This document shows, piece after piece, positions 1 through 64,000 of a DNA stretch of 64,000 nucleotides (its first letter is position 1; each line of letters opens with the position of its first letter). The notes beneath the pieces are model-generated. The model saw only the letters and a list, made by a program, of their open reading frames with translations. It was not told the DNA's origin and ran no database searches. Source of the DNA: Methylobacter tundripaludum. GTDB lineage: Bacteria > Pseudomonadota > Gammaproteobacteria > Methylococcales > Methylomonadaceae. The stretch spans positions 62,001 to 126,000 of the forward strand of contig NZ_PTIY01000009.1 in assembly GCF_002934365.1 (NCBI RefSeq), read 5' to 3'. The translations under genes were made by a program, and so were the position numbers.

Positions 1-316
1 CGATAGACTTTAACGACATTCCTTCAGTATTGGCGGTCAATTGATGTTGCTGAGGCGGCAAGTTTGCTTGAATCAGGCCGACATATAACTCATCCAGTTT
101 GGCGTAATTGACCATATCGGCTTGATATTTAATTCCGCCCGTCTTCATTTCCCCATATATCGAAACCGCGCCGGGATCATTTTCCATCTTTTTGTTAATA
201 GCGGGATGAGAATCGGCGGACAACATACCATAAACACCGCCTTTGCCTTTTATAACTTTAGGTGCGGCGGTACACGCGGACAGAATGACAACACTCAACA
301 GGATTAAATATTTCAT
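1..316 (-). CDS. Small lipoprotein, 3' part missing (runs off window)
   Basis: The reading frame opens with ATG at 316 and stays open to the window edge, giving at least 105 residues. The N-terminus is a lipoprotein signal: MKYLILLSVVILSAC, with lipobox LSAC and the acylated Cys at residue 15. It should be exported and lipid-anchored. The mature part is soluble and includes GKGGVYGMLSADSHPAI. I do not recognise the family. Its ATG overlaps the stop of the cupredoxin gene upstream as ATGA, so the two are translationally coupled. It may be a partner of that copper protein or of the divergent membrane cyclase. Confidence 0.75.
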   Translation of the reverse strand, partial: MKYLILLSVVILSACTAAPKVIKGKGGVYGMLSADSHPAINKKMENDPGAVSIYGEMKTGGIKYQADMVNYAKLDELYVGLIQANLPPQQHQLTANTEGMSLKSI

Positions 317-918
317 TTGTTTATAATCTTTAAAGTCAGGTTTTTAATAGGATCTTTGCCGACGCTTAACTTGATAGACTCCGCTTTGTAGCGCAGATGT
401 AACACGACCGCATTTAAAGTCCATTCGCCCTCCGGCAGATTGTCGATTAAAAAATCCCCAGGCCGGTCTAAAACCTGATAATAACGGTCAGGTAAAATTA
501 TTATTTTGCCTTCCATGTTCTTATGAACCGAACAGTAATAATTAACAATACCGGTAGTTTTAAAAGCTTGCTCCAGTTTAGAGCCTTTTTCTCCCAGGCC
601 TAAATCAAAACTCGTCAACGGGCTCAGTGAAAAAATATTATGGTCTATATCCTTGCTTTCATCATTGCTCCATTGAACCTTATCTCCGGCGGCGATAACG
701 GTTAGCGGCGAATGAAATTCCGTGTCTTTTTGTGAAACTACATGTGTTTTCTGGGATTGACCCGATTTACCGGAACCCTCCGCCTGCATGTAAACAACCA
801 GTTGTTTAACTTGCGCGGGCGCCTCAATATGGCCTGAAATGGATTGAGCCGCAATGGGTGACAGTGATGAGAAATAAGTCAAACCGGCTGCTAAAAAATA
901 AAAACTAATTTTTTTCAT
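313..918 (-). CDS. Periplasmic cupredoxin-like (plastocyanin-type) protein
   Basis: This 201-residue protein has a Sec signal peptide (residues 1-24, ending PIAAQS). A plastocyanin-like domain covers about residues 60-145. Likely type-1 copper ligands are visible: His in SKDIDHNIF, then Cys, His and Met in YYCSVHKNMEGK. The C-terminal 55 residues form an extra beta-rich domain. Proteins of this kind are often labelled methylamine utilisation protein, but a specific role is not established. It is the first gene of a pair with the downstream lipoprotein and is divergent from the membrane cyclase across 41 bp. A role in periplasmic electron transfer or copper binding is inferred from the ligands. 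Confidence 0.8.
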   Translation of the reverse strand: MKKISFYFLAAGLTYFSSLSPIAAQSISGHIEAPAQVKQLVVYMQAEGSGKSGQSQKTHVVSQKDTEFHSPLTVIAAGDKVQWSNDESKDIDHNIFSLSPLTSFDLGLGEKGSKLEQAFKTTGIVNYYCSVHKNMEGKIIILPDRYYQVLDRPGDFLIDNLPEGEWTLNAVVLHLRYKAESIKLSVGKDPIKNLTLKIINK

Positions 919-959
919 CTTGGTGTTATTCTCGTTAAGTCAGTATATGAGCTTATCTT

Positions 960-2849
960 ATGAGCCTTAATAAAAAGATTTTTATCACCTTCTTTATTTC
1001 AGTCACGGCTTTATTATGCATCACTCTATACCTAATTGATACGCAAGCCGAACAGCATGAAATCAAACGAATTATTGCCGATCTGGATGCCGCGCAATTT
1101 CAGTTTCAACATGATCTGGAAGCCGAACAGAAACAGATCCAGACGCTGACCCGCGTGATAACCGCCGACCAAAAATTCCGCTCTTTTTTAGCGCAAATAA
1201 AAGATAATTTTTATCCCTTTGTTGAAGAAATCGGCAAAGATACAGACGCGGATTTTGTTTTTATGCTGGATGATGAGTCGGCCGTCAGAGCGCTTTATTC
1301 GTTAAACGGCCACAGCAAGCCGCCGATGGAAAACAACTTTTCCAGTTTTGCCGTCCAAACCAGCCTGGATTCGGGGGTGATGTCGTCAAAAATGGTCAGC
1401 TTGACTGAAGGCTTATATAGCAGCCATTTTATTCCGTTGAAAGAAAACCTGAACGATGAGTATGCGGTCGGCTTAATCGTGGTTTGCAATCAAATAAACG
1501 ACGGCTGGGTTGCCAAATTATTGTCTAAAAACAATTTGCTGCAAACCGTCTTTTTCAATGGGCGACACGTTGTTGCTAAAAATACCAGCCCGGAAATGGC
1601 CTCCGCGGTCCTGAGCCATCAGCCAGACATCCGGGAAAACGGCATATTCAGCTGGAACAATGAGCGTTATATCGCTAAACAAGTACTGTTCGAGCAACAA
1701 AACCAACAGGCAGGCTACATACTTAGCGCTAATCTGGATCAAGCATTGCGCACGTTCAAACAACTGCAGCACCAGGTTATATTGATAGGCGGAGGAATTT
1801 TATTGCTGGGCGCGCTATTGTTTATGTTGATTTCGCAACGTATCACGCGTCCGTTACGCTTAATCACCAAAGGGACGCTGGAGATTAAACAGGGCAATTA
1901 CCGGCATCGCATAGATTATCAAAATTCGGATGAAGTCGGGCAATTAGCCGCCGCGTTTAATGTGATGGCGAGCGATTTACAAGAAAAAGAGCTGATCCGC
2001 AGCACCTTTAACAAATATGTCGATCCTGCAATTGTCAGCGAATTGCTCAGCCAGCCGGAGAAATTAAGGCTAGGCGGCGAACGGAAACAGCAGACGGTTT
2101 TATTCAGCGATATTGCCGGATTTACCGAGTTCAGCGAAAAATTGCCCGCAGAAGCGTTGATTAAAATTCTCAACGACTATTTATCGGCAATGACTTCGGA
2201 AATCAGCCAACAACACGGCATTTTGGATAAATTTATCGGCGATGCGATCATGGCTTTTTGGAGTCCGCAGCTTTGTAATGGACATCACGCGAATTACGCT
2301 TGCCAATCAGCGTTAGCCATGCAAAAAAAACTGTGCATGTTGCGCCCGCATTGGGCGGCGAAAGGGGGGCCTGAAATTAATGTCCGCATCGGTATCGCGA
2401 CGGGAGAAATGATCGTCGGCAATATTGGTTCGGAACAGGCTCGCAGTTATACTTGTATCGGCGATAAGGTAAATTACAGTTCCCGTCTTGAAAGTTTAAA
2501 TAAACATTACGGAACGCAGATTATGATCGACCGGCAAACCGGGGCTGAAATAACGGGCTTTATTATTAGAGAGCTCGATACAGTACGGGTTAAGGGGCGA
2601 GAAGCCGGCGAAACCATTTACGAATTAATCGGCGAAGCCAATGAAGTTGACGACACACGGCTTGAAACAATAAGCCGTTATCAACACGCTTTGGCTTTAT
2701 ACAGGAATGCCGATTTCGCCGAAGCGGCGCAAATCCTCTCAACCTTAAGCGCTGATGGCCCTAGCCGTACACTATTAAAACGTTGTAATGATCTACAACA
2801 AAATACGCCTGAAAGCTGGGATGGCATTCATTCCATGCTGGATAAATAA
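960..2849 (+). CDS. Membrane adenylate/guanylate cyclase with sensor domain and HAMP
   Basis: The 629-residue protein has TM segment 1 at about residues 7-27, a periplasmic sensor region to about 270, TM2 at 273-294 and a HAMP linker at about 295-347. A class III cyclase domain follows at about 375-550. The domain shows the metal-binding motif VLFSDIAGFTEF and FIGDAIMAFW, as in class III nucleotide cyclases. It should make cAMP, or less likely cGMP, in response to a periplasmic signal. It is divergent from the cupredoxin/lipoprotein pair, so that pair may supply or modulate the signal; this is an inference. The TTATG start has no strong Shine-Dalgarno sequence. Confidence 0.88.
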   Translation: MSLNKKIFITFFISVTALLCITLYLIDTQAEQHEIKRIIADLDAAQFQFQHDLEAEQKQIQTLTRVITADQKFRSFLAQIKDNFYPFVEEIGKDTDADFVFMLDDESAVRALYSLNGHSKPPMENNFSSFAVQTSLDSGVMSSKMVSLTEGLYSSHFIPLKENLNDEYAVGLIVVCNQINDGWVAKLLSKNNLLQTVFFNGRHVVAKNTSPEMASAVLSHQPDIRENGIFSWNNERYIAKQVLFEQQNQQAGYILSANLDQALRTFKQLQHQVILIGGGILLLGALLFMLISQRITRPLRLITKGTLEIKQGNYRHRIDYQNSDEVGQLAAAFNVMASDLQEKELIRSTFNKYVDPAIVSELLSQPEKLRLGGERKQQTVLFSDIAGFTEFSEKLPAEALIKILNDYLSAMTSEISQQHGILDKFIGDAIMAFWSPQLCNGHHANYACQSALAMQKKLCMLRPHWAAKGGPEINVRIGIATGEMIVGNIGSEQARSYTCIGDKVNYSSRLESLNKHYGTQIMIDRQTGAEITGFIIRELDTVRVKGREAGETIYELIGEANEVDDTRLETISRYQHALALYRNADFAEAAQILSTLSADGPSRTLLKRCNDLQQNTPESWDGIHSMLDK

Positions 2850-2875
2850 ACTTCAATCGAACTCAAGGATAATAC

Positions 2876-4813
2876 ATGTCAGACGTTAAAATTTATGACA
2901 TAAAGCCGGACATAGCCGCCAATGCACACATTACCGCTGAAACCTATAAAGCCCTGTATCAGCGCTCGATAGCCGAACCGGAAGCGTTCTGGGCCGAACA
3001 GGCAGAATTGTTCCTGGACTGGAGCAAGCCTTGGGGTAAGGTCACGGACTGCGATTTCAAGACCGGCCATATCCGTTGGTTCGAGGGCGGCAAACTCAAC
3101 GTCAGCGTCAACTGCGTGGATCGGCATCTGGCAACGCGCGGCGACCAGGTTGCGATTATCTGGGAAGGCGACAACCCGGCGCAGGACAAAAAAATCACTT
3201 ACCGGCAATTGCACGAGCAAGTCTGCAAGTTCGCCAATGTGTTAAAAGCGCAAGGCGTCAAAAAAGGCGACCGCGTTTGCATCTACCTGCCGATGATCAG
3301 CGAGGCGGCAGCGGTGATGCTGGCCTGCACCCGCATCGGCGCCGTGCATTCGATCGTGTTCGGCGGCTTTTCGGCCGAGTCTTTAAAAGACCGGATTTTG
3401 GATGCAGACTGCCGGTTTTTGGTTTGCGCCGACGAAGGCCACCGCGGCGGCAAGATCGTACCGATTAAAGCCAACGTCGATGAGGCTGCCGCGGCTTGCC
3501 CTTGCCTTGAAAAAGTCATCGTCATAAAGAACACCGGCAGTCCTGTCAATTGGCACGAGCAGCGCGATGTCTGGTACCACGAGGCGATGGCGAGCGCCAG
3601 CCCCGACTGCCCGGCCGAAGTCATGGATGCCGAAGATCCGCTGTTTATCCTGTACACCTCGGGTTCCACCGGCAAGCCTAAAGGGGTTTTGCACACGACC
3701 GGCGGTTATTTGCTGTACACGGCCATGACCCACAAATACGTGTTCGATTATCACGACGGCGACATTTACTGGTGTACCGCCGACATCGGCTGGGTAACCG
3801 GACATTCCTACATGATCTACGGCCCGTTATGCAACGGCGCCACCACCCTGATATTTGAAGGCGTGCCGACTTATCCCGATGCCGGGCGTTTTTGGCAGGT
3901 GGTCGACAAACATCAGGTCAATATCTTCTATACCGCGCCGACCGCTATCCGCGCATTGATGGCGCAGGGCGATGAATTTGTCGAGCGCAGCTCGCGCAGC
4001 AGTTTAAGGATACTCGGCAGCGTCGGCGAACCGATCAACCCGGAAGCCTGGGAATGGTATTACCATGTGGTCGGCGACGGCCGCTGCCCGGTCATGGATA
4101 CCTGGTGGCAAACCGAAACCGGCGGCATCCTGATCACCCCGTTGCCCGGCGCGATTGCGTTAAAACCGGGTTCGGCGACCTTGCCCTTTTTCGGCATCAA
4201 GCCCGAAATCATGGACAACGAAGGCCGAATCAGGGAGGGCGCGGCCGAAGGCATCTTAGTCATCAGCCGGTCCTGGCCCGGACAAATGCGCACCGTTTAC
4301 GGCGACCACCAACGCTTTGTCGATACCTATTTTAAGAACTACCCCGGCTATTATTTTACCGGCGACGGCGCGCGGCGCGATGAAGACGGCTATTTCTGGA
4401 TTACCGGGCGGGTTGACGATGTGATCAATGTCTCCGGCCACAGGATGGGTACGGCGGAAATCGAAAGCGCGCTGGTATTGCACGAACATGTCGCCGAGGC
4501 GGCGGTGGTCGGCTATCCGCACGATATTAAGGGGCAGGGCATATACGCCTACGTGACCTTGAATGTCGGCATCGAGCCTTCCGAAGAGCTGCGCCAGGAA
4601 CTGATCGATCTGGTCAAAAAAGAAATCGGCCCGATTGCTCACCCGGATATTATCCAGTGGGCGCCGGGCTTGCCCAAAACCCGCTCCGGTAAAATCATGC
4701 GCCGTATTTTGCGCAAAGTGGCGTCCAATGAGATCGGAACATTGGGCGATACCTCCACGCTGGCCGATCCGTCCGTGGTTGAGGATATTATTGAGCATCG
4801 GGCCAATAAATAA
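2876..4813 (+). CDS. acs: Acetyl-CoA synthetase
   Basis: The 645-residue length is typical of AMP-forming acetyl-CoA synthetase, which makes acetyl-CoA from acetate, ATP and CoA in the cytoplasm. The P-loop-like motif [15 protein letters not shown] lies near residue 260. The hinge region [20 protein letters not shown] lies near 495-515. The C-terminal [11 protein letters not shown] carries the conserved lysine (about residue 606) that Pat-type enzymes acetylate in characterised homologues. It starts 26 bp after the cyclase gene on the same strand and has an AAGGA ribosome site (CTCAAGGATAATACATG). Acetate assimilation or scavenging is the expected role. Confidence 0.96.
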
Positions 4814-4890
4814 TCATCTTAACGACTTACCCTGCCCAATGCCGTAACCGCGTTTGGCTACGCGGACAAGGCATCGCGTATTTTTGTATT

Positions 4891-4946
4891 CAAAGCAAGC
4901 TTTGAACTCCGGCATCTGCACTTTCTGGAGTCCAAAGCTTGCTTTG
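4891..4946. repeat. Long hairpin between acs and ABC transporter gene
   Basis: Arms 4891-4912 and 4925-4946 are inverted repeats that match at 20 of 22 positions, around a 12-nt loop. The first 14 bp (CAAAGCAAGCTTTG) are a perfect match to the other arm. No T-tract follows, so it is not a classical terminator. It may be a palindromic intergenic repeat or a processing/attenuation hairpin after acs. Confidence 0.7.
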
Positions 4947-5014
4947 GCCGTTTGGTTCGGCTGCATTTATCAGCTGAACCCAGGTAACAGTTCCCCGCTT
5001 ACAAAAAACAATTC

Positions 5015-6757
5015 ATGGACATCATCTTCAAAGAATACGGCCGGGTTATCCGGCAGAAAAAATGGTTTTTCCTGCTGGCTTTAGCCGCCTTGGCTTCAGC
5101 GATGACCCTGGATTTATTTGCGCCGGTTTATTATAAAAATATCGCCAACGGACTGGCCGCGCCCTATTCGGACGCAACGCTGACGTTATTGCTGGACAAC
5201 CTGAAACAGATCGGAATGATTTATGCGGGCATCTGGCTGTCATGGCGCTTGTATGAAGTCGCGATTATTCCACTCGATGCAGGCGGTATCAATTTGCTCG
5301 AAAAACGCTGTTTCGAGGTGCTCAAAAAACAAAAATCCATTTTTTTCGAGAACAGTTTTTCCGGCAGCTTGATCAAACAGGCCAACCGCTTCTCGCGTTC
5401 TTTTGAACTGATTATGGACTGGTTTTTGTTCCAGTTTTTCATGAACATTGTGGCTGTCAGCGTCGCCTTTGTGATTTTTTACCGGCAACAGCCGGAATTC
5501 GCGTGTTATTTTCTGGCCTGGGTCGTGTTGTTTATTACCTGGAGCGTTGGTTTTTCGGTATGGAAACTGCGTTTCGATAAGGCCGTGGCCCAAGCCGATT
5601 CAGTCGTCGGCGGCGCGTATTCGGATGCGATCGGCAATATCTTCGTGGTCAAGAGCTTTGCGCTGGAAGCCGGTGAACAGGCGCGCATCAACCAAGCCTC
5701 AGATATTGTTTACAGGAAGAAAAAAATCGCCTGGACCTTGATGTTCATCTCCTTCGCGGTGCAAGGTCTGATGACTTTCGGCATTGAATTGCTGCTGGTT
5801 TATTTGATGATTCAAAAATGGAAAACCGGCAGCTTTCCGGTCGGCGAGTTTGTGTTGTTCCAGTCGATCATGATCATGCTGATCCAGCGCTTATGGGAGT
5901 TCGGCCGCAATTTCAGGAACTTTTTCTCAGCCCTGGCCGACGCCTCCGAAATGGCCGATATTTTCCGCCAGCAAGATGTCGAGGCCGACGGGGCCAATGC
6001 CCAGGCGTTGACCATCGTCCGCGGCGCTATCGATTTTAACAAGGTCTGCTTCGGCTATAACGAAGCAAACCGGCTGTTCGAGGCTTTCAGCCTGAACATC
6101 AAAGCCGGTGAAAAAGTCGCGCTGGTCGGCCACTCCGGTTCCGGTAAATCGTCGTTGACCAAACTGTTGTTCCGTTTCATCGATCCCCAACAAGGCCGCA
6201 TCAGCTTCGACGGAGTCGATGCAAAAGCCTTTACGCTGGCTTCATTGCGCCGGCAAATATCGATGGTGCCGCAACAGCCGGATTTATTCCATCGTTCGAT
6301 ACGGGACAATATCACGCTGGGCGCGGATATTTCGGACGCGCGGTTGGCTGATGTCGCCGAGAAATCCCGCTGCCTTGAGTTCATCAGGCAGCTGCCTGAA
6401 CAATTCGACACGCTGGTCGGCGAGCGCGGCGTCAAACTGTCCGGCGGCGAAAGGCAGCGCATCGCCATTGCCCGCGCCTTTTTGGAGGATGCGCCGATTG
6501 TGGTCCTGGATGAAGCCACCAGCGCGCTGGATTCGCTGACCGAAAAACAGATTCAAGCCGCGATTTTCGAGCTGATTAAACATAAAACCACATTGGTTAT
6601 CGCTCACCGCCTGTCGACCATCCTGAACATGGATCGCATCGTCGTGCTGGAAAAAGGCAAAATCATAGAGCAAGGCACGCACCAGCAACTGCTCGCCAAA
6701 CAAGGCAAATATTACGCCATGTGGCAGCATCAAAGCGGCGATTTTCTGGTCGAATAG
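5015..6757 (+). CDS. ABC exporter, fused permease and ATPase
   Basis: The 580-residue half-transporter has an N-terminal type-1 exporter membrane domain (about residues 15-310) and a C-terminal nucleotide-binding domain. Visible motifs are Walker A GHSGSGKSS near 373-381, signature LSGGERQR near 475 and Walker B IVVLDEATSALD near 492-503. It probably works as a homodimer in the inner membrane, as MsbA/MdlB-type proteins do. The substrate cannot be told from the sequence. No obvious Shine-Dalgarno precedes the ATG at 5015. It stands alone between acs and nrdJ. Confidence 0.88.
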   Translation: MDIIFKEYGRVIRQKKWFFLLALAALASAMTLDLFAPVYYKNIANGLAAPYSDATLTLLLDNLKQIGMIYAGIWLSWRLYEVAIIPLDAGGINLLEKRCFEVLKKQKSIFFENSFSGSLIKQANRFSRSFELIMDWFLFQFFMNIVAVSVAFVIFYRQQPEFACYFLAWVVLFITWSVGFSVWKLRFDKAVAQADSVVGGAYSDAIGNIFVVKSFALEAGEQARINQASDIVYRKKKIAWTLMFISFAVQGLMTFGIELLLVYLMIQKWKTGSFPVGEFVLFQSIMIMLIQRLWEFGRNFRNFFSALADASEMADIFRQQDVEADGANAQALTIVRGAIDFNKVCFGYNEANRLFEAFSLNIKAGEKVALVGHSGSGKSSLTKLLFRFIDPQQGRISFDGVDAKAFTLASLRRQISMVPQQPDLFHRSIRDNITLGADISDARLADVAEKSRCLEFIRQLPEQFDTLVGERGVKLSGGERQRIAIARAFLEDAPIVVLDEATSALDSLTEKQIQAAIFELIKHKTTLVIAHRLSTILNMDRIVVLEKGKIIEQGTHQQLLAKQGKYYAMWQHQSGDFLVE

Positions 6758-6812
6758 CAGGCTTAATCCGCAACTGTGAAGTTTGCCGCATTGTTTTTAT
6801 TTGCTCGCTAAA

Positions 6813-6859
6813 ATACTACATATTGTGTTATTCTAAAAAACAAGCACTATATATCGATT
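6813..6859 (+). promoter_or_regulatory. Tandem NrdR-box pair upstream of nrdJ
   Basis: Box 1 at 6813-6828 (atactacatattgtgt) matches about 14 of 16 positions of the NrdR consensus acacwatatatwgtgt. Box 2 at 6844-6859 (gcactatatatcgatt) matches about 12 of 16. Their starts are 31 bp apart, the three-helical-turn spacing known for NrdR operators. They lie 80-125 bp before the nrdJ start, so repression of this reductase by the ATP/dATP-sensing NrdR protein is expected. Confidence 0.7.
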
Positions 6860-6937
6860 GCTGGCCTGACTCGGCGGCTTTTCGCTTTATGTTTTTTGCC
6901 TTAACTTACTATCCCCTATTACTAGAGAGAGCTCCCA

Positions 6938-9088
6938 ATGTCGGCAAAGCTACATGTGATCCCAAACACCGTGACCGAAATACCTTTTCAAGACGCTTCG
7001 ATGGATATTTGGGACTCCAAATATCGCTTAAAAACCAAAGACGGCGTGGCGATTGACGGCACCATCGACGAAACCTACCAGCGGGTCGCCAGAGCGCTCT
7101 CCGGGGTGGAAAAAAACAAAGCCAAACAGGAACAGTCTTACAAAGATTTCCTGTGGGCCTTGCGCCAGGGCGCTATTCCGGCCGGGCGGATTACGTCCAA
7201 TGCCGGAGCCCTGGAACACAAGCCGGCCACATCGACGATCAACTGCACCGTATCCGGCACCATTTCCGATTCGATGGACGATATTCTGCACAAGGTGCAT
7301 GAAGCGGGACTTACGCTGAAAGCCGGTTGCGGCATCGGTTACGAATTCTCGACCCTAAGACCTAAAAACGCGTATGTGTCCGGCGCGGGCGCTTATACCT
7401 CCGGTCCGCTGTCGTTCATGGACATCTACGACAAGATGTGTTTCACCGTGTCGTCCGCAGGTGGACGGCGCGGCGCGCAAATGGCGACTTTCGATGTCGG
7501 CCATCCCGATGTCGTCGAATTTATCCGCGCCAAACGCGAAGACGGGCGCCTGCGCCAATTTAACCTGTCGCTGCTGATCACCACCGAGTTTGTCGAAGCG
7601 GTAAAAAACGATCTGCCTTGGCCGCTGTCGTTTCCGGTTACGGAAAAACAAGTCAAGCTCGATAACCTGGATCTGGCCGACGACAAACAAATCATCTGGC
7701 GCGACCTGCCGCACATGGACGGCTATGTCGTTAACGACGACGGCCTTGTCGCCTGCAAGGTCAGCAAAACCATGCCCGCACGCCGCCTGTGGGACATCAT
7801 CATGAGCTCGACTTACGACTACGCCGAACCCGGATTCATCCTGATCGACAAGGTCAACGAGATGAACAACAACTGGTTTTGCGAGAAAATCCGCGCGACC
7901 AATCCCTGCGGCGAACAGCCGCTGCCGCCTTACGGCAGCTGCCTGTTAGGCTCGATCAACCTGACCTCCTTCGTCAAAAAACCGTTCACCGGCGACGCGG
8001 GTTTCGATTGGGACAGCTACCGCAAAGCCATCAGGATTTTCACCCGCATGCTCGACAACGTGGTTGAAATCAACGGCCTGCCGCTGGAGCAGCAACAAGA
8101 AGAAATCCTGACCAAACGCCGCCACGGCATGGGCTACCTGGGGCTGGGTTCGACCGTCACGATGATGGGCATGAAATACGGCGACGCACAGTCGCTGGAA
8201 TTTACCGAAGAAGTGACCAAGGTGCTGGCGGTCGAAGGCTGGAAAGCCGGACTTGCTTTAGCCAAAGAAAAAGGCCCGGCCCCGATCATGGAGCAGATGT
8301 TTACCGTCACCGGCGAAATGCTGCACAAACGCCCGGAAATGGTTGCCGATGGCCTTAAAATAGGCGACCGCGTACCCGGAAAACTGCTGCATGCCAAATA
8401 CAGCCGCTATATGCAGCAATTGAGCCGGGAAGAGCCCGAACTGGTCGCCGAGCTGATCGAAACCGGCGCCCGCTTTACCCATCACAGCTCCATTGCCCCG
8501 ACCGGCACTATTTCCCTGTCGCTGGCCAACAACGCCAGTAACGGCATAGAACCGAGCTTTGCGCATCATTATTCGCGCAACGTGATCCGCGCCGGTAAAA
8601 AATCCAAGGAAAAAATCGACGTGTTTTCGTTTGAACTGTTGGCCTACCGCGCTTTGGTCAATGCCGATGCGATGCCTTACAGCGACAATCCCGATCAGCA
8701 ATTGCCGGATTATTTCATCTCGGCCGACGACGTGACCCCGAAACAGCATGTCGATATACAGGCGGCTGCGCAAAAATGGATCGATTCGTCGATCTCGAAA
8801 ACCGCCAACGTGCCGACCGATTATCCGTATGAAGACTTCAAGTCCATTTACGAGTACGCCTACGACAAAGGCCTGAAAGGCTGCACCACGTTCCGTTTCA
8901 ATCCCGAAGTGTTCCAGGGCGTCTTGGTTAAGGAATCGGACCTGGAAAACACCACCTACCAGTTCACGCTGGAAGACGGCCATGTCGTGGAATATAAAGG
9001 CAACGAAGAAGTGGAATACGACGGCGAAATCCACAGCGCCGCGAACCTGTTTGACGCCTTGAAAGAAGGCTATTACGGTAAATTTTGA
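6938..9088 (+). CDS. nrdJ: Adenosylcobalamin-dependent (class II) ribonucleotide reductase, large part
   Basis: This 716-residue catalytic subunit reduces ribonucleotides to deoxyribonucleotides with a B12-derived thiyl radical. The active-site strand is ATNPCGEQPLPPYGSC. The Cys in NPCGE (about residue 324) corresponds to the radical cysteine. The Cys 11 residues later (about 335) and that in TINCTVSG (about 103) form the expected redox pair. A substrate-phosphate loop, APTGTISLSLANNASNG, lies near residue 524. The protein ends before the C-terminal Cys domain, which is supplied by the next, overlapping gene. This split matches the NrdJa/NrdJb arrangement of Pseudomonas. NrdR boxes lie upstream. 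Confidence 0.95.
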   Translation: MSAKLHVIPNTVTEIPFQDASMDIWDSKYRLKTKDGVAIDGTIDETYQRVARALSGVEKNKAKQEQSYKDFLWALRQGAIPAGRITSNAGALEHKPATSTINCTVSGTISDSMDDILHKVHEAGLTLKAGCGIGYEFSTLRPKNAYVSGAGAYTSGPLSFMDIYDKMCFTVSSAGGRRGAQMATFDVGHPDVVEFIRAKREDGRLRQFNLSLLITTEFVEAVKNDLPWPLSFPVTEKQVKLDNLDLADDKQIIWRDLPHMDGYVVNDDGLVACKVSKTMPARRLWDIIMSSTYDYAEPGFILIDKVNEMNNNWFCEKIRATNPCGEQPLPPYGSCLLGSINLTSFVKKPFTGDAGFDWDSYRKAIRIFTRMLDNVVEINGLPLEQQQEEILTKRRHGMGYLGLGSTVTMMGMKYGDAQSLEFTEEVTKVLAVEGWKAGLALAKEKGPAPIMEQMFTVTGEMLHKRPEMVADGLKIGDRVPGKLLHAKYSRYMQQLSREEPELVAELIETGARFTHHSSIAPTGTISLSLANNASNGIEPSFAHHYSRNVIRAGKKSKEKIDVFSFELLAYRALVNADAMPYSDNPDQQLPDYFISADDVTPKQHVDIQAAAQKWIDSSISKTANVPTDYPYEDFKSIYEYAYDKGLKGCTTFRFNPEVFQGVLVKESDLENTTYQFTLEDGHVVEYKGNEEVEYDGEIHSAANLFDALKEGYYGKF

Positions 9089-9849
9089 TGGCGCGTGCAG
9101 ACATGACACCAAACATCAGTAAAGAAGCGCTGCCTGCACAAGGCTCAGCAACAATGATTGAGACTACCGATATGACACACAAAATCACCAAAAAAATCGT
9201 CAGCTACAAAGTCCTGACCAAAGAAGATGCCGAACCGGTCAAGCAAGAGCCGGAACAGCCCTCGCTGGAAAGCATGAACGAAAACCTGACGCGCCCGGAA
9301 GTGCTGCTCGGTTCCACCTACAAAATCAAAACCCCGCAGTCGGAACATGCCTTGTACATCACCATCAACGACATGATCCTGAACCAGGGCACGCCCCATG
9401 AAGAGCGCAGGCCTTACGAAATCTTCATCAACTCCAAGAACATGGAGCATTTCCAGTGGGTATTGGCGCTGACCCGGTTGATCTCGGCGGTGTTCCGCAA
9501 AGGCGGCGACGCCTGCTTCCTGGTCGAGGAAATGAAAGCGGTATTCGACCCGCACGGCGGCTACTTCAAAAAAGGCGGCGTGTTCATGCCGTCGCTGGTC
9601 GCCGAAATCGGCTACGCGATCGAATCGCATTTGAAGCATATCGGGATGATCAAGCCGGAAAAGATGACCGATCACCAGAAGCAGTTTCTTGATGAGAAGC
9701 GCAAGGAGTTTGAAGCTGCGCATGGGGAGTCGGAGGGGCAGGCGTTTCCTGAACAGGCCGTGCTGTGTAGCAAGTGCAGCACCAAGGCTATGGTGTTGAT
9801 GGATGGGTGTATGACTTGCCTCAACTGTGGGGAGAGTAAGTGTGGGTGA
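9088..9849 (+). CDS. nrdJb: Class II ribonucleotide reductase, C-terminal part (NrdJb-like)
   Basis: From the ATG at 9088, overlapping the nrdJ stop as TGATG, this encodes 253 residues. A second plausible start is ATG 9172 (MTHKITKKIVSYKVL), where the conserved part seems to begin. The C-terminus is Cys-rich: CSKCSTKAMVLMDGCMTC then CGESKCG. It probably binds zinc and provides the shuttle cysteines that re-reduce the active site. It matches the separate NrdJb subunit described in pseudomonads in size, position and tail. Overlap and shared strand imply stoichiometric co-expression with NrdJ. Confidence 0.88.
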   Translation: MARADMTPNISKEALPAQGSATMIETTDMTHKITKKIVSYKVLTKEDAEPVKQEPEQPSLESMNENLTRPEVLLGSTYKIKTPQSEHALYITINDMILNQGTPHEERRPYEIFINSKNMEHFQWVLALTRLISAVFRKGGDACFLVEEMKAVFDPHGGYFKKGGVFMPSLVAEIGYAIESHLKHIGMIKPEKMTDHQKQFLDEKRKEFEAAHGESEGQAFPEQAVLCSKCSTKAMVLMDGCMTCLNCGESKCG

Positions 9850-10040
9850 TTTGTTGAACGAATTTATCATAGATAATCTCCGTTGCTGGAGGGGCATGTT
9901 GCCCCGTCCGAAAGGTTTTACGTTGGGCAAGCGTGGTTCTTTAGCCGAAATACGGTAAAAACATTAGGACGGAGTGGACGCTAATCTGACCTACATGGCT
10001 AACCAAAGCAAATTGTTTACTTCATAAAATTTCTCATAAA

Positions 10041-10202
10041 ATGATATACATACTCTCTTTAAACGATACTGAACGCTGGTTTTATGGATTGCTCTTTACA
10101 GCTATTATTATTTTTTCAGGGCATTTTTTTTCGCAATGGTTAAACCATAAATTTACAGTTCATAGATCGAAGCCCAAAAAGAAAAAGGGCCTCTTATTTT
10201 AA
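10041..10202 (+). CDS. Possible 53-residue small membrane protein
   Basis: The ATG at 10041 opens a 53-codon frame. A hydrophobic stretch at residues 15-29 (YGLLFTAIIIFSGHF) is followed by a basic tail (KPKKKKG). This is one possible transmembrane helix with a cytoplasmic positive end. No clear Shine-Dalgarno is seen, and the frame ends just before the dispersed repeats. I do not recognise it. It may be a small membrane protein or a chance frame in an A/T-rich gap. Confidence 0.3.
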   Translation: MIYILSLNDTERWFYGLLFTAIIIFSGHFFSQWLNHKFTVHRSKPKKKKGLLF

Positions 10203-10226
10203 ACGCTGTAAGGCGGATGATTTCAT

Positions 10227-10252
10227 CGTTCCCACGCTCCAGCGTGGGAACG
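10227..10252. repeat. Palindrome of the CGTTCCCACG family
   Basis: A perfect 12-bp stem (CGTTCCCACGCT paired with AGCGTGGGAACG) encloses 2 nt. Related full or half copies sit near 10594, 10679, 11625, 55234, 55335, 57293, 59612, 59834 and 59940. The family is therefore dispersed through intergenic DNA here. It often precedes or follows the sequence GCGCTGCGTCC. Confidence 0.75.
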
Positions 10253-10290
10253 CAGTCCCAGACGCTCTGCGTCGTCTTGCAAAACAATGT

Positions 10291-10538
10291 GTCGCTACCG
10301 CGACGATTGATTTGATCGGGTTCTCGCACCCGAGGGCGAGATACTTTCTTTTGCGTCGCCAAAAGAAAGTATCCAAAGAAAAGGCGACCCGGTTGCCGCT
10401 TGCTTCCTGCGTTCCTCGCTTTCGACGGGGGTTGACGAAAGGGGCTCCTGCCCCTTCGTCAACGTGCGGCCTCCCTGCCGCACCCCTCACGGGCTGTTCC
10501 CGGCGAAAGCTCCGGTACTCGGCGCGGCAGACGGGATT
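10291..10538 (+). repeat. Structured five-hairpin element, left copy
   Basis: Reading the plus strand, five hairpins occur in order. H1 is 10291-10304 (GTCGC stem). H2 is 10316-10333 (TCGGGT/ACCCGA, 6-nt loop). H3 is 10340-10373 (14-bp perfect stem, 6-nt loop). H4 is 10431-10463 (8-bp lower stem, one bulged A, 6-bp upper stem, TCCT loop). H5 is 10464-10483 (7-bp stem, 6-nt loop). A 48-nt core at 10491-10538 is identical to that of the right copy. Between copies, stem differences are mostly paired changes. Reading frames through it differ between copies and look spurious. It could be a structured RNA gene or a mobile DNA element that folds as single strand. Confidence 0.8.
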
Positions 10539-10774
10539 AAACTCGTAACACAGGCAAGTTTTCTTCGCTCTTATACGACGATTCTCGATTACTTGTTCCC
10601 ACGCGCTGCGTCCTGTATTTGTAAGGCCTATATTTCAACACATTAACCACGACTCGCGGCGCAGCGCGCCTTGACTGCGTTCCCACGCAGCGCGTGGGAA
10701 CGAGGCAAAAACGTTTTTTGCATAACAATAAACGCTGTGCGAGAACGAAGGAAATTTGCCGGTAGTAGGAGCTC

Positions 10775-11024
10775 AATCCCGTCTGCCGCGCCGAGTACCG
10801 GAGCTTTCGCCGGGAACAGCCCGAAAGGGGCGCTGCATGGATGCAGCGCGTTGCCAGAGGGCCAGGGATGGCCCTTCTGGCAACCCCCGGCGAAAGCGAG
10901 GAACGCAGGAAGTAAGCGGCAACCGGGCCGCCTTTCTTTTGGATACTTTTCTTTGGCGGAGCAAAGAAAAGTATCTCGCCTTCGGGGGCGAAACCCCGAT
11001 TCAATCAATCGTCGCGCTAGCGAC
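10775..11024 (-). repeat. Structured five-hairpin element, right copy (opposite strand)
   Basis: This is the inverted copy of the left element; read on the minus strand it has the same order. H1 is 11011-11024, H2 10982-10999 (TCGGGG/CCCCGA), H3 10942-10975 (14-bp perfect stem) and H4 10850-10884 (8-bp lower stem, one bulged A, 7-bp upper stem, TCCC loop). H5 is 10830-10849, and the 48-nt core at 10775-10822 is identical to the left one. About nine base pairs differ by double, pairing-preserving substitutions. The copies face each other around a spacer of about 236 bp with diverged flanks and CGTTCCCACG repeats. Confidence 0.8.
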
Positions 11025-11229
11025 ACCTTATTTTGCAGTATGGGACGCGCTGCGTCCTGTGTTTGACTAGAAAATCAATGGGTCAGTGTGCAAGGCTTTA
11101 TTGGTATTTGGCTTTTAACAAGTCATGAAAGGCTTATTATCTATAAAATGCTAGTAATTTGATTATCTGCATCCGTAATCTCGCACGGTATAATCAGGGA
11201 AGTATCCCAACCATCATCAAAATACAATC

Positions 11230-11565
11230 ATGACTAAACATAGCTATCAAAAGCCGTCGCAGCAAACTCAAGAGGAAGCGTTGAAAATAGCCCGAGGAAT
11301 TCAACGCCCCGCTCAAACCAAAGAACAAACGAAGCTGATTGCTCAAGGCATTCAAAAAGGAATTGATCTGTACAAAAAACAGCAAAAGGAAAAAGCCAGG
11401 GACCTGAACAGGAAACTCAAGAAAATATCAAGTCAAAAGGCGCAATCGATTGAGTCCGATGATCATGAAATACATATAGTTTATCGGCAGCACTGGCTTC
11501 CTTGGTCGCTACTGTTTTTGACATGGCTGGGCGCGGGCATTTACTTTCTCGTTCAAATTCAATGA
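11230..11565 (+). CDS. DUF2956-like small protein with C-terminal membrane anchor
   Basis: The 111-residue protein has a charged N-terminal part, TKEQTKLIAQGIQKGIDLYK then KQQKEKARDLNRKLKK, probably helical. A single C-terminal hydrophobic segment, WLPWSLLFLTWLGAGIYFLV, would make it a tail-anchored inner-membrane protein. The QRPAQTKEQTKLIAQGI block resembles the uncharacterised DUF2956 family of gammaproteobacteria. It is monocistronic, after the repeat region. Function is unknown. Confidence 0.7.
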   Translation: MTKHSYQKPSQQTQEEALKIARGIQRPAQTKEQTKLIAQGIQKGIDLYKKQQKEKARDLNRKLKKISSQKAQSIESDDHEIHIVYRQHWLPWSLLFLTWLGAGIYFLVQIQ

Positions 11566-11779
11566 ACCATCGAGCCCCATTGATTCATTGAATGTGAACT
11601 CATACGACGGGTAAATTTGCTTCGTTCCCGCCGCGTGGGAATGTAGTATGGGACGCGCCGCATCCTGTGTTACGCTGGTTCGCAATCTCCAGCTCAACAT
11701 TTTCAACGGGATCTGTTTCCCAACAACACAATGATGAAGCAATATAATTGTTTGTGGTTTTTTGTACTCATGATGATTG

Positions 11780-11817
11780 TTAATGGCCAATTAAACCGAG
11801 CCAAAATTGGCCATTAA
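11780..11817. terminator. Perfect 13-bp hairpin in the 11566-12154 intergenic gap
   Basis: Arms 11780-11792 (TTAATGGCCAATT) and 11805-11817 pair perfectly around a 12-nt loop and are followed by TTTTG. It may terminate the DUF2956 transcript, or be a remnant of a mobile element end. The rest of the 589-bp gap holds a partial CGTTCCC-type repeat near 11625. I see no supportable gene in it. Confidence 0.5.
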
Positions 11818-12154
11818 TTTTGAGCCATTTTTTCAGACGTTATCTTGAATCCAGCAGCCCTGTTACTATGAGCCGGTGCTCGACATGATGCACGGCTGTA
11901 CTGAGCGACGGTGTACCCGATAGTCTTTCGCTTTCGCTCAATTCAATCGGTTTTACACTCATTGCCTAAACATTTTCCTATTTTAATGCATGGCGATTTA
12001 TTGTTAAGCGCTTAAGTGGCCAGCTAATAACTGGCTACCGCTATCAGCGACAGTCGGTTCCCGACCCCGAGCAGCATTCGGCTAAGAATAATTCGTTGAC
12101 TTCTTTTCGAAATATAGCTGACTATAGCCCGCCTAATTTTCTAGTTTTCTACCA

Positions 12155-13504
12155 ATGCCCGAAATTCGATTTAAAGAAATCATTCTTGCTCTACGCTTGG
12201 TTCGGCCACTGGGTTTTTTCTGTGTAGTCAGTTCCTTGATCGTTTTGATAGGTTATATACTTAATTTTGAACCACTGTACAGGCCTATAAGCAGCGGTCC
12301 CGCTACTCATCCATTAACAGCAATAATGTTGTTTCTTCTGGGGGTCGGTAAATCTTTCTGGCGGCCTTATTCAAATACCCCCTTAATAATGGGGTGCGAT
12401 ATTTTAGCTTTTTTGTTGGCTGGCGCTCGGCTTATCGAGTTTTTTTCCGCTATCCCCATTTTACAAATAATCACCCCTTTTTCCACACAGTTAGCCCAAT
12501 CGGCAATAGCGGGGAAACCGATTGAAATAGGTATCAATACGGCTGTTTTTATTTTAATGTGCGCAGCCGCTTCAATACTTTTTGCCCAGAAAAAATATGT
12601 TTTATCTCAGCTTTTAGCTTTTCTGGCATTGGGTATTCCTTTTGTGAGTTTGACCGGTTATTTCTACGCCGTGCCCATGTTTTATGGACAGATGGCGCTT
12701 ACGACAGTAATTTCTTCAATACCGGCTGGCTATGCCGCTCTGTTGGTAAATGCCCAATATCATGCATTGCGAGCAATTCTAAGCCCCTGGGTTGGCGGAA
12801 AAATCGCCAGAATCCAATTTGTATTGGGCTATTTATTCCCAATCTTCTTGGGCTACTTGTTATTTTCCATTAAATTTCACAATTCGAGTGAGCTGATAGG
12901 CGTATTTGTCATTCTAACTGGTATGTTCATAACTTTGCTGATCGCCTATTCAGCGATGTATCAGGAAAAAATTGATGCTTCAAGACGCCAGTTAGAGCGT
13001 AAACAAAATGTTGCAGCAACTACTGATGCGTTGACTTTATTAAGGAATCGGCATTTTCTTCTGGAAAGCGGCAATTACCTCATAGAACGCGCCAAACGAA
13101 ATCAGGAGTGTTTGTCAGTAATGATGCTAGATGTAGATCATTTCAAATACATTAATGATAATTATGGACACCAAGCCGGCGATGAGGTTTTGCAAATTTT
13201 AGCGGCTACAATTCGGGCGTCTATTCGCAAAGATGATATTAGCGGACGATATGGGGGGGAAGAATTTGTTGTTTTATTACCGTGTACAGATTTATCCGGG
13301 GCTATGCTGCTAGCGGAAAAATTAAGACAGTCTATAGCAACTCAACTTTTTCCAATTGACAAGGCTGTTACGGTTTCGATTGGCTGCGCTGAGCTGAAAA
13401 AAAATGAAGTTCTTAATGGTTTGCTGAGTCGGGCTGATCATTTTATGTATCAAGCTAAAATGAATGGACGCAATCAGATTGCGGGTTATTCCGCCGCCAT
13501 CTGA
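12155..13504 (+). CDS. Membrane-bound diguanylate cyclase (GGDEF)
   Basis: The 449-residue protein has a hydrophobic N-terminal half with about eight membrane segments (residues 18-275), resembling a MASE-type sensor. A GGDEF domain occupies about residues 285-447. The active-site motif is GGEEF (about 368-372). The RKDD sequence five residues before it fits the inhibitory I-site RxxD, so product feedback is likely. It should make cyclic di-GMP. PilZ proteins elsewhere in the window (16847-17215 and 35140-35895) are possible targets. It is transcribed alone. Confidence 0.9.
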   Translation: MPEIRFKEIILALRLVRPLGFFCVVSSLIVLIGYILNFEPLYRPISSGPATHPLTAIMLFLLGVGKSFWRPYSNTPLIMGCDILAFLLAGARLIEFFSAIPILQIITPFSTQLAQSAIAGKPIEIGINTAVFILMCAAASILFAQKKYVLSQLLAFLALGIPFVSLTGYFYAVPMFYGQMALTTVISSIPAGYAALLVNAQYHALRAILSPWVGGKIARIQFVLGYLFPIFLGYLLFSIKFHNSSELIGVFVILTGMFITLLIAYSAMYQEKIDASRRQLERKQNVAATTDALTLLRNRHFLLESGNYLIERAKRNQECLSVMMLDVDHFKYINDNYGHQAGDEVLQILAATIRASIRKDDISGRYGGEEFVVLLPCTDLSGAMLLAEKLRQSIATQLFPIDKAVTVSIGCAELKKNEVLNGLLSRADHFMYQAKMNGRNQIAGYSAAI

Positions 13505-13603
13505 ATGGCAACTTTGTGAAAATGATCTGGCATCACATGAAACTTGTGAGCGCCGCTTTTTGCCTGTTTTTTTAATCGGCGCATCTTGGTGATTTTTACC
13601 CAG

Positions 13604-14668
13604 TTAAAGCCAGTCCTTTTTCTTAAAAAACCTGAGCAAAAATACCGATACCCCTATAAATATCATCCACAATGCCGGGTAACCCCAACGCCATTTCAGT
13701 TCCGGCATGTATTCGAAGTTCATGCCGTAGACACCGGCGATGAAGGTTAGCGGAATAAAAATGGACGCAAACACGGTCAGCACTTTCATGGTTTCGTTCA
13801 TTTTGTTGCTGACGCTGGATAAATAAATATCCAGCATACCGGAGATTAAATCCCGGTAGGATTCCATGGCTTCGGTTACGCGTATCACATGATCATAAAT
13901 ATCGCCGAAGTAGCGTTTGGTTTTGTCTTTGATCAGCGGTGATTCGCAGCGCTGAATGGAAGCCAGCAACTCCCGCATCGGCGATACGCTTCGGCGTAAA
14001 AAAATCAATTCGCGCTTGATTTTCTGGATGGTGTTCAGGGTTTGCGCCGATGGATCGGTCAGTAATTCATCTTCAACGGTTTCAATCAGTTCGTCGAAGG
14101 TGTCTTGCAGGCTAAAATACTCGTCGACGATACTGTCCATGATCACATAGGCCAGGTAATCCGTACCCAGATTCCTGAGATGGCTTTTATCGTTGTTAAG
14201 CCGGGTGAGCAGGGGTTCGAACAGCGCATCGGGCTTTTCCTTGAAGGTGAAAACAAATTTGTTTAGCAGCAGTAAGCTGACCTGCTCATACTCGACATTA
14301 AACTTATCCGCAGCCAGGGAAATCGCTTTGATGACGATATACAAATAATCGTCAAATTCCTCGAATTTCGGGCGTTGGTGAGTGTTGAGAATATCTTCAA
14401 GCACCAGACCATGAATATCAAAATGTTGTCCGATCGCGTCAATAATTGAAACGTCTTTCAGGCCGTCGATAATTACCCAGGTGATGGTGTCGGTGGTCTT
14501 GTAGGGCAGCAGCTCTTCAATGGTCTTTATGGTGCGCCGGTTTAGCGATGATTTGTTGTAATCAATGACGGTGATTTTCTGTTCGTACTCATGCACTTCG
14601 CCGACATGCACCAGCGATCCTGGCGGCAGACCCGATTTTTCGGAGGCGTAACTCAGTGATTCAGACAT
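13604..14668 (-). CDS. corA: Magnesium/cobalt transporter CorA
   Basis: The 354-residue protein has a large cytoplasmic N-terminal domain and two C-terminal membrane helices. The signature YGMN follows the first helix (FIPLTFIAGVYGMNFEYMP, near residues 299-317) and is the CorA selectivity loop. The last residues, RFFKKKDWL, give the basic cytoplasmic tail typical of the family. It should form a pentameric Mg2+ (or Co2+/Ni2+) channel in the inner membrane. It is divergent from the zinc-protease-like gene. Confidence 0.94.
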   Translation of the reverse strand: MSESLSYASEKSGLPPGSLVHVGEVHEYEQKITVIDYNKSSLNRRTIKTIEELLPYKTTDTITWVIIDGLKDVSIIDAIGQHFDIHGLVLEDILNTHQRPKFEEFDDYLYIVIKAISLAADKFNVEYEQVSLLLLNKFVFTFKEKPDALFEPLLTRLNNDKSHLRNLGTDYLAYVIMDSIVDEYFSLQDTFDELIETVEDELLTDPSAQTLNTIQKIKRELIFLRRSVSPMRELLASIQRCESPLIKDKTKRYFGDIYDHVIRVTEAMESYRDLISGMLDIYLSSVSNKMNETMKVLTVFASIFIPLTFIAGVYGMNFEYMPELKWRWGYPALWMIFIGVSVFLLRFFKKKDWL

Positions 14669-14776
14669 GGTTTATCCTTTTGATAATTTTTTTTATCCGG
14701 CTTAGGTATTCAAGCATAATGGCGCATATTTTAGTTGTTTGGACAAAGTATAACTTTAGATGAAGGCTTTACACAG

Positions 14777-15247
14777 ATGATACACAAACCGATGCTGGGC
14801 TGGCGCGAGTGGGTGGCTTTGCCGGAACTCAAGCTTGCCGGGATTAAAGCAAAAATCGATACCGGGGCGAGATCATCGGCTTTGCATGCGTTCGCTATCG
14901 AGCCTTATCGAAAAGGCGGGCAGCGCTGGGTGATGTTTGCGATTCATCCCTTGCAACAACGCTACGACATGGCGGTTGAATGTCACGCACCGGTTAAAGA
15001 CCGGCGCATGGTTACGGATTCCGGCGGGCACAAGCAGCGCCGTTATGTGATCGAAACCCAGCTGTTGCTGGGGCCTTCGGTGATAAGAGCCGAGATGACG
15101 CTGACCAACCGGGATACGATGCGTTTTCGTATGTTGCTCGGGCGCACAGCGATGGATGCGCAGTTTATCATCGATCCCGGCGCATCGTATCTACAGGGGA
15201 AGCCTGATGTGGATGAATACCGGCGATTGCTGGAACGTAAAGATTAA
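14777..15247 (+). CDS. Retropepsin-like ATP-dependent zinc protease family protein
   Basis: I start at ATG 14777 because GAAGG stands about 10 nt upstream. An in-frame TTG at 14735 would add 14 residues. The 156-residue product contains KIDTGARSSALHAFAI and LLGRTAMDAQFIIDPGASYL. These are the paired aspartyl-protease-like blocks of the COG4067/RimK-associated family. Family members are often called putative ATP-dependent zinc proteases. Experimental support is thin, so substrate and role are open. Confidence 0.8.
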   Translation: MIHKPMLGWREWVALPELKLAGIKAKIDTGARSSALHAFAIEPYRKGGQRWVMFAIHPLQQRYDMAVECHAPVKDRRMVTDSGGHKQRRYVIETQLLLGPSVIRAEMTLTNRDTMRFRMLLGRTAMDAQFIIDPGASYLQGKPDVDEYRRLLERKD

Positions 15248-15322
15248 AGACGAAAGGCTAAAGGCTAAAGTGTATCTTTCGCCCTTCGCCCTTCGCCCTT
15301 CGTCTTTTGCCTTTATTCAGTC
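15248..15322. repeat. Heptamer-type inverted element between zinc protease gene and radA
   Basis: The sequence AAGACGAAAGGCTAAAGGCTAAAG is answered downstream by CGCCCTTCGCCCTTCGTCTTTTGCC. The two ends can therefore pair (AAGACGAA with TTCGTCTT). GGCTAAA and CCCTTCG are each repeated at 7-bp periodicity. The same units recur just after radA (16752) and, in diverged form, at 33703. It may act as a transcription terminator. Confidence 0.65.
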
Positions 15323-15380
15323 AAATCCGTGCTATCCGAGTTCTATTTTTAACGGCTGTTAAAGACATTTTTAAAGACTT

Positions 15381-16751
15381 ATGAGCAAGAAAAACAAAAC
15401 CGCGTTTGTCTGCGATCAGTGCGGCGCCGATTTCCCCCGCTGGGGCGGGCAATGCACCAGTTGCGGCGAATGGAATACTATCAAGGAAGTCAGGTTGGGC
15501 GGAGCCGAGCGTAACAACCGCACGGCCGGTTATGCCGGCAGCCGGTCGGAGGTCAAATTATTATCCGACGTTAATCTGTCCCAGGCGGAGCGGATCTCCA
15601 GCGGCATTTCCGAATTCGACCGGGTGCTGGGCGGCGGCATCGTTTGCGGTAGCGTGGTGTTGATCGGCGGAGCGCCGGGGGCGGGCAAGAGTACGCTGCT
15701 GCTGCAGGCGATTGCCAATATTGCCGCGCGCGGCGTGAGCGTGCTTTACGTGTCCGGCGAGGAGTCGCTGCAACAGATTGCCGAAAGGGCGCACCGGCTC
15801 AAGCTGCCTGCGGACAAGATCATGATGCTGGCCGAAACCTCGGTGCAGCGGATTTGCGATGTGATGGATGAAGTCAAGCCGCAAATTCTGGTGATCGATT
15901 CGATTCAGGTGATGCATACTCAGGATACGGAGTCGGCACCGGGTTCGGTTTCCCAAGTCAGGGAGTCGGCCAGTTATTTGACCCAATACGCCAAAAAGCA
16001 CGACGTATCCATTTTTATGGTCGGGCATGTGACCAAGGATCAATCGCTGGCGGGGCCGATGACCTTGAGCCATATCGTCGATACGCAAGTGATGCTGGGA
16101 TCAACCGATGACGCGCGGTTCAGGGTGTTACGGGCGGATAAAAACCGTTTCGGCAGCGTCGGCGAGCTGGGATTTTTCGCGATGGACAGTACGGGACTTA
16201 AAGAGGTAAAAAATCCCTCGGCGATGTTTTTAAACCGGCCGGATAAACCTTCCTCAGGCAGTGTGGTGACGGTGCTGTGGGAAGGGACTAGGCCGCTGTT
16301 GGTGGAAATCCAGGCGCTGGTGACCGAGTGCCAGTACGGCAATCCACGGCGGTTGGCGGTGGGTTTCGATCAAAATCGTCTGGCTATGCTGTTGGCGGTG
16401 TTATCCCGGCACGGCGGCATTTTTACCGCAAATGATGAAATCTATGCCAATGTGGTCGGTGGCATTAAGGTGACCGAAACCAGTTCCGATTTAGCTATTG
16501 TGGTCGGGGTTGTGTCCAGCTTGAGGGATAAGGTGATTCCGCATGATACGTTCTTTTTCGGTGAAATTGGATTGAGCAGCGAAATCAGGCCGGTAGCCAA
16601 TGGTCACGCCCGGCTAAATGATGCGGCAAAACACGGCTTCAAAAAGGCGGTGATTCCGAAGGCGAATGCACCTAAAAAACCGATTGAGGGCTTGAAGATT
16701 TACGGGGTTTCTACGCTTTCCGAAGCGTTGGATATTCTTTCGGAGATATGA
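15381..16751 (+). CDS. radA: DNA repair protein RadA (Sms)
   Basis: The 456-residue length is typical. An N-terminal C4 zinc finger (CDQCGADFPRWGGQCTSC, residues 10-27) is followed by a RecA-like ATPase with Walker A GGAPGAGKST near 95-104. The RadA-specific KNRFG motif (ADKNRFGSVGELGFF) lies near 252-266, and a Lon-like C-terminal domain ends the protein. RadA is a helicase that extends recombination intermediates. Heptamer repeat elements flank it on both sides. Confidence 0.97.
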   Translation: MSKKNKTAFVCDQCGADFPRWGGQCTSCGEWNTIKEVRLGGAERNNRTAGYAGSRSEVKLLSDVNLSQAERISSGISEFDRVLGGGIVCGSVVLIGGAPGAGKSTLLLQAIANIAARGVSVLYVSGEESLQQIAERAHRLKLPADKIMMLAETSVQRICDVMDEVKPQILVIDSIQVMHTQDTESAPGSVSQVRESASYLTQYAKKHDVSIFMVGHVTKDQSLAGPMTLSHIVDTQVMLGSTDDARFRVLRADKNRFGSVGELGFFAMDSTGLKEVKNPSAMFLNRPDKPSSGSVVTVLWEGTRPLLVEIQALVTECQYGNPRRLAVGFDQNRLAMLLAVLSRHGGIFTANDEIYANVVGGIKVTETSSDLAIVVGVVSSLRDKVIPHDTFFFGEIGLSSEIRPVANGHARLNDAAKHGFKKAVIPKANAPKKPIEGLKIYGVSTLSEALDILSEI

Positions 16752-16800
16752 GGCTAAAGGCTAAAGGCTAAAGGCTAAAGGCTAAAGGCTAAAGGCTAAA
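16752..16800 (+). repeat. Seven perfect tandem GGCTAAA heptamers
   Basis: Seven exact units of GGCTAAA run from 16752 to 16800, starting right at the radA stop. They are followed by AAAGAACCCTTCCGCCTTTCG and GTCTTTTGCCCTTCGCC, which echo the element at 15248. Unit count is likely to vary between strains by slippage. Confidence 0.9.
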
Positions 16801-16846
16801 AAAGAACCCTTCCGCCTTTCGTCTTTTGCCCTTCGCCTAATTCATC

Positions 16847-17215
16847 TTACTCGAACAGCGCCAACAAATCCCTTTCCAGTAAGGCGCTGTTGCCAAGATT
16901 AAGCTCGACCAGACGGCGTAGCTCGGAAATGCTGTCTATATCGATATGCTCGCATTTAAACCCGACTTTATTGCCGACGACGTGGGTTGCGGTCAACTCC
17001 ATTTTTATTTGGGCATCCTCGGACAGGTGTAAGGTGAGCGTGTAGAGTTTTTCCGGGTTTTCTTCCCAGGGAAAGTCAAAGCGTAATAAACAGCCTTTTA
17101 ACGACAAATCAATAATTTCGCAGCTCCATGTATTGTCATCGGAGCTTAAGGTTGCTTCTTCGGCGAAATGAATGCGGTGAAAATGGCGGTGGTCTGGGTT
17201 TTCTATTGGATTCAT
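16847..17215 (-). CDS. PilZ domain protein
   Basis: The 122-residue protein is essentially one PilZ domain. It carries the Arg-containing start (RHFHRIHFAEEA) and the DLSLKGCLLRF motif (D/NxSxxG), which together bind cyclic di-GMP in characterised PilZ proteins. It lies 4 bp downstream of the FHA gene on the same strand, so the two are probably co-transcribed. Its output partner is not visible here. Confidence 0.85.
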   Translation of the reverse strand: MNPIENPDHRHFHRIHFAEEATLSSDDNTWSCEIIDLSLKGCLLRFDFPWEENPEKLYTLTLHLSEDAQIKMELTATHVVGNKVGFKCEHIDIDSISELRRLVELNLGNSALLERDLLALFE

Positions 17216-17219
17216 GGAT

Positions 17220-17792
17220 TTAATTCAAAAAGAATTGCAGGGATGTATTGTCGATAACCAACACATCATTCGTGTTCAATTTTAGCGCTTTATCGTTTAA
17301 GGGTTCATTGTTTACGGTAATGGTGCCGCTGTTTTCCAAGACTGAAACAAAATACCCGTCTTTTCTCCTTGAGATAGCAACAACGCCGTTGCCATCACGG
17401 CCAAGCCGGGCCATTGGCTTTTTTAATTGCAGGATTTTCCCGATATTGTCGCCGGTCATAAATTGCAGATTGGCGGTCTGGCTAAGCGATTTTAATTCGA
17501 TTGGCTCCGCGGTATTGAACATGACGCCATGTTTTCCCATTGAGATCATGTCGTTGTCATTGAGAATGCGGGTTTTGGTTTCTTCACCGTTGATGATTAG
17601 CGGGAATTCATCGTTGAGTTGTTTGATAGTGCAGTCATCGTCACCAATAATGATTACGGCGTGAGCCGGAGCGACGGTCAGGCTGTCAATCGTTAAGTCA
17701 TTGCTTTCATCGCGTCCGATATGGACAATACCGTTTTCAAACAGGCTCGAATGAATTGCTTTGTCTTTGAAAAAAACGGTGAGTTTTGCCAT
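17220..17792 (-). CDS. Protein with two FHA domains
   Basis: In the 190-residue protein, the first FHA-like domain (about residues 20-95) has VHIGRDESNDLTI then PAHAVI. The second (about 110-190) has MARLGRDGNGVVAISRRKDG and SGTITVNNEPL. FHA domains bind phosphothreonine peptides. The second domain keeps GR but departs from the usual S..H pattern. No signal peptide or membrane segment is present. Its pairing with a PilZ gene suggests a signalling pair, by inference. Confidence 0.8.
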   Translation of the reverse strand: MAKLTVFFKDKAIHSSLFENGIVHIGRDESNDLTIDSLTVAPAHAVIIIGDDDCTIKQLNDEFPLIINGEETKTRILNDNDMISMGKHGVMFNTAEPIELKSLSQTANLQFMTGDNIGKILQLKKPMARLGRDGNGVVAISRRKDGYFVSVLENSGTITVNNEPLNDKALKLNTNDVLVIDNTSLQFFLN

Positions 17793-17901
17793 TGTTATGG
17801 ATGAGCATCTTTAAACGAGTTTTGATTATAGACGGTATCATTTTAGTTGTTCAACAAATTCCACTTTTGGGTAATACCTCGGTCGGCCTTGTGAGAAAGG
17901 C

Positions 17902-19152
17902 TTATTTTATCGGTAGAAATTTGACCAGTTTAACGCTATTTTCATCCCGTTTTATAATTTCCAGCGGGTATCCGTGCAGCCTGATACCGGTTCCTGTTTC
18001 GGGGATGGTTTCCATAAACTCAATAATAAGTCCATTCAGTGTTTTAGGCCCCTCCGTGGGCAGAGACCATTGGGCGACGCGGTTTAGTTCCCTGATGGTT
18101 ATATTGGCGTCAACCAGGTAGCTGCCGTCGTTTTGGGCTCTAACGGCGACGTCGTCGGTGATCAGTTCACCTACTATTTCCTGCAATAAATCGTCCAGTG
18201 TGACTAATCCCTGCACATCGCCGTATTCATCGACCACCAGACCTATGCGGATTTTTTCATGTTTAAACCGGTGCATTTGATTATGTACCGGGGTGCTCTC
18301 AGGAATAAATGAGGGCTTGTCCAGGCAGCTGATGATGGTGTGCTTATCAAAGTCTTCCTGGTTAATCAGCACCAGTATCTTCCTTAAGTGGATAAAGCCG
18401 ATAATTCTGTCGATGCTGGTTTTGTAGACGGGTAATCGGGTATGCGGGCTGGTTTTTATTTGGCTAATGATGTCTTCAATAGGCGACTCAAGGTCTATGC
18501 CGATAATTTCGTTGCGAGGCGTCATGATGTCTTCAACCGTCGCCGATTCGAGCTCGAGTATGCCCATCAGCATTTTCTGGTAGCGTGTAGGCATCAGACT
18601 TTCCGCATCGCTAATAATACTTTTTAATTCGTCTTTATTTAGTGCATCATGACGATTTTTTTTGACATCGACGCCGACTACGCGGAGTAACAGGTTGACA
18701 AATAAATTGACGAACCAAACGATGGGATAAAGGATTTTCAGTAAAGGTGTGTAAATCCAGGCGGCGGGGAAGGCAAGCGGCTCCGGTTTGATGGCGGCGA
18801 GCGTTTTGGGCGTTACTTCCGAGCAAATAAGCATTACGATAGTCAAAATTCCGGCAGCGATAGCGACACTGGATTCTTCATCGGCATAGAGCTTAATGGC
18901 GATGACAGTCGCTATTGAGGATGCGAAATTATTGACAAAATTATTGCATAGCAAAATCAGGCCGAGCAAGCGCTCCGGTCTTTGCAGTAACTGCTGTGCT
19001 TTGGTTGCACCGGAATGATTTAGTTTAACTAAATGTTTTAAACGATAACGGTTTAGCGTCATCAAGGCCGTTTCCGAGCCGGAGAAAAAAGCGGAAAGAA
19101 TAAGCATGGCGGCAAGTATGCCAAACAGCATGCCAAGGGACATATCGTTCAA
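17902..19152 (-). CDS. CNNM/CBS-domain transporter, CorB/HlyC-CorC family
   Basis: The 416-residue protein has an N-terminal CNNM (DUF21) membrane domain, residues 1-190, with segments such as LFGILAAMLILSAFFSGSET. A CBS pair (about 205-325; MTPRNEIIGIDLESPIEDII and DEYGDVQGLVTLDDLLQEIV) and a C-terminal CorC_HlyC domain follow. Homologues are linked to Mg2+ efflux or resistance. It has no overlap with its neighbours and a 276-bp gap without recognisable genes lies between it and fleQ. Confidence 0.9.
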   Translation of the reverse strand: MNDMSLGMLFGILAAMLILSAFFSGSETALMTLNRYRLKHLVKLNHSGATKAQQLLQRPERLLGLILLCNNFVNNFASSIATVIAIKLYADEESSVAIAAGILTIVMLICSEVTPKTLAAIKPEPLAFPAAWIYTPLLKILYPIVWFVNLFVNLLLRVVGVDVKKNRHDALNKDELKSIISDAESLMPTRYQKMLMGILELESATVEDIMTPRNEIIGIDLESPIEDIISQIKTSPHTRLPVYKTSIDRIIGFIHLRKILVLINQEDFDKHTIISCLDKPSFIPESTPVHNQMHRFKHEKIRIGLVVDEYGDVQGLVTLDDLLQEIVGELITDDVAVRAQNDGSYLVDANITIRELNRVAQWSLPTEGPKTLNGLIIEFMETIPETGTGIRLHGYPLEIIKRDENSVKLVKFLPIK

Positions 19153-19428
19153 AGAAGATGTACTCTGGGGTTGTGAAAACGGCTCTAGTCTCCATGATGA
19201 GAAATTTTTGTCAAGCGTCGATGTGAGTTGCTGATGAGGTTGATTGTGTAAGTTACATTAGAAAGGTATTAGAACAATATGAAATAAAAAGAATTTTGAC
19301 ATGCTGCTGATTCGATGCTTAACTTTGCCGAATAGCTAAATAATTAGAGAGATTTTTTTTAAGGCCTTGCTGGATAATGGGCAGCAGTTACTATTCGGTC
19401 GGTTTCCAGGCTGTTAAACGGCCTATTA

Positions 19429-20949
19429 ATGAGTAATGAGTGTGAAAATATGGCGTTGCCGCGCATTTTGGTAGTTGACAATAACAAAGCAAGAATCCAG
19501 CAATTGGAGGCGGTTTTCCAGTTTATGGGATACGCAGTACAAGCCGTAGGAACGGCGGACTATGCGTCTTGTTTTAGCGAAACTGATCAGCTGTGCGGGG
19601 TTTTTGTCGGCGATGGCATTGAAAAACAGGCGACTGTGGTCAGTGATATTGTGGAGCGGGCGAATAAGATTCCCGTCGTCCTGCTGATCAATAAGGGAAC
19701 CGCACTTCAGGTTTCGACCGCGATCACCAATAGTGTGTTTCAAGTACTGGAATGGCCGACTACGCATCCCGTGTTGAAACCCATACTCGATAAATTTTCA
19801 GCATCGGGCGGGCATACGGTTTTTACAGTACGTGAAGGAGGGGACCGTCGTGCGCCTACCGCTCAGAGGCTAAAAGGCAAAAGCCAGGCTATTGTCGAGA
19901 TCCGCAAGCTGATTGAGCAGGTTGCGGAATCGGATGCAACGGTTTTAATTCTTGGCGAGTCGGGCACCGGAAAAGAAGTGGTTGCCAGGGCTTTGCACGA
20001 CGCCTCTTTTCGTAAAGACAAACCCTTTGTGCCGATAAATTGCGGCGCGATTCCGGGGGAGTTATTGGAGAGCGAATTGTTCGGGCATGAGAAAGGGGCA
20101 TTTACCGGGGCTTTAACCGCCCGGCAAGGCCGTTTTGAAATGGCCGAAGGCGGTACGCTTTTTTTGGACGAAATCGGCGATATGCCTCTGGCTATGCAGG
20201 TCAAACTATTGCGCGTATTGCAGGAACGCACCTTTGAGCGCGTAGGAAGTAACAAAACCATACATTGCGATGTGCGGGTTATTGCCGCAACGCACAGGTA
20301 TCTTGAAAACGAGATTAAAGAAAACCGGTTCCGGGAAGATCTGTTTTACCGCTTAAATGTTTTTCCTATTGAAATACCGGCCTTAAAAGACAGGGCTGAA
20401 GACATCCCCTTGTTAGTGAACGATCTGATCGCACGTATGGAAGCGTCCAATCGCGGTTCAGTGCGGATGACCTCTGCCGCATTAGCCGTGCTGATGCAAC
20501 ATGACTGGCCCGGCAATGTCAGGGAGTTGGCAAATTTGATTGAACGCTTGGCAATTATTAATCCCAAAGGGCTCGTTGACGCGGCTGATTTGCCGGAAAA
20601 ATTTCAACAGTACGACGTTTCTGAAGACATCATTAATGATGCGGAAGCGATGAGCGACGAAGAAGCTGTTAATACAAAGGAAGGAAAAGAAGATCGTGAG
20701 GAAGAGGAGGAGTCATCCGGGGCCGGACAAATTGAGGTTATCGGTACTCTTGATAGTTCGTCGGGTGCTTTAGCCCAGTTGCCGGAACAGGGAATCGATT
20801 TGAAAGAATATTTGAATGTTTTAGAACTCGATTTGATACGGCAGGCGTTAAATGAATGCAACGGCGTGGTGGCCCATGCCGCCAAGAGGTTGAATATGCG
20901 GCGTACAACATTGGTTGAGAAATTACGCAAATATGATTTGCAACGTTAA
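19429..20949 (+). CDS. fleQ: Sigma-54-dependent flagellar master regulator FleQ/FlrA
   Basis: The 506-residue protein has an N-terminal FleQ receiver-like domain ([20 protein letters not shown]) and an AAA+ domain with Walker [10 protein letters not shown] near 177-185. It also has an intact sigma-54 contact loop, GAFTGA, near 223-228, and a C-terminal Fis-type helix-turn-helix ([20 protein letters not shown]). A strongly acidic linker rich in Glu (about residues 395-437) separates AAA+ from the DNA-binding domain. Pseudomonas FleQ binds cyclic di-GMP. An alternative start is ATG 19450. It is expected to activate fleSR and fli operons. Confidence 0.93.
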
Positions 20950-21031
20950 GTGGGAGAGTCAATTCTTTGGCGGATTGGTTTTTAAATGTTGGGCGAGTGA
21001 TGTAAGCAATTGAAATTAAAGTAGTTAATAT

Positions 21032-21049
21032 TTGGTCTGGTTTTTGCTT
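21032..21049 (+). promoter_or_regulatory. Sigma-54 promoter of fleSR
   Basis: TTGGTCTGGTTTTTGCTT has GG at 21034-21035 and GC at 21046-21047 with exactly 10 nt between, the -24/-12 spacing. It lies 45 bp before the fleS ATG. FleQ-dependent sigma-54 control of fleSR is established in Pseudomonas. Confidence 0.65.
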
Positions 21050-21093
21050 ATCCACAATTAAGTTTGAGAGATAAAAACCTAGAGCGATCAGAT

Positions 21094-22395
21094 ATGAATA
21101 CTCAGAAAAACCAGAAAACCGAGCAACTCACCGATGCGTTTCGCATTTTTAACGAACTATCCCAGAACTTGTCGGTTTCTTACCAAGGACTGGAAGAGCA
21201 GGTCGCCAAACTGCATGCTGAGCTTGCCTTCGCCCATAGTGAACGGCTCAGAACGCTTGAGGAAAAAGAAAAGCTTGCCAGCCGGTTGGAAAAGATATTG
21301 GCAGCGCTTCCGGCCGGGGTTATTGTGCTGGATGTGGATGGTAAGGTTTTGGATTGCAATGCGGTAGCGATAGCCTTTTTAGGCGAACCTCTGATTGGTC
21401 AGGATTGGCTTGACGTTGTCGCCCGTAGTTTGATTCCCGTCGTCGGTAACCCGCATGAACGCCAATTGAGCAATGGCAAACGGGTCAATATGACCGCCAG
21501 CAGAGACGTAGCAGATACCGATTCCGGGCAAATTATTTTGTTGTCCGACGTCAGCGAAATGCGCAACCTGCAGGATATGCTGAATCAGCAAAAACAGTTG
21601 TCGGCCATGGGCGAAATGGTCGCGAGCATGGCGCATCAGGTCAGGACGCCGCTGGCGACGGCGATACTTTATGCGTCGCAAATGGGCAGTCCGGCAGTGG
21701 ATCATGAAAAACGGCAGCGGTTTTCGCAAAAAATTCTTGAGCGTCTGCAATATCTGGAAAGGCAGGTTAACGATATGTTGATTTTTGCCAAAGACGGGCG
21801 TTTGGCGATGGAGACTTTTTCATTGGCCGAACTGTTGAATCATCTGAAAGAAGCGGTGAAAGACTATACCGGCAACGGCGGGATTGATTTGCAGATTGTT
21901 AATGAGGTACAAAGCGACGTAATGCTGGGTAATGAAAATGCCTTGCGCGGTGCGTTGCTTAATTTATTGAATAATGCGGTTGATGCGGTAGGGCAGGCCG
22001 GGTGCATACACATTTCCGTGGATCAGCTTGACGGCTGCAATTTACTGATCGTGATTGAAGATGACGGTCCGGGTATCGAAAGCGAGCTATGTCAGCGTAT
22101 TTTTGAGCCGTTTTTCACCACCAAGAGCTATGGTACCGGTTTGGGATTGGCGGTCGTCGACAGCGTAGTGAAGGCGCATGGCGGTCAAGTACGTGTCGAA
22201 TCGGTTCTGGGGCGGGGCACTGTTTTTTCGATAGTCCTGCCTTGTATCAATCAGGCGTTTGGTTTACTGCCGGGCGGGTTTTCACATAAGGCTATCCAGC
22301 CTGATGCCCTTCGGGTCAATGCAAATCTGTTCCAGACAGATTTGTCCGGTAAAAATCATCATCAACAAAGGGAGCTGAACCATGAAACAGTATGA
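21094..22395 (+). CDS. fleS: Flagellar two-component sensor kinase FleS/FlrB
   Basis: I start at ATG 21094; an in-frame TTG at 21064 is less likely. The protein of 433 residues is cytoplasmic. It has a helical N-terminus (about 15-65) and a PAS domain (ALPAGVIVLDVDGKVLDC). The phosphoacceptor segment is MGEMVASMAHQVRTPLATAI with its His, and the ATPase domain has NNAVDAV, DDGPGIES and GTGLGLAVV. It phosphorylates FleR in the known pathway. Its 3' end overlaps fleR by 14 bp. Confidence 0.93.
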   Translation: MNTQKNQKTEQLTDAFRIFNELSQNLSVSYQGLEEQVAKLHAELAFAHSERLRTLEEKEKLASRLEKILAALPAGVIVLDVDGKVLDCNAVAIAFLGEPLIGQDWLDVVARSLIPVVGNPHERQLSNGKRVNMTASRDVADTDSGQIILLSDVSEMRNLQDMLNQQKQLSAMGEMVASMAHQVRTPLATAILYASQMGSPAVDHEKRQRFSQKILERLQYLERQVNDMLIFAKDGRLAMETFSLAELLNHLKEAVKDYTGNGGIDLQIVNEVQSDVMLGNENALRGALLNLLNNAVDAVGQAGCIHISVDQLDGCNLLIVIEDDGPGIESELCQRIFEPFFTTKSYGTGLGLAVVDSVVKAHGGQVRVESVLGRGTVFSIVLPCINQAFGLLPGGFSHKAIQPDALRVNANLFQTDLSGKNHHQQRELNHETV

Positions 22396-23761
22396 TGTGT
22401 TAGTCGTTGAGGATGATCTGTCTTTATGCGAAGCACTTTGCGATACGCTGGAGATAGGCGGTTATCGTGTGGTTTCCGCCCGCAACGGTACAGAAGCGTT
22501 AATTAAGTTGGAACACAGTCAGTTTAAGCTGGTTGTCAGCGATGTGCAGATGCCGGTTATGGATGGCTTTCAGCTATTGAAAAATATGCAGCAAAAATAT
22601 TCGGAAACGCCGGTGCTGCTGATGACGGCTTTCGGGACTATCCCTAAGGCAGTCGAAGCCATGCAGGCAGGCGCTTCCGATTATCTTATCAAGCCATTCG
22701 ATGCCGAGGCGCTGGTCAATAAGGTGGCTGATTATGTGACAGCCAATCCGTCGGCGGCCAATACGGCCGATAATGAGCGAGTCGTGCAGGACAACGGCAT
22801 GAAAAAACTTTATGCGTTGACTGCCAGGGTTGCTAAAACCGATGTTACCGTGTTGTTGCAGGGTGAAAGTGGAACGGGTAAAGAAGTTATTGCCGGCTAT
22901 ATTCATCAGAATTCGGCTTATCATCGCGGGCCTTTTGTTGCGGTGAATTGCGCGGCTATTCCTGAAAACATGCTGGAGGCAATGTTGTTCGGTTATGAAA
23001 AAGGCGCATACACCGGCGCCGTTCAGTCTATGCCGGGGAAATTCGAGCAGGCTCAGGGCGGTACTTTGTTGCTGGATGAAATAGCCGAAATGGATCTGGG
23101 CTTGCAGGCAAAGTTATTGCGGGTGTTGCAGGAAAAAGAGGTCGAGCGTCTGGGCAGCCAGAAAAAAATCAAGTTGAACGTCAGAATTTTGGCGGCTACC
23201 AATCAGAAGCTAAAAGAACAGATGGAGCAAGGACGGTTCCGCGAAGATTTGTATTATCGTCTGAATGTATTCCCAATTAACATTCCGCCGTTACGCAATC
23301 GGCCGGGCGATATTTTGCCGCTCGCGCAGGAACTCATGCAGCGGCATAGATCGGACGGCAAAAAGTTGCCTGAGTTTGACCCTAAGGCTGTCGAGAAAAT
23401 GCTGGCTTATAGCTGGCCGGGTAATGTCAGGGAGCTGGATAATGTGGTGCAGCGGGCGCTTATTTTGCGGACTGGCGATAAAATTACTGTCGATGATTTG
23501 GTGTTTGAGGACATGGGCTCGATGAGGATTTCTTCCGAGAGGCAGCCTGAAACGTCTCTAGCCGAGAGTAAGGATGAAAAGCTTGAGATCAGCGGCTTGG
23601 GCGAGGGCGTTCGCTCTGCCGAAGAAAGTATTATTTTACAGACCCTGCAAATGGAAAACGGCAGTCGTAAGACAACGGCCGAGAAGTTGGGCATCAGCCC
23701 CAGAACACTCCGGTATAAAATGGCAAGGATGAAAGATTCGGGGGTGATTATTTCGTGCTAA
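22382..23761 (+). CDS. fleR: Flagellar response regulator FleR/FlrC, sigma-54 activator
   Basis: The 459-residue NtrC-type regulator has a receiver domain with phospho-Asp in VVSDVQMPVMDG (about D54). The AAA+ domain has Walker [10 protein letters not shown] near residue 161 and a C-terminal helix-turn-helix (KTTAEKLGISPRTLRYKMAR) ends the protein. The sigma-54 contact loop reads GAYTGA instead of GAFTGA, a conservative Phe-to-Tyr change. It is translationally coupled to fleS. The fliE sigma-54 promoter immediately downstream is its likely first target. Confidence 0.94.
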   Translation: MKQYDVLVVEDDLSLCEALCDTLEIGGYRVVSARNGTEALIKLEHSQFKLVVSDVQMPVMDGFQLLKNMQQKYSETPVLLMTAFGTIPKAVEAMQAGASDYLIKPFDAEALVNKVADYVTANPSAANTADNERVVQDNGMKKLYALTARVAKTDVTVLLQGESGTGKEVIAGYIHQNSAYHRGPFVAVNCAAIPENMLEAMLFGYEKGAYTGAVQSMPGKFEQAQGGTLLLDEIAEMDLGLQAKLLRVLQEKEVERLGSQKKIKLNVRILAATNQKLKEQMEQGRFREDLYYRLNVFPINIPPLRNRPGDILPLAQELMQRHRSDGKKLPEFDPKAVEKMLAYSWPGNVRELDNVVQRALILRTGDKITVDDLVFEDMGSMRISSERQPETSLAESKDEKLEISGLGEGVRSAEESIILQTLQMENGSRKTTAEKLGISPRTLRYKMARMKDSGVIISC

Positions 23762-23765
23762 CATG

Positions 23766-23781
23766 TGGCATTAAAAATGCT
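23766..23781 (+). promoter_or_regulatory. Sigma-54 promoter of the fliE operon
   Basis: TGGCATTAAAAATGCTT fits TGGCAC-N5-TTGCA, with GG at 23767-23768 and GC at 23779-23780, exactly 10 nt apart. It starts 5 nt after the fleR stop and lies about 40 bp before the fliE ATG. Activation by FleR or FleQ is expected. Confidence 0.8.
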
Positions 23782-23821
23782 TTACACTCTGTACTATATA
23801 AATGTGTAAGAGGAAAACCCC

Positions 23822-24136
23822 ATGAGTGAGATGAATGTAAATCAAGTTTTGGCTCAGATGCGGGCAATGTCACTTGAGGCCGGTAGCGCTAAAGTGCAAG
23901 AGACAGGCGGTGGGGCCGATTTTGCCGCAATGCTAAAGCAGAGTATCGGAGCTGTTAATGACACCCAGCAAACCGCCGGAAAAATGGCGGAAGCTTTTGA
24001 ACAAGGCGATACTAATGTCAGTCTTGCAGAAGTTATGGTGGCTTCGCAGAAAGCAAGTGTTTCATTTCAGGCAATGCTGCAGGTTAGAAATAAATTGGTT
24101 GAAGCCTATCAAGATGTCATGAATATGCCAATGTAG
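23822..24136 (+). CDS. fliE: Flagellar hook-basal body protein FliE
   Basis: The 104-residue length and C-terminal block are typical: NVSLAEVMVASQKASVSFQA then MLQVRNKLVEAYQDVMNMPM. FliE joins the MS ring to the rod. It lies behind a good ribosome site (AAGAGGAAAACCCCATG) and a sigma-54 promoter, and is first of the fliEFGHIJK run. Confidence 0.95.
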   Translation: MSEMNVNQVLAQMRAMSLEAGSAKVQETGGGADFAAMLKQSIGAVNDTQQTAGKMAEAFEQGDTNVSLAEVMVASQKASVSFQAMLQVRNKLVEAYQDVMNMPM

Positions 24137-24161
24137 CATGACGGCAAACTGTGATTAAAAA

Positions 24162-25988
24162 ATGAGCGAAAATAGCCTGATTGAGACCAACCCAAGTCAC
24201 CAGCATGACCCGACGGCAAAGAGCAAGGGTCATCTTGACGGTGAATCCTCTCATATTTTTGCGACCAAGGTTGATGCCCATCCCGCTCTAAAAGGTCTGG
24301 CCGGATTGACCATAGCGCGCCAGATAGGATTGATGTTGGGTCTGGCTCTGAGCGTCGCTATCGGCGTCGCTATTGTGCTATGGTCGCAGGAACCTTCCTA
24401 CGGACGTTTGTATTCCGAGATCGGCGAAAGTGATGTGGCTGAAATTCTTGAAGTTCTCAATAAGGAGAATATTAAGTATAAAGTCGAAACCGGTTCCGGG
24501 GCCATTATGGTGCCGATGGATGATGTCAGTGCAGTGAAGCTGAAATTGGCGGCTCAGGGCTTGCCTAAAAGCACCAGTATGGGATACGAGTTACTGGACA
24601 AGGAGCAGGGTTTCGGCACCAGTAAAAGCGTTGAAGCGGTGCGCTTCCAACGAGCGTTGGAAGGCGAAATTGCGCGAACCGTTATGTCTATCCAGAATGT
24701 AAAATCAGCCAGAGTGCTATTGGCTATGCCGGTTCAGTCGGTGTTTGTGCGTGAGCGCAAGAAGCCCAGCGCTTCCGTCATGGTGAACCTGTATCAAGGC
24801 AGATCGCTGGATAAAGGGCAGGTTGAGTCAATCATTCATTTAGTTGCGTCCAGTGTGCCGCAGCTTGATGCTGACCAAGTAACGGTCGTCGATCAAAAAG
24901 GGCAACTGTTAAACAGCAATAGCTCATCAGCAGCGGGGAATTTGACCTCCAAGCAATTTGAATACAAGAAAAATATCGAAGAGCATCTGATGGGGCGCAT
25001 TCAAAATATTTTGTCGCCATTGGTGGGGGGCGAGGGAATGCGCGTGCAAGTTTCAGCGGATGTGGATTTTACCGAAACTGACAGAACCCAAGAAATGTTC
25101 AATCCAGATTTGCCGGCTTTAAGGAGCGAGCAAGTATCGGAAGAGAAAAGTTCATTGTCCGCTACTCAAGGGGTTCCCGGCGCGTTATCAAATCAGCCTA
25201 CGCCTGCGGGTGTCGCCCCGCAGACAACCCCCACAACAGCGGGAGCGCCAGGTTCGACTGCCCCGAACGATCCGGCGGCGGCAGGTTCGACTCCGTCCGG
25301 TTCGGCATCAAAAAATGCAACCAGAAACTACGAGTTGGATAAAACCATTACCCATACCCGTTTAGCCACAGGCGGCTTGCGCCGATTGTCTGTGGCTGTC
25401 GTTGTCGATGACCGCCGCATATCCCAGAGCGATGGCACGGTTAAAGCGCAGTCTTATTCCCAGGAAGATATTAATCGCTTTAGCGATCTGGTAAAACAGG
25501 CGGTAGGTTTTGACAGCAGTCGAGGCGATCAGGTTACGGTCACTAATGTCGCCTTTAAAATAGACGAACTTATTGAGGCGTTGCCGGAAATACCCGTTTG
25601 GGAACAAGGCTGGTTTCTTGATGCGATGAAACAAGTTGCCGCCGCGTTGGCCGTATTGTTCCTGTTTTTTGGTGTATTGCGGCCCACGATGCGCAGTCTG
25701 GTCGGCCGGGATATGGAAGAGAAAAAAGCCTTGGCTTTGGCCGAGGCGGAAAAAAAGGCGGCCTCTATCGGGGGAACTGTCCGTTTTGATGAGCATGGCC
25801 TGCCTATCGCCGTACCGGTCGGTCAACAAAGTGTAAATTTGAAGATGCCCGAAGAAATGCAGGATCTATTGCTTTTGGACGTACCTCAGAGTTATGAGCA
25901 TCGCCTGGAATATGTGAAGCGATTGGTTGACGACGATTCAAAAGTAGTTGCGCAAGTTATTAAGTCGTGGGTTAAAAAAGATGGCTAA
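24162..25988 (+). CDS. fliF: Flagellar MS-ring protein FliF
   Basis: The 608-residue protein has one membrane helix near residues 50-70 (GLMLGLALSVAIGVAIVLW) and a second near 490-507 (VAAALAVLFLFFGVL). Between them are the ring-building motifs and a Pro/Thr/Ala/Gly-rich loop (about 345-385). The C-terminal cytoplasmic tail, ending EYVKRLVDDDSKVVAQVIKS, is the FliG-binding part in homologues. The gene overlaps fliG by 8 bp. Confidence 0.97.
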   Translation: MSENSLIETNPSHQHDPTAKSKGHLDGESSHIFATKVDAHPALKGLAGLTIARQIGLMLGLALSVAIGVAIVLWSQEPSYGRLYSEIGESDVAEILEVLNKENIKYKVETGSGAIMVPMDDVSAVKLKLAAQGLPKSTSMGYELLDKEQGFGTSKSVEAVRFQRALEGEIARTVMSIQNVKSARVLLAMPVQSVFVRERKKPSASVMVNLYQGRSLDKGQVESIIHLVASSVPQLDADQVTVVDQKGQLLNSNSSSAAGNLTSKQFEYKKNIEEHLMGRIQNILSPLVGGEGMRVQVSADVDFTETDRTQEMFNPDLPALRSEQVSEEKSSLSATQGVPGALSNQPTPAGVAPQTTPTTAGAPGSTAPNDPAAAGSTPSGSASKNATRNYELDKTITHTRLATGGLRRLSVAVVVDDRRISQSDGTVKAQSYSQEDINRFSDLVKQAVGFDSSRGDQVTVTNVAFKIDELIEALPEIPVWEQGWFLDAMKQVAAALAVLFLFFGVLRPTMRSLVGRDMEEKKALALAEAEKKAASIGGTVRFDEHGLPIAVPVGQQSVNLKMPEEMQDLLLLDVPQSYEHRLEYVKRLVDDDSKVVAQVIKSWVKKDG

Positions 25989-26997
25989 TAAGACAGAACT
26001 GAAAAAAGATTTAACCCAAGTTGACCGCGCCGCAGTGTTGTTGCTGGCGCTGGGCATGGACAGGGCGGCGCTGGTTCTAAAGCACATGACGCCCAGGGAA
26101 GTGCAGATTTTAGGTATCACGATGGCAAGCGTCGGTGAGATTTCCATAGAGATGATGGACGAGGTGGTTGAAGAGTTTATTGTCGCAGTTAAGAACCAGA
26201 CGGCTCTGGGCATGGATACCGATGAGTATATCCGAACCGTATTGATCAGCGCTTTGGGCGCAGATAAAGCGAACAGTATCCTTGACCGGATTTTGCAAGG
26301 CGGAAACACGAAGGGTATCGAACAGTTGAAGTGGATGGATACCCGGTCGATTGCAGATATGATTCGTTTAGAGCATCCGCAGATTGTCGCGACGATTATG
26401 TCCTTGATGGAAAGTGAGCAGGCGGCGGATGTGATGATGTACCTGCCCGAAAGCATGCGCGCTGACTTGATGATGAGAATTGCAACGATGAAGGGCGTGC
26501 AGCCATCCGCTCTGCGTGAGTTGGATCAAATTATGGAAAAACAACTAACCGGCTCTGATAATGTTAAATCGACCAATATTGGCGGTGTTGATGCGGTGGC
26601 TAATATTTTAAACTTTTTGGATGGCGGTGCCGCCGATCTGGTGATGTCGGGAATTGCCGAGCACAGGTCTGAATTGGCTCAGGAAATTCAGGAGAAGATG
26701 TTTACCTTTGAAGACCTCACTTCTATTGATGAAAGAGGCATGCAAACATTACTGCGCGAGGTTTCAACCGGGCAGTTGTTATTGGCGTTGCGCGGCGTGG
26801 GTAGCGAGCTTAAAGAGAAAATATTCAGTAATATGTCCAAACGTGCGGCGGAGATGCTGCGCGACGACCTGGAAGCGTCGCCGCCTGCCAAGTTGAGTGA
26901 GGTGGAATTGGCGCAGAAAGACATATTGGCCATTGCTAAAAAACTGGCGGATGCGGGTGAGATACAAATGGGCGTAGGCGGCGATGAGCTTATCTAA
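25981..26997 (+). CDS. fliG: Flagellar motor switch protein FliG
   Basis: I choose ATG 25981 (MANKTELKKDLTQVDRAAVL), which overlaps the fliF stop; an upstream in-frame start would run into FliF coding sequence. The 338-residue product has the three FliG domains, including a middle EHPQ motif (RLEHPQIVATIMSLM). The C-terminal charged helix that faces the stator includes FSNMSKRAAEMLRDDLE. It overlaps fliH by 14 bp. Confidence 0.97.
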   Translation: MANKTELKKDLTQVDRAAVLLLALGMDRAALVLKHMTPREVQILGITMASVGEISIEMMDEVVEEFIVAVKNQTALGMDTDEYIRTVLISALGADKANSILDRILQGGNTKGIEQLKWMDTRSIADMIRLEHPQIVATIMSLMESEQAADVMMYLPESMRADLMMRIATMKGVQPSALRELDQIMEKQLTGSDNVKSTNIGGVDAVANILNFLDGGAADLVMSGIAEHRSELAQEIQEKMFTFEDLTSIDERGMQTLLREVSTGQLLLALRGVGSELKEKIFSNMSKRAAEMLRDDLEASPPAKLSEVELAQKDILAIAKKLADAGEIQMGVGGDELI

Positions 26998-27805
26998 GAC
27001 GCCAAGGTTTACGGCATCGGAGCTTGCGGCCTTAGAGTTATGGAGTATGCCGGATGTTTCCGGCAGGGTAGAGGAAGATTTTGCCGGATCGGAAGTGGTG
27101 GAGCTTGAGGAGCAGGAACCGACGCCGATTTTAACGGTCGATGAAATCGAGGCCATGCAGAAGCAGGCCTATGACGAAGCATTTGCGCAAGGCAAAATGC
27201 ATGGTTTTCAGCAAGGTTTTGATGAAGGGTCCAAAAAAGGTTACGAAGATAATTTGCATTTGCTGCAAACGCAGGCGGCGACGCTGGTCAGACTGTTGGA
27301 ATCCTTAAGCGAACCGTTTAAACGCCTGGATGAAGAAGTTGAAAAAGAGCTTGTTAAGCTGGTTATAGCTATCGCTACGCAAATAATACGCCGGGAGCTC
27401 AAGATGGATCCAGGGCAAATTATTGCCGTTGTCCGGGAAACGATCAATGTTTTACCGTTGGGCTCGCAAAAAATCAGTTTGAAATTACACCCGGAAGACG
27501 CCGAGTTAGTGCGTTCCGCTCTCGCGCTTGATGAGATGTCTTCAAGTTGGACTATGGTTGAAGATCCGCTAATTACCCGTGGCGGCTGCGAAGTCGATAC
27601 CGAGATTTCACATGTTGATGCGACGGTAGAACACCGATTGACGGCTGTCATTGCAAACCTGCTGGGCGGTGAGCGGGCGCAGGATCTGGCGGCTGGAGGT
27701 CTCGCGGAAGGCTCTTCGGCAATAGGGAGTAAGCCGGGAGGCGGGGCGTTAGACGCGAGTGTTGTAAACGAGGCAGGAGCAGTTGCCGAGGATGAAGACT
27801 CGTGA
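26984..27805 (+). CDS. fliH: Flagellar export ATPase regulator FliH
   Basis: The 273-residue protein has an Ala/Glu-rich N-terminus and Gly-spaced repeats (FAQGKMHGFQQGFDEGSKKG, AxxxG/GxxxG pattern, about residues 65-90). The FliH core follows, with EVEKELVKLVIAIATQIIRR and TEISHVDATVEHRL. FliH binds and inhibits FliI and guides it to the export gate. About 45 C-terminal residues (Gly/Ala/Ser-rich) exceed the core. Its stop overlaps the fliI GTG start. Confidence 0.93.
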   Translation: MSLSKTPRFTASELAALELWSMPDVSGRVEEDFAGSEVVELEEQEPTPILTVDEIEAMQKQAYDEAFAQGKMHGFQQGFDEGSKKGYEDNLHLLQTQAATLVRLLESLSEPFKRLDEEVEKELVKLVIAIATQIIRRELKMDPGQIIAVVRETINVLPLGSQKISLKLHPEDAELVRSALALDEMSSSWTMVEDPLITRGGCEVDTEISHVDATVEHRLTAVIANLLGGERAQDLAAGGLAEGSSAIGSKPGGGALDASVVNEAGAVAEDEDS

Positions 27806-29160
27806 TTCCTGATGCAGACCGGTCGCGGATCTGGCTTGATAAGCTAAAACCTTATTCCGAAAGGCTGGCCGAAGTGCCCGAGCTTGTTGTTGAAGGCAAG
27901 CTTTCCCGTATGGTGGGGTTGACGCTCGAAGCTGTGGGTTGCCGGGCGGCTATCGGTTCCCGTTGCCGAATCGAGACCAAAAATGGCAGGCTGATTGAGG
28001 CCGAAGTAGTGGGCTTTTCCGACGCACGGGTTTTTATGATGCCGACTGCGGAAGTTCATGGCCTTGAGCCGGATTGCCGGGTTATCCCGTTGGGGAAAAA
28101 CAGTTCGGCCAAGGTGGGGTTCGGTTTGTTGGGGCGTGTGCTGGATGGTGCAGGAAATGCGATTGATGATAAAGGTCCGCTTAAAACCGATGCACTGATT
28201 TCACTCAATGGGGTGCCGATCAATCCGTTGTCGAGAAGACCGATACGCGAACCGCTCGATGTCGGTGTTAGGGCGATAAATTCAATACTCAGCGTGGGCC
28301 GCGGGCAGCGTATGGGCTTGTTTGCAGGTACCGGCGTGGGTAAGAGTGTACTGTTAGGCATGATGACCAAGTTTACCAAGGCCGACATTGTCGTGGTTGG
28401 CCTGATTGGTGAGCGGGGACGAGAAGTTAACGAGTTCGTGCTGAAGACCTTGGGCGAAGAAGGGCTCAAAAGGGCGGTGGTCGTCGTTTCGCCGGCGGAT
28501 TGCCCGCCTTTGATGCGTGTTCATGCGGCGTTATTGTCAACCAGCATTGCCGAGTATTTTCGCGACCAAGGCCTCGATGTGCTGTTGTTGATGGACTCAT
28601 TAACGCGCTTTGCCCAAGCGCATCGTGAAATTGCGCTGGCGATCGACGAGCCGCCGGCTACCAAGGGCTATCCGCCTTCGGTTTTCGCAAAATTACCGCA
28701 TTTGGTGGAGCGTGCCGGTAATGCCGATCATGGCGGCGGCTCTATCACCGCCTTCTATACCGTCCTGGCCGAGGGCGATGACACCAATGACCCTATTGCC
28801 GATGCTGCCCGAGGAGTGTTGGATGGGCACATCATATTGTCCAGAAACTTGGCCGACTCAGGGCATTTTCCCGCCATTGATATAGAAGGGTCTATCAGTC
28901 GGGTTATGCCGGATGTTGTTGATCCAGGGCATATGCAAATGGCGAAGGAATTAAGGCGGCTGTATTCACTTTATCAGCAAAACCGCGACTTGATCAGCGT
29001 CGGCGCCTACCAGCCAGGATCGGACCCTCGAATTGACAAGGCTATTGAGAAAAATCCGGCAATTTTGGAATTTTTGCAACAAAGTATGGATGACTCAGTC
29101 GATATCAATCAGAGCTTGCAGGAATTGGCGTTACTATTGGGTGTAAACCGGCCTGGCTGA
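27802..29160 (+). CDS. fliI: Flagellar type III export ATPase FliI
   Basis: The 452-residue F1-beta-like ATPase starts with GTG 27802, overlapping the fliH stop (GTGA). Walker A lies at GLFAGTGVGKSVLLG near residues 172-186 and Walker B at VLLLMDSLTRFAQAHREIAL. The family motif SGHFPAIDIEGSISRVMPDV is also present. It hydrolyses ATP to unload substrates at the flagellar export apparatus, with FliH and FliJ encoded on either side. Confidence 0.97.
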   Translation: MIPDADRSRIWLDKLKPYSERLAEVPELVVEGKLSRMVGLTLEAVGCRAAIGSRCRIETKNGRLIEAEVVGFSDARVFMMPTAEVHGLEPDCRVIPLGKNSSAKVGFGLLGRVLDGAGNAIDDKGPLKTDALISLNGVPINPLSRRPIREPLDVGVRAINSILSVGRGQRMGLFAGTGVGKSVLLGMMTKFTKADIVVVGLIGERGREVNEFVLKTLGEEGLKRAVVVVSPADCPPLMRVHAALLSTSIAEYFRDQGLDVLLLMDSLTRFAQAHREIALAIDEPPATKGYPPSVFAKLPHLVERAGNADHGGGSITAFYTVLAEGDDTNDPIADAARGVLDGHIILSRNLADSGHFPAIDIEGSISRVMPDVVDPGHMQMAKELRRLYSLYQQNRDLISVGAYQPGSDPRIDKAIEKNPAILEFLQQSMDDSVDINQSLQELALLLGVNRPG

Positions 29161-29189
29161 TGCGCTCTTCGAGATAACAAAGGATATAA

Positions 29190-29648
29190 GTGAAAAAATC
29201 GCAGCGTATTAAAACGATTGTGGACATTAAAGCGACGCAGGAAAAAAACGCTTTGGAAGTGTTGGGTGCGGTTCAGAGAAAGCTCCTGACCATGCAAGCT
29301 CAAGTTCAAGGGTTGAGAAACTATCGGCAGGAATATCAGGATAGATTCGATCAGATGGGCGTTAAAGGCGTCAATGTTGCTCAGCTCCTGGAGTTTAGGT
29401 CGTTTATTGAGAAGCTGGATAAAGCAATAATGGGCCAGGAACAAGTGCTGATTTCAATTGAGGCTGAAGTAATGGCCAAAAGAAAAATTTGGGAAGAGTT
29501 ACATCATAAAACCCAAAGTCTGCAAAAGGTTTGTGACTCGGCCTTGGTGGTAGAAATGAAACAGGAAGCAAAACGGGAGCAGCAAGAGCAGGATGAGCGG
29601 GCGTCCAGGATTGGTCGGAATAATTCAAATGGCACGGGAAATGCTTAA
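29190..29648 (+). CDS. fliJ: Flagellar export chaperone FliJ
   Basis: The 152-residue protein is rich in Glu, Gln and Lys and is almost entirely helical coiled coil, as expected for FliJ (KSQRIKTIVDIKATQEKNAL at the N-terminus). It starts with GTG at 29190 after AAAGGATATAA. It sits between fliI and fliK, the usual place. FliJ stabilises the FliI hexamer and helps couple export to the proton gradient. Confidence 0.9.
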   Translation: MKKSQRIKTIVDIKATQEKNALEVLGAVQRKLLTMQAQVQGLRNYRQEYQDRFDQMGVKGVNVAQLLEFRSFIEKLDKAIMGQEQVLISIEAEVMAKRKIWEELHHKTQSLQKVCDSALVVEMKQEAKREQQEQDERASRIGRNNSNGTGNA

Positions 29649-29680
29649 TTAGTATACGCAGAATCTCAGGAGAATTGATT

Positions 29681-31333
29681 ATGAATATTGAAAGTGCAAA
29701 TCTATCATCTTTGCCGCCAAGCATCGCTCCAGTTGCAGGCATCGGTGTTGTTGAAGGCATGTCGCAGCCTTTGCCTGATGGTGTTGTTTCTGAAGGTTTC
29801 TCCGGCGCATTAGTAGCGCAACTCGAACTGTTAAATAAGATAAAAACCGGGGATACAGCGCTTCTACAAACACCGGATCCCGCTGTCAACAGTTTGCCGG
29901 TCGTTACCGAATTATCTGTAGGCAGCAGTGATGTGCAAGATTTTGCCGCTTTGTTGGGCAATGATTTGCCGCCGACTTATAAAACAAAAGACGATGCCGA
30001 TCATGAGGCTGCATTGGGTGCGGTAACTGACGTATTAAAATATATTACTCTGGGTACCACGGCTGGAGAAAAGGCGGCTGAGGCTGAGAAAAATATAAAA
30101 GATGTCATTGCAATGGCTACTCCGGTCCAACAAAACATTGAGGGTACAAATGCTGCGGTTGTTCCGGTCCTGGAAAACAAGACATATGCAGTTGCAGTTT
30201 CAGAGGCTGTCCCCGCTCAGCAAAACATGACAGTTGCCGAGGCTGTCCCCGCTCAGCAAAACATGACAGTTGCCGAGGCTGTCCCCGCTCAGCAAAACAT
30301 GACAGCTGCCGAGACTGTCCCCACTCAGCAAAACATGGTAGCTGCCGAGGCTGAGCAAGGCATAAAAAATATTGTTGGCATGGGTGTTCCTGAGCGAACC
30401 GATTTGAAACAGGTAAATGATAAGCCAAGTAGAGCGCAGATTGGCGAAGAGGCTCAAACGGCAGAGGAGGGCGATGATCACGTAGCTGAAGGCTTGGTGG
30501 CGGACGTTATTCCTCATCCAATCATAATGTCGGCTGAGCAAGGAAAATCGGTCAGTAATTTGACGCCTGCGGATGTAATTGATGAGGTTAGCGGCAATGG
30601 ATTGCTGTCGTATATCAAGTCATCGATTGTTGGGAGCGCTAAATCGGATCAGTCTGCGAAGGTAGTCGACGATACTTTGCAAGGCGAAGCGGTTTTTCGG
30701 CAGCCGGTTCAGGAGAAACCGGGCTTTAATTTAAAATATGCTGAGGATATCGGCAAAGGGGAAAATGTTAAGGGGCGGCTAGTGCCAACTTTAGCTGGAG
30801 AAAAAACTTTGCCTGGGGGGGCTGGCGACATAAGCCAACTTAATCGGCCGGTTATTGATCATAAAACCGAGGTTCCGGCAATGACCAAACCGCTATCGCA
30901 TCCGGAATGGAATAAGGATTTGGGGGAGCGGATTGTGTGGATGAACAACAGAGCGATACCTGCGGCAGAGATTAGGTTAAATCCACAACATCTTGGTCCC
31001 ATATCGGTTCGTGTTGATGTTGCCGACGATCAGGCGACAGTCGTGTTTACTGCGCAACATGCGGCGGTAAGAGAAGTTCTTGAGGCTTCCATTCCCAAAC
31101 TGCGGGAAATGATGAGCGCCCAGCAGATCAATCTGGTAGATGTAAATGTTTATCAAGGGGGGCATTCCTCAGATTCGGGGCGTTCACAAGCACAAAACTT
31201 TGCTCAAGGCTTTGCTGATAGCCAGAGACAAGGTGGCGCGGGTGCGGCTGCCGATGGGGTTGATAATGTAGAGCAAGAAATTGAAAGTGGGCGTGCCGTA
31301 GTCAGCAAGGGCTTGTTGAGTATATATGCATAA
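29681..31333 (+). CDS. fliK: Flagellar hook-length control protein FliK
   Basis: I start at ATG 29681 behind AGGAGAATTGATT. The 550-residue protein has a low-complexity N-terminal ruler region. The conserved Flg_hook domain lies near residues 415-490, with RIVWMNNRAIPAAEIRLNPQ and LGPISVRVDVADDQATVVF. Residues about 175-222 are a 12-residue tandem repeat of the type EAVPAQQNMTVA. FliK measures hook length and switches export specificity, and repeat copy number could alter ruler length. It is the last fli gene here; fliLMNOPQR do not follow. Confidence 0.93.
   Translation: MNIESANLSSLPPSIAPVAGIGVVEGMSQPLPDGVVSEGFSGALVAQLELLNKIKTGDTALLQTPDPAVNSLPVVTELSVGSSDVQDFAALLGNDLPPTYKTKDDADHEAALGAVTDVLKYITLGTTAGEKAAEAEKNIKDVIAMATPVQQNIEGTNAAVVPVLENKTYAVAVSEAVPAQQNMTVAEAVPAQQNMTVAEAVPAQQNMTAAETVPTQQNMVAAEAEQGIKNIVGMGVPERTDLKQVNDKPSRAQIGEEAQTAEEGDDHVAEGLVADVIPHPIIMSAEQGKSVSNLTPADVIDEVSGNGLLSYIKSSIVGSAKSDQSAKVVDDTLQGEAVFRQPVQEKPGFNLKYAEDIGKGENVKGRLVPTLAGEKTLPGGAGDISQLNRPVIDHKTEVPAMTKPLSHPEWNKDLGERIVWMNNRAIPAAEIRLNPQHLGPISVRVDVADDQATVVFTAQHAAVREVLEASIPKLREMMSAQQINLVDVNVYQGGHSSDSGRSQAQNFAQGFADSQRQGGAGAAADGVDNVEQEIESGRAVVSKGLLSIYA
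30203..30346 (+). repeat. 36-bp tandem repeat inside fliK
   Basis: Four consecutive 36-bp units start at 30203, 30239, 30275 and 30311. The first two are identical (each begins gaggctgtccccgctcagca), the third differs by a base or two, and the fourth has several changes. The unit is a multiple of three, so gain or loss keeps the FliK frame. Confidence 0.95.
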
Positions 31334-31358
31334 TGAAAAATAGGCTGGTAATTGTCGA

Positions 31359-31376
31359 GGCGGCTATGAAGCCGCC
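31359..31376 (+). terminator. Hairpin after fliK
   Basis: GGCGGCT (31359-31365) pairs with AGCCGCC (31370-31376) around ATGA. It lies 26 bp after the fliK stop. No T-tract follows, so termination may be Rho-dependent or weak. Confidence 0.4.
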
Positions 31377-31461
31377 GTATTCGCGGCTTAAAATCGGCGG
31401 GCTATGCTGAGTTATTTGAATACCTTTCTTTCGCTTATAGTGTTGTTTCTCAATGCCGCAC

Positions 31462-31490
31462 TTTCCAATAGCTAAAAAAACATCTATAAT
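31462..31490 (+). promoter_or_regulatory. Candidate sigma-70 promoter of rpsF operon
   Basis: A perfect -10 box TATAAT lies at 31485-31490, with a moderate -35 TTTCCA at 31462-31467 and a 17-bp spacer. The predicted start near 31497 gives an 80-nt leader before rpsF. Confidence 0.6.
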
Positions 31491-31515
31491 GCGCGGTTCT
31501 TAGGGGCTGTCTGCC

Positions 31516-31556
31516 CCTCCTTGCTTCACCACCTCTAAATAAAATAGAGGGGGAGG
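31516..31556 (+). promoter_or_regulatory. rpsF: Structured rpsF leader, possible S6:S18 autoregulation site
   Basis: CCTCC (31516-31520) can pair with GGAGG (31552-31556). CCTCTA (31532-31537) can pair with TAGAGG (31545-31550), leaving a very asymmetric internal loop of 11 nt against 1 nt. The S6:S18 complex binds a bulged hairpin in rpsF leaders of many bacteria. The position fits, but I do not see the conserved CCG bulge, so this is tentative. Confidence 0.35.
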
Positions 31557-31577
31557 CTTAACCCGAAAGGAAAAATC

Positions 31578-32036
31578 ATGCGACATTATGAAATTGTCTT
31601 TTTAGTTCATCCTGACCAGAGTTCTCAGGTTCCAGCGATGATTGAGCGTTATAAATCAACCATCGAAACCGCTTCCGGTAAAATCCATCGTTTGGAAGAC
31701 TGGGGTCGTAGACACCTGGCTTACCCAATCAATAAAATTCATAAAGCGCATTATGTGCTGATGAATGTTGAGTGCGATCAAGCTACTTTGGAAGAGTTGG
31801 AAAGCGGATTCCGTTTCAATGACGCCATTTTGCGTAGCATGACTTTGTTGCAAAAATCGGCTATTACTGAGCCATCTATCATTGCGACCTCAACAGCCGA
31901 GGAAAATAAAGCGGCTGAATCAAGAGCAAAAGATGCGGCGGCTAGAGAAGCAGCGGCTGCTGCAGACAGCGATGACGAAATTGATTTGGATGACATCGAC
32001 GAAGATTTTGACGCCGACGCACTCGCTTCTGAATAA
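31578..32036 (+). CDS. rpsF: Ribosomal protein S6
   Basis: The protein (152 residues) has the S6 signature [20 protein letters not shown], and [20 protein letters not shown] then [11 protein letters not shown]. The body is normal but it carries a long Ala/Glu and then Asp-rich tail (about residues 108-152). S6 binds S18 on the 30S platform. It is first of rpsF-rpsR-DUF2232-rplI, a common gammaproteobacterial order. Confidence 0.97.
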
Positions 32037-32068
32037 AACCTTTAACACTTGGATTTACGAGAATTATT

Positions 32069-32296
32069 ATGGCACGTAACATTAGACGCAAAAAATTCTG
32101 CCGGTTCAGTGCAGAAGGTGGAACAGAGATCGATTATAAAGATCTTGATTTATTAAGTGATTATATTACTGAAACCGGTAAGATTGTCCCGAGCCGCATT
32201 ACAGGAACCAGCGCCAAATATCAACGGCAGTTAGGCGTTGCAATTAAACGCGCTCGTTTTATTGCACTGTTGCCTTTCTGCGACGCACACAAATAA
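32069..32296 (+). CDS. rpsR: Ribosomal protein S18
   Basis: The 75-residue protein shows [20 protein letters not shown] and the conserved [20 protein letters not shown] then [14 protein letters not shown]. It is a standard S18 and the partner of S6. It lies 32 bp after rpsF. Confidence 0.97.
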
Positions 32297-32311
32297 TACG
32301 CTGGATGATCG

Positions 32312-33205
32312 GTGGGCTTTTTAGCTGAGTACATTATGCGGGGGAGGATGCAAGCTATGGTAGTGGCTTGCACTCTGGTATTAGTGTCGCTGGTCATGCC
32401 TCCAGTGAGTATAGTAAGTTCAGCCTCTGTTGCTCTCGTTACCTTAAGGCGGGGAGCTATTGAAGGTTTAATTGTTTTAGCGTGTTCAACTGCGGCAGCG
32501 GGGATATTTGGCTTTTTTCTGTTGGGCAATTACCAATTTGTACTGTTGTACGGGATGGTGTTGTGGATTCCTGTCTGGTTGATTTCAATCGTTTTAAGAG
32601 AAGGGCGGTATTTATCCCTGGCGGTTGAAATTGCGGTATTGATTGGCGTTATGGGGGTTGTTGGTTTTTATCTCTATGATGCCGAGTCGGCAACGATGTG
32701 GAAGAATATACTTTCACAAATGGTGCCTCCGAATGCCCCTGTTGAAGATGTCCAGCATACCGTGGACGTGCTTTCCCATTACATGACAGGAATAGTTGCC
32801 GCTGCGGCAGTGTTTGGCTTGCTGTTCGGCTTGTTTCTGGGGCGGTGGTGGCAAGCTTTGCTCTATAATCCGGGTGGATTTAGGCAGGAATTTTTGTCAT
32901 TAAATACGCATCCAAGGTTGGCAATAGGCAGTATTCTAGTGATAGTTGTTGCATCATTAAGTTCCGGTGTAATTTCTGAGGTGTCGTGGAATATCGCGAT
33001 TTTGCTGTTTGTGTTGTACACATTCATCGGAACCGCAGTATTACATACCTTATTCGCTTCGATGAAAATGGGCCGATTTATAGTGCCGATGTTTTATGTG
33101 ACATTATTTTTGATACCCCATGCGATGCTGCCGGTTGCTTTAGTTGGACTGGGCGATACGTGGATGAACTTGCGAAATAAAATTTCGAATCAATACACGT
33201 CTTAA
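32312..33205 (+). CDS. DUF2232 family integral membrane protein
   Basis: The 297-residue protein (GTG start at 32312; ATG 32336 also possible) has about eight membrane segments, e.g. VACTLVLVSLVMPPVSIVSS and IVAAAAVFGLLFGLFLGRWW. Genes for this family often sit between rpsR and rplI in gammaproteobacteria, which supports the identification. The family resembles YybS and ECF-transporter-like membrane proteins, with no settled function. It is probably co-transcribed with the ribosomal genes. Confidence 0.78.
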   Translation: MGFLAEYIMRGRMQAMVVACTLVLVSLVMPPVSIVSSASVALVTLRRGAIEGLIVLACSTAAAGIFGFFLLGNYQFVLLYGMVLWIPVWLISIVLREGRYLSLAVEIAVLIGVMGVVGFYLYDAESATMWKNILSQMVPPNAPVEDVQHTVDVLSHYMTGIVAAAAVFGLLFGLFLGRWWQALLYNPGGFRQEFLSLNTHPRLAIGSILVIVVASLSSGVISEVSWNIAILLFVLYTFIGTAVLHTLFASMKMGRFIVPMFYVTLFLIPHAMLPVALVGLGDTWMNLRNKISNQYTS

Positions 33206-33251
33206 TGGCGTAAAAATAGCCGGATAAAATCCGATAATGAGGTAATAAAAG

Positions 33252-33701
33252 ATGGAAGTTATTCTTCTTGAAAAGATAGCAAACTTGGGTAACCTGGGCG
33301 ATAAAGTTGTCATTAAATCAGGTTACGGCAGAAACTATCTTCTCCCGTACGGTAAGGCCGTTGCCGCAACAGCTACTAAAATTGCTGAATTCGAAGCGCG
33401 TCGTGCAGAACTTGAAAAGGCGGCGGCTGAAAAGTTGAGCTCGGCTCAAAGCCGTGCAAATGCGCTGAGCAAGCTTCAGGTTGTCATTACTCACAAAGCC
33501 GGCGATGAAGGCAAGCTGTTCGGTTCGGTCGGCACGCAAAATATCGCTGACGCCATCACCGGCGCTGGCGTTTCGGTTGAAAAACATGAAATTCGCTTGC
33601 CTCAAGGCGTTATTCGTCAAATCGGCGAATATCAGATCGACATCATGTGCCATACCGATGTTATTGTAAAAATGCCTATTACAATTGCTGCTGAAGCATA
33701 A
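33252..33701 (+). CDS. rplI: Ribosomal protein L9
   Basis: The 149-residue protein has the full L9 N-terminal domain ([20 protein letters not shown] and [17 protein letters not shown]) and the long connecting helix. The C-terminal domain contains [15 protein letters not shown] clear intrinsic terminator follows. Confidence 0.97.
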
Positions 33702-33720
33702 TAGTTAAAGGCCCAAGGCT

Positions 33721-33765
33721 AAAAGACGAAAGGTTGTCGGGTGACTTGCAACCTTGAGTCTTTTT
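33721..33765 (+). terminator. Intrinsic terminator after rplI
   Basis: AAAGGTTG pairs with CAACCTT, and outer AGAC with GTCT, followed by TTTTT at 33761. It ends the rpsF-rplI transcript. The waaA ATG follows within 5 nt, so waaA needs read-through or its own promoter inside this hairpin region. Confidence 0.75.
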
Positions 33766-33769
33766 AACT

Positions 33770-35029
33770 ATGCGAGCTTTTTATTCCTGCCTTTTTTACC
33801 TGTTAATCCCCTTCATAATAGTTCGCCTGGTCTGGCGAAGTATTAAAGCGCCCGCCTATCGACACAGATGGAGCGAGCGATTCGCCATTTATAATAAAAA
33901 ACTTCCCGAGCATGTCATTTGGTTTCACGCGGTTTCTGTGGGTGAGGCTGAAGCGTTATTTCCGTTAGTTAAGCAGATACAGCAAAAGCACCCCGATGCA
34001 AAGGTGTTGATTACGACCACAACACCTACTGGATCGGCCCGTGTTAAATCTGTGATGCAAGACAGCGTGGAGCATGTCTACCTGCCTTATGACATACCCA
34101 GTGCAGTGAATCGGTTTATGCAGTGTTTTAAGCCGCTCATAGCCGTCATTATGGAAACCGAGATTTGGCCTAATATTTTTGCCTCCTGCGGCGAGCATAA
34201 AGTTCCTTTGTACATTATTAATGCCCGCTTATCGGAAAAATCGGCGTGCGGCTATCAAAAAATTCCAGCCCTGATTTCTCCAGCGTTAGCCCGCGTTAAG
34301 CTGATTGCGGCGCAAACTCAGGAAGACGCGACTAGGTTTATTGCTATTGGCGCAAAAACTGAAACGGTTAGAACGCTAGGGAACATAAAGTTTGATATTG
34401 AAGTTTCGAGTGACATTATTGCGCAGGGCCTGCAATTAAAGGCTGATTTGTTTAATGGTCGTTTTGTTTGGCTGATTGCCAGCACCCATAAAGATGAAGA
34501 GATAATATTTCTTGAAATCTATAAAAAAATAAAGCAGAAAATACCCGAATTGCTACTGGTTATTGCGCCGCGACATCCCGAGCGCTTTGTCGAGGTGAAA
34601 AAACTGTGTGAGCAGCATCAGCTGGCTGCGGCGATACGTACCTCCAACGAAGGCTGTGACCAGCATATCGATGTCTATCTTGCCGATACGATGGGTGAGT
34701 TAAAGATGCTTTATGCAGCCGCTGATGCGGCGTTTGTCGGCGGCAGCATGGCACCTGTTGGCGGGCACAATATTCTTGAGGCCGCAGCGGTTGGAACTCC
34801 GGTCTTGTTTGGTCCGTATATGGCGAATTTTAAAGAAATAGCTGAAGGGGTATTGCGTGCGGACGCGGCGATACAATGCCGGGATGAGAACGAAATAATT
34901 AGCGCGATTATTGCCTTGTATGCAGATTCCGCATGCAGACAGTCGTTGGCTGAGAAAGGCAAGGCGTTCGTTCGGCAGAATCAGGGCGCGATCACTAGAA
35001 TTGTGGATATTCTTAATCAGGATATTTAA
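33770..35029 (+). CDS. waaA: 3-deoxy-D-manno-octulosonic acid (Kdo) transferase
   Basis: The 419-residue GT-B glycosyltransferase has an N-terminal membrane anchor (YSCLFYLLIPFIIVRLVW). It carries the family motif IWFHAVSVGEAEALFPLV with the catalytic Glu, and the CMP-binding region MGELKMLYAAADAAFVGGSM and GGHNILEAAAVGTPVLFGPY. It adds Kdo to lipid IVA at the inner membrane, which shows a Gram-negative host. Confidence 0.95.
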   Translation: MRAFYSCLFYLLIPFIIVRLVWRSIKAPAYRHRWSERFAIYNKKLPEHVIWFHAVSVGEAEALFPLVKQIQQKHPDAKVLITTTTPTGSARVKSVMQDSVEHVYLPYDIPSAVNRFMQCFKPLIAVIMETEIWPNIFASCGEHKVPLYIINARLSEKSACGYQKIPALISPALARVKLIAAQTQEDATRFIAIGAKTETVRTLGNIKFDIEVSSDIIAQGLQLKADLFNGRFVWLIASTHKDEEIIFLEIYKKIKQKIPELLLVIAPRHPERFVEVKKLCEQHQLAAAIRTSNEGCDQHIDVYLADTMGELKMLYAAADAAFVGGSMAPVGGHNILEAAAVGTPVLFGPYMANFKEIAEGVLRADAAIQCRDENEIISAIIALYADSACRQSLAEKGKAFVRQNQGAITRIVDILNQDI

Positions 35030-35139
35030 AATTAATGTATGGCCCTTATTTATTTGTATGCCGTGTCTGCTTCGCCTTATGTGCCATTCTCGGTCAATCT
35101 GTGCATGTGAGCTTGCTCACTTAAGATGAAAATAAAGCT

Positions 35140-35895
35140 TCATTGATAATAGAAGTCGATTTGGTTTATGAGGTGTTGCAATGCAGTATCAAGGCGATAT
35201 GAAGGTCGTTTGAGTTCGCAGCCAACACGATTTATTTGCTTGGAGTGCTTGTAGGTAATGGCTCTGGTGCTGACTATTTCAAAGCAGGCCTGGAATACAC
35301 TTTTATCGGGTAGGACGATATTGCATTCTGCGATGGGGGCAGGATAATGATTTTCAGCTTGATGAATATAGGACAGGCCTGTAACGCTAATGTCGGCTAC
35401 ATTAAAGTACTCGGCCTGATTTTTATACTGTATTTTAACGGGGATGTTGATGGGGACTTTTACCCTTCGAGCATTTCTTCGTTGCACCCATTCGATGCTT
35501 TGGGGAATACGGGCTTTAAAGTTGAATACGGCGTCTTCGCTATGTCCGCTTAAGTCACTTAATATAAAGCTAACGGCTATGCCTTCAAAATCGGCGGAGG
35601 CTACCAGAGTGGTTTGTGTGAGCAAATCCTTATTAAATCGTTCGTTTTGGAATCCGCCCAGAAAAATATGATCCTCTTCGATACAGGCAATGGTTGTTAA
35701 AAGTGTGCTTGCTGCAAATTTTCCAGGGACTTTAATAGATAACAAGATGTGTTTACTAAGCAGGTGGTTTAATTTTTTCCTGATCTCTTCCCGGTCGACA
35801 ACGGTGTAATTATTGGTCTCATTGAGCGCAGTTGCCGGTTCAAAGATATTTTTATGGCGTGGCGTTGCGTGGTGGTTTGATTGAAATAATAGCAT
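35140..35895 (-). CDS. YcgR-like flagellar brake protein (PilZ)
   Basis: The 251-residue protein has an N-terminal YcgR domain (about 15-125) and a C-terminal PilZ domain. The PilZ domain carries QRRNARRVKVPINIPVKIQY (RxxxR) and VADISVTGLSYIHQ (DxSxxG), so cyclic di-GMP binding is expected. YcgR proteins slow the flagellar motor when bound. It has a good ribosome site (GGAGAAATTTAATG). It is not linked to the fli operon but lies about 4 kb downstream. Confidence 0.85.
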   Translation of the reverse strand: MLLFQSNHHATPRHKNIFEPATALNETNNYTVVDREEIRKKLNHLLSKHILLSIKVPGKFAASTLLTTIACIEEDHIFLGGFQNERFNKDLLTQTTLVASADFEGIAVSFILSDLSGHSEDAVFNFKARIPQSIEWVQRRNARRVKVPINIPVKIQYKNQAEYFNVADISVTGLSYIHQAENHYPAPIAECNIVLPDKSVFQACFEIVSTRAITYKHSKQINRVGCELKRPSYRLDTALQHLINQIDFYYQ

Positions 35896-36540
35896 TAAAT
35901 TTCTCCGGCCTCGGTCTGGTAAAGTGCAATGCCGTTATTCAGGCAAGAATTTAGCCATAATTAAAATAGATATGTTTTTCATGTGTTTATTTTATTGTCG
36001 GCTTGACGTGAGCGCTGTGAAAAACTTGCATGAGTAAGTGACGCGGCAATATTTAGCCTACTGGATACGCTAAATAAGGGGTAAGCGGCAAAGTGAGGTT
36101 GGACTTTTGACGAGTAACAACATAGCTCGTTCTGTTGTGCGATACCGATTTTTATAGCGTGAAAAAACCTCCCAATACCTTGCGGCAGGGAGGCGAAGTA
36201 AGCAGCTTATAATGAGAGCGATCTGCTTGCAGGTTCAACACTAGGAGGGAGGGCTGATCATTTTGCGCTTGGCAATTTTATGTTTTGGACGCTTATGATA
36301 ATAAACGGTCATGCCGAAGTTATTTGTGTGCTATTGCTCAGAATTAGATATTTGGGGGGCGCGCAGGTTGTTGCGCCGTTTGAAGACGCATTAGTGACAG
36401 AATCGCCTGGGGTTACGTTATATGGCCTGTTCAATCTGGCACGCTGCGGGCGAGCATAGTGCAATCAAGCCTTTATTTTGAGGCTAACATTCTTTTTATA
36501 CTTTTACTCTACCTGAAACATTGATGAGAGACGCTATACC
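35896..36540. other. 645-bp gap between ycgR-like gene and fchA
   Basis: The gap contains a hairpin (CCTCCC 36168-36173 with GGGAGG 36188-36193). A 59-codon frame at 36281-36460 looks random and has no ribosome site. I see no convincing gene or RNA. Confidence 0.5.
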
Positions 36541-37170
36541 ATGAATGAAATAAAAAATAAGTCAGTTCAGTCTTTTATTGACGGGTTGGCCAGCAAAGCG
36601 CCTACTCCGGGTGGGGGTAGCGCCGCGGCGGTAATGGGCGCGCAGGCGGCCGCATTGATCAGCATGGTTTGTAATTTGACCATAGGAAAGCCTAAGTATG
36701 CTGAAGTCGAAGGTGAAATGCGGGTATTGCTGGAAAAATCGGAAGCGTTACGTGAGACGTTGACCGGCATGATTAAAGCCGATATTAATGTTTTTGATCG
36801 ATTGATGGCGACATACGGTTTGCCGAAAGATTCCGATGAAGAAAAGGCGGCGCGTAGCGCGGCCATTCAGGCCGTATTAAAGGAAGCTACTGTCGTGCCT
36901 TTGGAATGCGCACGAGCTTGTGCCGAAACGATTGCATTGAGCCGAATCGCCGCAGAAAAAGGTAATCTAGGCGTGATCAGTGATGCGGGCGTTGCCGTCA
37001 TGGCAGGTTATGGCGCATTGAAAAGCGCGGCGTTAAATGTTTATATCAATGCGGGCAGTCTCAAAGACAGGGGCTTTGCCGATGAGAAATTAGCCGAGCT
37101 GGAAGCTATTTTGAACGGTGTTGACGTTGCGGTAGAAGAAATCTATCAAATCGTTAAAACCAAGCTGTAA
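36541..37170 (+). CDS. fchA: Methenyltetrahydrofolate cyclohydrolase / FTCD-type cyclodeaminase
   Basis: The 209-residue protein is all alpha-helical with the family loop KAPTPGGGSAAAVMGAQAAA, and DAGVAVMAGYGALKSAALNV later. This domain acts either as methenyl-H4folate cyclohydrolase (FchA) or as formiminotetrahydrofolate cyclodeaminase. Stand-alone copies in methylotrophs are usually FchA, interconverting methenyl- and formyl-H4F in one-carbon metabolism. The precise reaction is an inference. It is monocistronic, upstream of three tRNA genes. Confidence 0.82.
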   Translation: MNEIKNKSVQSFIDGLASKAPTPGGGSAAAVMGAQAAALISMVCNLTIGKPKYAEVEGEMRVLLEKSEALRETLTGMIKADINVFDRLMATYGLPKDSDEEKAARSAAIQAVLKEATVVPLECARACAETIALSRIAAEKGNLGVISDAGVAVMAGYGALKSAALNVYINAGSLKDRGFADEKLAELEAILNGVDVAVEEIYQIVKTKL

Positions 37171-37302
37171 GTATTAAAGATTGTTTTGATAAATTGACAT
37201 ATATGATGAAAAAAATGTTGACGATATTGGGAAGTGTCGTTATCATAGACAACTCTTCAGGAGTGGTTGGAAAGTTTTAACAAGCCATTAAAAGGAGATT
37301 GT

Positions 37303-37379
37303 CGGGGTATAGCGCAGTTTGGTAGCGCGCCTGCTTTGGGAGCAGGATGTCGGGAGTTCGAATCTCTCTACCCCGACCA
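37303..37379 (+). tRNA. tRNA-Pro (TGG)
   Basis: The 77-nt cloverleaf has encoded CCA. The acceptor is CGGGGTA/TACCCCG and the anticodon stem CTGCT/AGCAG encloses TTTGGGA with anticodon TGG. The T-loop TTCGAAT is intact. Confidence 0.97.
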
Positions 37380-37384
37380 ATTTA

Positions 37385-37461
37385 GCGCTTGTAGCTCAAC
37401 CGGATAGAGCACCGGCCTTCTAAGCCGGGGGTCGCAGGTTCGAGTCCTGCCAAGCGCACCA
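37385..37461 (+). tRNA. tRNA-Arg (TCT)
   Basis: The 77-nt cloverleaf has encoded CCA. The acceptor is GCGCTTG/CAAGCGC and the anticodon stem CCGGC/GCCGG encloses CTTCTAA, giving anticodon TCT. It starts 6 nt after tRNA-Pro, so they are co-transcribed. Confidence 0.96.
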
Positions 37462-37483
37462 TTCGTAGAAAATCCCATATTAT

Positions 37484-37560
37484 GGTGAGCGTAGCTCAGT
37501 TGGTAGAGTCCCGGATTGTGATTCCGGTTGTCGCGGGTTCGAGCCCCGTCGTTCACCCCA
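37484..37560 (+). tRNA. tRNA-His (GTG)
   Basis: The 77-nt cloverleaf includes the G at position -1 and encoded CCA. The acceptor is GTGAGCG/CGTTCAC, extended by G(-1):C73, and the anticodon loop TTGTGAT gives GTG. The extra 5' G is the histidyl-tRNA synthetase identity element. Confidence 0.96.
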
Positions 37561-37990
37561 TTGAAATACATACTCTGATGTCGTTTGTATAGCGCTTGAT
37601 TCGCTTCTACTGACAATCAATCTTTTAATTCTGGCATCATATATGATTATCGATAGCCGGATGTCCTCTCGTTTATCCATTTTCGTATCTTCGACGTTTT
37701 TCAGTTTCAAAATGATGAAACCTAAACGGGTTTTTATTGCGCCGGGTTCAAGAGGGGTATTCATCAGTGGTTGCCACTTACTTTTAAATCCACTTGACCT
37801 ACTAAAACAGTTTGCGTTTATTTCCCCCGGTAGTGCTGTGTCGCACTGACGTTGACGAGTGAACAAAAGGCGGCCGATAGCCTCTGTCCAATTCAATCGT
37901 TATATCGCCGGACAGCCAACGTTTTCTGGTGTCGCACTAGCGACGGTGGCACAATAATGTTTTGGTTATCAAGAAATAGCGGCTGCAACG
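37561..37990. other. 430-bp gap after the tRNA cluster
   Basis: No gene can be supported. Open frames here run antisense through the tRNAs or lack homology that I recognise. The part from 37840 on, near TGTCGCACTGACG and GTCGCACTAGCGACG, looks repeat-derived. Confidence 0.45.
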
Positions 37991-38440
37991 ATGCAAATTA
38001 CTCCTGCAAACCTTTCAGATATTCCGGCGCTTTGCGAGTTGCTGGAGCTCCTGTTTACCCAAGAAGCGGACTTCAAGCCGGATCGGGATGCACAAAGCCG
38101 CGGCTTGTCTCGCATCATTGGCAATCCGGAAGTCGGGCTTATCGTCGTCATCCGTCAAGGCGGCCGGGTTGTGGGCATGGCTAACCTTCTCTATACGGTG
38201 TCGACTGCGCTCGGCGATCGCGTTGCGCTATTGGAAGACATGGTGGTTTCTCCCAACGCTCGCGGTTCCGGCATAGGCTCCCGGCTTCTGGAGCACGCCA
38301 TTCAACTTGCGCGCTTGAACGGGTGTAAACGCATTACCTTGCTGACAGACCGCGATAATGAGGCGGCACAACGCTTTTATCAAAGGCGCGGCTTCGGTTT
38401 GTCGGCCATGATTCCTCTGCGTCTTTCACTCAGCGAATAG
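37991..38440 (+). CDS. GNAT family N-acetyltransferase
   Basis: The 149-residue protein is a single GNAT domain. The acetyl-CoA-binding motif A is VVSPNARGSGIGSRLLEHAI (about residues 80-99, Q/RxxGxG/A), followed by RFYQRRGFG. The substrate is unknown. Small GNATs of this type acetylate amines, drugs or protein N-termini. It stands alone, with its G+C-rich body after a repeat-like gap. Confidence 0.88.
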   Translation: MQITPANLSDIPALCELLELLFTQEADFKPDRDAQSRGLSRIIGNPEVGLIVVIRQGGRVVGMANLLYTVSTALGDRVALLEDMVVSPNARGSGIGSRLLEHAIQLARLNGCKRITLLTDRDNEAAQRFYQRRGFGLSAMIPLRLSLSE

Positions 38441-38469
38441 ATCGCAAGGTATATTGTTGCGATAGTGGA

Positions 38470-40983
38470 TTAAAAATCCTCCCAATCGTCACTACCGGCA
38501 AGCTGTAGCTGCGGCCTCTGGCTTGCCGGTGAAGTTCTGCCGGCAGCTGTTCCGGCGGGTGCGGTTTCTTTTCGCGGCTGGACTGAACTAAAGGAACTGT
38601 CCAATGTCCAGGAAGAGACGTTGCCGGAAATGTCAGGTAATCGCTCTATGTATCGCTCTACCCCGGCAACGGCTTCGTGTGTTGCTCTATCTCCTGCATC
38701 CATGCCGTCGCGCGGAATCCGTGTTGTCGAGCGTGAGTTGCCGCCCAATTTGAAGTGCTCCACCGTAAGCGCCAGGTTTTGCGTTTGCTTTTCCAGCGAT
38801 TCAGCCGCCGCTGCGGCTTGCTCCACTAGGGCGGCATTTTGCTGGGTCACGTCGTCCATTTGGGTAATGGCCTGATTCACCTGTTCGATGCCGGAGGTTT
38901 GTTCGATAGAAGCCGTGCTGATGTCGGACATGATGACGGTAACTTCACGGATAGCCGTCACGATTTTTCCCATGGTTAAGCCGGCTTGGCCGACCAGTTT
39001 ACTGCCGTCTTCAACCTTTTCCACCGAATCGCTAATCAGATTCTTAATTTCTCCAGCTGCGACTGCGGCGCGTTGCGCCAGATTGCGTACTTCACTGGCG
39101 ACAACGGCAAAGCCGCGCCCTTGTTCGCCGGCACGGGCCGCTTCTACGGCGGCGTTCAGCGCGAGGATGTTGGTCTGGAAGGCAATGCCGTCTATCACCG
39201 AAATGATGTCCACTATTTTGCGCGATGCCTCGTTAATGCCTTCCATTGTGGTCACGACTTCATTAACCACTTCAAGCCCTTTGCCGGCGATGTCCGAGGC
39301 GCCGGCGGCAAGCTCGTTGGCATGTCTGGCGTTTTCGCTGTTTTGCTGCACGGTGGAGGTCAGCTGCTCCATGCTGGCGGCGGTTTGTTCCAGGCTGGCG
39401 GCCTGCTGTTCTGTGCGGTGCGACAGGTCATTATTGCCTGAAGCAATTTCCTTAGCCGCTGTACTAATGGTATCGGAAGCTTCCTTGATTTGATTGACAA
39501 TCTCTTTCAGTTTTTCCACGGTGAAATTGGAGTTATCTTTAAGTTGACCGAAGATGCCGGCATAGTCGCTGGTGATGGTTTCGGTCAGATCGCCATGAGA
39601 TAGGGCGGCAAGGATGCGCACCACTTCATTCAGGCCGGTAAAACTGATCTCCATCAGCTCATTAACGCCCTGCGCCAATTGCAGAAAGAAGCCCTCTTTA
39701 TCTTCTTCGTTAATGCGTTGGTTGAAATCGCCCGATACAGCGGCGCTGACCACTTTGGCGACTTCCTGCTCGATAGCCACTTCAGCGGTGCGATCTTTCC
39801 ATTCCACGACGACGCCGATTCTTTCGCCGCGGTCATTGTTGATGGGGTTCGCAACCAGATAGAAAGTATGCCCTGCAATGGTAATCTCGCTTCGAAAAGT
39901 CGAGTCCAATTGCGCAAGTAATGCTTTCTGATGCGCCGGATTTTTGTGGAAGGAGTCGATGCTTGCCCCCATCAGTTTGGCTGAATCAAAATGCGGAATG
40001 GACTTGCGGATGTCGGCTTCCGCCAGCCGCATCATATTATGTACCGCCGGGTTCATGTAGATGATAGTGTGCTCATTGTCGGCTACGATCACGTTTGAAC
40101 TGATGCTGTCCAAGGCGGTCTTGATGCGCAGAGCTTCGTCGCGTTCTTTGCGGTCCGCAGTCATGCGTTCAAGCAATTGTTGTTGCATGTTTTTCATGGT
40201 TGCCAGCAAGCTGCCGCTATCGCCCCGTTTAATCGCGATGGCGTTATCCAGTTTTCCGGCGGCGATGTTTCTGGCTAAATCCGCAACGTCACCGGGCTCG
40301 CCGCCCAACTGACGGATAATGCCGCGGCTGATCAGTACCGTCAGCGCGATGGCCGCCGCAATGCTGAAAGCGAAAATGGCGGCCAGGACGGTGCCGTACC
40401 AGAGGATGGTGTCTCGCGCCCGCATCTCATCCTTTGCATTGCGTGCAGTCGTAAGCCGCACCACTTCATCGATAGCGGCGCGATGCTCTTCATAAGCGTG
40501 GCGCATGTTTTGGAGGCTGGCCAGCGATCCGTTAAGGTCTCCAGCCTGAATGGCCGGTAGAAAACCCTGCCCGGCCTCATTATAAAAGGCTTGCGCTGCT
40601 TGGTAGGAGCCTTGCAGTAATGGAGTCTGGACTTCCTGTTCCAAAGATTGGCCTAACCAATAGCTATGACGGGACTCGTATTCCGTTTTTAGCGTTTGAA
40701 AGCGCGTCACCAAAGCACTGATTTCGGCAGGGTCGTTGGTTTGGCTCAGTTGCAGTGCGACCAGATAGGATTCGATGATGTATTCAGGCGGCGGCAGGAC
40801 ATCGGCAATAATATCCTTGCCCTGGACAATACGTTGATAAATCGGACCATTAACATTAAGCGTATTCATGGCCTTGAATGTTGCGAAACCGAACAGCAAA
40901 AAACCGAAGACCAAGGTGATCAAAATTACCGCAAAACGTATTTTGATGGTTAACTGCCCAGAATTTTTTATGTTATTTCGCAT
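38470..40983 (-). CDS. Methyl-accepting chemotaxis protein with PAS domain
   Basis: The 837-residue chemoreceptor has TM1 at about 14-34, a four-helix-bundle periplasmic part, TM2 near 196-220, HAMP, a PAS domain (about 288-400) and a second linker. The signalling domain has the hairpin-tip block IDGIAFQTNILALNAAVEAA then GRGFAVVASEVRNLAQRAA. The C-terminus ends DWEDF, resembling the NWETF pentapeptide that tethers CheR/CheB. The ligand is unknown. The PAS domain could sense redox or oxygen if it binds a cofactor. It lies next to the nif island but is not coupled to it. Confidence 0.93.
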   Translation of the reverse strand: MRNNIKNSGQLTIKIRFAVILITLVFGFLLFGFATFKAMNTLNVNGPIYQRIVQGKDIIADVLPPPEYIIESYLVALQLSQTNDPAEISALVTRFQTLKTEYESRHSYWLGQSLEQEVQTPLLQGSYQAAQAFYNEAGQGFLPAIQAGDLNGSLASLQNMRHAYEEHRAAIDEVVRLTTARNAKDEMRARDTILWYGTVLAAIFAFSIAAAIALTVLISRGIIRQLGGEPGDVADLARNIAAGKLDNAIAIKRGDSGSLLATMKNMQQQLLERMTADRKERDEALRIKTALDSISSNVIVADNEHTIIYMNPAVHNMMRLAEADIRKSIPHFDSAKLMGASIDSFHKNPAHQKALLAQLDSTFRSEITIAGHTFYLVANPINNDRGERIGVVVEWKDRTAEVAIEQEVAKVVSAAVSGDFNQRINEEDKEGFFLQLAQGVNELMEISFTGLNEVVRILAALSHGDLTETITSDYAGIFGQLKDNSNFTVEKLKEIVNQIKEASDTISTAAKEIASGNNDLSHRTEQQAASLEQTAASMEQLTSTVQQNSENARHANELAAGASDIAGKGLEVVNEVVTTMEGINEASRKIVDIISVIDGIAFQTNILALNAAVEAARAGEQGRGFAVVASEVRNLAQRAAVAAGEIKNLISDSVEKVEDGSKLVGQAGLTMGKIVTAIREVTVIMSDISTASIEQTSGIEQVNQAITQMDDVTQQNAALVEQAAAAAESLEKQTQNLALTVEHFKLGGNSRSTTRIPRDGMDAGDRATHEAVAGVERYIERLPDISGNVSSWTLDSSFSSVQPRKETAPAGTAAGRTSPASQRPQLQLAGSDDWEDF

Positions 40984-41145
40984 GACGGTTTCCTGTTTTC
41001 ATGATGATTAGGCGTACTAAGTAGTAAACATTTCAATCAGATCCATGCCCTGGTGGGACATGATTTAGCGGCCTTAACGATTTGATTGGTCTTTAGGACT
41101 CATTATCAGCGGCAAAATGTGCGGCGGGTTTGGCGATTTATCTTT

Positions 41146-41721
41146 CTATTCCTCAGAGCCGTAACATTTGGGATAATCGATGCACACATTACAAGACGGC
41201 GCCCGGCACAGATACAGGCCTTCCGCTTCGCAAAGCTGTTTGTACAGGAACTTTTTCCATTTCATGTCCTTGTCGTTTTTTGCGGCCAATTCCGGGAAGT
41301 TGCGTTGCAACATGGCGCTCAATTGCGAGCGCGACCAGAGGCCTAAATCCTGCCACAGGTGATCGCTGCCCAGGCAACCGGCCACGATTATGCCTATGAT
41401 CCAGTCCGTTTCGACAATATCGGCGTTACTGAATTGTTTTAACAGCGTAACCAGATCATCTCTTTCCAGCATCCGGCTAAAGTCCAGCTTGCTGCCCGAC
41501 GGCGCTTGTTCAGGAAGGTTGCGACCCGGAAAAAAATGTTCTGTTAACGCATGAAACTGCTCGCACTCCAACCCCAGATAGTCGGGTAAAACGCCTTGTC
41601 CTCCGCACCAGCTGGCGACCATGCAGGCCAGCCATTCGTGATTAGGATTAACCGTGGATCTGGATTTTAACTGGGAATAAATCCGTTCCCGGTCATCCTG
41701 GAGCTGGAGCGCGGCAGACAT
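41146..41721 (-). CDS. nifQ: Nitrogen fixation protein NifQ
   Basis: The 191-residue protein ends with the NifQ cysteine cluster CRAPSCNVCIDYPKC (C-x4-C-x2-C-x5-C), which holds a Mo-Fe-S cluster in characterised homologues. NifQ donates molybdenum to FeMo-cofactor synthesis on NifEN/NifH. It is last in the minus-strand nifB cluster, 2 bp after the ferredoxin gene. Confidence 0.92.
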   Translation of the reverse strand: MSAALQLQDDRERIYSQLKSRSTVNPNHEWLACMVASWCGGQGVLPDYLGLECEQFHALTEHFFPGRNLPEQAPSGSKLDFSRMLERDDLVTLLKQFSNADIVETDWIIGIIVAGCLGSDHLWQDLGLWSRSQLSAMLQRNFPELAAKNDKDMKWKKFLYKQLCEAEGLYLCRAPSCNVCIDYPKCYGSEE

Positions 41722-41723
41722 GA

Positions 41724-42074
41724 TTAATATTCGACCAGAATATCTTCATCCCTGACTATCATCTGGCAAGCCAGACGCCAGGGCGAAGGTAAATCGTCAA
41801 TAATCATTTGTTCCATTTCTTCTTTGCTGATTTTGCCGTTAGCTTGCAATACTGATTTCTCTTTTTCAGTTAAAGGGCCGCCCATACGTTGGTGTTTGTT
41901 ATCGATACTGCTGACTTTCACCACACAGGTGCCGCATTCGCCGTCCTCGCATTCATAATTGATCGGGATTTTGTTTTCCCTCGCCAGTTTCAACAATGTC
42001 TCTGTGTGGCTGCCTGCAACGGCATAGACGGTTTTGTCCCGGTATTCGGGGTTTGAAAAAGTAATTAAAGCCAT
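41724..42074 (-). CDS. [2Fe-2S] ferredoxin, nif-linked
   Basis: The 116-residue plant-type ferredoxin has the cluster ligands CEDGECGTCVVKV (C-x4-C-x2-C) and the distal Cys in WRLACQ. An insert (about residues 58-88, KHQRMGGPLTEKEKSVL) separates them, as in nif-associated Shethna-like ferredoxins. It is a probable one-electron donor for cofactor assembly or for the flavodiiron protein upstream. It sits 2 bp before nifQ. Confidence 0.88.
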   Translation of the reverse strand: MALITFSNPEYRDKTVYAVAGSHTETLLKLARENKIPINYECEDGECGTCVVKVSSIDNKHQRMGGPLTEKEKSVLQANGKISKEEMEQMIIDDLPSPWRLACQMIVRDEDILVEY

Positions 42075-42180
42075 GATTTACTCCTTATAAGTGTGATGTG
42101 CTGTTGCCTGGTTCTGTTTTAGAACCCCGGCGTTCGTTCTTAATACCTGAATCCCCGAGCAAAAGCGTCGTAGCCATTTT

Positions 42181-42238
42181 GTAGGAGCGGGCTATGTCCA
42201 CGATCGGTGGCAGCTGTGCGGGCATGGCCCGCTCCTAC
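42181..42238. repeat. REP-like palindrome (GTAGGAGCGGGC family)
   Basis: Arms 42181-42196 and 42223-42238 pair at 15 of 16 positions. A second copy lies at 51164-51253. It occupies the gap between the two ferredoxin genes. Confidence 0.8.
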
Positions 42239-42279
42239 GGCAGTGTGACGCAAAAGCATGGGTATGAGGTCGCGTGTTT

Positions 42280-42585
<306 letters not shown>

Positions 42586-42629
42586 TTATAAAAAATACGG
42601 TTACTTACTTAAGCCCGGACAAGCAACAG

Positions 42630-42710
42630 TTAAGCCGTTCGTGGTGAGCTTGTCGAACCATGAACGGCTTAACCGTCCACCCTTCGACAGGCTCAGGGCG
42701 AACGGTTAAG
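42630..42710. repeat. TTCGACA-type palindromic repeat
   Basis: GTTAAGCCGTTC pairs with GAACGGCTTAAC, followed by a related half containing CCCTTCGACAGGCTCAGGG. Other family members are at 47787-47843 and 56121-56254. It lies between the flavodiiron and ferredoxin genes. Confidence 0.75.
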
Positions 42711-42748
42711 ACTAATAACTTGTCCCGCCTAGTGAGAAGCAAAAAAAA

Positions 42749-44029
42749 CTAAGCAAGATCGGCCATATCGATCACTTTGGGTTGCCTTAAACCCATCAGA
42801 TCCTGAGCCATGTCATGCCCGAATTCACGACAGATTTGGATTTCTTCTTCGGTCGGAATTAACTTAATGCGTATCCCCGGAATGGGCACACGCAACTTGA
42901 GACCGCGCAAGCGGTCCTCAACCATTTTCACGCCTTCTCCGGTCCAGCCGTATGAGCCGAAAACGCCGCCCAGCTTCGATTTGAGATTGATCACAGCCAG
43001 AGAAGACAATAAATCCCACACCGGTTTAACCGCATCGCCGTTGATGGTCGGCGTACCGAACAGGATGCCGTCCGCGCCTTCGATCAAATCGACAAACGGC
43101 GTTATTTCGCTGCCTTCCAGGTCGTACAGGGAGACGCGCACATGTTCCACGGCCATTGCGCCTTCATAAATGGCTTCGGCCATGCGCCGCGTGTTGCCGT
43201 AGGAGCTGATATAAAAGATCAGCAGGGTTTTTTCGCCGGCGCTGATTTCGCTTTGCAAGGCCGGGCTCGATAATTCACGATAGCGCTGCACATAGCGTTG
43301 CGGCTGATCACGCAATAGGGGGCCGTGCGCAGGCAGGATTTTATTCAGCGGTAGCGGCTCAATCAGAATCAGAGCCCGGTTTACATACTCTTTAAACGGA
43401 CGCATGATGTGGGCGTAGTAATATTCGAACGAGAAGCGGAAATCCCCGACTTCATCGTTGAACAATCGCGTATCGCAAAAATGACAGCCGAACACATCGC
43501 CGGAAAATAATGTTTTTTCTTCCACTAAATAAGCGCATTGGGTATCCGGCCAATGCAAATAAGGGGTGTGAAAAAACGTTAAAGTACGGTCACCCAACGA
43601 CACCTTGTCGCCGGTCATTACCGGCGTAAAATCAAATGCATCCTGTTTTAACAGGGCTTTGAGCATGGATTGCGCTTTCTGGGAAATGTAAAGCTGGGCT
43701 TGCGGCGCGCGGCGCATCAGCTCGGGCAATGCGCCGGTATGATCGGGCTCCAGATGATTCAGGACGATGACCTTGATTTCGTCATAGCGTGCTACCGATT
43801 CCAAACGGGCGAAAAAATCACCGGCAAAATTTTCTTTGACCGTATCGATGATTGCAACGCCGGCATCGCCCCTGACGACATAGGCGTTATAACTGGTTCC
43901 GTTGGCGGTTTTTAAAATGATGTCGAAAGTGCGTAGCGTGGGGTCGAGCGCGCCGATCCAATGAACGCGCTCTGAAAGCCGGACTGCCTGGGCGACGCCG
44001 TCAACAGTTAAGACCGGAGGTTTACTCAT
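42749..44029 (-). CDS. Flavodiiron protein (FprA family) in the nifB cluster
   Basis: I start at ATG 44029 (MSKPPVLTVDG), which overlaps the nifO stop. The protein (426 residues) has a metallo-beta-lactamase-like diiron domain with NHLEPDHTGALPEL (HxExDH ligands), then a C-terminal flavodoxin domain (LLIFYISSYGNTRRMAEAIY). Flavodiiron proteins reduce O2 to water or NO to N2O using electrons from a small redox protein. In this position it may protect oxygen-labile NifB and cofactor intermediates, with the two ferredoxins as possible donors. That role is inferred from context. Confidence 0.9.
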   Translation of the reverse strand: MSKPPVLTVDGVAQAVRLSERVHWIGALDPTLRTFDIILKTANGTSYNAYVVRGDAGVAIIDTVKENFAGDFFARLESVARYDEIKVIVLNHLEPDHTGALPELMRRAPQAQLYISQKAQSMLKALLKQDAFDFTPVMTGDKVSLGDRTLTFFHTPYLHWPDTQCAYLVEEKTLFSGDVFGCHFCDTRLFNDEVGDFRFSFEYYYAHIMRPFKEYVNRALILIEPLPLNKILPAHGPLLRDQPQRYVQRYRELSSPALQSEISAGEKTLLIFYISSYGNTRRMAEAIYEGAMAVEHVRVSLYDLEGSEITPFVDLIEGADGILFGTPTINGDAVKPVWDLLSSLAVINLKSKLGGVFGSYGWTGEGVKMVEDRLRGLKLRVPIPGIRIKLIPTEEEIQICREFGHDMAQDLMGLRQPKVIDMADLA

Positions 44030-44444
44030 GACCGCAGCTTGCTTGTGCAAGCGGGCGAGGGCAGCTTTCCAGATCCTGATCGGACTCGGCTGCTTTTAAG
44101 CCGATCCAGCTATCTACCGCCTGTTGATCGAAGCCCGCCATCAAACTGTTACCGACTTGCATTAACGGGCGGCGTATTAACAGCGGATTTTCCAGCATCA
44201 GCGTCAGGGCTTGTTGCTCTGTCAGCTTACCGGGATCAATCTCGCCCTGTTTGATCGCCGGTGCGCTGACATTGAACCAGTCCCGTACCGCCAGCTCACC
44301 GAAGAAAGCACGCAAACGCTCTGCTTGCCAGGGTTCGGTCAACAGATTTAAAGCCACGACCTGATGACCCGCTTCGGCTAACAATTTCTTTTGCCGGGTG
44401 TTGTTAATACAACCGGGCTTTTCATAGAAATAGACGGTAGCCAT
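44022..44444 (-). CDS. nifO: Nitrogenase-associated ArsC-like protein NifO
   Basis: I start at ATG 44444 (MATVYFYEKPGC); a GTG at 44453 is also in frame. The 140-residue thioredoxin-fold protein belongs to the ArsC/Spx superfamily, with a single N-terminal Cys (GCINNTRQKKLL) and IKQGEIDPGKLTEQQALTLM. It matches the nitrogenase-associated subfamily. In Azotobacter, nifO lies between fdxN and nifQ and affects molybdenum use relative to nitrate. The position here agrees. Confidence 0.85.
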   Translation of the reverse strand: MATVYFYEKPGCINNTRQKKLLAEAGHQVVALNLLTEPWQAERLRAFFGELAVRDWFNVSAPAIKQGEIDPGKLTEQQALTLMLENPLLIRRPLMQVGNSLMAGFDQQAVDSWIGLKAAESDQDLESCPRPLAQASCGHE

Positions 44445-44459
44445 CGGATACACCGTGAG

Positions 44460-44738
44460 TTAATGGGATTGCAGCTCGGCCATGGCTTCGGCCATTTTTT
44501 CCGGCGGAATGCCCGTTAAAGAACCGGGCGGGTTAATCGCCAAGCCAAGCGAATCCAGAATCGCGCCCTCGATCGGGCAAATGCTGGCGCATTGGAAGAC
44601 GGGGAAGTCACCCTCGCATTCGGTGCATTTTTTGCTGTCGACCAAAAAATGCGGCTTGGCTTCGTAAATGGCGTTGCTTGGACAAACCGGCTCGCATGCA
44701 AAACAATTTACACAGGATTCAATAATTTTTACTGCCAT
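44460..44738 (-). CDS. fdxN: 2[4Fe-4S] ferredoxin FdxN
   Basis: The 92-residue protein has two cluster motifs, CVNCFACEPVCP and the spaced CTECEGDFPVFQCASICP typical of nif FdxN. FdxN supplies electrons for NifB-cofactor synthesis in Azotobacter. It follows nifB with a 367-bp gap filled with palindromic repeats. Confidence 0.94.
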   Translation of the reverse strand: MAVKIIESCVNCFACEPVCPSNAIYEAKPHFLVDSKKCTECEGDFPVFQCASICPIEGAILDSLGLAINPPGSLTGIPPEKMAEAMAELQSH

Positions 44739-44816
44739 GGCAGGCTCCTAAGGAATGGTAATCAAACATCGGAAGACGACCGGCCAATCCGATACTTTGA
44801 CTTAAGCAGTGTAAAG

Positions 44817-44960
44817 CCCTCTCCAGAGGGAGAGGGTTGGGTGAGGGGAAATCAACTCAGGAAAAAGTCTATTTTTATCCCTCATCCCAGCCTTCTCGGC
44901 AACCGCTCCTGCGTTGCTCTACTGCCTATATCCATATAGGCATCCCTGAGGGAGAAGAGG
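44817..44960. repeat. Long fold-back repeat between nifB and fdxN (copy A)
   Basis: The element begins with hairpin CCCTCTCC/GGGAGAGGG. Next come TTGGGTGAGGGGA, pairable with TCCCTCATCCCAG, then GCAAC...GTTGC. An inner palindrome has TGCCTATAT paired with ATATAGGCA around CC, and CCCTGAGGGAGAAG closes the element. A second copy is at 59662-59807. Confidence 0.75.
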
Positions 44961-44993
44961 CGTATGTTCTAAAGTTAATCGGGTCGACAAGGC

Positions 44994-45089
44994 GGGACGG
45001 GGGTTGCAACCCCGTCCCTAACGTTTCTACGATTTTCGAGCTATTTAACTAACCTCAAATGTTTCGGCCGGGGCAACATGCCCCGGCCG
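44994..45089. terminator. Two strong G+C hairpins just after nifB
   Basis: GGGACGGGG (44994-45002) pairs with CCCCGTCCC (45010-45018). CGGCCGGGGCA (45065-45075) pairs perfectly with TGCCCCGGCCG (45079-45089) around ACA. Both lie just downstream of nifB on its strand. They lack T-tracts. They may reduce read-through into fdxN or stabilise the nifB mRNA end. Confidence 0.5.
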
Positions 45090-45105
45090 GCTTTGCGACA
45101 TTAAC

Positions 45106-46596
45106 CTACGCACTGGCTCTAACTGAGTCTTGGGCCTCATCCAACTTACCCGCAGCCGCCATCTCCTTGTAAACCGCCATCACGGCTTCTTCGATGGGCT
45201 CCATCGCATGCTCGCCGTTCGGTTGAATACCGGCGGCTTCCAGCTGCTCCCAAGGCTCATAACCGACTTTCGAGCACAGCACCGCTTCGCATCCGGCCAA
45301 AGCCCGGATAGTCACTTGCAACGTGCTCTCGCCATCGCCGCAGGTGGTATCGCCGCCGCAATACTGGTCGGCTTTGCGGTGACTGATAAAACGCACGCCG
45401 TCCGGCGAAGCTTCATAAATCAGGAATTCCTTGGCATGGCCGAAGTGCATGTTAATCACGCCCTGGCCGCTGGTGGCGACCGCCATCAATACCGGACGCG
45501 TGGTCAGCTTGGGTTCCTGTTTATGCTGCTGCGCCTTTTCGGCTTTTTCCAACCGCTTGCTGTCCATTTCAGCCTGTATGGCCTGATGAATCACCTTGCG
45601 TTTTTCCATCGCCGCCTGATAATCGATTTCCATGTCCTCGATCTTGTCCAGCGTAAACTCGTCGCCCCGATCTTCGCCCAGCATGCCCACCGCATCGGCG
45701 CGGCATTGGCGGCAATGGCGCATCATATTCATATCGCCGGAACAACTGTCTTGCAGGTCTTGCAGCTCATCGGGGGTAGGGCCGCGTTGCCCCATCACGC
45801 CGTAGAAAGTGCCGTGCTCGGCTTCGGCGATCAGCGGCATCACGTTGTGCAAAAACGCGCCTTTGGATTTAACAACCTTGCTGACTTCGGCCAAATGCTG
45901 GTCGTTCACGCCGGGAATCATCACCGAATTGACCTTGACCAAAATGCCTTTCGCAATCAGCATTTCCAGGCCTTTTTGCTGTTGTTCGATCAGGATTTTC
46001 GCGGCTTTTACGCCTTTAATGCGCTTGTTTTTCCAGTAAATCCACGGATAGATTTTCGCGCCGATTTCAGGATCGACGCAGTTAATCGTGATCGTGACAT
46101 GATCGATATTGTGCTTGGACAATTCTTCCACTGCGTCGGGCAGCGCCAGGCCGTTCGTCGATACGCACAATTTAATATCCGGCGCTTCCTCGCTTAAACG
46201 GCGGAAGGTTTCGAAGGTGCGTTCGGGATTGGCTAACGGATCGCCGGGGCCGGCAATGCCCAGCACCGTCATTTGCGGAATATTGGCCGCCACCGCCATA
46301 GTCTTTTTAACCGCCTGATCCGGCGTCAGTAATTCGGAAACCACGCCGGGACGCGATTCATTGGCGCAATCGTATTTACGGTTACAGTAATGGCACTGGA
46401 TATTGCAAGCCGGAGCGACCGCGACATGCATTCGGGCGAAATAGTGGTGGGCGTCTTCCGAATAGCACGGATGATTCTGTACCTTCTCCCGTATCGAATC
46501 AGGCAATGAATCCATTTGATTGTCGGTTGTACCGCATGAACTGGCTGAACAGCCGCCTTTAGCCGCAGGGGCGTCGTTTAATACTGGTAATTGCAT
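45106..46596 (-). CDS. nifB: FeMo-cofactor biosynthesis radical SAM protein NifB
   Basis: I start at ATG 46596 (MQLPVLNDAPAAKGGC), because upstream in-frame residues overlap the promoter. The 496-residue protein has the radical SAM motif ACNIQCHYCNRKYDC (C64, C68, C71) and extra cluster cysteines. A C-terminal NifX/NafY-like domain begins near residue 355 (AVATSGQGVINMHFGHAKEF). NifB builds the carbide-containing NifB-co core. It is headed by a sigma-54 promoter and a NifA site. Confidence 0.97.
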   Translation of the reverse strand: MQLPVLNDAPAAKGGCSASSCGTTDNQMDSLPDSIREKVQNHPCYSEDAHHYFARMHVAVAPACNIQCHYCNRKYDCANESRPGVVSELLTPDQAVKKTMAVAANIPQMTVLGIAGPGDPLANPERTFETFRRLSEEAPDIKLCVSTNGLALPDAVEELSKHNIDHVTITINCVDPEIGAKIYPWIYWKNKRIKGVKAAKILIEQQQKGLEMLIAKGILVKVNSVMIPGVNDQHLAEVSKVVKSKGAFLHNVMPLIAEAEHGTFYGVMGQRGPTPDELQDLQDSCSGDMNMMRHCRQCRADAVGMLGEDRGDEFTLDKIEDMEIDYQAAMEKRKVIHQAIQAEMDSKRLEKAEKAQQHKQEPKLTTRPVLMAVATSGQGVINMHFGHAKEFLIYEASPDGVRFISHRKADQYCGGDTTCGDGESTLQVTIRALAGCEAVLCSKVGYEPWEQLEAAGIQPNGEHAMEPIEEAVMAVYKEMAAAGKLDEAQDSVRASA

Positions 46597-46634
46597 CGGA
46601 TTGGCCTCGTAAGTTGCGTTTACTAAAAAGCAAA

Positions 46635-46650
46635 TGCACAGGTCGTGCCA
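46635..46650 (-). promoter_or_regulatory. nifB: Sigma-54 promoter of nifB
   Basis: On the minus strand TGGCACGACCTGTGCA matches the -24/-12 consensus closely, with GG and GC separated by 10 nt. It lies about 40 bp before the nifB ATG. Confidence 0.85.
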
Positions 46651-46714
46651 ACGATAGTATTGTGCTTTATGTTGTTGATTTATATATTTTTTGTGTTTTA
46701 GGAATGAGCGGGGT

Positions 46715-46730
46715 TGTTGTAAATGCAACA
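46715..46730 (-). promoter_or_regulatory. NifA upstream activator site of nifB
   Basis: TGTTGTAAATGCAACA is an exact TGT-N10-ACA site that is nearly fully palindromic. It lies about 65 bp upstream of the -24 element, the usual NifA geometry. Confidence 0.82.
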
Positions 46731-46853
46731 GTCATTTTTTTAGGTGTTGTAATGAATGGCACAAAGCAAACGTTTCACAGATACTCCTTGCATACCTATC
46801 GGATACCTGTTTAGAATGAAAGCGATTCATTAATCACCCGAGCGAGGCTCAAT

Positions 46854-47096
46854 ATGGCTAAAGAAGTACAAATGTCGATTAAGATGGAGCAGGATTTGCG
46901 CGACCGGTTTATGGCCGTGGCGGCAGAACGCCATCGACCTGCCGCTCAGATCATTCGTGATCTAATGCGCCTTTACATCGCAGACAGCGAAACCCCCAAC
47001 GCATTGACTGCCGACACGATCCGCAAGGCCCGCAAAGGTGAAGAAGTGTTCAACGCTTCCAGTCCCTCTGACCTATTCAAACAATTAGGCATCTGA
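46854..47096 (+). CDS. Antitoxin of a YafQ/RelE-type pair (RelB/DinJ-like)
   Basis: The 80-residue protein has a ribbon-helix-helix start (VQMSIKMEQDLRDRFMAVAA) and an IRDLMRLYIAD helix, then a C-terminal part (DLFKQLGI) expected to cover the toxin. Its stop overlaps the toxin ATG by one base. It lies divergent from nifB, so it shares that upstream region. Confidence 0.85.
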   Translation: MAKEVQMSIKMEQDLRDRFMAVAAERHRPAAQIIRDLMRLYIADSETPNALTADTIRKARKGEEVFNASSPSDLFKQLGI

Positions 47097-47368
47097 TGCG
47101 TTCGGCGAGCTATACCGGTCAGTTTAAGCGTGACGTGAAGTTAGCCGAGAAGCGTGGTAAGGATATGGACAAATTGCGTTATGTTATCGGTCTGCTGCTG
47201 GCTGACCAAGCTCTCCCGCGTGAGTTTGCCGATCACCCATTGAAAGGAGAATGGAAGCCAAGCCGCGACCTTCATATTGAACCCGATTGGATCTTGATTT
47301 ATTGCGTGGATGGTGAAGCAGTTCGCTTCGAGCGTACCGGCACACACTCCGATCTTTTTGGTCAATGA
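47096..47368 (+). CDS. YafQ/RelE-family mRNA interferase toxin
   Basis: The 90-residue protein has the YafQ-type pattern SYTGQFKRDVKLAEKRGKDM, DHPLKGEWKPSRDLHIEPDW and RTGTHSDLF. The conserved His and Asp residues and the RTGTHSDLF tail match the ribosome-dependent RNase family. It is translationally coupled to its antitoxin. Confidence 0.87.
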   Translation: MRSASYTGQFKRDVKLAEKRGKDMDKLRYVIGLLLADQALPREFADHPLKGEWKPSRDLHIEPDWILIYCVDGEAVRFERTGTHSDLFGQ

Positions 47369-47495
47369 CCGAGCGTAGGCTATCGTCGCAGTTTTGCATC
47401 ATTGTTGAGCACGCCTGTTAGCGGGAACGTCTTTCTGCTTTCCAAGCCGGATTGGGAATCAGATAAAATGCGCTTTAGGGTTACAAAAACCAACC

Positions 47496-47756
47496 TCAAG
47501 CTACGTCGTAATACCAGTCCAAAAGCTCTTCCCCGCCCCAGTTTTCGGCATCGGGAGGGATGGTTTCATCGGTTTCGTATAGCGTCATTTGTCCGGGTTT
47601 GGGTGAGGTTACCAACAAGCTTTCTGCATAATCGACTGAACAGCCTTGTTTGCCGGTTTCGTCCTTTAGCCATTGCGCCGCCATAGCGATGGCGTCTGTC
47701 CGGGTTTCGCCAAAGCCGAAAACGGCGTAATCGTGTTGCACGTATAAAATGGTCAT
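47496..47756 (-). CDS. Hypothetical small acidic protein
   Basis: The 86-residue frame (MTILYVQHDYAVFGFGETRT at the start) ends in GGEELLDWYYDVA and has no membrane segment. I do not recognise it. The GETRTDAIAMAAQWL stretch looks like a folded alpha/beta unit. It lies downstream of nifA on the same strand, beyond a strong palindrome, so co-transcription is doubtful. Confidence 0.55.
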   Translation of the reverse strand: MTILYVQHDYAVFGFGETRTDAIAMAAQWLKDETGKQGCSVDYAESLLVTSPKPGQMTLYETDETIPPDAENWGGEELLDWYYDVA

Positions 47757-47786
47757 TGTTGCTCCAAATGCTTTGGGGAATATCTA

Positions 47787-47843
47787 AACAAGTTGATTCC
47801 GTTCATGGTTCGACAGGCTCACCACGAACGGAATCAACTTGTT
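47787..47843. repeat. Perfect 18-bp inverted repeat downstream of nifA
   Basis: Arms 47787-47804 and 47826-47843 are perfect complements around a 21-nt loop containing TGGTTCGACAGG. The loop and inner CCGTTC are shared with copies at 42630 and 56121, while the outer stem differs. It could terminate nifLA transcripts. Confidence 0.75.
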
Positions 47844-47900
47844 ATCGGTTCGTCCTAAATCTTTCGACTACGCCCAGGATAGCCTTGTCGAAAGACTTAA

Positions 47901-49442
47901 TCAGATTTGCTTCATGGTAATATCCAGCGTCATAATCCGGTAAGCAATCTGTCTCGGCGTCATATTCAGCAGGCGGGCGGCTTTGGCTTGCACCCAGCCG
48001 CTTTGCTCCAACGCGGCAATGACGCGTTCCCGGTCGTCCATGTTTTCATCGTTAAAATCAACTGCCGGTGTTTTTTGCGGTTTAAGGCTGATAGCGGTGC
48101 CGATTTCGTCTTCCAGGCCGGTGCTGACCATCACGTCGCGGTCGATGATGCCGTTCGGACTCATGATTGCGGCGCGTTCCAGCCGGTTCGCCAGTTCGCG
48201 GACGTTGCCGGGCCAGTTGTGTTTCATCAATATGCGTATCGCGCTCTCCTTGATTTCCAGTGGCCGGCCGCCTTGCTGCTGCGAAATCCGGTTGAGCAGG
48301 AATTCGGACAGCTGCGGGATGTCCTCGGTCCGGTCGCGTAATGGGGGCATATGGACCGGCATGATATTAAGCCGGTAATACAAATCCTCCCTGAATTTGC
48401 CTTCGGTGACTTCTTCTTCAAGATTGCGGTTGGTCGCCGCAATGATGCGCACATTAACCTTGATGGTTTGAGTGCCGCCGACCCGCTCGAATTCGCCTTC
48501 CTGCAATACGCGCAGCAGTTTGGCCTGGAACGATGCGGAAATCTCGCCGATTTCATCAAGAAACAGGGTGCCGTTGTCGGCCAGTTCAAAACGGCCTTTG
48601 CGCTGGCTGACCGCGCCGCTGAACGCGCCTTTTTCGTGGCCGAATAATTCAGACTCCAATAAGGTGTCGGGCAGGGCCGCGCAATTGAGTTTTAAAAACG
48701 GTCCGCCGGCGCAGCCCGAGTTAAAGTGGATCGCATTGGCGACGACTTCTTTACCGGTACCCGATTCTCCGCGGATTAATACCGTGGTATTCCATTTTGC
48801 AACCTGGCGAATCAAATCGAATACTTTTAGCATCGGCGGCGAATGGCCGATGATGTTCTCGAAGCTGTAGTTCTTGATCAGCGCCTGTTTGAGCTGATCG
48901 CGTTCGCTGAGTAGATGGCGCTGTTTGCGTTCGATGAGCCGCAGCATTTTGACGCTTTGCGCTATCAGGTTGGCAATCATCTCCATGAACCGGGCGCGCT
49001 CGCCCAGAAATTGGCTGTTATCCGGCTGTGCGGCCAGTACGCCGATGGTGTCGCCTTCTTCGATGTAAATCGGCGAGCCGATAAACGGCAGTTCGGGATC
49101 GTACAAACCCAGGCGGCCTAGAAAACGCGGCTCTTCGGACACTTTTTCAATGACGATGGTGCTGCCTTCATCCAGTATCGCGCCCATCAGGCCTTCGCCG
49201 GGGTTGTAGCGGACCGGCTCGGTAAATTTACTCGCGCCGTCGGTATGGACGACGCTGACGATCATGCTGTTATTTTCGATTTCCCGCAGCGTTATCATGC
49301 CGGAACGCATGCCTGACCGTTTGTGCAGGATCTCCAAAACCGCCTGTAATTTTGCATGCAGATCGTGGGTGCTGTTCAATACCTGGCTGATGATATACAA
49401 GGTATCCAGTTCGGCTTCGATCAGTTGTATGCGCTCGGCCAT
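47901..49442 (-). CDS. nifA: Nif-specific sigma-54 activator NifA
   Basis: The protein (513 residues) has an N-terminal GAF domain (about 20-165) and an AAA+ domain with Walker A GESGTGKE at 225-232. A C-terminal helix-turn-helix (QAKAARLLNMTPRQIAYRIM) binds TGT-N10-ACA sites. The interdomain linker has no Cys cluster, so this is the oxygen-insensitive type controlled by NifL. The sigma-54 contact loop at 272-277 reads GAFSGA instead of GAFTGA. Its ATG overlaps the nifL stop (TAATG). Confidence 0.96.
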   Translation of the reverse strand: MAERIQLIEAELDTLYIISQVLNSTHDLHAKLQAVLEILHKRSGMRSGMITLREIENNSMIVSVVHTDGASKFTEPVRYNPGEGLMGAILDEGSTIVIEKVSEEPRFLGRLGLYDPELPFIGSPIYIEEGDTIGVLAAQPDNSQFLGERARFMEMIANLIAQSVKMLRLIERKQRHLLSERDQLKQALIKNYSFENIIGHSPPMLKVFDLIRQVAKWNTTVLIRGESGTGKEVVANAIHFNSGCAGGPFLKLNCAALPDTLLESELFGHEKGAFSGAVSQRKGRFELADNGTLFLDEIGEISASFQAKLLRVLQEGEFERVGGTQTIKVNVRIIAATNRNLEEEVTEGKFREDLYYRLNIMPVHMPPLRDRTEDIPQLSEFLLNRISQQQGGRPLEIKESAIRILMKHNWPGNVRELANRLERAAIMSPNGIIDRDVMVSTGLEDEIGTAISLKPQKTPAVDFNDENMDDRERVIAALEQSGWVQAKAARLLNMTPRQIAYRIMTLDITMKQI

Positions 49443-51061
49443 TACTCCACCCCCTTAAATACCTGCTTGTGCAGAGGGAAACTGATTTTGAACCGGCATC
49501 CCCGGTCGCAATCCGGGTCTATTTCGATAAAGCCCTGATGCTGGTTGACGATTTCCTTTGCCATCACCAGCCCCATGCCGGCCTGATTGCCGCCCATCGG
49601 GCGCGTGGTGTAGAAAGGTTCGAAGACCTTGGCGCGTTTTTCAACCGGAATACCGGCACCGCTGTCTTCAATGCAGACATAAATCAATTCGGCATCGGTA
49701 TCGGTGGTGATCTTAAGCCGCTGTTCCGAGCCGTCCGATTTGCAGACCGAATCAATGGCGTTATCGATCAATTGCTTGAACAAGATACGCAGACGGTTCT
49801 CGGAACCCAGCATGGTCGGCAATTGGGCAAGCGGCTGCCAATGCACCTCTATATCGTTACTACAGATCCGCTGGTTGTTCAGTAACAGCACTTCATGCAG
49901 AATCTGGTTCAGGTTAATCGGAATGACCGCTGTTTGCAGAATCTCGGGAATGCATTTTTGCATGGTCGCCACCGCTTCTTCACCGGATTGTTGAATCTGC
50001 TGCAAGATTTGCAACAGTCCGGCGTGTTGATCATCCCCCTTGTGCCGCAAAATCTGTTCGGCCGCCCTGATTTGGTTCATCGGCATCTGAATTTGGTGCA
50101 TAGCGCCCAGTAAGGTTTCCCTGATGCCGCGCACCCGCTCATCTTCGGCCATGATGGTTTTTAAGGTCTGAATATGCAGCTCTTCCATCTGCCTGCGTTG
50201 CCGGGTGATGTCTGTCAACGTCAGTATCAGGTACTGTTTGGATGCGTTCTGGAAAAAGGCGTCGGCATTGACTTCATTTTCTACAAACCAGTTTCCGGCG
50301 CAAGAGAACCAACGGATTTTATGGTTGCCCTTGCTTTCCACTTTGAATTCACGGTTACTAAAGCCTTGCTCTTTGCTTTGCAACTCCGACCATAAATCGC
50401 CCATTTCATTGCGCAACAGTTGCAGGAAATAAGTGGCGGGCTCGCCTTTATCGAGGTCGCTGACCAACGCTTTATAGTTATGGTTATCCAGGATGACCCT
50501 GTCCCGGTCATCGAGTACGACCATCGCGATAGGCGATGAATTAATGACCGACTCGATCAATAGTTTTTGGTTGACGACCTTTTTTTCGGATTCGTAGGAT
50601 TGGGTAATATCCCTGTGCATGCCGATGTAGTGGGTGATTGCCCCGGCTTCATTCAACATCGGTGCAATGGTCAGATCGGACAGATAGCGCTCGCCGGACC
50701 TATGCCGGTTGCACAAAGTTCCGCGCCATACTTTCTTGGCGCTGATCGTGCGCCATAAATCGTAATACACCTCTCTGGGCGTGCGTTTGTCCGATAACAG
50801 CGATTCGTTTTCGCCCAGAATATCCTCGGGACGGTAACCGGTGACGCGGCAAAACTCTTCGTTAACGTAAAGAATTTTGGCTTTTTTATCGGTGATGGAA
50901 ATGGCTATCGGCACCTGTTCAACCGCTTCGACAAACAGGCTGTAAAGCAGTTCGTCGCCTTTATTTGCGTACCCTTCGCCAAATAAATCAGGTACAAGCT
51001 CACCGATGACGCTGGTCATGTTGGTATGCGTTTGTAAAAATCGCAATGAAGTTTTTTTCAT
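49442..51061 (-). CDS. nifL: Redox-sensing anti-activator NifL
   Basis: The 539-residue protein has PAS1 at about 40-155 (FVEAVEQVPIAISITDKKAK; holds FAD in Azotobacter NifL) and PAS2 at about 165-290. It has a helical H-box-like segment, MHQIQMPMNQI, and a C-terminal GHKL ATPase domain with LIDNAIDSV, DSGAGIP and GMGLVMAK. It inhibits NifA by direct contact under oxygen or fixed nitrogen. The gene is coupled to nifA and preceded by a sigma-54-type promoter. Confidence 0.95.
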   Translation of the reverse strand: MKKTSLRFLQTHTNMTSVIGELVPDLFGEGYANKGDELLYSLFVEAVEQVPIAISITDKKAKILYVNEEFCRVTGYRPEDILGENESLLSDKRTPREVYYDLWRTISAKKVWRGTLCNRHRSGERYLSDLTIAPMLNEAGAITHYIGMHRDITQSYESEKKVVNQKLLIESVINSSPIAMVVLDDRDRVILDNHNYKALVSDLDKGEPATYFLQLLRNEMGDLWSELQSKEQGFSNREFKVESKGNHKIRWFSCAGNWFVENEVNADAFFQNASKQYLILTLTDITRQRRQMEELHIQTLKTIMAEDERVRGIRETLLGAMHQIQMPMNQIRAAEQILRHKGDDQHAGLLQILQQIQQSGEEAVATMQKCIPEILQTAVIPINLNQILHEVLLLNNQRICSNDIEVHWQPLAQLPTMLGSENRLRILFKQLIDNAIDSVCKSDGSEQRLKITTDTDAELIYVCIEDSGAGIPVEKRAKVFEPFYTTRPMGGNQAGMGLVMAKEIVNQHQGFIEIDPDCDRGCRFKISFPLHKQVFKGVE

Positions 51062-51098
51062 AAGTTATAGCCGCTGTGATGGGTCTTTAAAATTACTT

Positions 51099-51116
51099 AA
51101 GCAAATATAGAGCCAA
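51099..51116 (-). promoter_or_regulatory. Sigma-54 promoter of nifLA
   Basis: On the minus strand TTGGCTCTATATTTGCTT has GG and GC 10 nt apart and lies about 40 bp before the nifL ATG. No NifA site is seen close upstream. NtrC control, as in Klebsiella, is possible. Confidence 0.6.
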
Positions 51117-51163
51117 CATTAATGCTCCGGTTTTTTCGTTGCTACGTGTTACGACATGTTGTG

Positions 51164-51253
51164 GGAGCGGGCCATGCCCGCGAGATGGAGGAGCAGTAAC
51201 GCTGTATAGTTGCCCAATCGCATAGTTGCCCAATCGCGGGCCCGGCCCGCTCC
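51164..51253. repeat. REP-like palindrome with inner 16-bp direct repeat
   Basis: Arms 51164-51183 and 51234-51253 pair at 18 of 20 positions and belong to the GGAGCGGGCC family seen at 42181. Between them, atagttgcccaatcgc is repeated exactly (51206-51221 and 51222-51237). It fills part of the 438-bp nifL-rnfA gap. Confidence 0.8.
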
Positions 51254-51320
51254 GACTGCTGAATCATACGGGTGCAGATTGATGGTCTGAATAGACAGCG
51301 GGATCAAAATCATGAGCCAT

Positions 51321-51336
51321 TGTAGGATTTGCGACA
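51321..51336 (+). promoter_or_regulatory. NifA upstream activator site in nifL-rnfA gap
   Basis: TGTAGGATTTGCGACA is an exact TGT-N10-ACA site, about 108 bp upstream of the rnfA -24 element. It most likely serves rnfA. Confidence 0.65.
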
Positions 51337-51442
51337 AAATATTTTTATCGATGTCGGTATGTATCACTTCCAACAGCATTCATGCACTGATTTGGGCGGT
51401 TTTGGCTGGATGTTTGACCGATAAATGTGCCGTGTCTGCAAT

Positions 51443-51458
51443 TGGCATAATTGCTGCT
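51443..51458 (+). promoter_or_regulatory. Sigma-54 promoter of the rnf operon
   Basis: TGGCATAATTGCTGCTT has GG at 51444-51445 and GC at 51456-51457, 10 nt apart. It lies about 43 bp before the rnfA GTG. Together with the NifA site it indicates nif-regulated Rnf expression, as for Azotobacter rnf1. Confidence 0.72.
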
Positions 51459-51499
51459 TGCACCTGATAAAAAGCATTGCAAACAGCCTGGGAAAAACA

Positions 51500-52081
51500 G
51501 TGAGCGAATATCTTCTTCTTTTATTAGGCACGGCTCTGGTCAACAACGTGGTTCTGGTGAAATTCCTCGGGCTATGCCCGTTTATGGGCGTCTCGAAAAA
51601 ACTGGATTCGGCTTTGAGCATGGGTTTGGCGACAACCTTTGTGCTGACCTTGGCCGCGATGACCAGCTGGATGCTGGAACACTTTATTTTGGCTCCGTTC
51701 AATATCCAGTTTTTACGCATCCTCGCGTTTATTCTGGTGATTGCCGCCGTGGTGCAGTTCACCGAAATGGTCGTGCATAAAACCAGCCCGGTGCTGTATC
51801 AGATACTGGGTATTTTCCTGCCGCTGATTACGACCAATTGCGCGGTCTTGGGCGTGGCTTTGCTCAACGTGCAGGAACAATACGGCTTTATGCAAAGCAT
51901 GATTTTCGGTTTCGGTTCCGCGCTCGGCTTTACGCTGGTGATGGTGCTGTTTGCAGGCTTGCGGGAGCGCCTGGCGTTAATGGCGGTCCCGACATTATTT
52001 GCAGGCACGCCGATTGCGTTTATTACCGCCGGTATTTTATCGCTGGCATTTATGGGTTTTGCAGGGCTTTACAGCAAATGA
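51500..52081 (+). CDS. rnfA: Rnf complex membrane subunit RnfA
   Basis: I start at GTG 51500 ([20 protein letters not shown]). The 193-residue protein has six membrane helices, typical of RnfA, with [20 protein letters not shown] and [20 protein letters not shown] containing conserved Cys. With RnfE it holds a membrane [2Fe-2S] cluster in known Rnf structures. It heads rnfABCDGEH, divergent from nifLA as in Azotobacter rnf1. Confidence 0.94.
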
Positions 52082-52098
52082 TTTACAGGAAATAAACT

Positions 52099-52653
52099 AT
52101 GTATGTTTTATCCGCCATTGTAAGTTTGACCTTGTTGGGGCTGTTCCTGGGCTTGCTGCTGGGTATTGCCGGCAAGTATTTAAAAGTTGAAAGCAGCCCG
52201 ATTGTCGATGAACTGGAATCCCTGCTGCCCGGATCGCAATGCGGCCAATGCGGTTTTCCGGGTTGCAGGCCTGCCGCCGAAGCATTGGCCGAGGGCAATG
52301 CGCCCGCTACGATATGCCCACCCGGCGGCAGCGCCCTGGCTGAGCAAATCGCCGCTTTATTGGGTTTGGACCTGGATTTAAGCGACGTAAAAGAGCCCGA
52401 GTTATTGGTCGCCAGAGTCAGCGAAGACACCTGCACCGGCTGCACCCGCTGCTTTAAAGTCTGCCCTACCGACGCCATTGTCGGCGCGCCGAAGCAAATT
52501 CACGCGGTCGTCGCCGACGCCTGCATAGCCTGCAAGAAATGCGTGGATGTATGCCCGACCGAATGCCTGCAAATGCACCCCGTTGAGGTTACCTTGCGTA
52601 ACTGGCGCTGGTCCAAGCCTGCCTTGCCTGAAACGAGTAACGCCGTATGTTAA
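52099..52653 (+). CDS. rnfB: Rnf complex iron-sulfur subunit RnfB
   Basis: The 184-residue protein has an N-terminal membrane helix (LTLLGLFLGLLLGIAG) and the Fe-S motif GSQCGQCGFPGC. Two ferredoxin motifs follow, CTGCTRCFKVCP and CIACKKCVDVCP. RnfB is the ferredoxin-docking electron-entry or exit subunit. The ribosome site AGGAAATAAACT precedes its ATG. It overlaps rnfC by 7 bp. Confidence 0.95.
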   Translation: MYVLSAIVSLTLLGLFLGLLLGIAGKYLKVESSPIVDELESLLPGSQCGQCGFPGCRPAAEALAEGNAPATICPPGGSALAEQIAALLGLDLDLSDVKEPELLVARVSEDTCTGCTRCFKVCPTDAIVGAPKQIHAVVADACIACKKCVDVCPTECLQMHPVEVTLRNWRWSKPALPETSNAVC

Positions 52654-54134
52654 GTTTCTTTTCTAAACCGCGCATTCGCGGCGGCGTCCATGCAGAGGAG
52701 CATAAAGCCGAGACTGCCGCATTGCCGATAGCCGACAATTTTCCGTTGCCGAAAAAACTGTATATCCCGCTGCAACAGCACGTCGGCAAGCCCGCAGAGC
52801 CGCTGATTATGGTCGGCGAAAAAGTGCTGAAAGGGCAGTTGCTGGCTTACAGCCAGGGCCTGATTTCCGCGCCGGTCCATGCGCCCAGTTCCGGCGTCAT
52901 CCTTGATGTTAACGATTATCCGGCCCCGCACCCGTCCGCGCTGCCTATCCGAACCATCGTGCTGGAAACCGACGGCAAGGACGAATGGGTGGAAACACCG
53001 ATTGCCGCCGATCCGTTCCAGCTGAATCCCGAAGAAATCAGTTTGCGCGTCGGTGCGGCGGGTATTGTCGGCTTGGGCGGTGCAACTTTTCCGACGGCGG
53101 TCAAGCTCAATATGGGCCGCGAGAATCATATCGATACGCTGATTATCAACGGCTCGGAATGCGAGCCTTATTTATGCTGCGACGACCGGCTGATGCAGGA
53201 GCGCGCCGGGGAAATTATCGACGGCGTGCGTTTGATGCTGCACGGAATGGAAACCGAACATGCCGTGGTGGCGATCGAAGACAACAAGCCGGAGGCTTAT
53301 CTTGCGATGCAGGCCGCAGCCGAGCCGTATGCTACGATTAAAGTCATACAAATCCCGACCCGTTACCCGATGGGTTGGGACAGGCAATTGATCCGTTATG
53401 TAACCGGCAAGGAAGTCCCTGTCGGCTGCCGTTCGTCGGAAATCGGCGTGACCATCCACAATGTCGGCACCGCTCACGCAGTCCATAAAGCGATTCGTCA
53501 CGGATATCCCTTGCTTAGCCGTGTGGTCACGGTAGCGGGCGGTGCGGTCAAACGCCCGATGAATGTGGAAGTGCCTTTCGGCACCTTAATCTCCGAACTG
53601 TTCGATTTTTGCGAGGTGAACCGGCAAGAAACCGCGCGCATCATTATGGGCGGCCCGATGATGGGCGACTCTTTACCACATACCGCTTTACCGACGGTCA
53701 AGGCCACCAGCGGCATCCTGGCATTGACCCAAAGCGAACTCAAAAATACCGATGAACAACCCTGTATTCGTTGTGCGAGCTGCGTCAGCGTTTGTCCTGC
53801 GGGACTCAGGCCTTTGGATATGGCGAATAATATCCGCATTAACCAACTGGATGCGGCGGTGGATTTAGGCTTGAAAGACTGCATCAGCTGCGGTTGTTGT
53901 TCTTACATCTGCCCGTCCAATATTCCGCTGGTGCAGTATTTTAAATACGCCTCCGGCGAAGTCATGGCCAGACAGCAGGCGCAGCATAAAGCCGAGCAAA
54001 CCAAAAAGCTGATCGATGCGCGCAATGCCCGTATGGAACGCATCGCCCAGCAACAGCGCGAAGACGAACTGGCCCGGATAGCGGCCAAGGCGGAACGGGA
54101 ACGATTAAAAGCCGAGCAGGAGGCATTGGTATGA
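52647..54134 (+). CDS. rnfC: Rnf complex NADH-binding subunit RnfC
   Basis: The 495-residue peripheral subunit has the NADH/FMN-binding fold (VGAAGIVGLGGATFPTAVKL; Gly-rich loop near residue 140). Two [4Fe-4S] motifs follow, CIRCASCVSVCP (about 372) and CISCGCCSYICP (about 411), and a short charged coiled-coil tail rich in Ala, Glu and Arg ends it. It exchanges electrons with NADH. Its stop overlaps rnfD as ATGA. Confidence 0.95.
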   Translation: MLSFFSKPRIRGGVHAEEHKAETAALPIADNFPLPKKLYIPLQQHVGKPAEPLIMVGEKVLKGQLLAYSQGLISAPVHAPSSGVILDVNDYPAPHPSALPIRTIVLETDGKDEWVETPIAADPFQLNPEEISLRVGAAGIVGLGGATFPTAVKLNMGRENHIDTLIINGSECEPYLCCDDRLMQERAGEIIDGVRLMLHGMETEHAVVAIEDNKPEAYLAMQAAAEPYATIKVIQIPTRYPMGWDRQLIRYVTGKEVPVGCRSSEIGVTIHNVGTAHAVHKAIRHGYPLLSRVVTVAGGAVKRPMNVEVPFGTLISELFDFCEVNRQETARIIMGGPMMGDSLPHTALPTVKATSGILALTQSELKNTDEQPCIRCASCVSVCPAGLRPLDMANNIRINQLDAAVDLGLKDCISCGCCSYICPSNIPLVQYFKYASGEVMARQQAQHKAEQTKKLIDARNARMERIAQQQREDELARIAAKAERERLKAEQEALV

Positions 54135-55204
54135 TTACGCACATGAAACCCAGCAGCGGCGCGCATGTAGGCGCCAACACCAGCGTCAGCCGTATCATGT
54201 GGCAGGTCATGCTGGCAATATCGCCTGCGACAGCGTTCGGCCTCTTGTGTTTCGGCTGGCCTGCGCTGAACTTGTTTGTCATCACCGTGCTATCGGCGGT
54301 TGTGTTTGAAGCCTTCTGCATACGGCTCAAGGGCAGGGCGGTCAAGCCCGTCATTATGGATGGCTCTGCGGTACTGACCGGCTGGCTGTTGGCGATGACG
54401 CTGCCGCCTTGGGCGCCGTGGTGGATAGGCGTGGTCGGTTCGGGGCTGGCGATTATTTTAGGCAAGCAGGTTTACGGCGGCTTGGGACAAAACCTGTTCA
54501 ATCCGGCCATGTTGGCGCGGGTCGCGCTGCTGATTTCCTTTCCTATCGAAATGACCACTTGGGCCAATGTGTCGCCGTTGTTTTTTTCGGACTCGCCGGG
54601 GCTGATTGAAAGCTGGCATATCACTTTTTCAGGCTTGGACAATATCGACGCCAGCACCGGCGCGACCACGCTGGGTTTTATCAAAACCGAGTTTTCGCAG
54701 AACCGTGTACTGACCGACATCCTAAAGGACACTTCCGGTTTCCTTAATTTTATCGGAGCGACGCGCGGCAGCTTGGGCGAAACCTCGACGCTGTTGCTGG
54801 GTTTGGGCGGCGTGTGGCTGATCCGCCAAAACGTCATTCAATGGCAGATTCCGGTGTCGTTATTGCTGACTGTTGCGTTGTTGGCCGGGATTTTTCACGG
54901 CGTGGACAGCGAACATTATGTGAGTCCGCTGCTGCATTTGAATTCAGGCGCGTTGATGTGCGTCGCCTTTTTTATTGCCACCGACTATGTCACCTCGCCG
55001 AATACGCCTACAGGACAGCTGGTGTTCGGCGCGGGTTGCGGGCTGCTGATTTTCGTTATCCGTACTTGGGGCGCGTATCCAGAGGGCGCAGGTTTTGCGG
55101 TGCTGCTGATGAACTCGGCGACGCCGCTGATCGACCATTATATTAAACCTCGGATTTACGGACGCGACCGCAAAGGCAAGCCGCTTGAAATACCGAAATC
55201 GTAA
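54131..55204 (+). CDS. rnfD: Rnf complex flavin-carrying membrane subunit RnfD
   Basis: The 357-residue integral membrane protein has the flavinylation motif STGATTLG (about residues 175-182), where FMN is attached to Thr in known RnfD/NqrB proteins. Many helices are seen, e.g. VIMDGSAVLTGWLLAMTLPP. ATG 54131 overlaps rnfC; ATG 54143 is an alternative. Confidence 0.94.
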   Translation: MITHMKPSSGAHVGANTSVSRIMWQVMLAISPATAFGLLCFGWPALNLFVITVLSAVVFEAFCIRLKGRAVKPVIMDGSAVLTGWLLAMTLPPWAPWWIGVVGSGLAIILGKQVYGGLGQNLFNPAMLARVALLISFPIEMTTWANVSPLFFSDSPGLIESWHITFSGLDNIDASTGATTLGFIKTEFSQNRVLTDILKDTSGFLNFIGATRGSLGETSTLLLGLGGVWLIRQNVIQWQIPVSLLLTVALLAGIFHGVDSEHYVSPLLHLNSGALMCVAFFIATDYVTSPNTPTGQLVFGAGCGLLIFVIRTWGAYPEGAGFAVLLMNSATPLIDHYIKPRIYGRDRKGKPLEIPKS

Positions 55205-55207
55205 ACA

Positions 55208-55360
55208 AAGCCCTCTCCAGCGGGAGAGGGTTAACTCGTTCCCACGCGCTGCGTCCAGTATTTGGAGAATTTATGTTTGACGCATTGTCGGCCCTCACCG
55301 TTCGCGGCGCAGTTCAGGACAGGTCTTGACTGCATTCCCACACAGCGCGTGGGAACGAGA
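55208..55360. repeat. Repeat cluster between rnfD and rnfG
   Basis: GCCCTCTCCAGCGGGAGAGGG is a fragment of the fold-back family of 44817 and 59662. It is followed by two CGTTCCCACG-type half palindromes near 55234 and 55335 that face each other. Together they fill most of the 175-bp gap and split the operon physically. Confidence 0.7.
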
Positions 55361-55379
55361 CAAAATATAGGAATACACC

Positions 55380-56117
55380 ATGAAATTTGACCCAGCAACC
55401 ATAATGCGCCTGAAAGAAAAGATCGCCGTTTACCGGGAATTCCTTAAAAAATGGCTGGAGCCGTCGAACTTGGCGGAACTTAGGCCCAAACTGGAATTTC
55501 AAACCGGCGTCTTGGCGGGCTTCGCGTTAATTGCCAGCGTACTGTTGGGCGTGACCAATTGCAGTACCGAAGGCACCATTCAACGGCGGCTCGATGAAGA
55601 CTTGAAAAAGTCGCTGGAGGAGGTCGTGCCCGCCGCTCTTTATGACAACGACTTGCTGCTGGACACGCTGAACATCCCGTCCGCCGAATACAATATCGGC
55701 GCGAACGAGACCACGGTCTATATCGCCAAAAAGTCAGGCCAAGTCAGCGCCGTATGTTTCAAATTCACCGCGCCCGACGGCTATTCCGGCGCGATCAATA
55801 TGATCATGGGCATAGACCGTAACGCTAATATTTTGGGCGTGCGCGTGCTTAGCCACAAAGAAACCCCCGGCCTGGGCGATAAAATCGAAGTCGCCAAGTC
55901 GGACTGGATATTGAAATTTACCGGCCGCTCCCTGGACAATTTAGCGCCGGCAAAATGGGCGGTTAAAAAAGACGGCGGCGAATTCGACCAGTTTGCCGGT
56001 GCGACGATTACTCCGCGCAAGTCGGTGCAGGCGATTTATCGCGGCTTGCAGTTATTCAAAGCGCATCAAGAACAACTGATTAATCCGGCTTCCCATCAAA
56101 GTCGGGACAAGGAGTGA
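55380..56117 (+). CDS. rnfG: Rnf complex periplasmic flavin subunit RnfG
   Basis: The 245-residue protein has a cytoplasmic N-terminus of about 45 residues, one membrane helix (VLAGFALIASVLLGVTNC) and a periplasmic FMN-binding domain. The domain carries QFAGATITPRKSVQAIYRG, the site of covalent FMN on the second Thr. It follows repeats rather than abutting rnfD. Confidence 0.93.
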   Translation: MKFDPATIMRLKEKIAVYREFLKKWLEPSNLAELRPKLEFQTGVLAGFALIASVLLGVTNCSTEGTIQRRLDEDLKKSLEEVVPAALYDNDLLLDTLNIPSAEYNIGANETTVYIAKKSGQVSAVCFKFTAPDGYSGAINMIMGIDRNANILGVRVLSHKETPGLGDKIEVAKSDWILKFTGRSLDNLAPAKWAVKKDGGEFDQFAGATITPRKSVQAIYRGLQLFKAHQEQLINPASHQSRDKE

Positions 56118-56120
56118 GGC

Positions 56121-56254
56121 TTAACCGTTCGCCCTGACCCTTCGGCTGCGCTCAGGACTGAAGGCCTTGTCGAAGGGTGGATGGTTAAGCCGTTCGTGGT
56201 TCGACAAGGCTCTCCTGAGCGTAGTCGAAGGACTCACCACGAACGGTTTTAACC
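56121..56254. repeat. TTCGACA-type palindromic repeat between rnfG and rnfE
   Basis: Two nested inverted repeats are seen: TTAACCGTTCGCCCTGA...CCTTCGGCTGCGCTCAGG and AAGCCGTTCGTGGTTCGACA, answered by CACCACGAACGG. They fill the rnfG-rnfE gap and belong with copies at 42630 and 47787. Confidence 0.75.
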
Positions 56255-56305
56255 TTAAACTGTCTCATCTTAAGCTGAAAGCCATTAGTCCTGGAGAAAA
56301 TGACC

Positions 56306-57004
56306 ATGTTTATATCGGAAACTTATCGCAAAATCGCCGCCGACGGCATTTGGAACAACAACATCGTGTTCGGGCAAAACCTGGCGCTTTGCCCCTTGCT
56401 GGCGGTGACCGGAACGGCCACCAACGGCTTGGGCATGGGGCTTGCCACGCTGGTGGTTATCATAGCGTCCAACGGCCTCATTTCAGCGGCGCGGCATTTA
56501 ATCCCCGGCGAAATCCGTATCCCGATTTTCGTGCTGTTGATCGCCGCGCTGGTGACCTTGGTCGATATTTTAATGAATGCCTGGGCTCACGAACTCTATA
56601 AAGTGCTGGGTCTATTCATTGCGTTAATTGTGACCAACTGCGCTTTACTGGGCCGCGCCGAAGCCTTCGCCTCCAAGCAGTCGGTAAAACATGCGCTGTG
56701 GGACGGCTTGATGATGGGCCTAGGCTTTACCCTCGTCCTGGTCGCTCTCGGCGCGGCCAGAGAAATAAGCGCGTCGGGTACGCTGTTCGCCAATGCATCG
56801 GTGTTGCTCGGTGAATCGTTCAGGTTTCTGGAAGTCACCGTCATTCCCGGCTACAAAGGCTTTTTATTAATGGCGCTGCCGCCCGGCGGCTTCATCATGC
56901 TGGCTTTTTTGATTGTCGGCAAACGCCTGATCGACCAAAAACTGGCAACGAGAAAAGTGCCGGTAACCGTATTAACCCCAGTCATTGCTGAGGAGGAATC
57001 ATGA
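56306..57004 (+). CDS. rnfE: Rnf complex membrane subunit RnfE
   Basis: I choose ATG 56306, placed 9 nt after GGAG; ATG 56300 would leave only 3 nt. The 232-residue protein has six helices and is homologous to RnfA in fold, with NNIVFGQNLALCPLLAVTGT and LFIALIVTNCALLGRAEAFA. With RnfA it forms the central membrane pair. It overlaps the rnfH start (ATGA). Confidence 0.93.
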   Translation: MFISETYRKIAADGIWNNNIVFGQNLALCPLLAVTGTATNGLGMGLATLVVIIASNGLISAARHLIPGEIRIPIFVLLIAALVTLVDILMNAWAHELYKVLGLFIALIVTNCALLGRAEAFASKQSVKHALWDGLMMGLGFTLVLVALGAAREISASGTLFANASVLLGESFRFLEVTVIPGYKGFLLMALPPGGFIMLAFLIVGKRLIDQKLATRKVPVTVLTPVIAEEES

Positions 57005-57261
57005 ACGTTGGCGTTTGTTACGCAGAATCCGATAGGCAGTTATGGATGCGTCTGGAAGTGCCGGACAACAGCACCATCGAAGAAACCATCAACCTATCCG
57101 GCGTGTTACAGCTTTATCCCGAGATAAACCTGTCCAGCCAGAAAGTGGGCATATTCGGCAAAATCGCTCCGCTGGATACTGCGGTAAAGGATGGGGACAG
57201 GGTGGAGATTTATCGCCAGATAACAGCCGATCCGCAGACGGTGCAACGGCGGAGGCGTTAG
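57001..57261 (+). CDS. rnfH: RnfH family protein
   Basis: The 86-residue ubiquitin-like (beta-grasp) protein contains VGIFGKIAPLDTAVKDGDRV then EIYRQITADP, diagnostic of RnfH/UPF0125. Its role is uncertain; in diazotrophs it belongs to rnf operons and is needed for full nitrogenase activity in Rhodobacter. It is translationally coupled to rnfE. Confidence 0.92.
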   Translation: MNVGVCYAESDRQLWMRLEVPDNSTIEETINLSGVLQLYPEINLSSQKVGIFGKIAPLDTAVKDGDRVEIYRQITADPQTVQRRRR

Positions 57262-57391
57262 GCGTTTGCCGGACACCGGTTCTCGCTGTTCGCTAGTTCC
57301 CAAGCTCCAGCTTGGGAATTCGGTGTTGGAAGCTCTGGCTTCGCCTTCTAGGTTCCCGATCTGGACAATGGGGTCCACTTTAATACTTTTT

Positions 57392-57751
57392 TCACCCCAC
57401 ATCCGCCAACAAGCTTTCATAAGGAATACTTAATCCGTCGTGCAAACGTTTTATCATTCTCAGGCTCAACGGCCGTTTACGGTTAAGCACTTCCGAAACG
57501 CGTCCGCTGCTGCCGATATAGGCCTCCAGATCGCGGTTATTCAGGTTTTGTTGTTCCATTCTGAACTTGATGGCTTCGATCGCATCGGGCGGCGTTATTG
57601 CATAGTGTTTGTTTTCGTAGGCTTCAATTAAGGTGACCAGCACTTCCATTTCGTCGGCTTCGGGTGTGTCGGGTTCCGCTTGAAAAACCATTTCCAGACG
57701 CTGGAACGCGGCTTTTAATTCGTCATCGTTACGGATGGGCTTAATATTCAT
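57392..57751 (-). CDS. higA: HigA-type antitoxin
   Basis: The 119-residue protein has an acidic N-terminus (PDTPEADEMEVLVTLIEAYE) and a C-terminal helix-turn-helix with NRDLEAYIGSSGRVSEVLNR then KRPLSLRMIKRLHDGLSIP. This is the COG5499 HigA architecture. It overlaps higB by 11 bp, with toxin first in the usual order. Confidence 0.87.
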   Translation of the reverse strand: MNIKPIRNDDELKAAFQRLEMVFQAEPDTPEADEMEVLVTLIEAYENKHYAITPPDAIEAIKFRMEQQNLNNRDLEAYIGSSGRVSEVLNRKRPLSLRMIKRLHDGLSIPYESLLADVG

Positions 57752-58049
57752 TGACTGTCTCCACGTTAATCAGGTCGTATTGGGCATGTGTGCCGACAAA
57801 TTTTATCCAGGCGATTCCTGCGCGATACTGCATTTCCACAACTAAACGGTATTTGTTGCCACCGATGTTGAATACCACGCGGTTGTTGTTACAAATGCTG
57901 GCATTCCGATATTGGGCTTTTATGTCTTGCGGTGACAACCAATTAGCTTTAATGGTTTCTTCATACCAGCTTTCTAATGGGCCTTTGGCGTCACGATAAG
58001 CGGGCTGTTCCCAGAATTTCTTGACAGTGCTTTTAGCAATGACGCGCAT
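57741..58049 (-). CDS. higB: HigB-type mRNA interferase toxin
   Basis: The 102-residue protein has the HigB_toxin pattern: MRVIAKSTVKKFWEQPAYRD, NNNRVVFNIGGNKYRLVVEM and WIKFVGTHAQYD. It should cleave translated mRNA. It sits divergent from nifV, with about 270 bp between. Confidence 0.88.
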   Translation of the reverse strand: MRVIAKSTVKKFWEQPAYRDAKGPLESWYEETIKANWLSPQDIKAQYRNASICNNNRVVFNIGGNKYRLVVEMQYRAGIAWIKFVGTHAQYDLINVETVNEY

Positions 58050-58142
58050 GAGTTAACCGTCTTATCCTCCCGAATTGGGAGGATGGTAAACGAAGCGAAG
58101 ATTTTATTCAAATTTACCCCAACTAAAAACCAAAACCCACTT

Positions 58143-58158
58143 TGTCGGCTTTACGACA
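58143..58158 (+). promoter_or_regulatory. NifA upstream activator site of nifV operon
   Basis: TGTCGGCTTTACGACA is an exact TGT-N10-ACA site with flanking symmetry (TGTCG/CGACA). It lies about 85 bp before the -24 element. Confidence 0.8.
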
Positions 58159-58241
58159 ATTGCCTGTCCTTGCGTTGCATTGTCTTGTCGGTATTAAGTC
58201 AATCCAGACTCCGAGCCTGCTATTTTCATGGCATCAACAAT

Positions 58242-58258
58242 TGGCAAGCATATTGCTT
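58242..58258 (+). promoter_or_regulatory. Sigma-54 promoter of nifV operon
   Basis: TGGCAAGCATATTGCTT has GG at 58243-58244 and GC at 58255-58256, 10 nt apart, and matches the consensus well. It lies about 63 bp before the nifV ATG. Confidence 0.82.
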
Positions 58259-58320
58259 TATCACAGTTAAAGGCATTAGGCCCTGTTCCTTAACCATTTG
58301 CCAATAGCTTGAGATGCGCC

Positions 58321-59445
58321 ATGACAACACCGACCCGCCATATCATCATCGACGACACCACGCTCAGGGATGGCGAGCAATCGGCCGGAGTCGCTTTTTC
58401 GCTGGACGAAAAACTGGCGATTGCGACGCAGTTGGCGGGCTTGGGCGTGCCGGAGCTGGAAATCGGCATTCCGGCAATGGGGCCGGTGGAACGCGATGAA
58501 ATCATGGCGATTGCGGCTCTAGGATTGCCTGTAAAGCTGCTGGTTTGGTCGAGAATGCGCCGTGACGATCTGCATGCCTGTTTGGGCTTGAATGTACACA
58601 AAGTCGATTTATCCATATCGGCTTCGGATCAGCACATCCGGCACAAGCTTAAGCAAACTCGGCAGTGGGTGTTAGACACCATTAACTGCTGCGTTCAGGA
58701 AGCGCGTAGCTTGAACATGGAAGTATGCGTCGGTATGGAGGACGCCTCGCGAGCGGATGTGGATTTTTTGATACGCATGGCCGAAACCGCGCAAAGAGCC
58801 GGGGCGGGCAGGATTCGTTTCGCCGATACGGTGGGCATCATGGAACCGTTCGGCGTGTTCGGGACGATCAAAAAGTTAAGAGCGGCAACCGACCTGGAAA
58901 TTGAAATGCACGCCCATGACGATTTGGGGCTCGCCACAGCGAATACGCTGGCCGCGGCGTTGGCAGGCGCGACTCATGTCAATACCACGGTTAACGGCTT
59001 GGGCGAACGCGCGGGCAATGCCGCACTGGAAGAGGTTGTGGTCGGCTTAAAGCAGTTATACGGCATTGAAACCGGCATTAATTTACAGAACTTCCCGACT
59101 CTTTCCGAGCAGGTTGCCAGAGCATCGGGCGATGCGATCGGCAGCCGTAAAAGCCTGATCGGCAAAAGCGTATTCAGCCATGAGGCGGGTATTCATGTCG
59201 ATGGCTTGTTGAAAGACCCGAATAATTATCAAGGCGTCGATCCGGCTATAGTCGGGCGCAGCCACCAGCTGATTCTGGGTAAACATTCGGGGACTCAAGG
59301 CGTGATTCACGCCTATCAACAAATAGGCATAGCGGTAAGCCGGATACAGGCGCAAGCCTTATTAACCCAGGTTAGGCGCTTTGTCAGCGACACGAAACGG
59401 TCGCCTAAAGCCGAAGAGCTTAATCTTTTTCATCAAAATCTTTAG
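58321..59445 (+). CDS. nifV: Homocitrate synthase NifV
   Basis: I start at ATG 58321 ([20 protein letters not shown]); TTG 58309 is the other option. The 374-residue enzyme of the DRE-TIM family has [16 protein letters not shown] with the metal-binding Asp. HAHDDLGLA, and [20 protein letters not shown] with catalytic-site residues, follow. It condenses acetyl-CoA and 2-oxoglutarate to homocitrate, the organic ligand of FeMo-co. It heads the operon to clpX. Confidence 0.95.
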
Positions 59446-59457
59446 AGGGCGATCATC

Positions 59458-59604
59458 ATGAACGAACATAAAGAACTGCAATTATGCGAACCGGAAGTTA
59501 AAGAGACTTTACAAATACCGGATCAGGACGATCTCTATCCCGGTTCTTTTTTCAGGATACCGGGTCCACCGATGCTGGGTAAAACCGGTTGGAGTTTAAA
59601 TTAA
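59458..59604 (+). CDS. 48-residue uncharacterised small protein after nifV
   Basis: ATG 59458 has a good ribosome site (GAGGG with an 8-nt spacer) and lies 12 bp after the nifV stop. The product is acidic at the N-terminus (ELQLCEPEVKETLQIPDQDD) and ends with a Pro/Gly segment (RIPGPPMLGKTGWSLN). It has one Cys and no membrane helix. I do not recognise a family. Spacing, strand and ribosome site suggest a real member of the nifV operon. Confidence 0.6.
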   Translation: MNEHKELQLCEPEVKETLQIPDQDDLYPGSFFRIPGPPMLGKTGWSLN

Positions 59605-59661
59605 TTTTGTTTCCTCGTTCCCACGCGCTGCGTCACTGCCATTAAGTTAAGGATGGACAGT

Positions 59662-59807
59662 CCTTCTCCCTCAGGGAGAAGGTTAGGATGAGGGGATCAA
59701 ATAAGGCTTTTTTCCTTATTTTTATTCTCCTCGCCCCAGCCCTCTCGGCAACTGCTCCTGCGTTGCTCTACCTCCTGCATCCGTGCAGTCGTCCAGCTGG
59801 AGAGGGC
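59662..59807. repeat. Long fold-back repeat between orf48 and cysE (copy B)
   Basis: This copy opens with hairpin CCTTCTCCCT/AGGGAGAAGG. GGTTAGGATGAGGGGA follows, then GCAAC...GTTGC and CTGCATCCGTGCAG. It is the relative of 44817-44960, with differing stems that still pair. CGTTCCCACG half repeats flank it (59612, 59834, 59940). It fills most of a 393-bp gap inside the nif operon, and nothing else is seen there. Confidence 0.75.
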
Positions 59808-59997
59808 GCTTTTTCTTAACTTAATGGCAGTGACGCGCTGCGTGGGAATGCAGTCGAGGCGCGCTACGCCGTGAGACATGGGCAGTATATGAAAATGAAC
59901 ATCGCGCAAATAAGGGACGCAGCACGTCCTTCAAGGCGTTCCCACGCGGCGCGTGGGAACGAGGGTGAGCACCTCCGCACTCAACAGGAGCATAAAG

Positions 59998-60789
59998 ATG
60001 GTTATGGCCATATCAGATAAGGTAAAAAGTAACGGACAAGCAACGCAGGGCTTCCTGGCCCAATGGCATGAAGACGTCCACTGCGTTTTTGGCCGCGACC
60101 CCGCAGCGCATAGCGTCTGGGAAATATTGCTGACCTATGCCGGCGTCCATGCGGTGCTGATGCACCGGATCAGCCATCGTTTATGGAAAGCAGACTGGAA
60201 ACTGGCTGCCAGAATCCTGGCCGCATTCAGCAAAATGATTACCAGCGTCGATATTCACCCGGCGGCCACTATCGGGCGGCGCTTGTTTATCGATCATGCG
60301 CTGGGCGTGGTGATCGGCGAGACGGCTGAGATCGGCAACGATGTCACGCTGTATCACGGCGTCACCTTGGGAGGCACGACCTGGAACAAGGAAAAGCGCC
60401 ATCCTACCTTGGGCAATAACGTAATGGTGGGTTCCGGGGCCAAGATTCTCGGAGCGATTACGTTGGGCAACAATGTCCGTGTCGGCGCCAACTCGGTGGT
60501 AATTAAAGATGTACCGGCCTGTTGTACGGTAGTGGGTATTCCCGGCCGCGTTATTCAAAGTAAAGGTACGCAAATACAAAACCGGCACGGCATCGATCTG
60601 GATCATCACTTGATTCCCGATCCGGTCGGTAAAGCGATTGCCTGTTTGATCGAACGGATAGATGAACTGGAGGCCGGGCAAAAGCAGGCGCATAAAGTAT
60701 TGGTTGAGGATAGTTGTGATGTGTGCGACGCCGAAAGCATCTGCGTTCCCAAGAAAGAAAGCCCGGTAAAACAGGCGGCGAGGTTGTAG
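59998..60789 (+). CDS. cysE: Serine O-acetyltransferase (nif-linked CysE)
   Basis: I start at ATG 59998 behind AGGAG with a 7-nt spacer. The protein (263 residues) has the N-terminal helical domain and a left-handed beta-helix of hexapeptide repeats ([40 protein letters not shown]). The C-terminal tail has extra cysteines ([10 protein letters not shown]). It makes O-acetylserine for cysteine, feeding Fe-S cluster assembly. A dedicated cysE1 lies at this spot in Azotobacter nif clusters. Confidence 0.94.
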
Positions 60790-61308
60790 ATGGATCTGTT
60801 GGATTTTGAAGCGCAAGGTTTGTATTTTGAAGAACCGGACGTTGCAGGCGTTAACGAGCTGATAGCGACGGCGGCGGAAAATTATGCGAATGGCGATGCC
60901 GAGCTGTCTTTATTGAAGGCTTATTTTCTCGCGCCCGAGTCGTTGAACGTACTGGTCGCATTGAACCGTTTTTATTATTACCAGCATCGTCTGGAAGAGG
61001 CCTTGGCTGCGACGACTAAAGCGCTGGATGTGATCAGGCCGACGGTCGCTTTTCCCGAGGATTGGCGTGACCTGCAAAGCAGCCATATCAGCGATGCGCC
61101 GGCCAATTTATTAACCTGGATCAGGCTGTATTTGTTTACGCTGAAAGCCGTCGGCTTTTTGAATATGCGGTTGGAGAATCTGGATTTGAGTCAGGCCATT
61201 TTTGAAAAACTGGTCGAGTTGGACGCTAAGGACAGGATCGGCGCGCAGGGATTATTGGAATTGGTGGTCAAGCGTAAAACAGATGTAGGGTGGGTAAGCG
61301 CAGCGTGA
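60790..61308 (+). CDS. TPR-like helical protein in the nif operon
   Basis: This 172-residue protein abuts the cysE stop directly. It is predicted all-helical with two or three TPR-like pairs: LLKAYFLAPESLNVLVALNR then FYYYQHRLEEALAATTKALD, and LDLSQAIFEKLVELDAKDRI. No catalytic motif is seen. A role as a protein-interaction partner in nitrogenase assembly is inferred from context. Its last residues (KTDVGWVSAA) are encoded by the start of a dispersed repeat, so the native C-terminus may have been altered. Confidence 0.75.
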   Translation: MDLLDFEAQGLYFEEPDVAGVNELIATAAENYANGDAELSLLKAYFLAPESLNVLVALNRFYYYQHRLEEALAATTKALDVIRPTVAFPEDWRDLQSSHISDAPANLLTWIRLYLFTLKAVGFLNMRLENLDLSQAIFEKLVELDAKDRIGAQGLLELVVKRKTDVGWVSAA

Positions 61309-61355
61309 CCCCGTATTTTTGAACCTCGATTGTTTGAGTTGCGCTGCGCTAACTC
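61285..61355. repeat. GTAGGGTGGG...GCGCAGCG repeat overlapping the TPR gene end
   Basis: GTGGGTAAGCGCAGCGTGACC (61290 onward) faces GAGTTGCGCTGCGCTAACTC (61336-61355), which is itself a palindrome. The first arm encodes the last residues and the stop of the TPR gene. Confidence 0.65.
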
Positions 61356-61377
61356 AAAAGTTAATAGGAGCAAGATC

Positions 61378-61491
61378 ATGTTGAAAAAAGAGATCACCGA
61401 TTCATTGATAACCCTGATGCCGTTGGCGGCGTTTATTATGCTGGCGCTTTATCTTTTGATTCAGGATGCTTCGTTAGTCGGCCCGCTTTAA
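61378..61491 (+). CDS. 37-residue single-helix membrane protein in the nif operon
   Basis: ATG 61378 has an excellent ribosome site (AGGAG with a 7-nt spacer). The product has a charged N-terminus (MLKKEITDSL) and one hydrophobic helix at residues 11-29 (ITLMPLAAFIMLALYLLIQD). It ends 17 bp before nifW. I do not recognise a family. It is too short for most gene callers. Position between cysE/TPR and nifW makes a nif-linked membrane microprotein likely. Confidence 0.65.
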   Translation: MLKKEITDSLITLMPLAAFIMLALYLLIQDASLVGPL

Positions 61492-61508
61492 TTACCGGAG
61501 AAATCCCC

Positions 61509-61826
61509 ATGAGTTTTGAAGAAGAAATGGAAGAACTGGAGTCCGCAGAAGACTTCCTGCAATATTTTCAACTGGACTACGTGCCCAGCGTGGTGCATGT
61601 CAACCGTCTGCATATCTTGCAGCGTTTTCATGATTACTTGCAAAAAGCCGAAGGCGAGATGCCGGAAGATGAAGCTCCGAAACGGGCGGTTTACAGCAAG
61701 TTGTTGCAGCGCGCCTATCAGGATTTTGTCGAATCCGACGCCCAAACCGAAAAGGTTTTTAAGGTGTTTGCAATGGGCGAAGCGTCGCAAACCGCGTTTG
61801 TTTCCTTAAGCGATATAAAAACATGA
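61509..61826 (+). CDS. nifW: Nitrogenase-stabilising protein NifW
   Basis: The 105-residue protein has the NifW pattern ELESAEDFLQYFQLDYVPSV then VHVNRLHILQRFHDYL. NifW helps MoFe protein maturation or protects it from oxygen in Azotobacter. It overlaps nifZ by 4 bp. Confidence 0.93.
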   Translation: MSFEEEMEELESAEDFLQYFQLDYVPSVVHVNRLHILQRFHDYLQKAEGEMPEDEAPKRAVYSKLLQRAYQDFVESDAQTEKVFKVFAMGEASQTAFVSLSDIKT

Positions 61827-62302
61827 AACCCGAGCGCTTCGACGAAGGCCGGTTTGAGTTCGGCGAATCGGTCCGGGTCACCCGAAACGTGCGCAACGAC
61901 GGCACTTATCCGGGCATGGACGTCGGCACTTTGTTGATTCGCCGGGGCAGCGTCGGCAATGTCATTGAAGTCGGCACTTTTCTGCAGGACCAAGTTATTT
62001 TTACCGTGCATTTCCTGAATCAGGGACGGATGGTCGGTTGTCGCCTGGAAGAATTGATAGGCGCTGACGAGCCCTGGAATCCCAGCCGTTTCGAGTTCAG
62101 GGACAAGGTGGTTTGCACTATCGATTTAGGCATTGCGGGCAATATCCTGTTCGCCAAAGGCACGGAAGGAGAGGTCTTTAAGGTGATCAGGGATAACGAG
62201 TTGATTCAATACCACGTCGCTTTTCAGGGCAGGGTCCTGCAGGTGCCTGAGACAGCGCTTGCCCCGGCGCATCCCGAGTCATTTTGTGAACCGGAGGTTT
62301 GA
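61823..62302 (+). CDS. nifZ: Nitrogenase maturation protein NifZ
   Basis: The 159-residue protein contains two tandem NifZ-type small beta-barrel units (FEFGESVRVTRNVRNDGTYP, then FEFRDKVVCTIDLGIAGNIL), each ending in a xVxF strand (FTVHF, YHVAF). NifZ assists P-cluster formation on the MoFe protein. It is coupled to nifW, and nifM follows directly. Confidence 0.93.
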   Translation: MKPERFDEGRFEFGESVRVTRNVRNDGTYPGMDVGTLLIRRGSVGNVIEVGTFLQDQVIFTVHFLNQGRMVGCRLEELIGADEPWNPSRFEFRDKVVCTIDLGIAGNILFAKGTEGEVFKVIRDNELIQYHVAFQGRVLQVPETALAPAHPESFCEPEV

Positions 62303-62303
62303 T

Positions 62304-63170
62304 ATGACCGTAATTGAAGAACCTGTCCAGCTGTCAACCTACAATTTGTTAAGAGCGGCTTTAGCCTTATTTAAAAAGTCGCCGGCCGAATTGGCGGAGG
62401 CCGAGTTGCAGCAGGCAAAAACACAAGCCCTGAATGAATTCAGGATTGAAAGCCGTGTGCTGAATGCGCCTGAGGCGGCCGCAGTGATCATTACCGAGCA
62501 GGAACTGCAACAGGCCTATCAGGAAATTCAGGGGCGTTATGATGACGAAGCTGCTTTTTTCAGCGATCTGGAGAAAAACCGGCTCGACAAAGACAGCTTG
62601 CTGGCGGCGTTGCACCGCCAGTGCAAGGTCAATACGGTTCTGGAGCTGGTTGCCAGCCGTGCGCCCGCTGTCAGCGACGTCGAAATCGGCATCTATTACC
62701 ATGTCCATGCCGATCAATTTCATCTGCCTGAACGGCGCGAAGCCTGCCATATCTTCATCAGTATTAACCCGGACTATCCTGAAAACACGCCCGAGATGGC
62801 TTTGATACGCGCCCAGGAACTCGCCGAAAGACTGCGTAAAAAGCCGCACAAATTTGCCGACCTGGCCTTAAAGCATTCCGAATGTCCTACCGCTTTGCAA
62901 GGCGGCGTTCTGGGCACCGTGCCGCGCGGCACGCTTTATCCCGAACTGGATGCGGTGCTGTTCGGCTTAAAGGCGGGCGAAGTCAGCGATGCGGTTAAAT
63001 CGGAAATCGGTTTTCATGTGTTGTTATGCAAGAGCATACAAAAATCCGAAACCCTGTCGCTTGCCAAAGCGACGCCGAAAATACGCCAGCTGATGAACGA
63101 ACGCGCCCGGCGTACCTGTCAGCGCGCCTGGCTGGCCGGTTTGACGGCGCCAGAAACCGAGGAAAGATAA
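62304..63170 (+). CDS. nifM: NifM peptidyl-prolyl isomerase
   Basis: I start at ATG 62304 behind GGAGG. The 288-residue protein has a helical N-terminal half and a C-terminal parvulin domain: [40 protein letters not shown] and [20 protein letters not shown]. NifM is needed to fold the NifH Fe protein. Its stop overlaps the clpX ATG (TAATG). Confidence 0.93.
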
Positions 63171-64000
63171 TGAGCGATAAAGAAACCAAACACTGTTCAT
63201 TCTGCGGCATAGTCCAATCCGCTTCAGTCCCCTTGATTGCCGGTAGCGAGGGCTATATTTGCGGGGCTTGCGTACACTTAGCCAACCAAGTCGTCAGCAA
63301 TTGGAGCCGCAAAAAAGAGCTGTCCGAAATGCAGGGCGCATTGCCGATTCCGGCAAAAATCAAAGAATATCTCGACCGGTACATTATCGGACAGCATTTG
63401 GCTAAAGAGATATTGTCCGTTGCTGTTTACAACCATTACAAACGCCTGAAGCATGAAAGCGGCGACGCGGGCCTGGGCGAGTTCGACAAGGATGTGGAAA
63501 TCGGCAAATCCAACATCCTGCTGATAGGCCCGTCCGGCACCGGGAAAACGCTGTTAGCCAGCACCTTGGCGAAAATCGTCGGCGTACCGTTCGTTGTTGC
63601 CGATGCGACAACACTGACCCAAGCCGGTTATGTCGGCGATGATGTGGAAAATATCCTGGTGCGCTTGCTGGATGTCGCGGAAGGCAATATGACCAATGCG
63701 GAGTGGGGCATCGTTTACTTGGATGAAATCGACAAGATCGCCCGCAGCCCTGAACAGCAAACCGGAACCCGCGATGTATCCGGTGAAGGCGTACAACAGG
63801 CCTTGCTCAGGCTGGTCGAAGGCTCTCACGTTAAGCTCCCGGCAAAAGGGCGCAACAAGGACGGCGATGCCACGATGGATACGCGGAACATCCTGTTCAT
63901 TGCCGGCGGTTCGTTTCCGGGCCTGGAAAAACATGTCGAAAAACGCCTGGTGCCGACCAATTCGGCTATCGGTTTTCATGCCGAGGTGAGCAATCCGGCT
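63170..64000 (+). CDS. clpX: Nif-linked ClpX ATPase (5' part; runs off window)
   Basis: At least 277 residues are encoded. The N-terminus has a C4 zinc finger (HCSFCGIVQ...YICGACV). The AAA+ domain has Walker [14 protein letters not shown], Walker [14 protein letters not shown] and [16 protein letters not shown]. In Azotobacter a second ClpX (ClpX2) ends the same operon and promotes turnover of NifB and NifEN. The arrangement here indicates the same specialised copy, coupled to nifM. Confidence 0.93.

Follow-up and report, generated by a model that had tools for sequence, protein, structure and literature searches.

Background

What kind of element do two inverted, strongly folding repeats in the genome of Methylobacter tundripaludum represent, and do they act as DNA or as RNA? 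The window analysed here is the stretch of 64,000 nucleotides at positions 62,001 to 126,000 of contig NZ_PTIY01000009.1 (assembly GCF_002934365.1); positions below are counted from its first letter. The initial annotation of this window described the two copies as five-hairpin elements and offered two options, a structured RNA or a mobile DNA folding as a single strand.

Natural triple helices in bacterial DNA have so far been proposed from motif counts. Many related copies, such as those collected here, let evolution test the triplex idea, the third strand tracking its stem through several changes, and structure, strand and function become directly testable through this covarying third strand. 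We propose, with about even confidence, that these copies are two arms, facing inward, of a single non-autonomous, paired, strand-folding DNA repeat unit.

Two convergent arms in the window

The two inverted copies are present as annotated: the left arm (10287-10536, forward strand) is oriented inward and the right arm (10777-11028, reverse strand) converges with it. Aligned together with their flanks, the window copies have a mean column identity of 91%. All parts given below lie on the strand of their arm. Hairpin H1 (GTCGC/GCGAC) is found at 10291-10304 in the left arm and at 11011-11024 in the right. Pseudoknot 1 occupies 10316-10340 in the left arm, where the stem TCGGGT/ACCCGA lies in 10316-10333 and the loop CTCGC pairs with GCGAG at 10336-10340; its right counterpart (10975-10999) has the stem in 10982-10999 and the downstream partner at 10975-10979. 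Pseudoknot 2, with a triplex-like linker, covers 10342-10388 in the left arm (type 1 stem TTTCTTTT at 10342-10371, linker AAAGAAAA from 10375, loop partner GCGAC with its last base at 10388) and 10927-10973 in the right arm (type 2 stem TTTTCTTT in 10944-10973, linker AAAAGAAA on the 3' side). The 3' domain of the left arm (10388-10535) consists of an outer stem (10388-10399/10524-10535), a closing stem (10419-10429/10499-10509) and hairpins H4 (10431-10463) and H5 (10464-10483); that of the right arm (10778-10927) has the same parts at 10916-10927/10778-10789, 10886-10896/10804-10814, 10850-10884 and 10830-10849, respectively.

The core reported as 48 identical nucleotides is identical in both copies, its true length being 49 bases (10490-10538 and 10775-10823). 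In the spacer between the arms (10539-10774) no cargo gene was accepted as real, and the reading frames through the copies themselves are without support as genes. The fold of each window copy is far better than that of its dinucleotide shuffles, with z of -6.15 and -5.97 and none of 200 shuffles as good in either case.

REP-like palindromes of the TTCCCACGCTCCAGCGTGGGAA and GGGACGCGCTGCGTCC types crowd around and inside the window pair (10221-10273, 11034-11065 and 10601-10709), and similar REP-like stretches recur in relatives from the same genus. Elsewhere in the window, three tRNA genes stand in a row at 37303-37557.

Distribution and orientation of the copies

The copies are dispersed, with a patchy distribution over the class. 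The genome of the window organism (4.18 Mb in 45 contigs) contains 19 matches, 7 of them near full length. The element is carried by 33 of 61 genomes of related groups, this one included, by 69 of 274 sampled genomes of the class, and by 27 of 299 genomes in a sample of the phylum, where 23 belong to the same class (the window organism included) and 4 weaker cases lie outside it. At least 119 stretches with the element come from named genomes. Among the matches listed, the hosts include Methylomonas, Polaromonas, Acidovorax, Thiobacillus, Dyella, Lysobacter, Xanthomonas, Silvimonas, Psychromonas and two Desulfo- records. Searches of plasmid and phage collections by blastn gave no match to the element.

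Among neighbours lying no more than 3 kb apart, 51 pairs converge, 4 diverge and 4 point the same way. This count is based on 224 of 229 matches (150 of 155 plus 74 of 74 present in the alignments), short ones being left out, and it contains two artefacts of overlapping matches, L134 counted as convergent and L150 as divergent. A second sample, made of same-contig matches from the phylum search with the window organism's genome excluded, gave 23 convergent, 1 divergent and 2 same-way cases among the matches listed; one pair (in genome G167) is common to both samples. At the divergent neighbours L141, L195 and L254 the outer ends are just 34-59 bp apart, so that they are perhaps touching units of a cluster. 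In those Methylococcales pairs that were measured, the distance between the arms runs from about 40 bp to 2.3 kb. Three units from beta- and other gammaproteobacteria, folded whole, each form one large imperfect palindrome of about 500-700 bp, and genome G142 contains three units of about 600 bp that are 89-91% identical and located at different places (L130, L384, L385).

The gene region upstream of the window locus is present in all 23 genomes of the genus. No empty site was found in the 14 downstream stretches (several of which end at contig ends) or in L050. By blastn, these 15 stretches lack the window reading frames from 11230 on and share short repeats only, L371 having 47 bp near 11114-11160; in five of them (L372, L373, L382, L383 and L050) the element is at the same place as in the window.

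The outer flanks of 76 pairs are rich in G+T on the strand reading into the arm (0.62 and 0.64 over 60 nt), a richness that spans about 150 nt and fades by 300 nt. An outward inverted extension of at least 12 shared bases was found in the flanks of 8 of 75 pairs, compared with 1.2% of shuffled pairings; as a general trait of the pairs it was rejected, being present in a minority.

Fold of the arm and covariation

The starting point for the structure was a set of 84 distinct copies of nearly full length from Methylococcales, of which a script dropped 12, mostly near-copies. The alignments of the two halves were hand-picked from the remaining 72 and contain 64 copies for the 5' half and 60 for the 3' half, near-copies and copies with insertions or gaps being omitted.

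The 5' half consists, in this order, of H1 and pseudoknots 1 and 2. In pseudoknot 1 the loop pairs with a GCGAG-like strand further downstream; in pseudoknot 2 the stem is T/A-rich and 12 bp long, and the partner of its loop lies past an A-rich linker. A multibranched domain comes next in Methylococcales: this 3' half is closed by its closing stem and contains H4 and H5 as well as a short stem that does not vary, and an outer stem, invariant for the most part, connects the two halves. The five-hairpin model of the initial annotation has to be revised: H2 and H3 turn out to be H-type pseudoknots, and the closing and outer stems had been missed.

Standard pairs make up 96.1% of the 5' half and 95.4% of the 3' half, against 85.5% and 78.5% with partners shuffled. 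The covariation score reaches 0.287 against 0.100 in the 5' half and 0.444 against 0.130 in the 3' half, none of 500 shuffles being as high, and sliding the partners by 1-3 columns abolishes the signal. Cells in which both sides of a pair have changed number 200 and 342, respectively, against 55 and 94 in shuffles. Further pair types in the 5' half, the one of five measures not above shuffles, number 31 against 30.0 (189 of 500 shuffles). The compensatory stem changes noted in two copies are borne out by strong covariation over many related ones, the opposite of what the initial annotation had named as telling against it, namely many aligned copies lacking significant covariation. Together with the folding of the window copies relative to shuffles, this supports its view that structure, not reading frames, is under selection. 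One pair, at A2 columns 81-114, holds in just 16 of 64 copies and should be dropped from the structure model.

The suggestion that the identical core marks a functional site is weak, because the model that finds matches widely across the class does so through the other, 5' half. The identity of the 49-base block is in part local: across the Methylococcales set the block is near-invariant in pieces only, and the few units from beta- and other gammaproteobacteria compared by eye have a different 3' half. Some arms are longer by about 47-48 bases, always at the same position (L047, L050, L084, L299-L303), or by about 60 in L083. This position is element base 70, where the loop of pseudoknot 2 meets the 3' arm of its stem.

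A linker that mirrors its stem

The linker of pseudoknot 2 repeats the purine arm of the stem in mirror order and in triplex register: stem TTTCTTTT goes with linker AAAGAAAA, and stem TTTTCTTT with linker AAAAGAAA. Stem and linker are concordant in 80 of the 84 Methylococcales copies; the other 4 are damaged, and none is a hybrid. A pattern search in which variable bases were left free gave 132 matches in public genomes and two viral contigs, 129 of them concordant (70 of one type and 59 of the other) and 3 irregular, one with a mispaired stem; no sound stem of one type was found with the linker of the other. The covariance model gave 199 matches, many from the same loci as the pattern matches, and 190 of them have the hairpin. 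Here the mirror arrangement was better in 156, the direct one in 4, and 30 were ties; the linker does not fully mirror the stem in about 10 of the 190. The triads in these matches are T-A.A (1286) and C-G.G (204), against 4 of T-A.G, 2 of C-G.A and 24 others. Four further exact stem types, TTTCTCTT (8), TTTCTTTC (5), TTTTTCTT (4) and CTTTCCTT (1), obey the mirror rule too.

When these columns are left out of the tree, the stem type has to change at least 11 times, with 5 of the changes required by supported branches; in all five supported independent pairs the linker changes along with the stem (p 0.06, too few on their own). As the switch of all three strands fits in 42 bases, exchange of a segment between arms could move the module in one step, and the independent inventions of stem and linker types may be fewer than counted.

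A hairpin of a pyrimidine and a purine arm, followed by a third purine block that mirrors the purine arm, is the arrangement of class II intrastrand triplexes, and it is found here. Judged by sequence, the relation has, on the sense strand, the geometry of a putative intrastrand triplex of the purine motif; the opposite strand would have that of the pyrimidine motif.

Genes between the arms

In some pairs, one or two unrelated genes lie between the arms. Those with a family match encode GIY-YIG and Shedu SduA proteins (L051), GIY-YIG and a protein without assigned function (L049), DUF3644/PDC-S19 (L054), HEPN-RES (L053), a PtuA-like piece (L052), an AAA/OLD-like, AriA/GajA-like ATPase (L224), NYN (L218), a nucleotidyltransferase with a T5orf172 protein, giving PDC-S09 and PD-Lambda-1-like matches (L399), an ion channel (L133) and a methyltransferase (L290). 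Further cargo consists of many small, membrane or unknown proteins without family match. In two members of the genus (L049, 1613-4414, and L051, 3058-5020) the left flank, compared by eye, and the GIY-YIG gene are common and the second gene differs, as if cargo had been swapped.

PADLOC matches at E <= 1e-10 were obtained for 7 of 30 cargo proteins and for 4 of 20 neighbours outside pairs (p 1.0), these being 20 of the 39 proteins listed there. Enrichment of the cargo in defence genes was rejected, since the rate does not differ from that in neighbouring genes; SduA in L051, PDC-S19 in L054, the PDC-S09 and PD-Lambda-1-like matches in L399 and the AriA/GajA-like protein in L224 are striking single cases, not enrichment.

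Possible traces of mobility

No dedicated transposase for the pairs was found, nor did this analysis find a protein recognising the arms. Over 76 pairs, no consistent target duplication was present at the pair ends, the best 12 settings of the scan having at most 2 full matches of at least 3 bases. Dinucleotide matches inside the arms are commoner than chance (13 against 4.8 in shuffles) and were not read as target duplications.

In Methylobacter-type genomes, single copies are located inside a MITE with TIR CTGATGTTACGCA and direct repeats of 7-8 bp, as seen by eye (for example L007, L064, L069, L071 and L300 to L303; L003 is also listed among the MITE-borne copies). Nested in a MITE with duplications, these single copies spread with it, so that their dispersal may not stem from the element itself. 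The copies in G032 and G027 sit in another repeated unit.

Alternative explanations

A rather unlikely alternative is that the arms work at the RNA level: once transcribed, each might serve as a terminator, an insulator or a structure in a 3' UTR, to name examples. Telomerase RNA contains a major-groove triplex pseudoknot with a U-rich third strand, and the antisense strand of pseudoknot 2 has the same strand order and a U-rich third strand. The location of the pairs speaks for such a role: the nearest reading frames that a crude ORF caller finds are close (medians 77.5 and 79.5 nt), and convergent reading frames are over-represented around the pairs (20 of 54, compared with 32 of 188 other neighbouring ORF pairs, p 0.003). 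RNA families usually tolerate many G.U pairs, yet the close set has no surplus of them on the sense strand, with 23 G.T and 47 A.C among 4024 pair cells (pairs A2 columns 81-114 and A3 columns 35-122 left out); the excess of A.C has p 0.006, the cells not being independent. In the wide set, H1 and pseudoknot 1 have 126 G.T against 24 A.C, as RNA would predict, but G.U pairs were favoured by the covariance model behind this alignment, which leaves the strand test short of decisive. Once its outermost pair is omitted, whose 55 A.C cells are evidently unpaired in distant taxa, the second stem is balanced, with 5 G.T and 7 A.C. GTAG REPs have been taken as possible RNA owing to their G.T pairs, according to the text of PMC3733652; against an RNA stands the lack of any Rfam family at gathering score for the element. 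Both options of the initial annotation stand, DNA being favoured, not firmly, as about twice as probable as RNA, because G.T does not exceed A.C in the close set, the copies form inverted pairs, units of about 600 bp recur at three places and single copies are nested in a MITE.

Long palindromes are unstable, and the stems have almost no faulty pairs and few intermediates changed on one side alone, as would be the case if the copies were passive, functionless repeats whose complementarity is kept by hairpin-templated correction and homologous recombination. We hold this to be improbable: such correction copies inverted, not mirrored, sequence, so that a linker tracking its stem is not expected from it, and a spread this wide and biased in orientation is hard to reach passively. 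The arms could also be REPs or long TIRs of a tyrosine transposase (a REPtron or TIRtron), in line with the RAYT found between them at four loci (L083, L267, L170 and L216; the genes of L311 are those of L216). These RAYTs are, however, flanked by GTAG REP hairpins of their own, on both sides at L267, L170 and L216 and on the left only at L083, and their relatives outside pairs have GTAG REPs as well. Moreover, a pair encloses just 2 of 30 and 3 of 30 RAYT loci in two sets (two loci common to both, some cut by contig ends). RAYT was accordingly rejected as the mover, mobilization by it being very improbable, and because of their own tagged hairpins the enclosed RAYTs look like passengers. No RAYT relative was confirmed in viral contigs.

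A proposed paired, strand-folding DNA unit

Under our preferred reading, a non-autonomous DNA unit with two inward-facing arms, the unit would become single-stranded during replication, repair or transfer. Each arm would then fold into a knotted, triplex-locked end, and the pair might be handled as one palindromic mobile or copy-prone unit able to carry genes. A bolder version, which we find doubtful, is an undescribed class of mobile gene cassettes: an accessory or defence gene would lie between two convergent arms, folded as single-stranded DNA with two pseudoknots, one of them locked by a covarying triple helix, and the whole would be moved by a recombinase and spread over Gammaproteobacteria, the former betaproteobacteria included. 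Should the pairs prove to be cassette ends, they would offer a route for one-gene cargo, some of it defence-like, that we did not find described in the literature searched.

Comparison with known systems

The element was called apparently undescribed, and this agrees with our searches: it matches no Rfam family at gathering score (below threshold, RsmW has E 0.0037 and Pseudomon-Rho E 0.042), no named family was met in what was searched, and no description of it appears in the texts searched, figures and supplements apart. Integron cassettes have one attC each, in a single orientation. The present units share with them strand-folded ends and one-gene accessory cargo, and differ in having two convergent arms. 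MITEs are short, non-coding and dispersed. The arms are likewise, and single copies sit inside one MITE family; MITEs are described in the text of PMC3733652 and PMC3116915. In contrast to MITEs, the pairs are without consistent target duplication.

Hoyne and Maher reportedly worked on the intrastrand triplex motif, or PIT elements. According to the main text of Holder et al. 2015 (PMC4666352), the TM_ECO/PIT repeat is a G/C-rich intrastrand triplex repeat of 34-37 nt, intergenic, sometimes in inverted pairs and tied to genome instability; its authors report no transposase or integrase nearby, and the word pseudoknot is absent from that main text. Like TM_ECO as described there, the present element combines a hairpin with a purine third strand in mirror order, is intergenic and occurs in many copies in Proteobacteria, some in tandem inverted pairs. 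Unlike it, the triplex here is A/T-rich and lies inside a loop-to-downstream pseudoknot, the arm is about 250 nt long and some pairs enclose genes. The TM_ECO consensus CCCTCNCCC..GGGNGAGGG..GGGNGAGGG was not seen in the arm sequences inspected by eye. A TM_ECO-like motif, also noticed by eye, stands directly outside five left arms (L052, L057, L115, L153, L224).

REPINs resemble the units in that two inverted copies form one palindromic unit; 93% of 430 REP doublets are inverted according to the text of PMC3116915, and inverted doublets are found here too. REPs, as described in the same text, are short, tagged and tied to RAYTs, whereas the arms exceed them in length several times over, and neither a tag nor a link to RAYTs was found for them. 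The tag of REPs, GTAG or CGTC, stands at the hairpin foot; at the arm feet of the window pair there is no GTAG, which occurs at 10762 in the spacer and, as complement, at 10295 in the H1 loop. TIRtrons are defined, in the text of PMC3733652, by a tyrosine transposase between repeats, and their likeness lies in long inverted repeats around genes and in dimeric repeat families, some of them self-complementary. Here the cargo is varied, the RAYTs have their own REPs, and at the RAYT loci examined the arms are not the own ends of the tyrosine transposase gene. The GGGGWSAS motif, given in that text for many TIRs, is absent from both strands of the window pair; the distinction from TIRtrons follows their description in the text, as the TIR sequences of PMC3733652 appear in figures only. 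Overall, the element looks like mobile DNA in a form not met in the texts searched, its closest kinds being the intrastrand-triplex repeats (TM_ECO), REPINs and TIRtrons.
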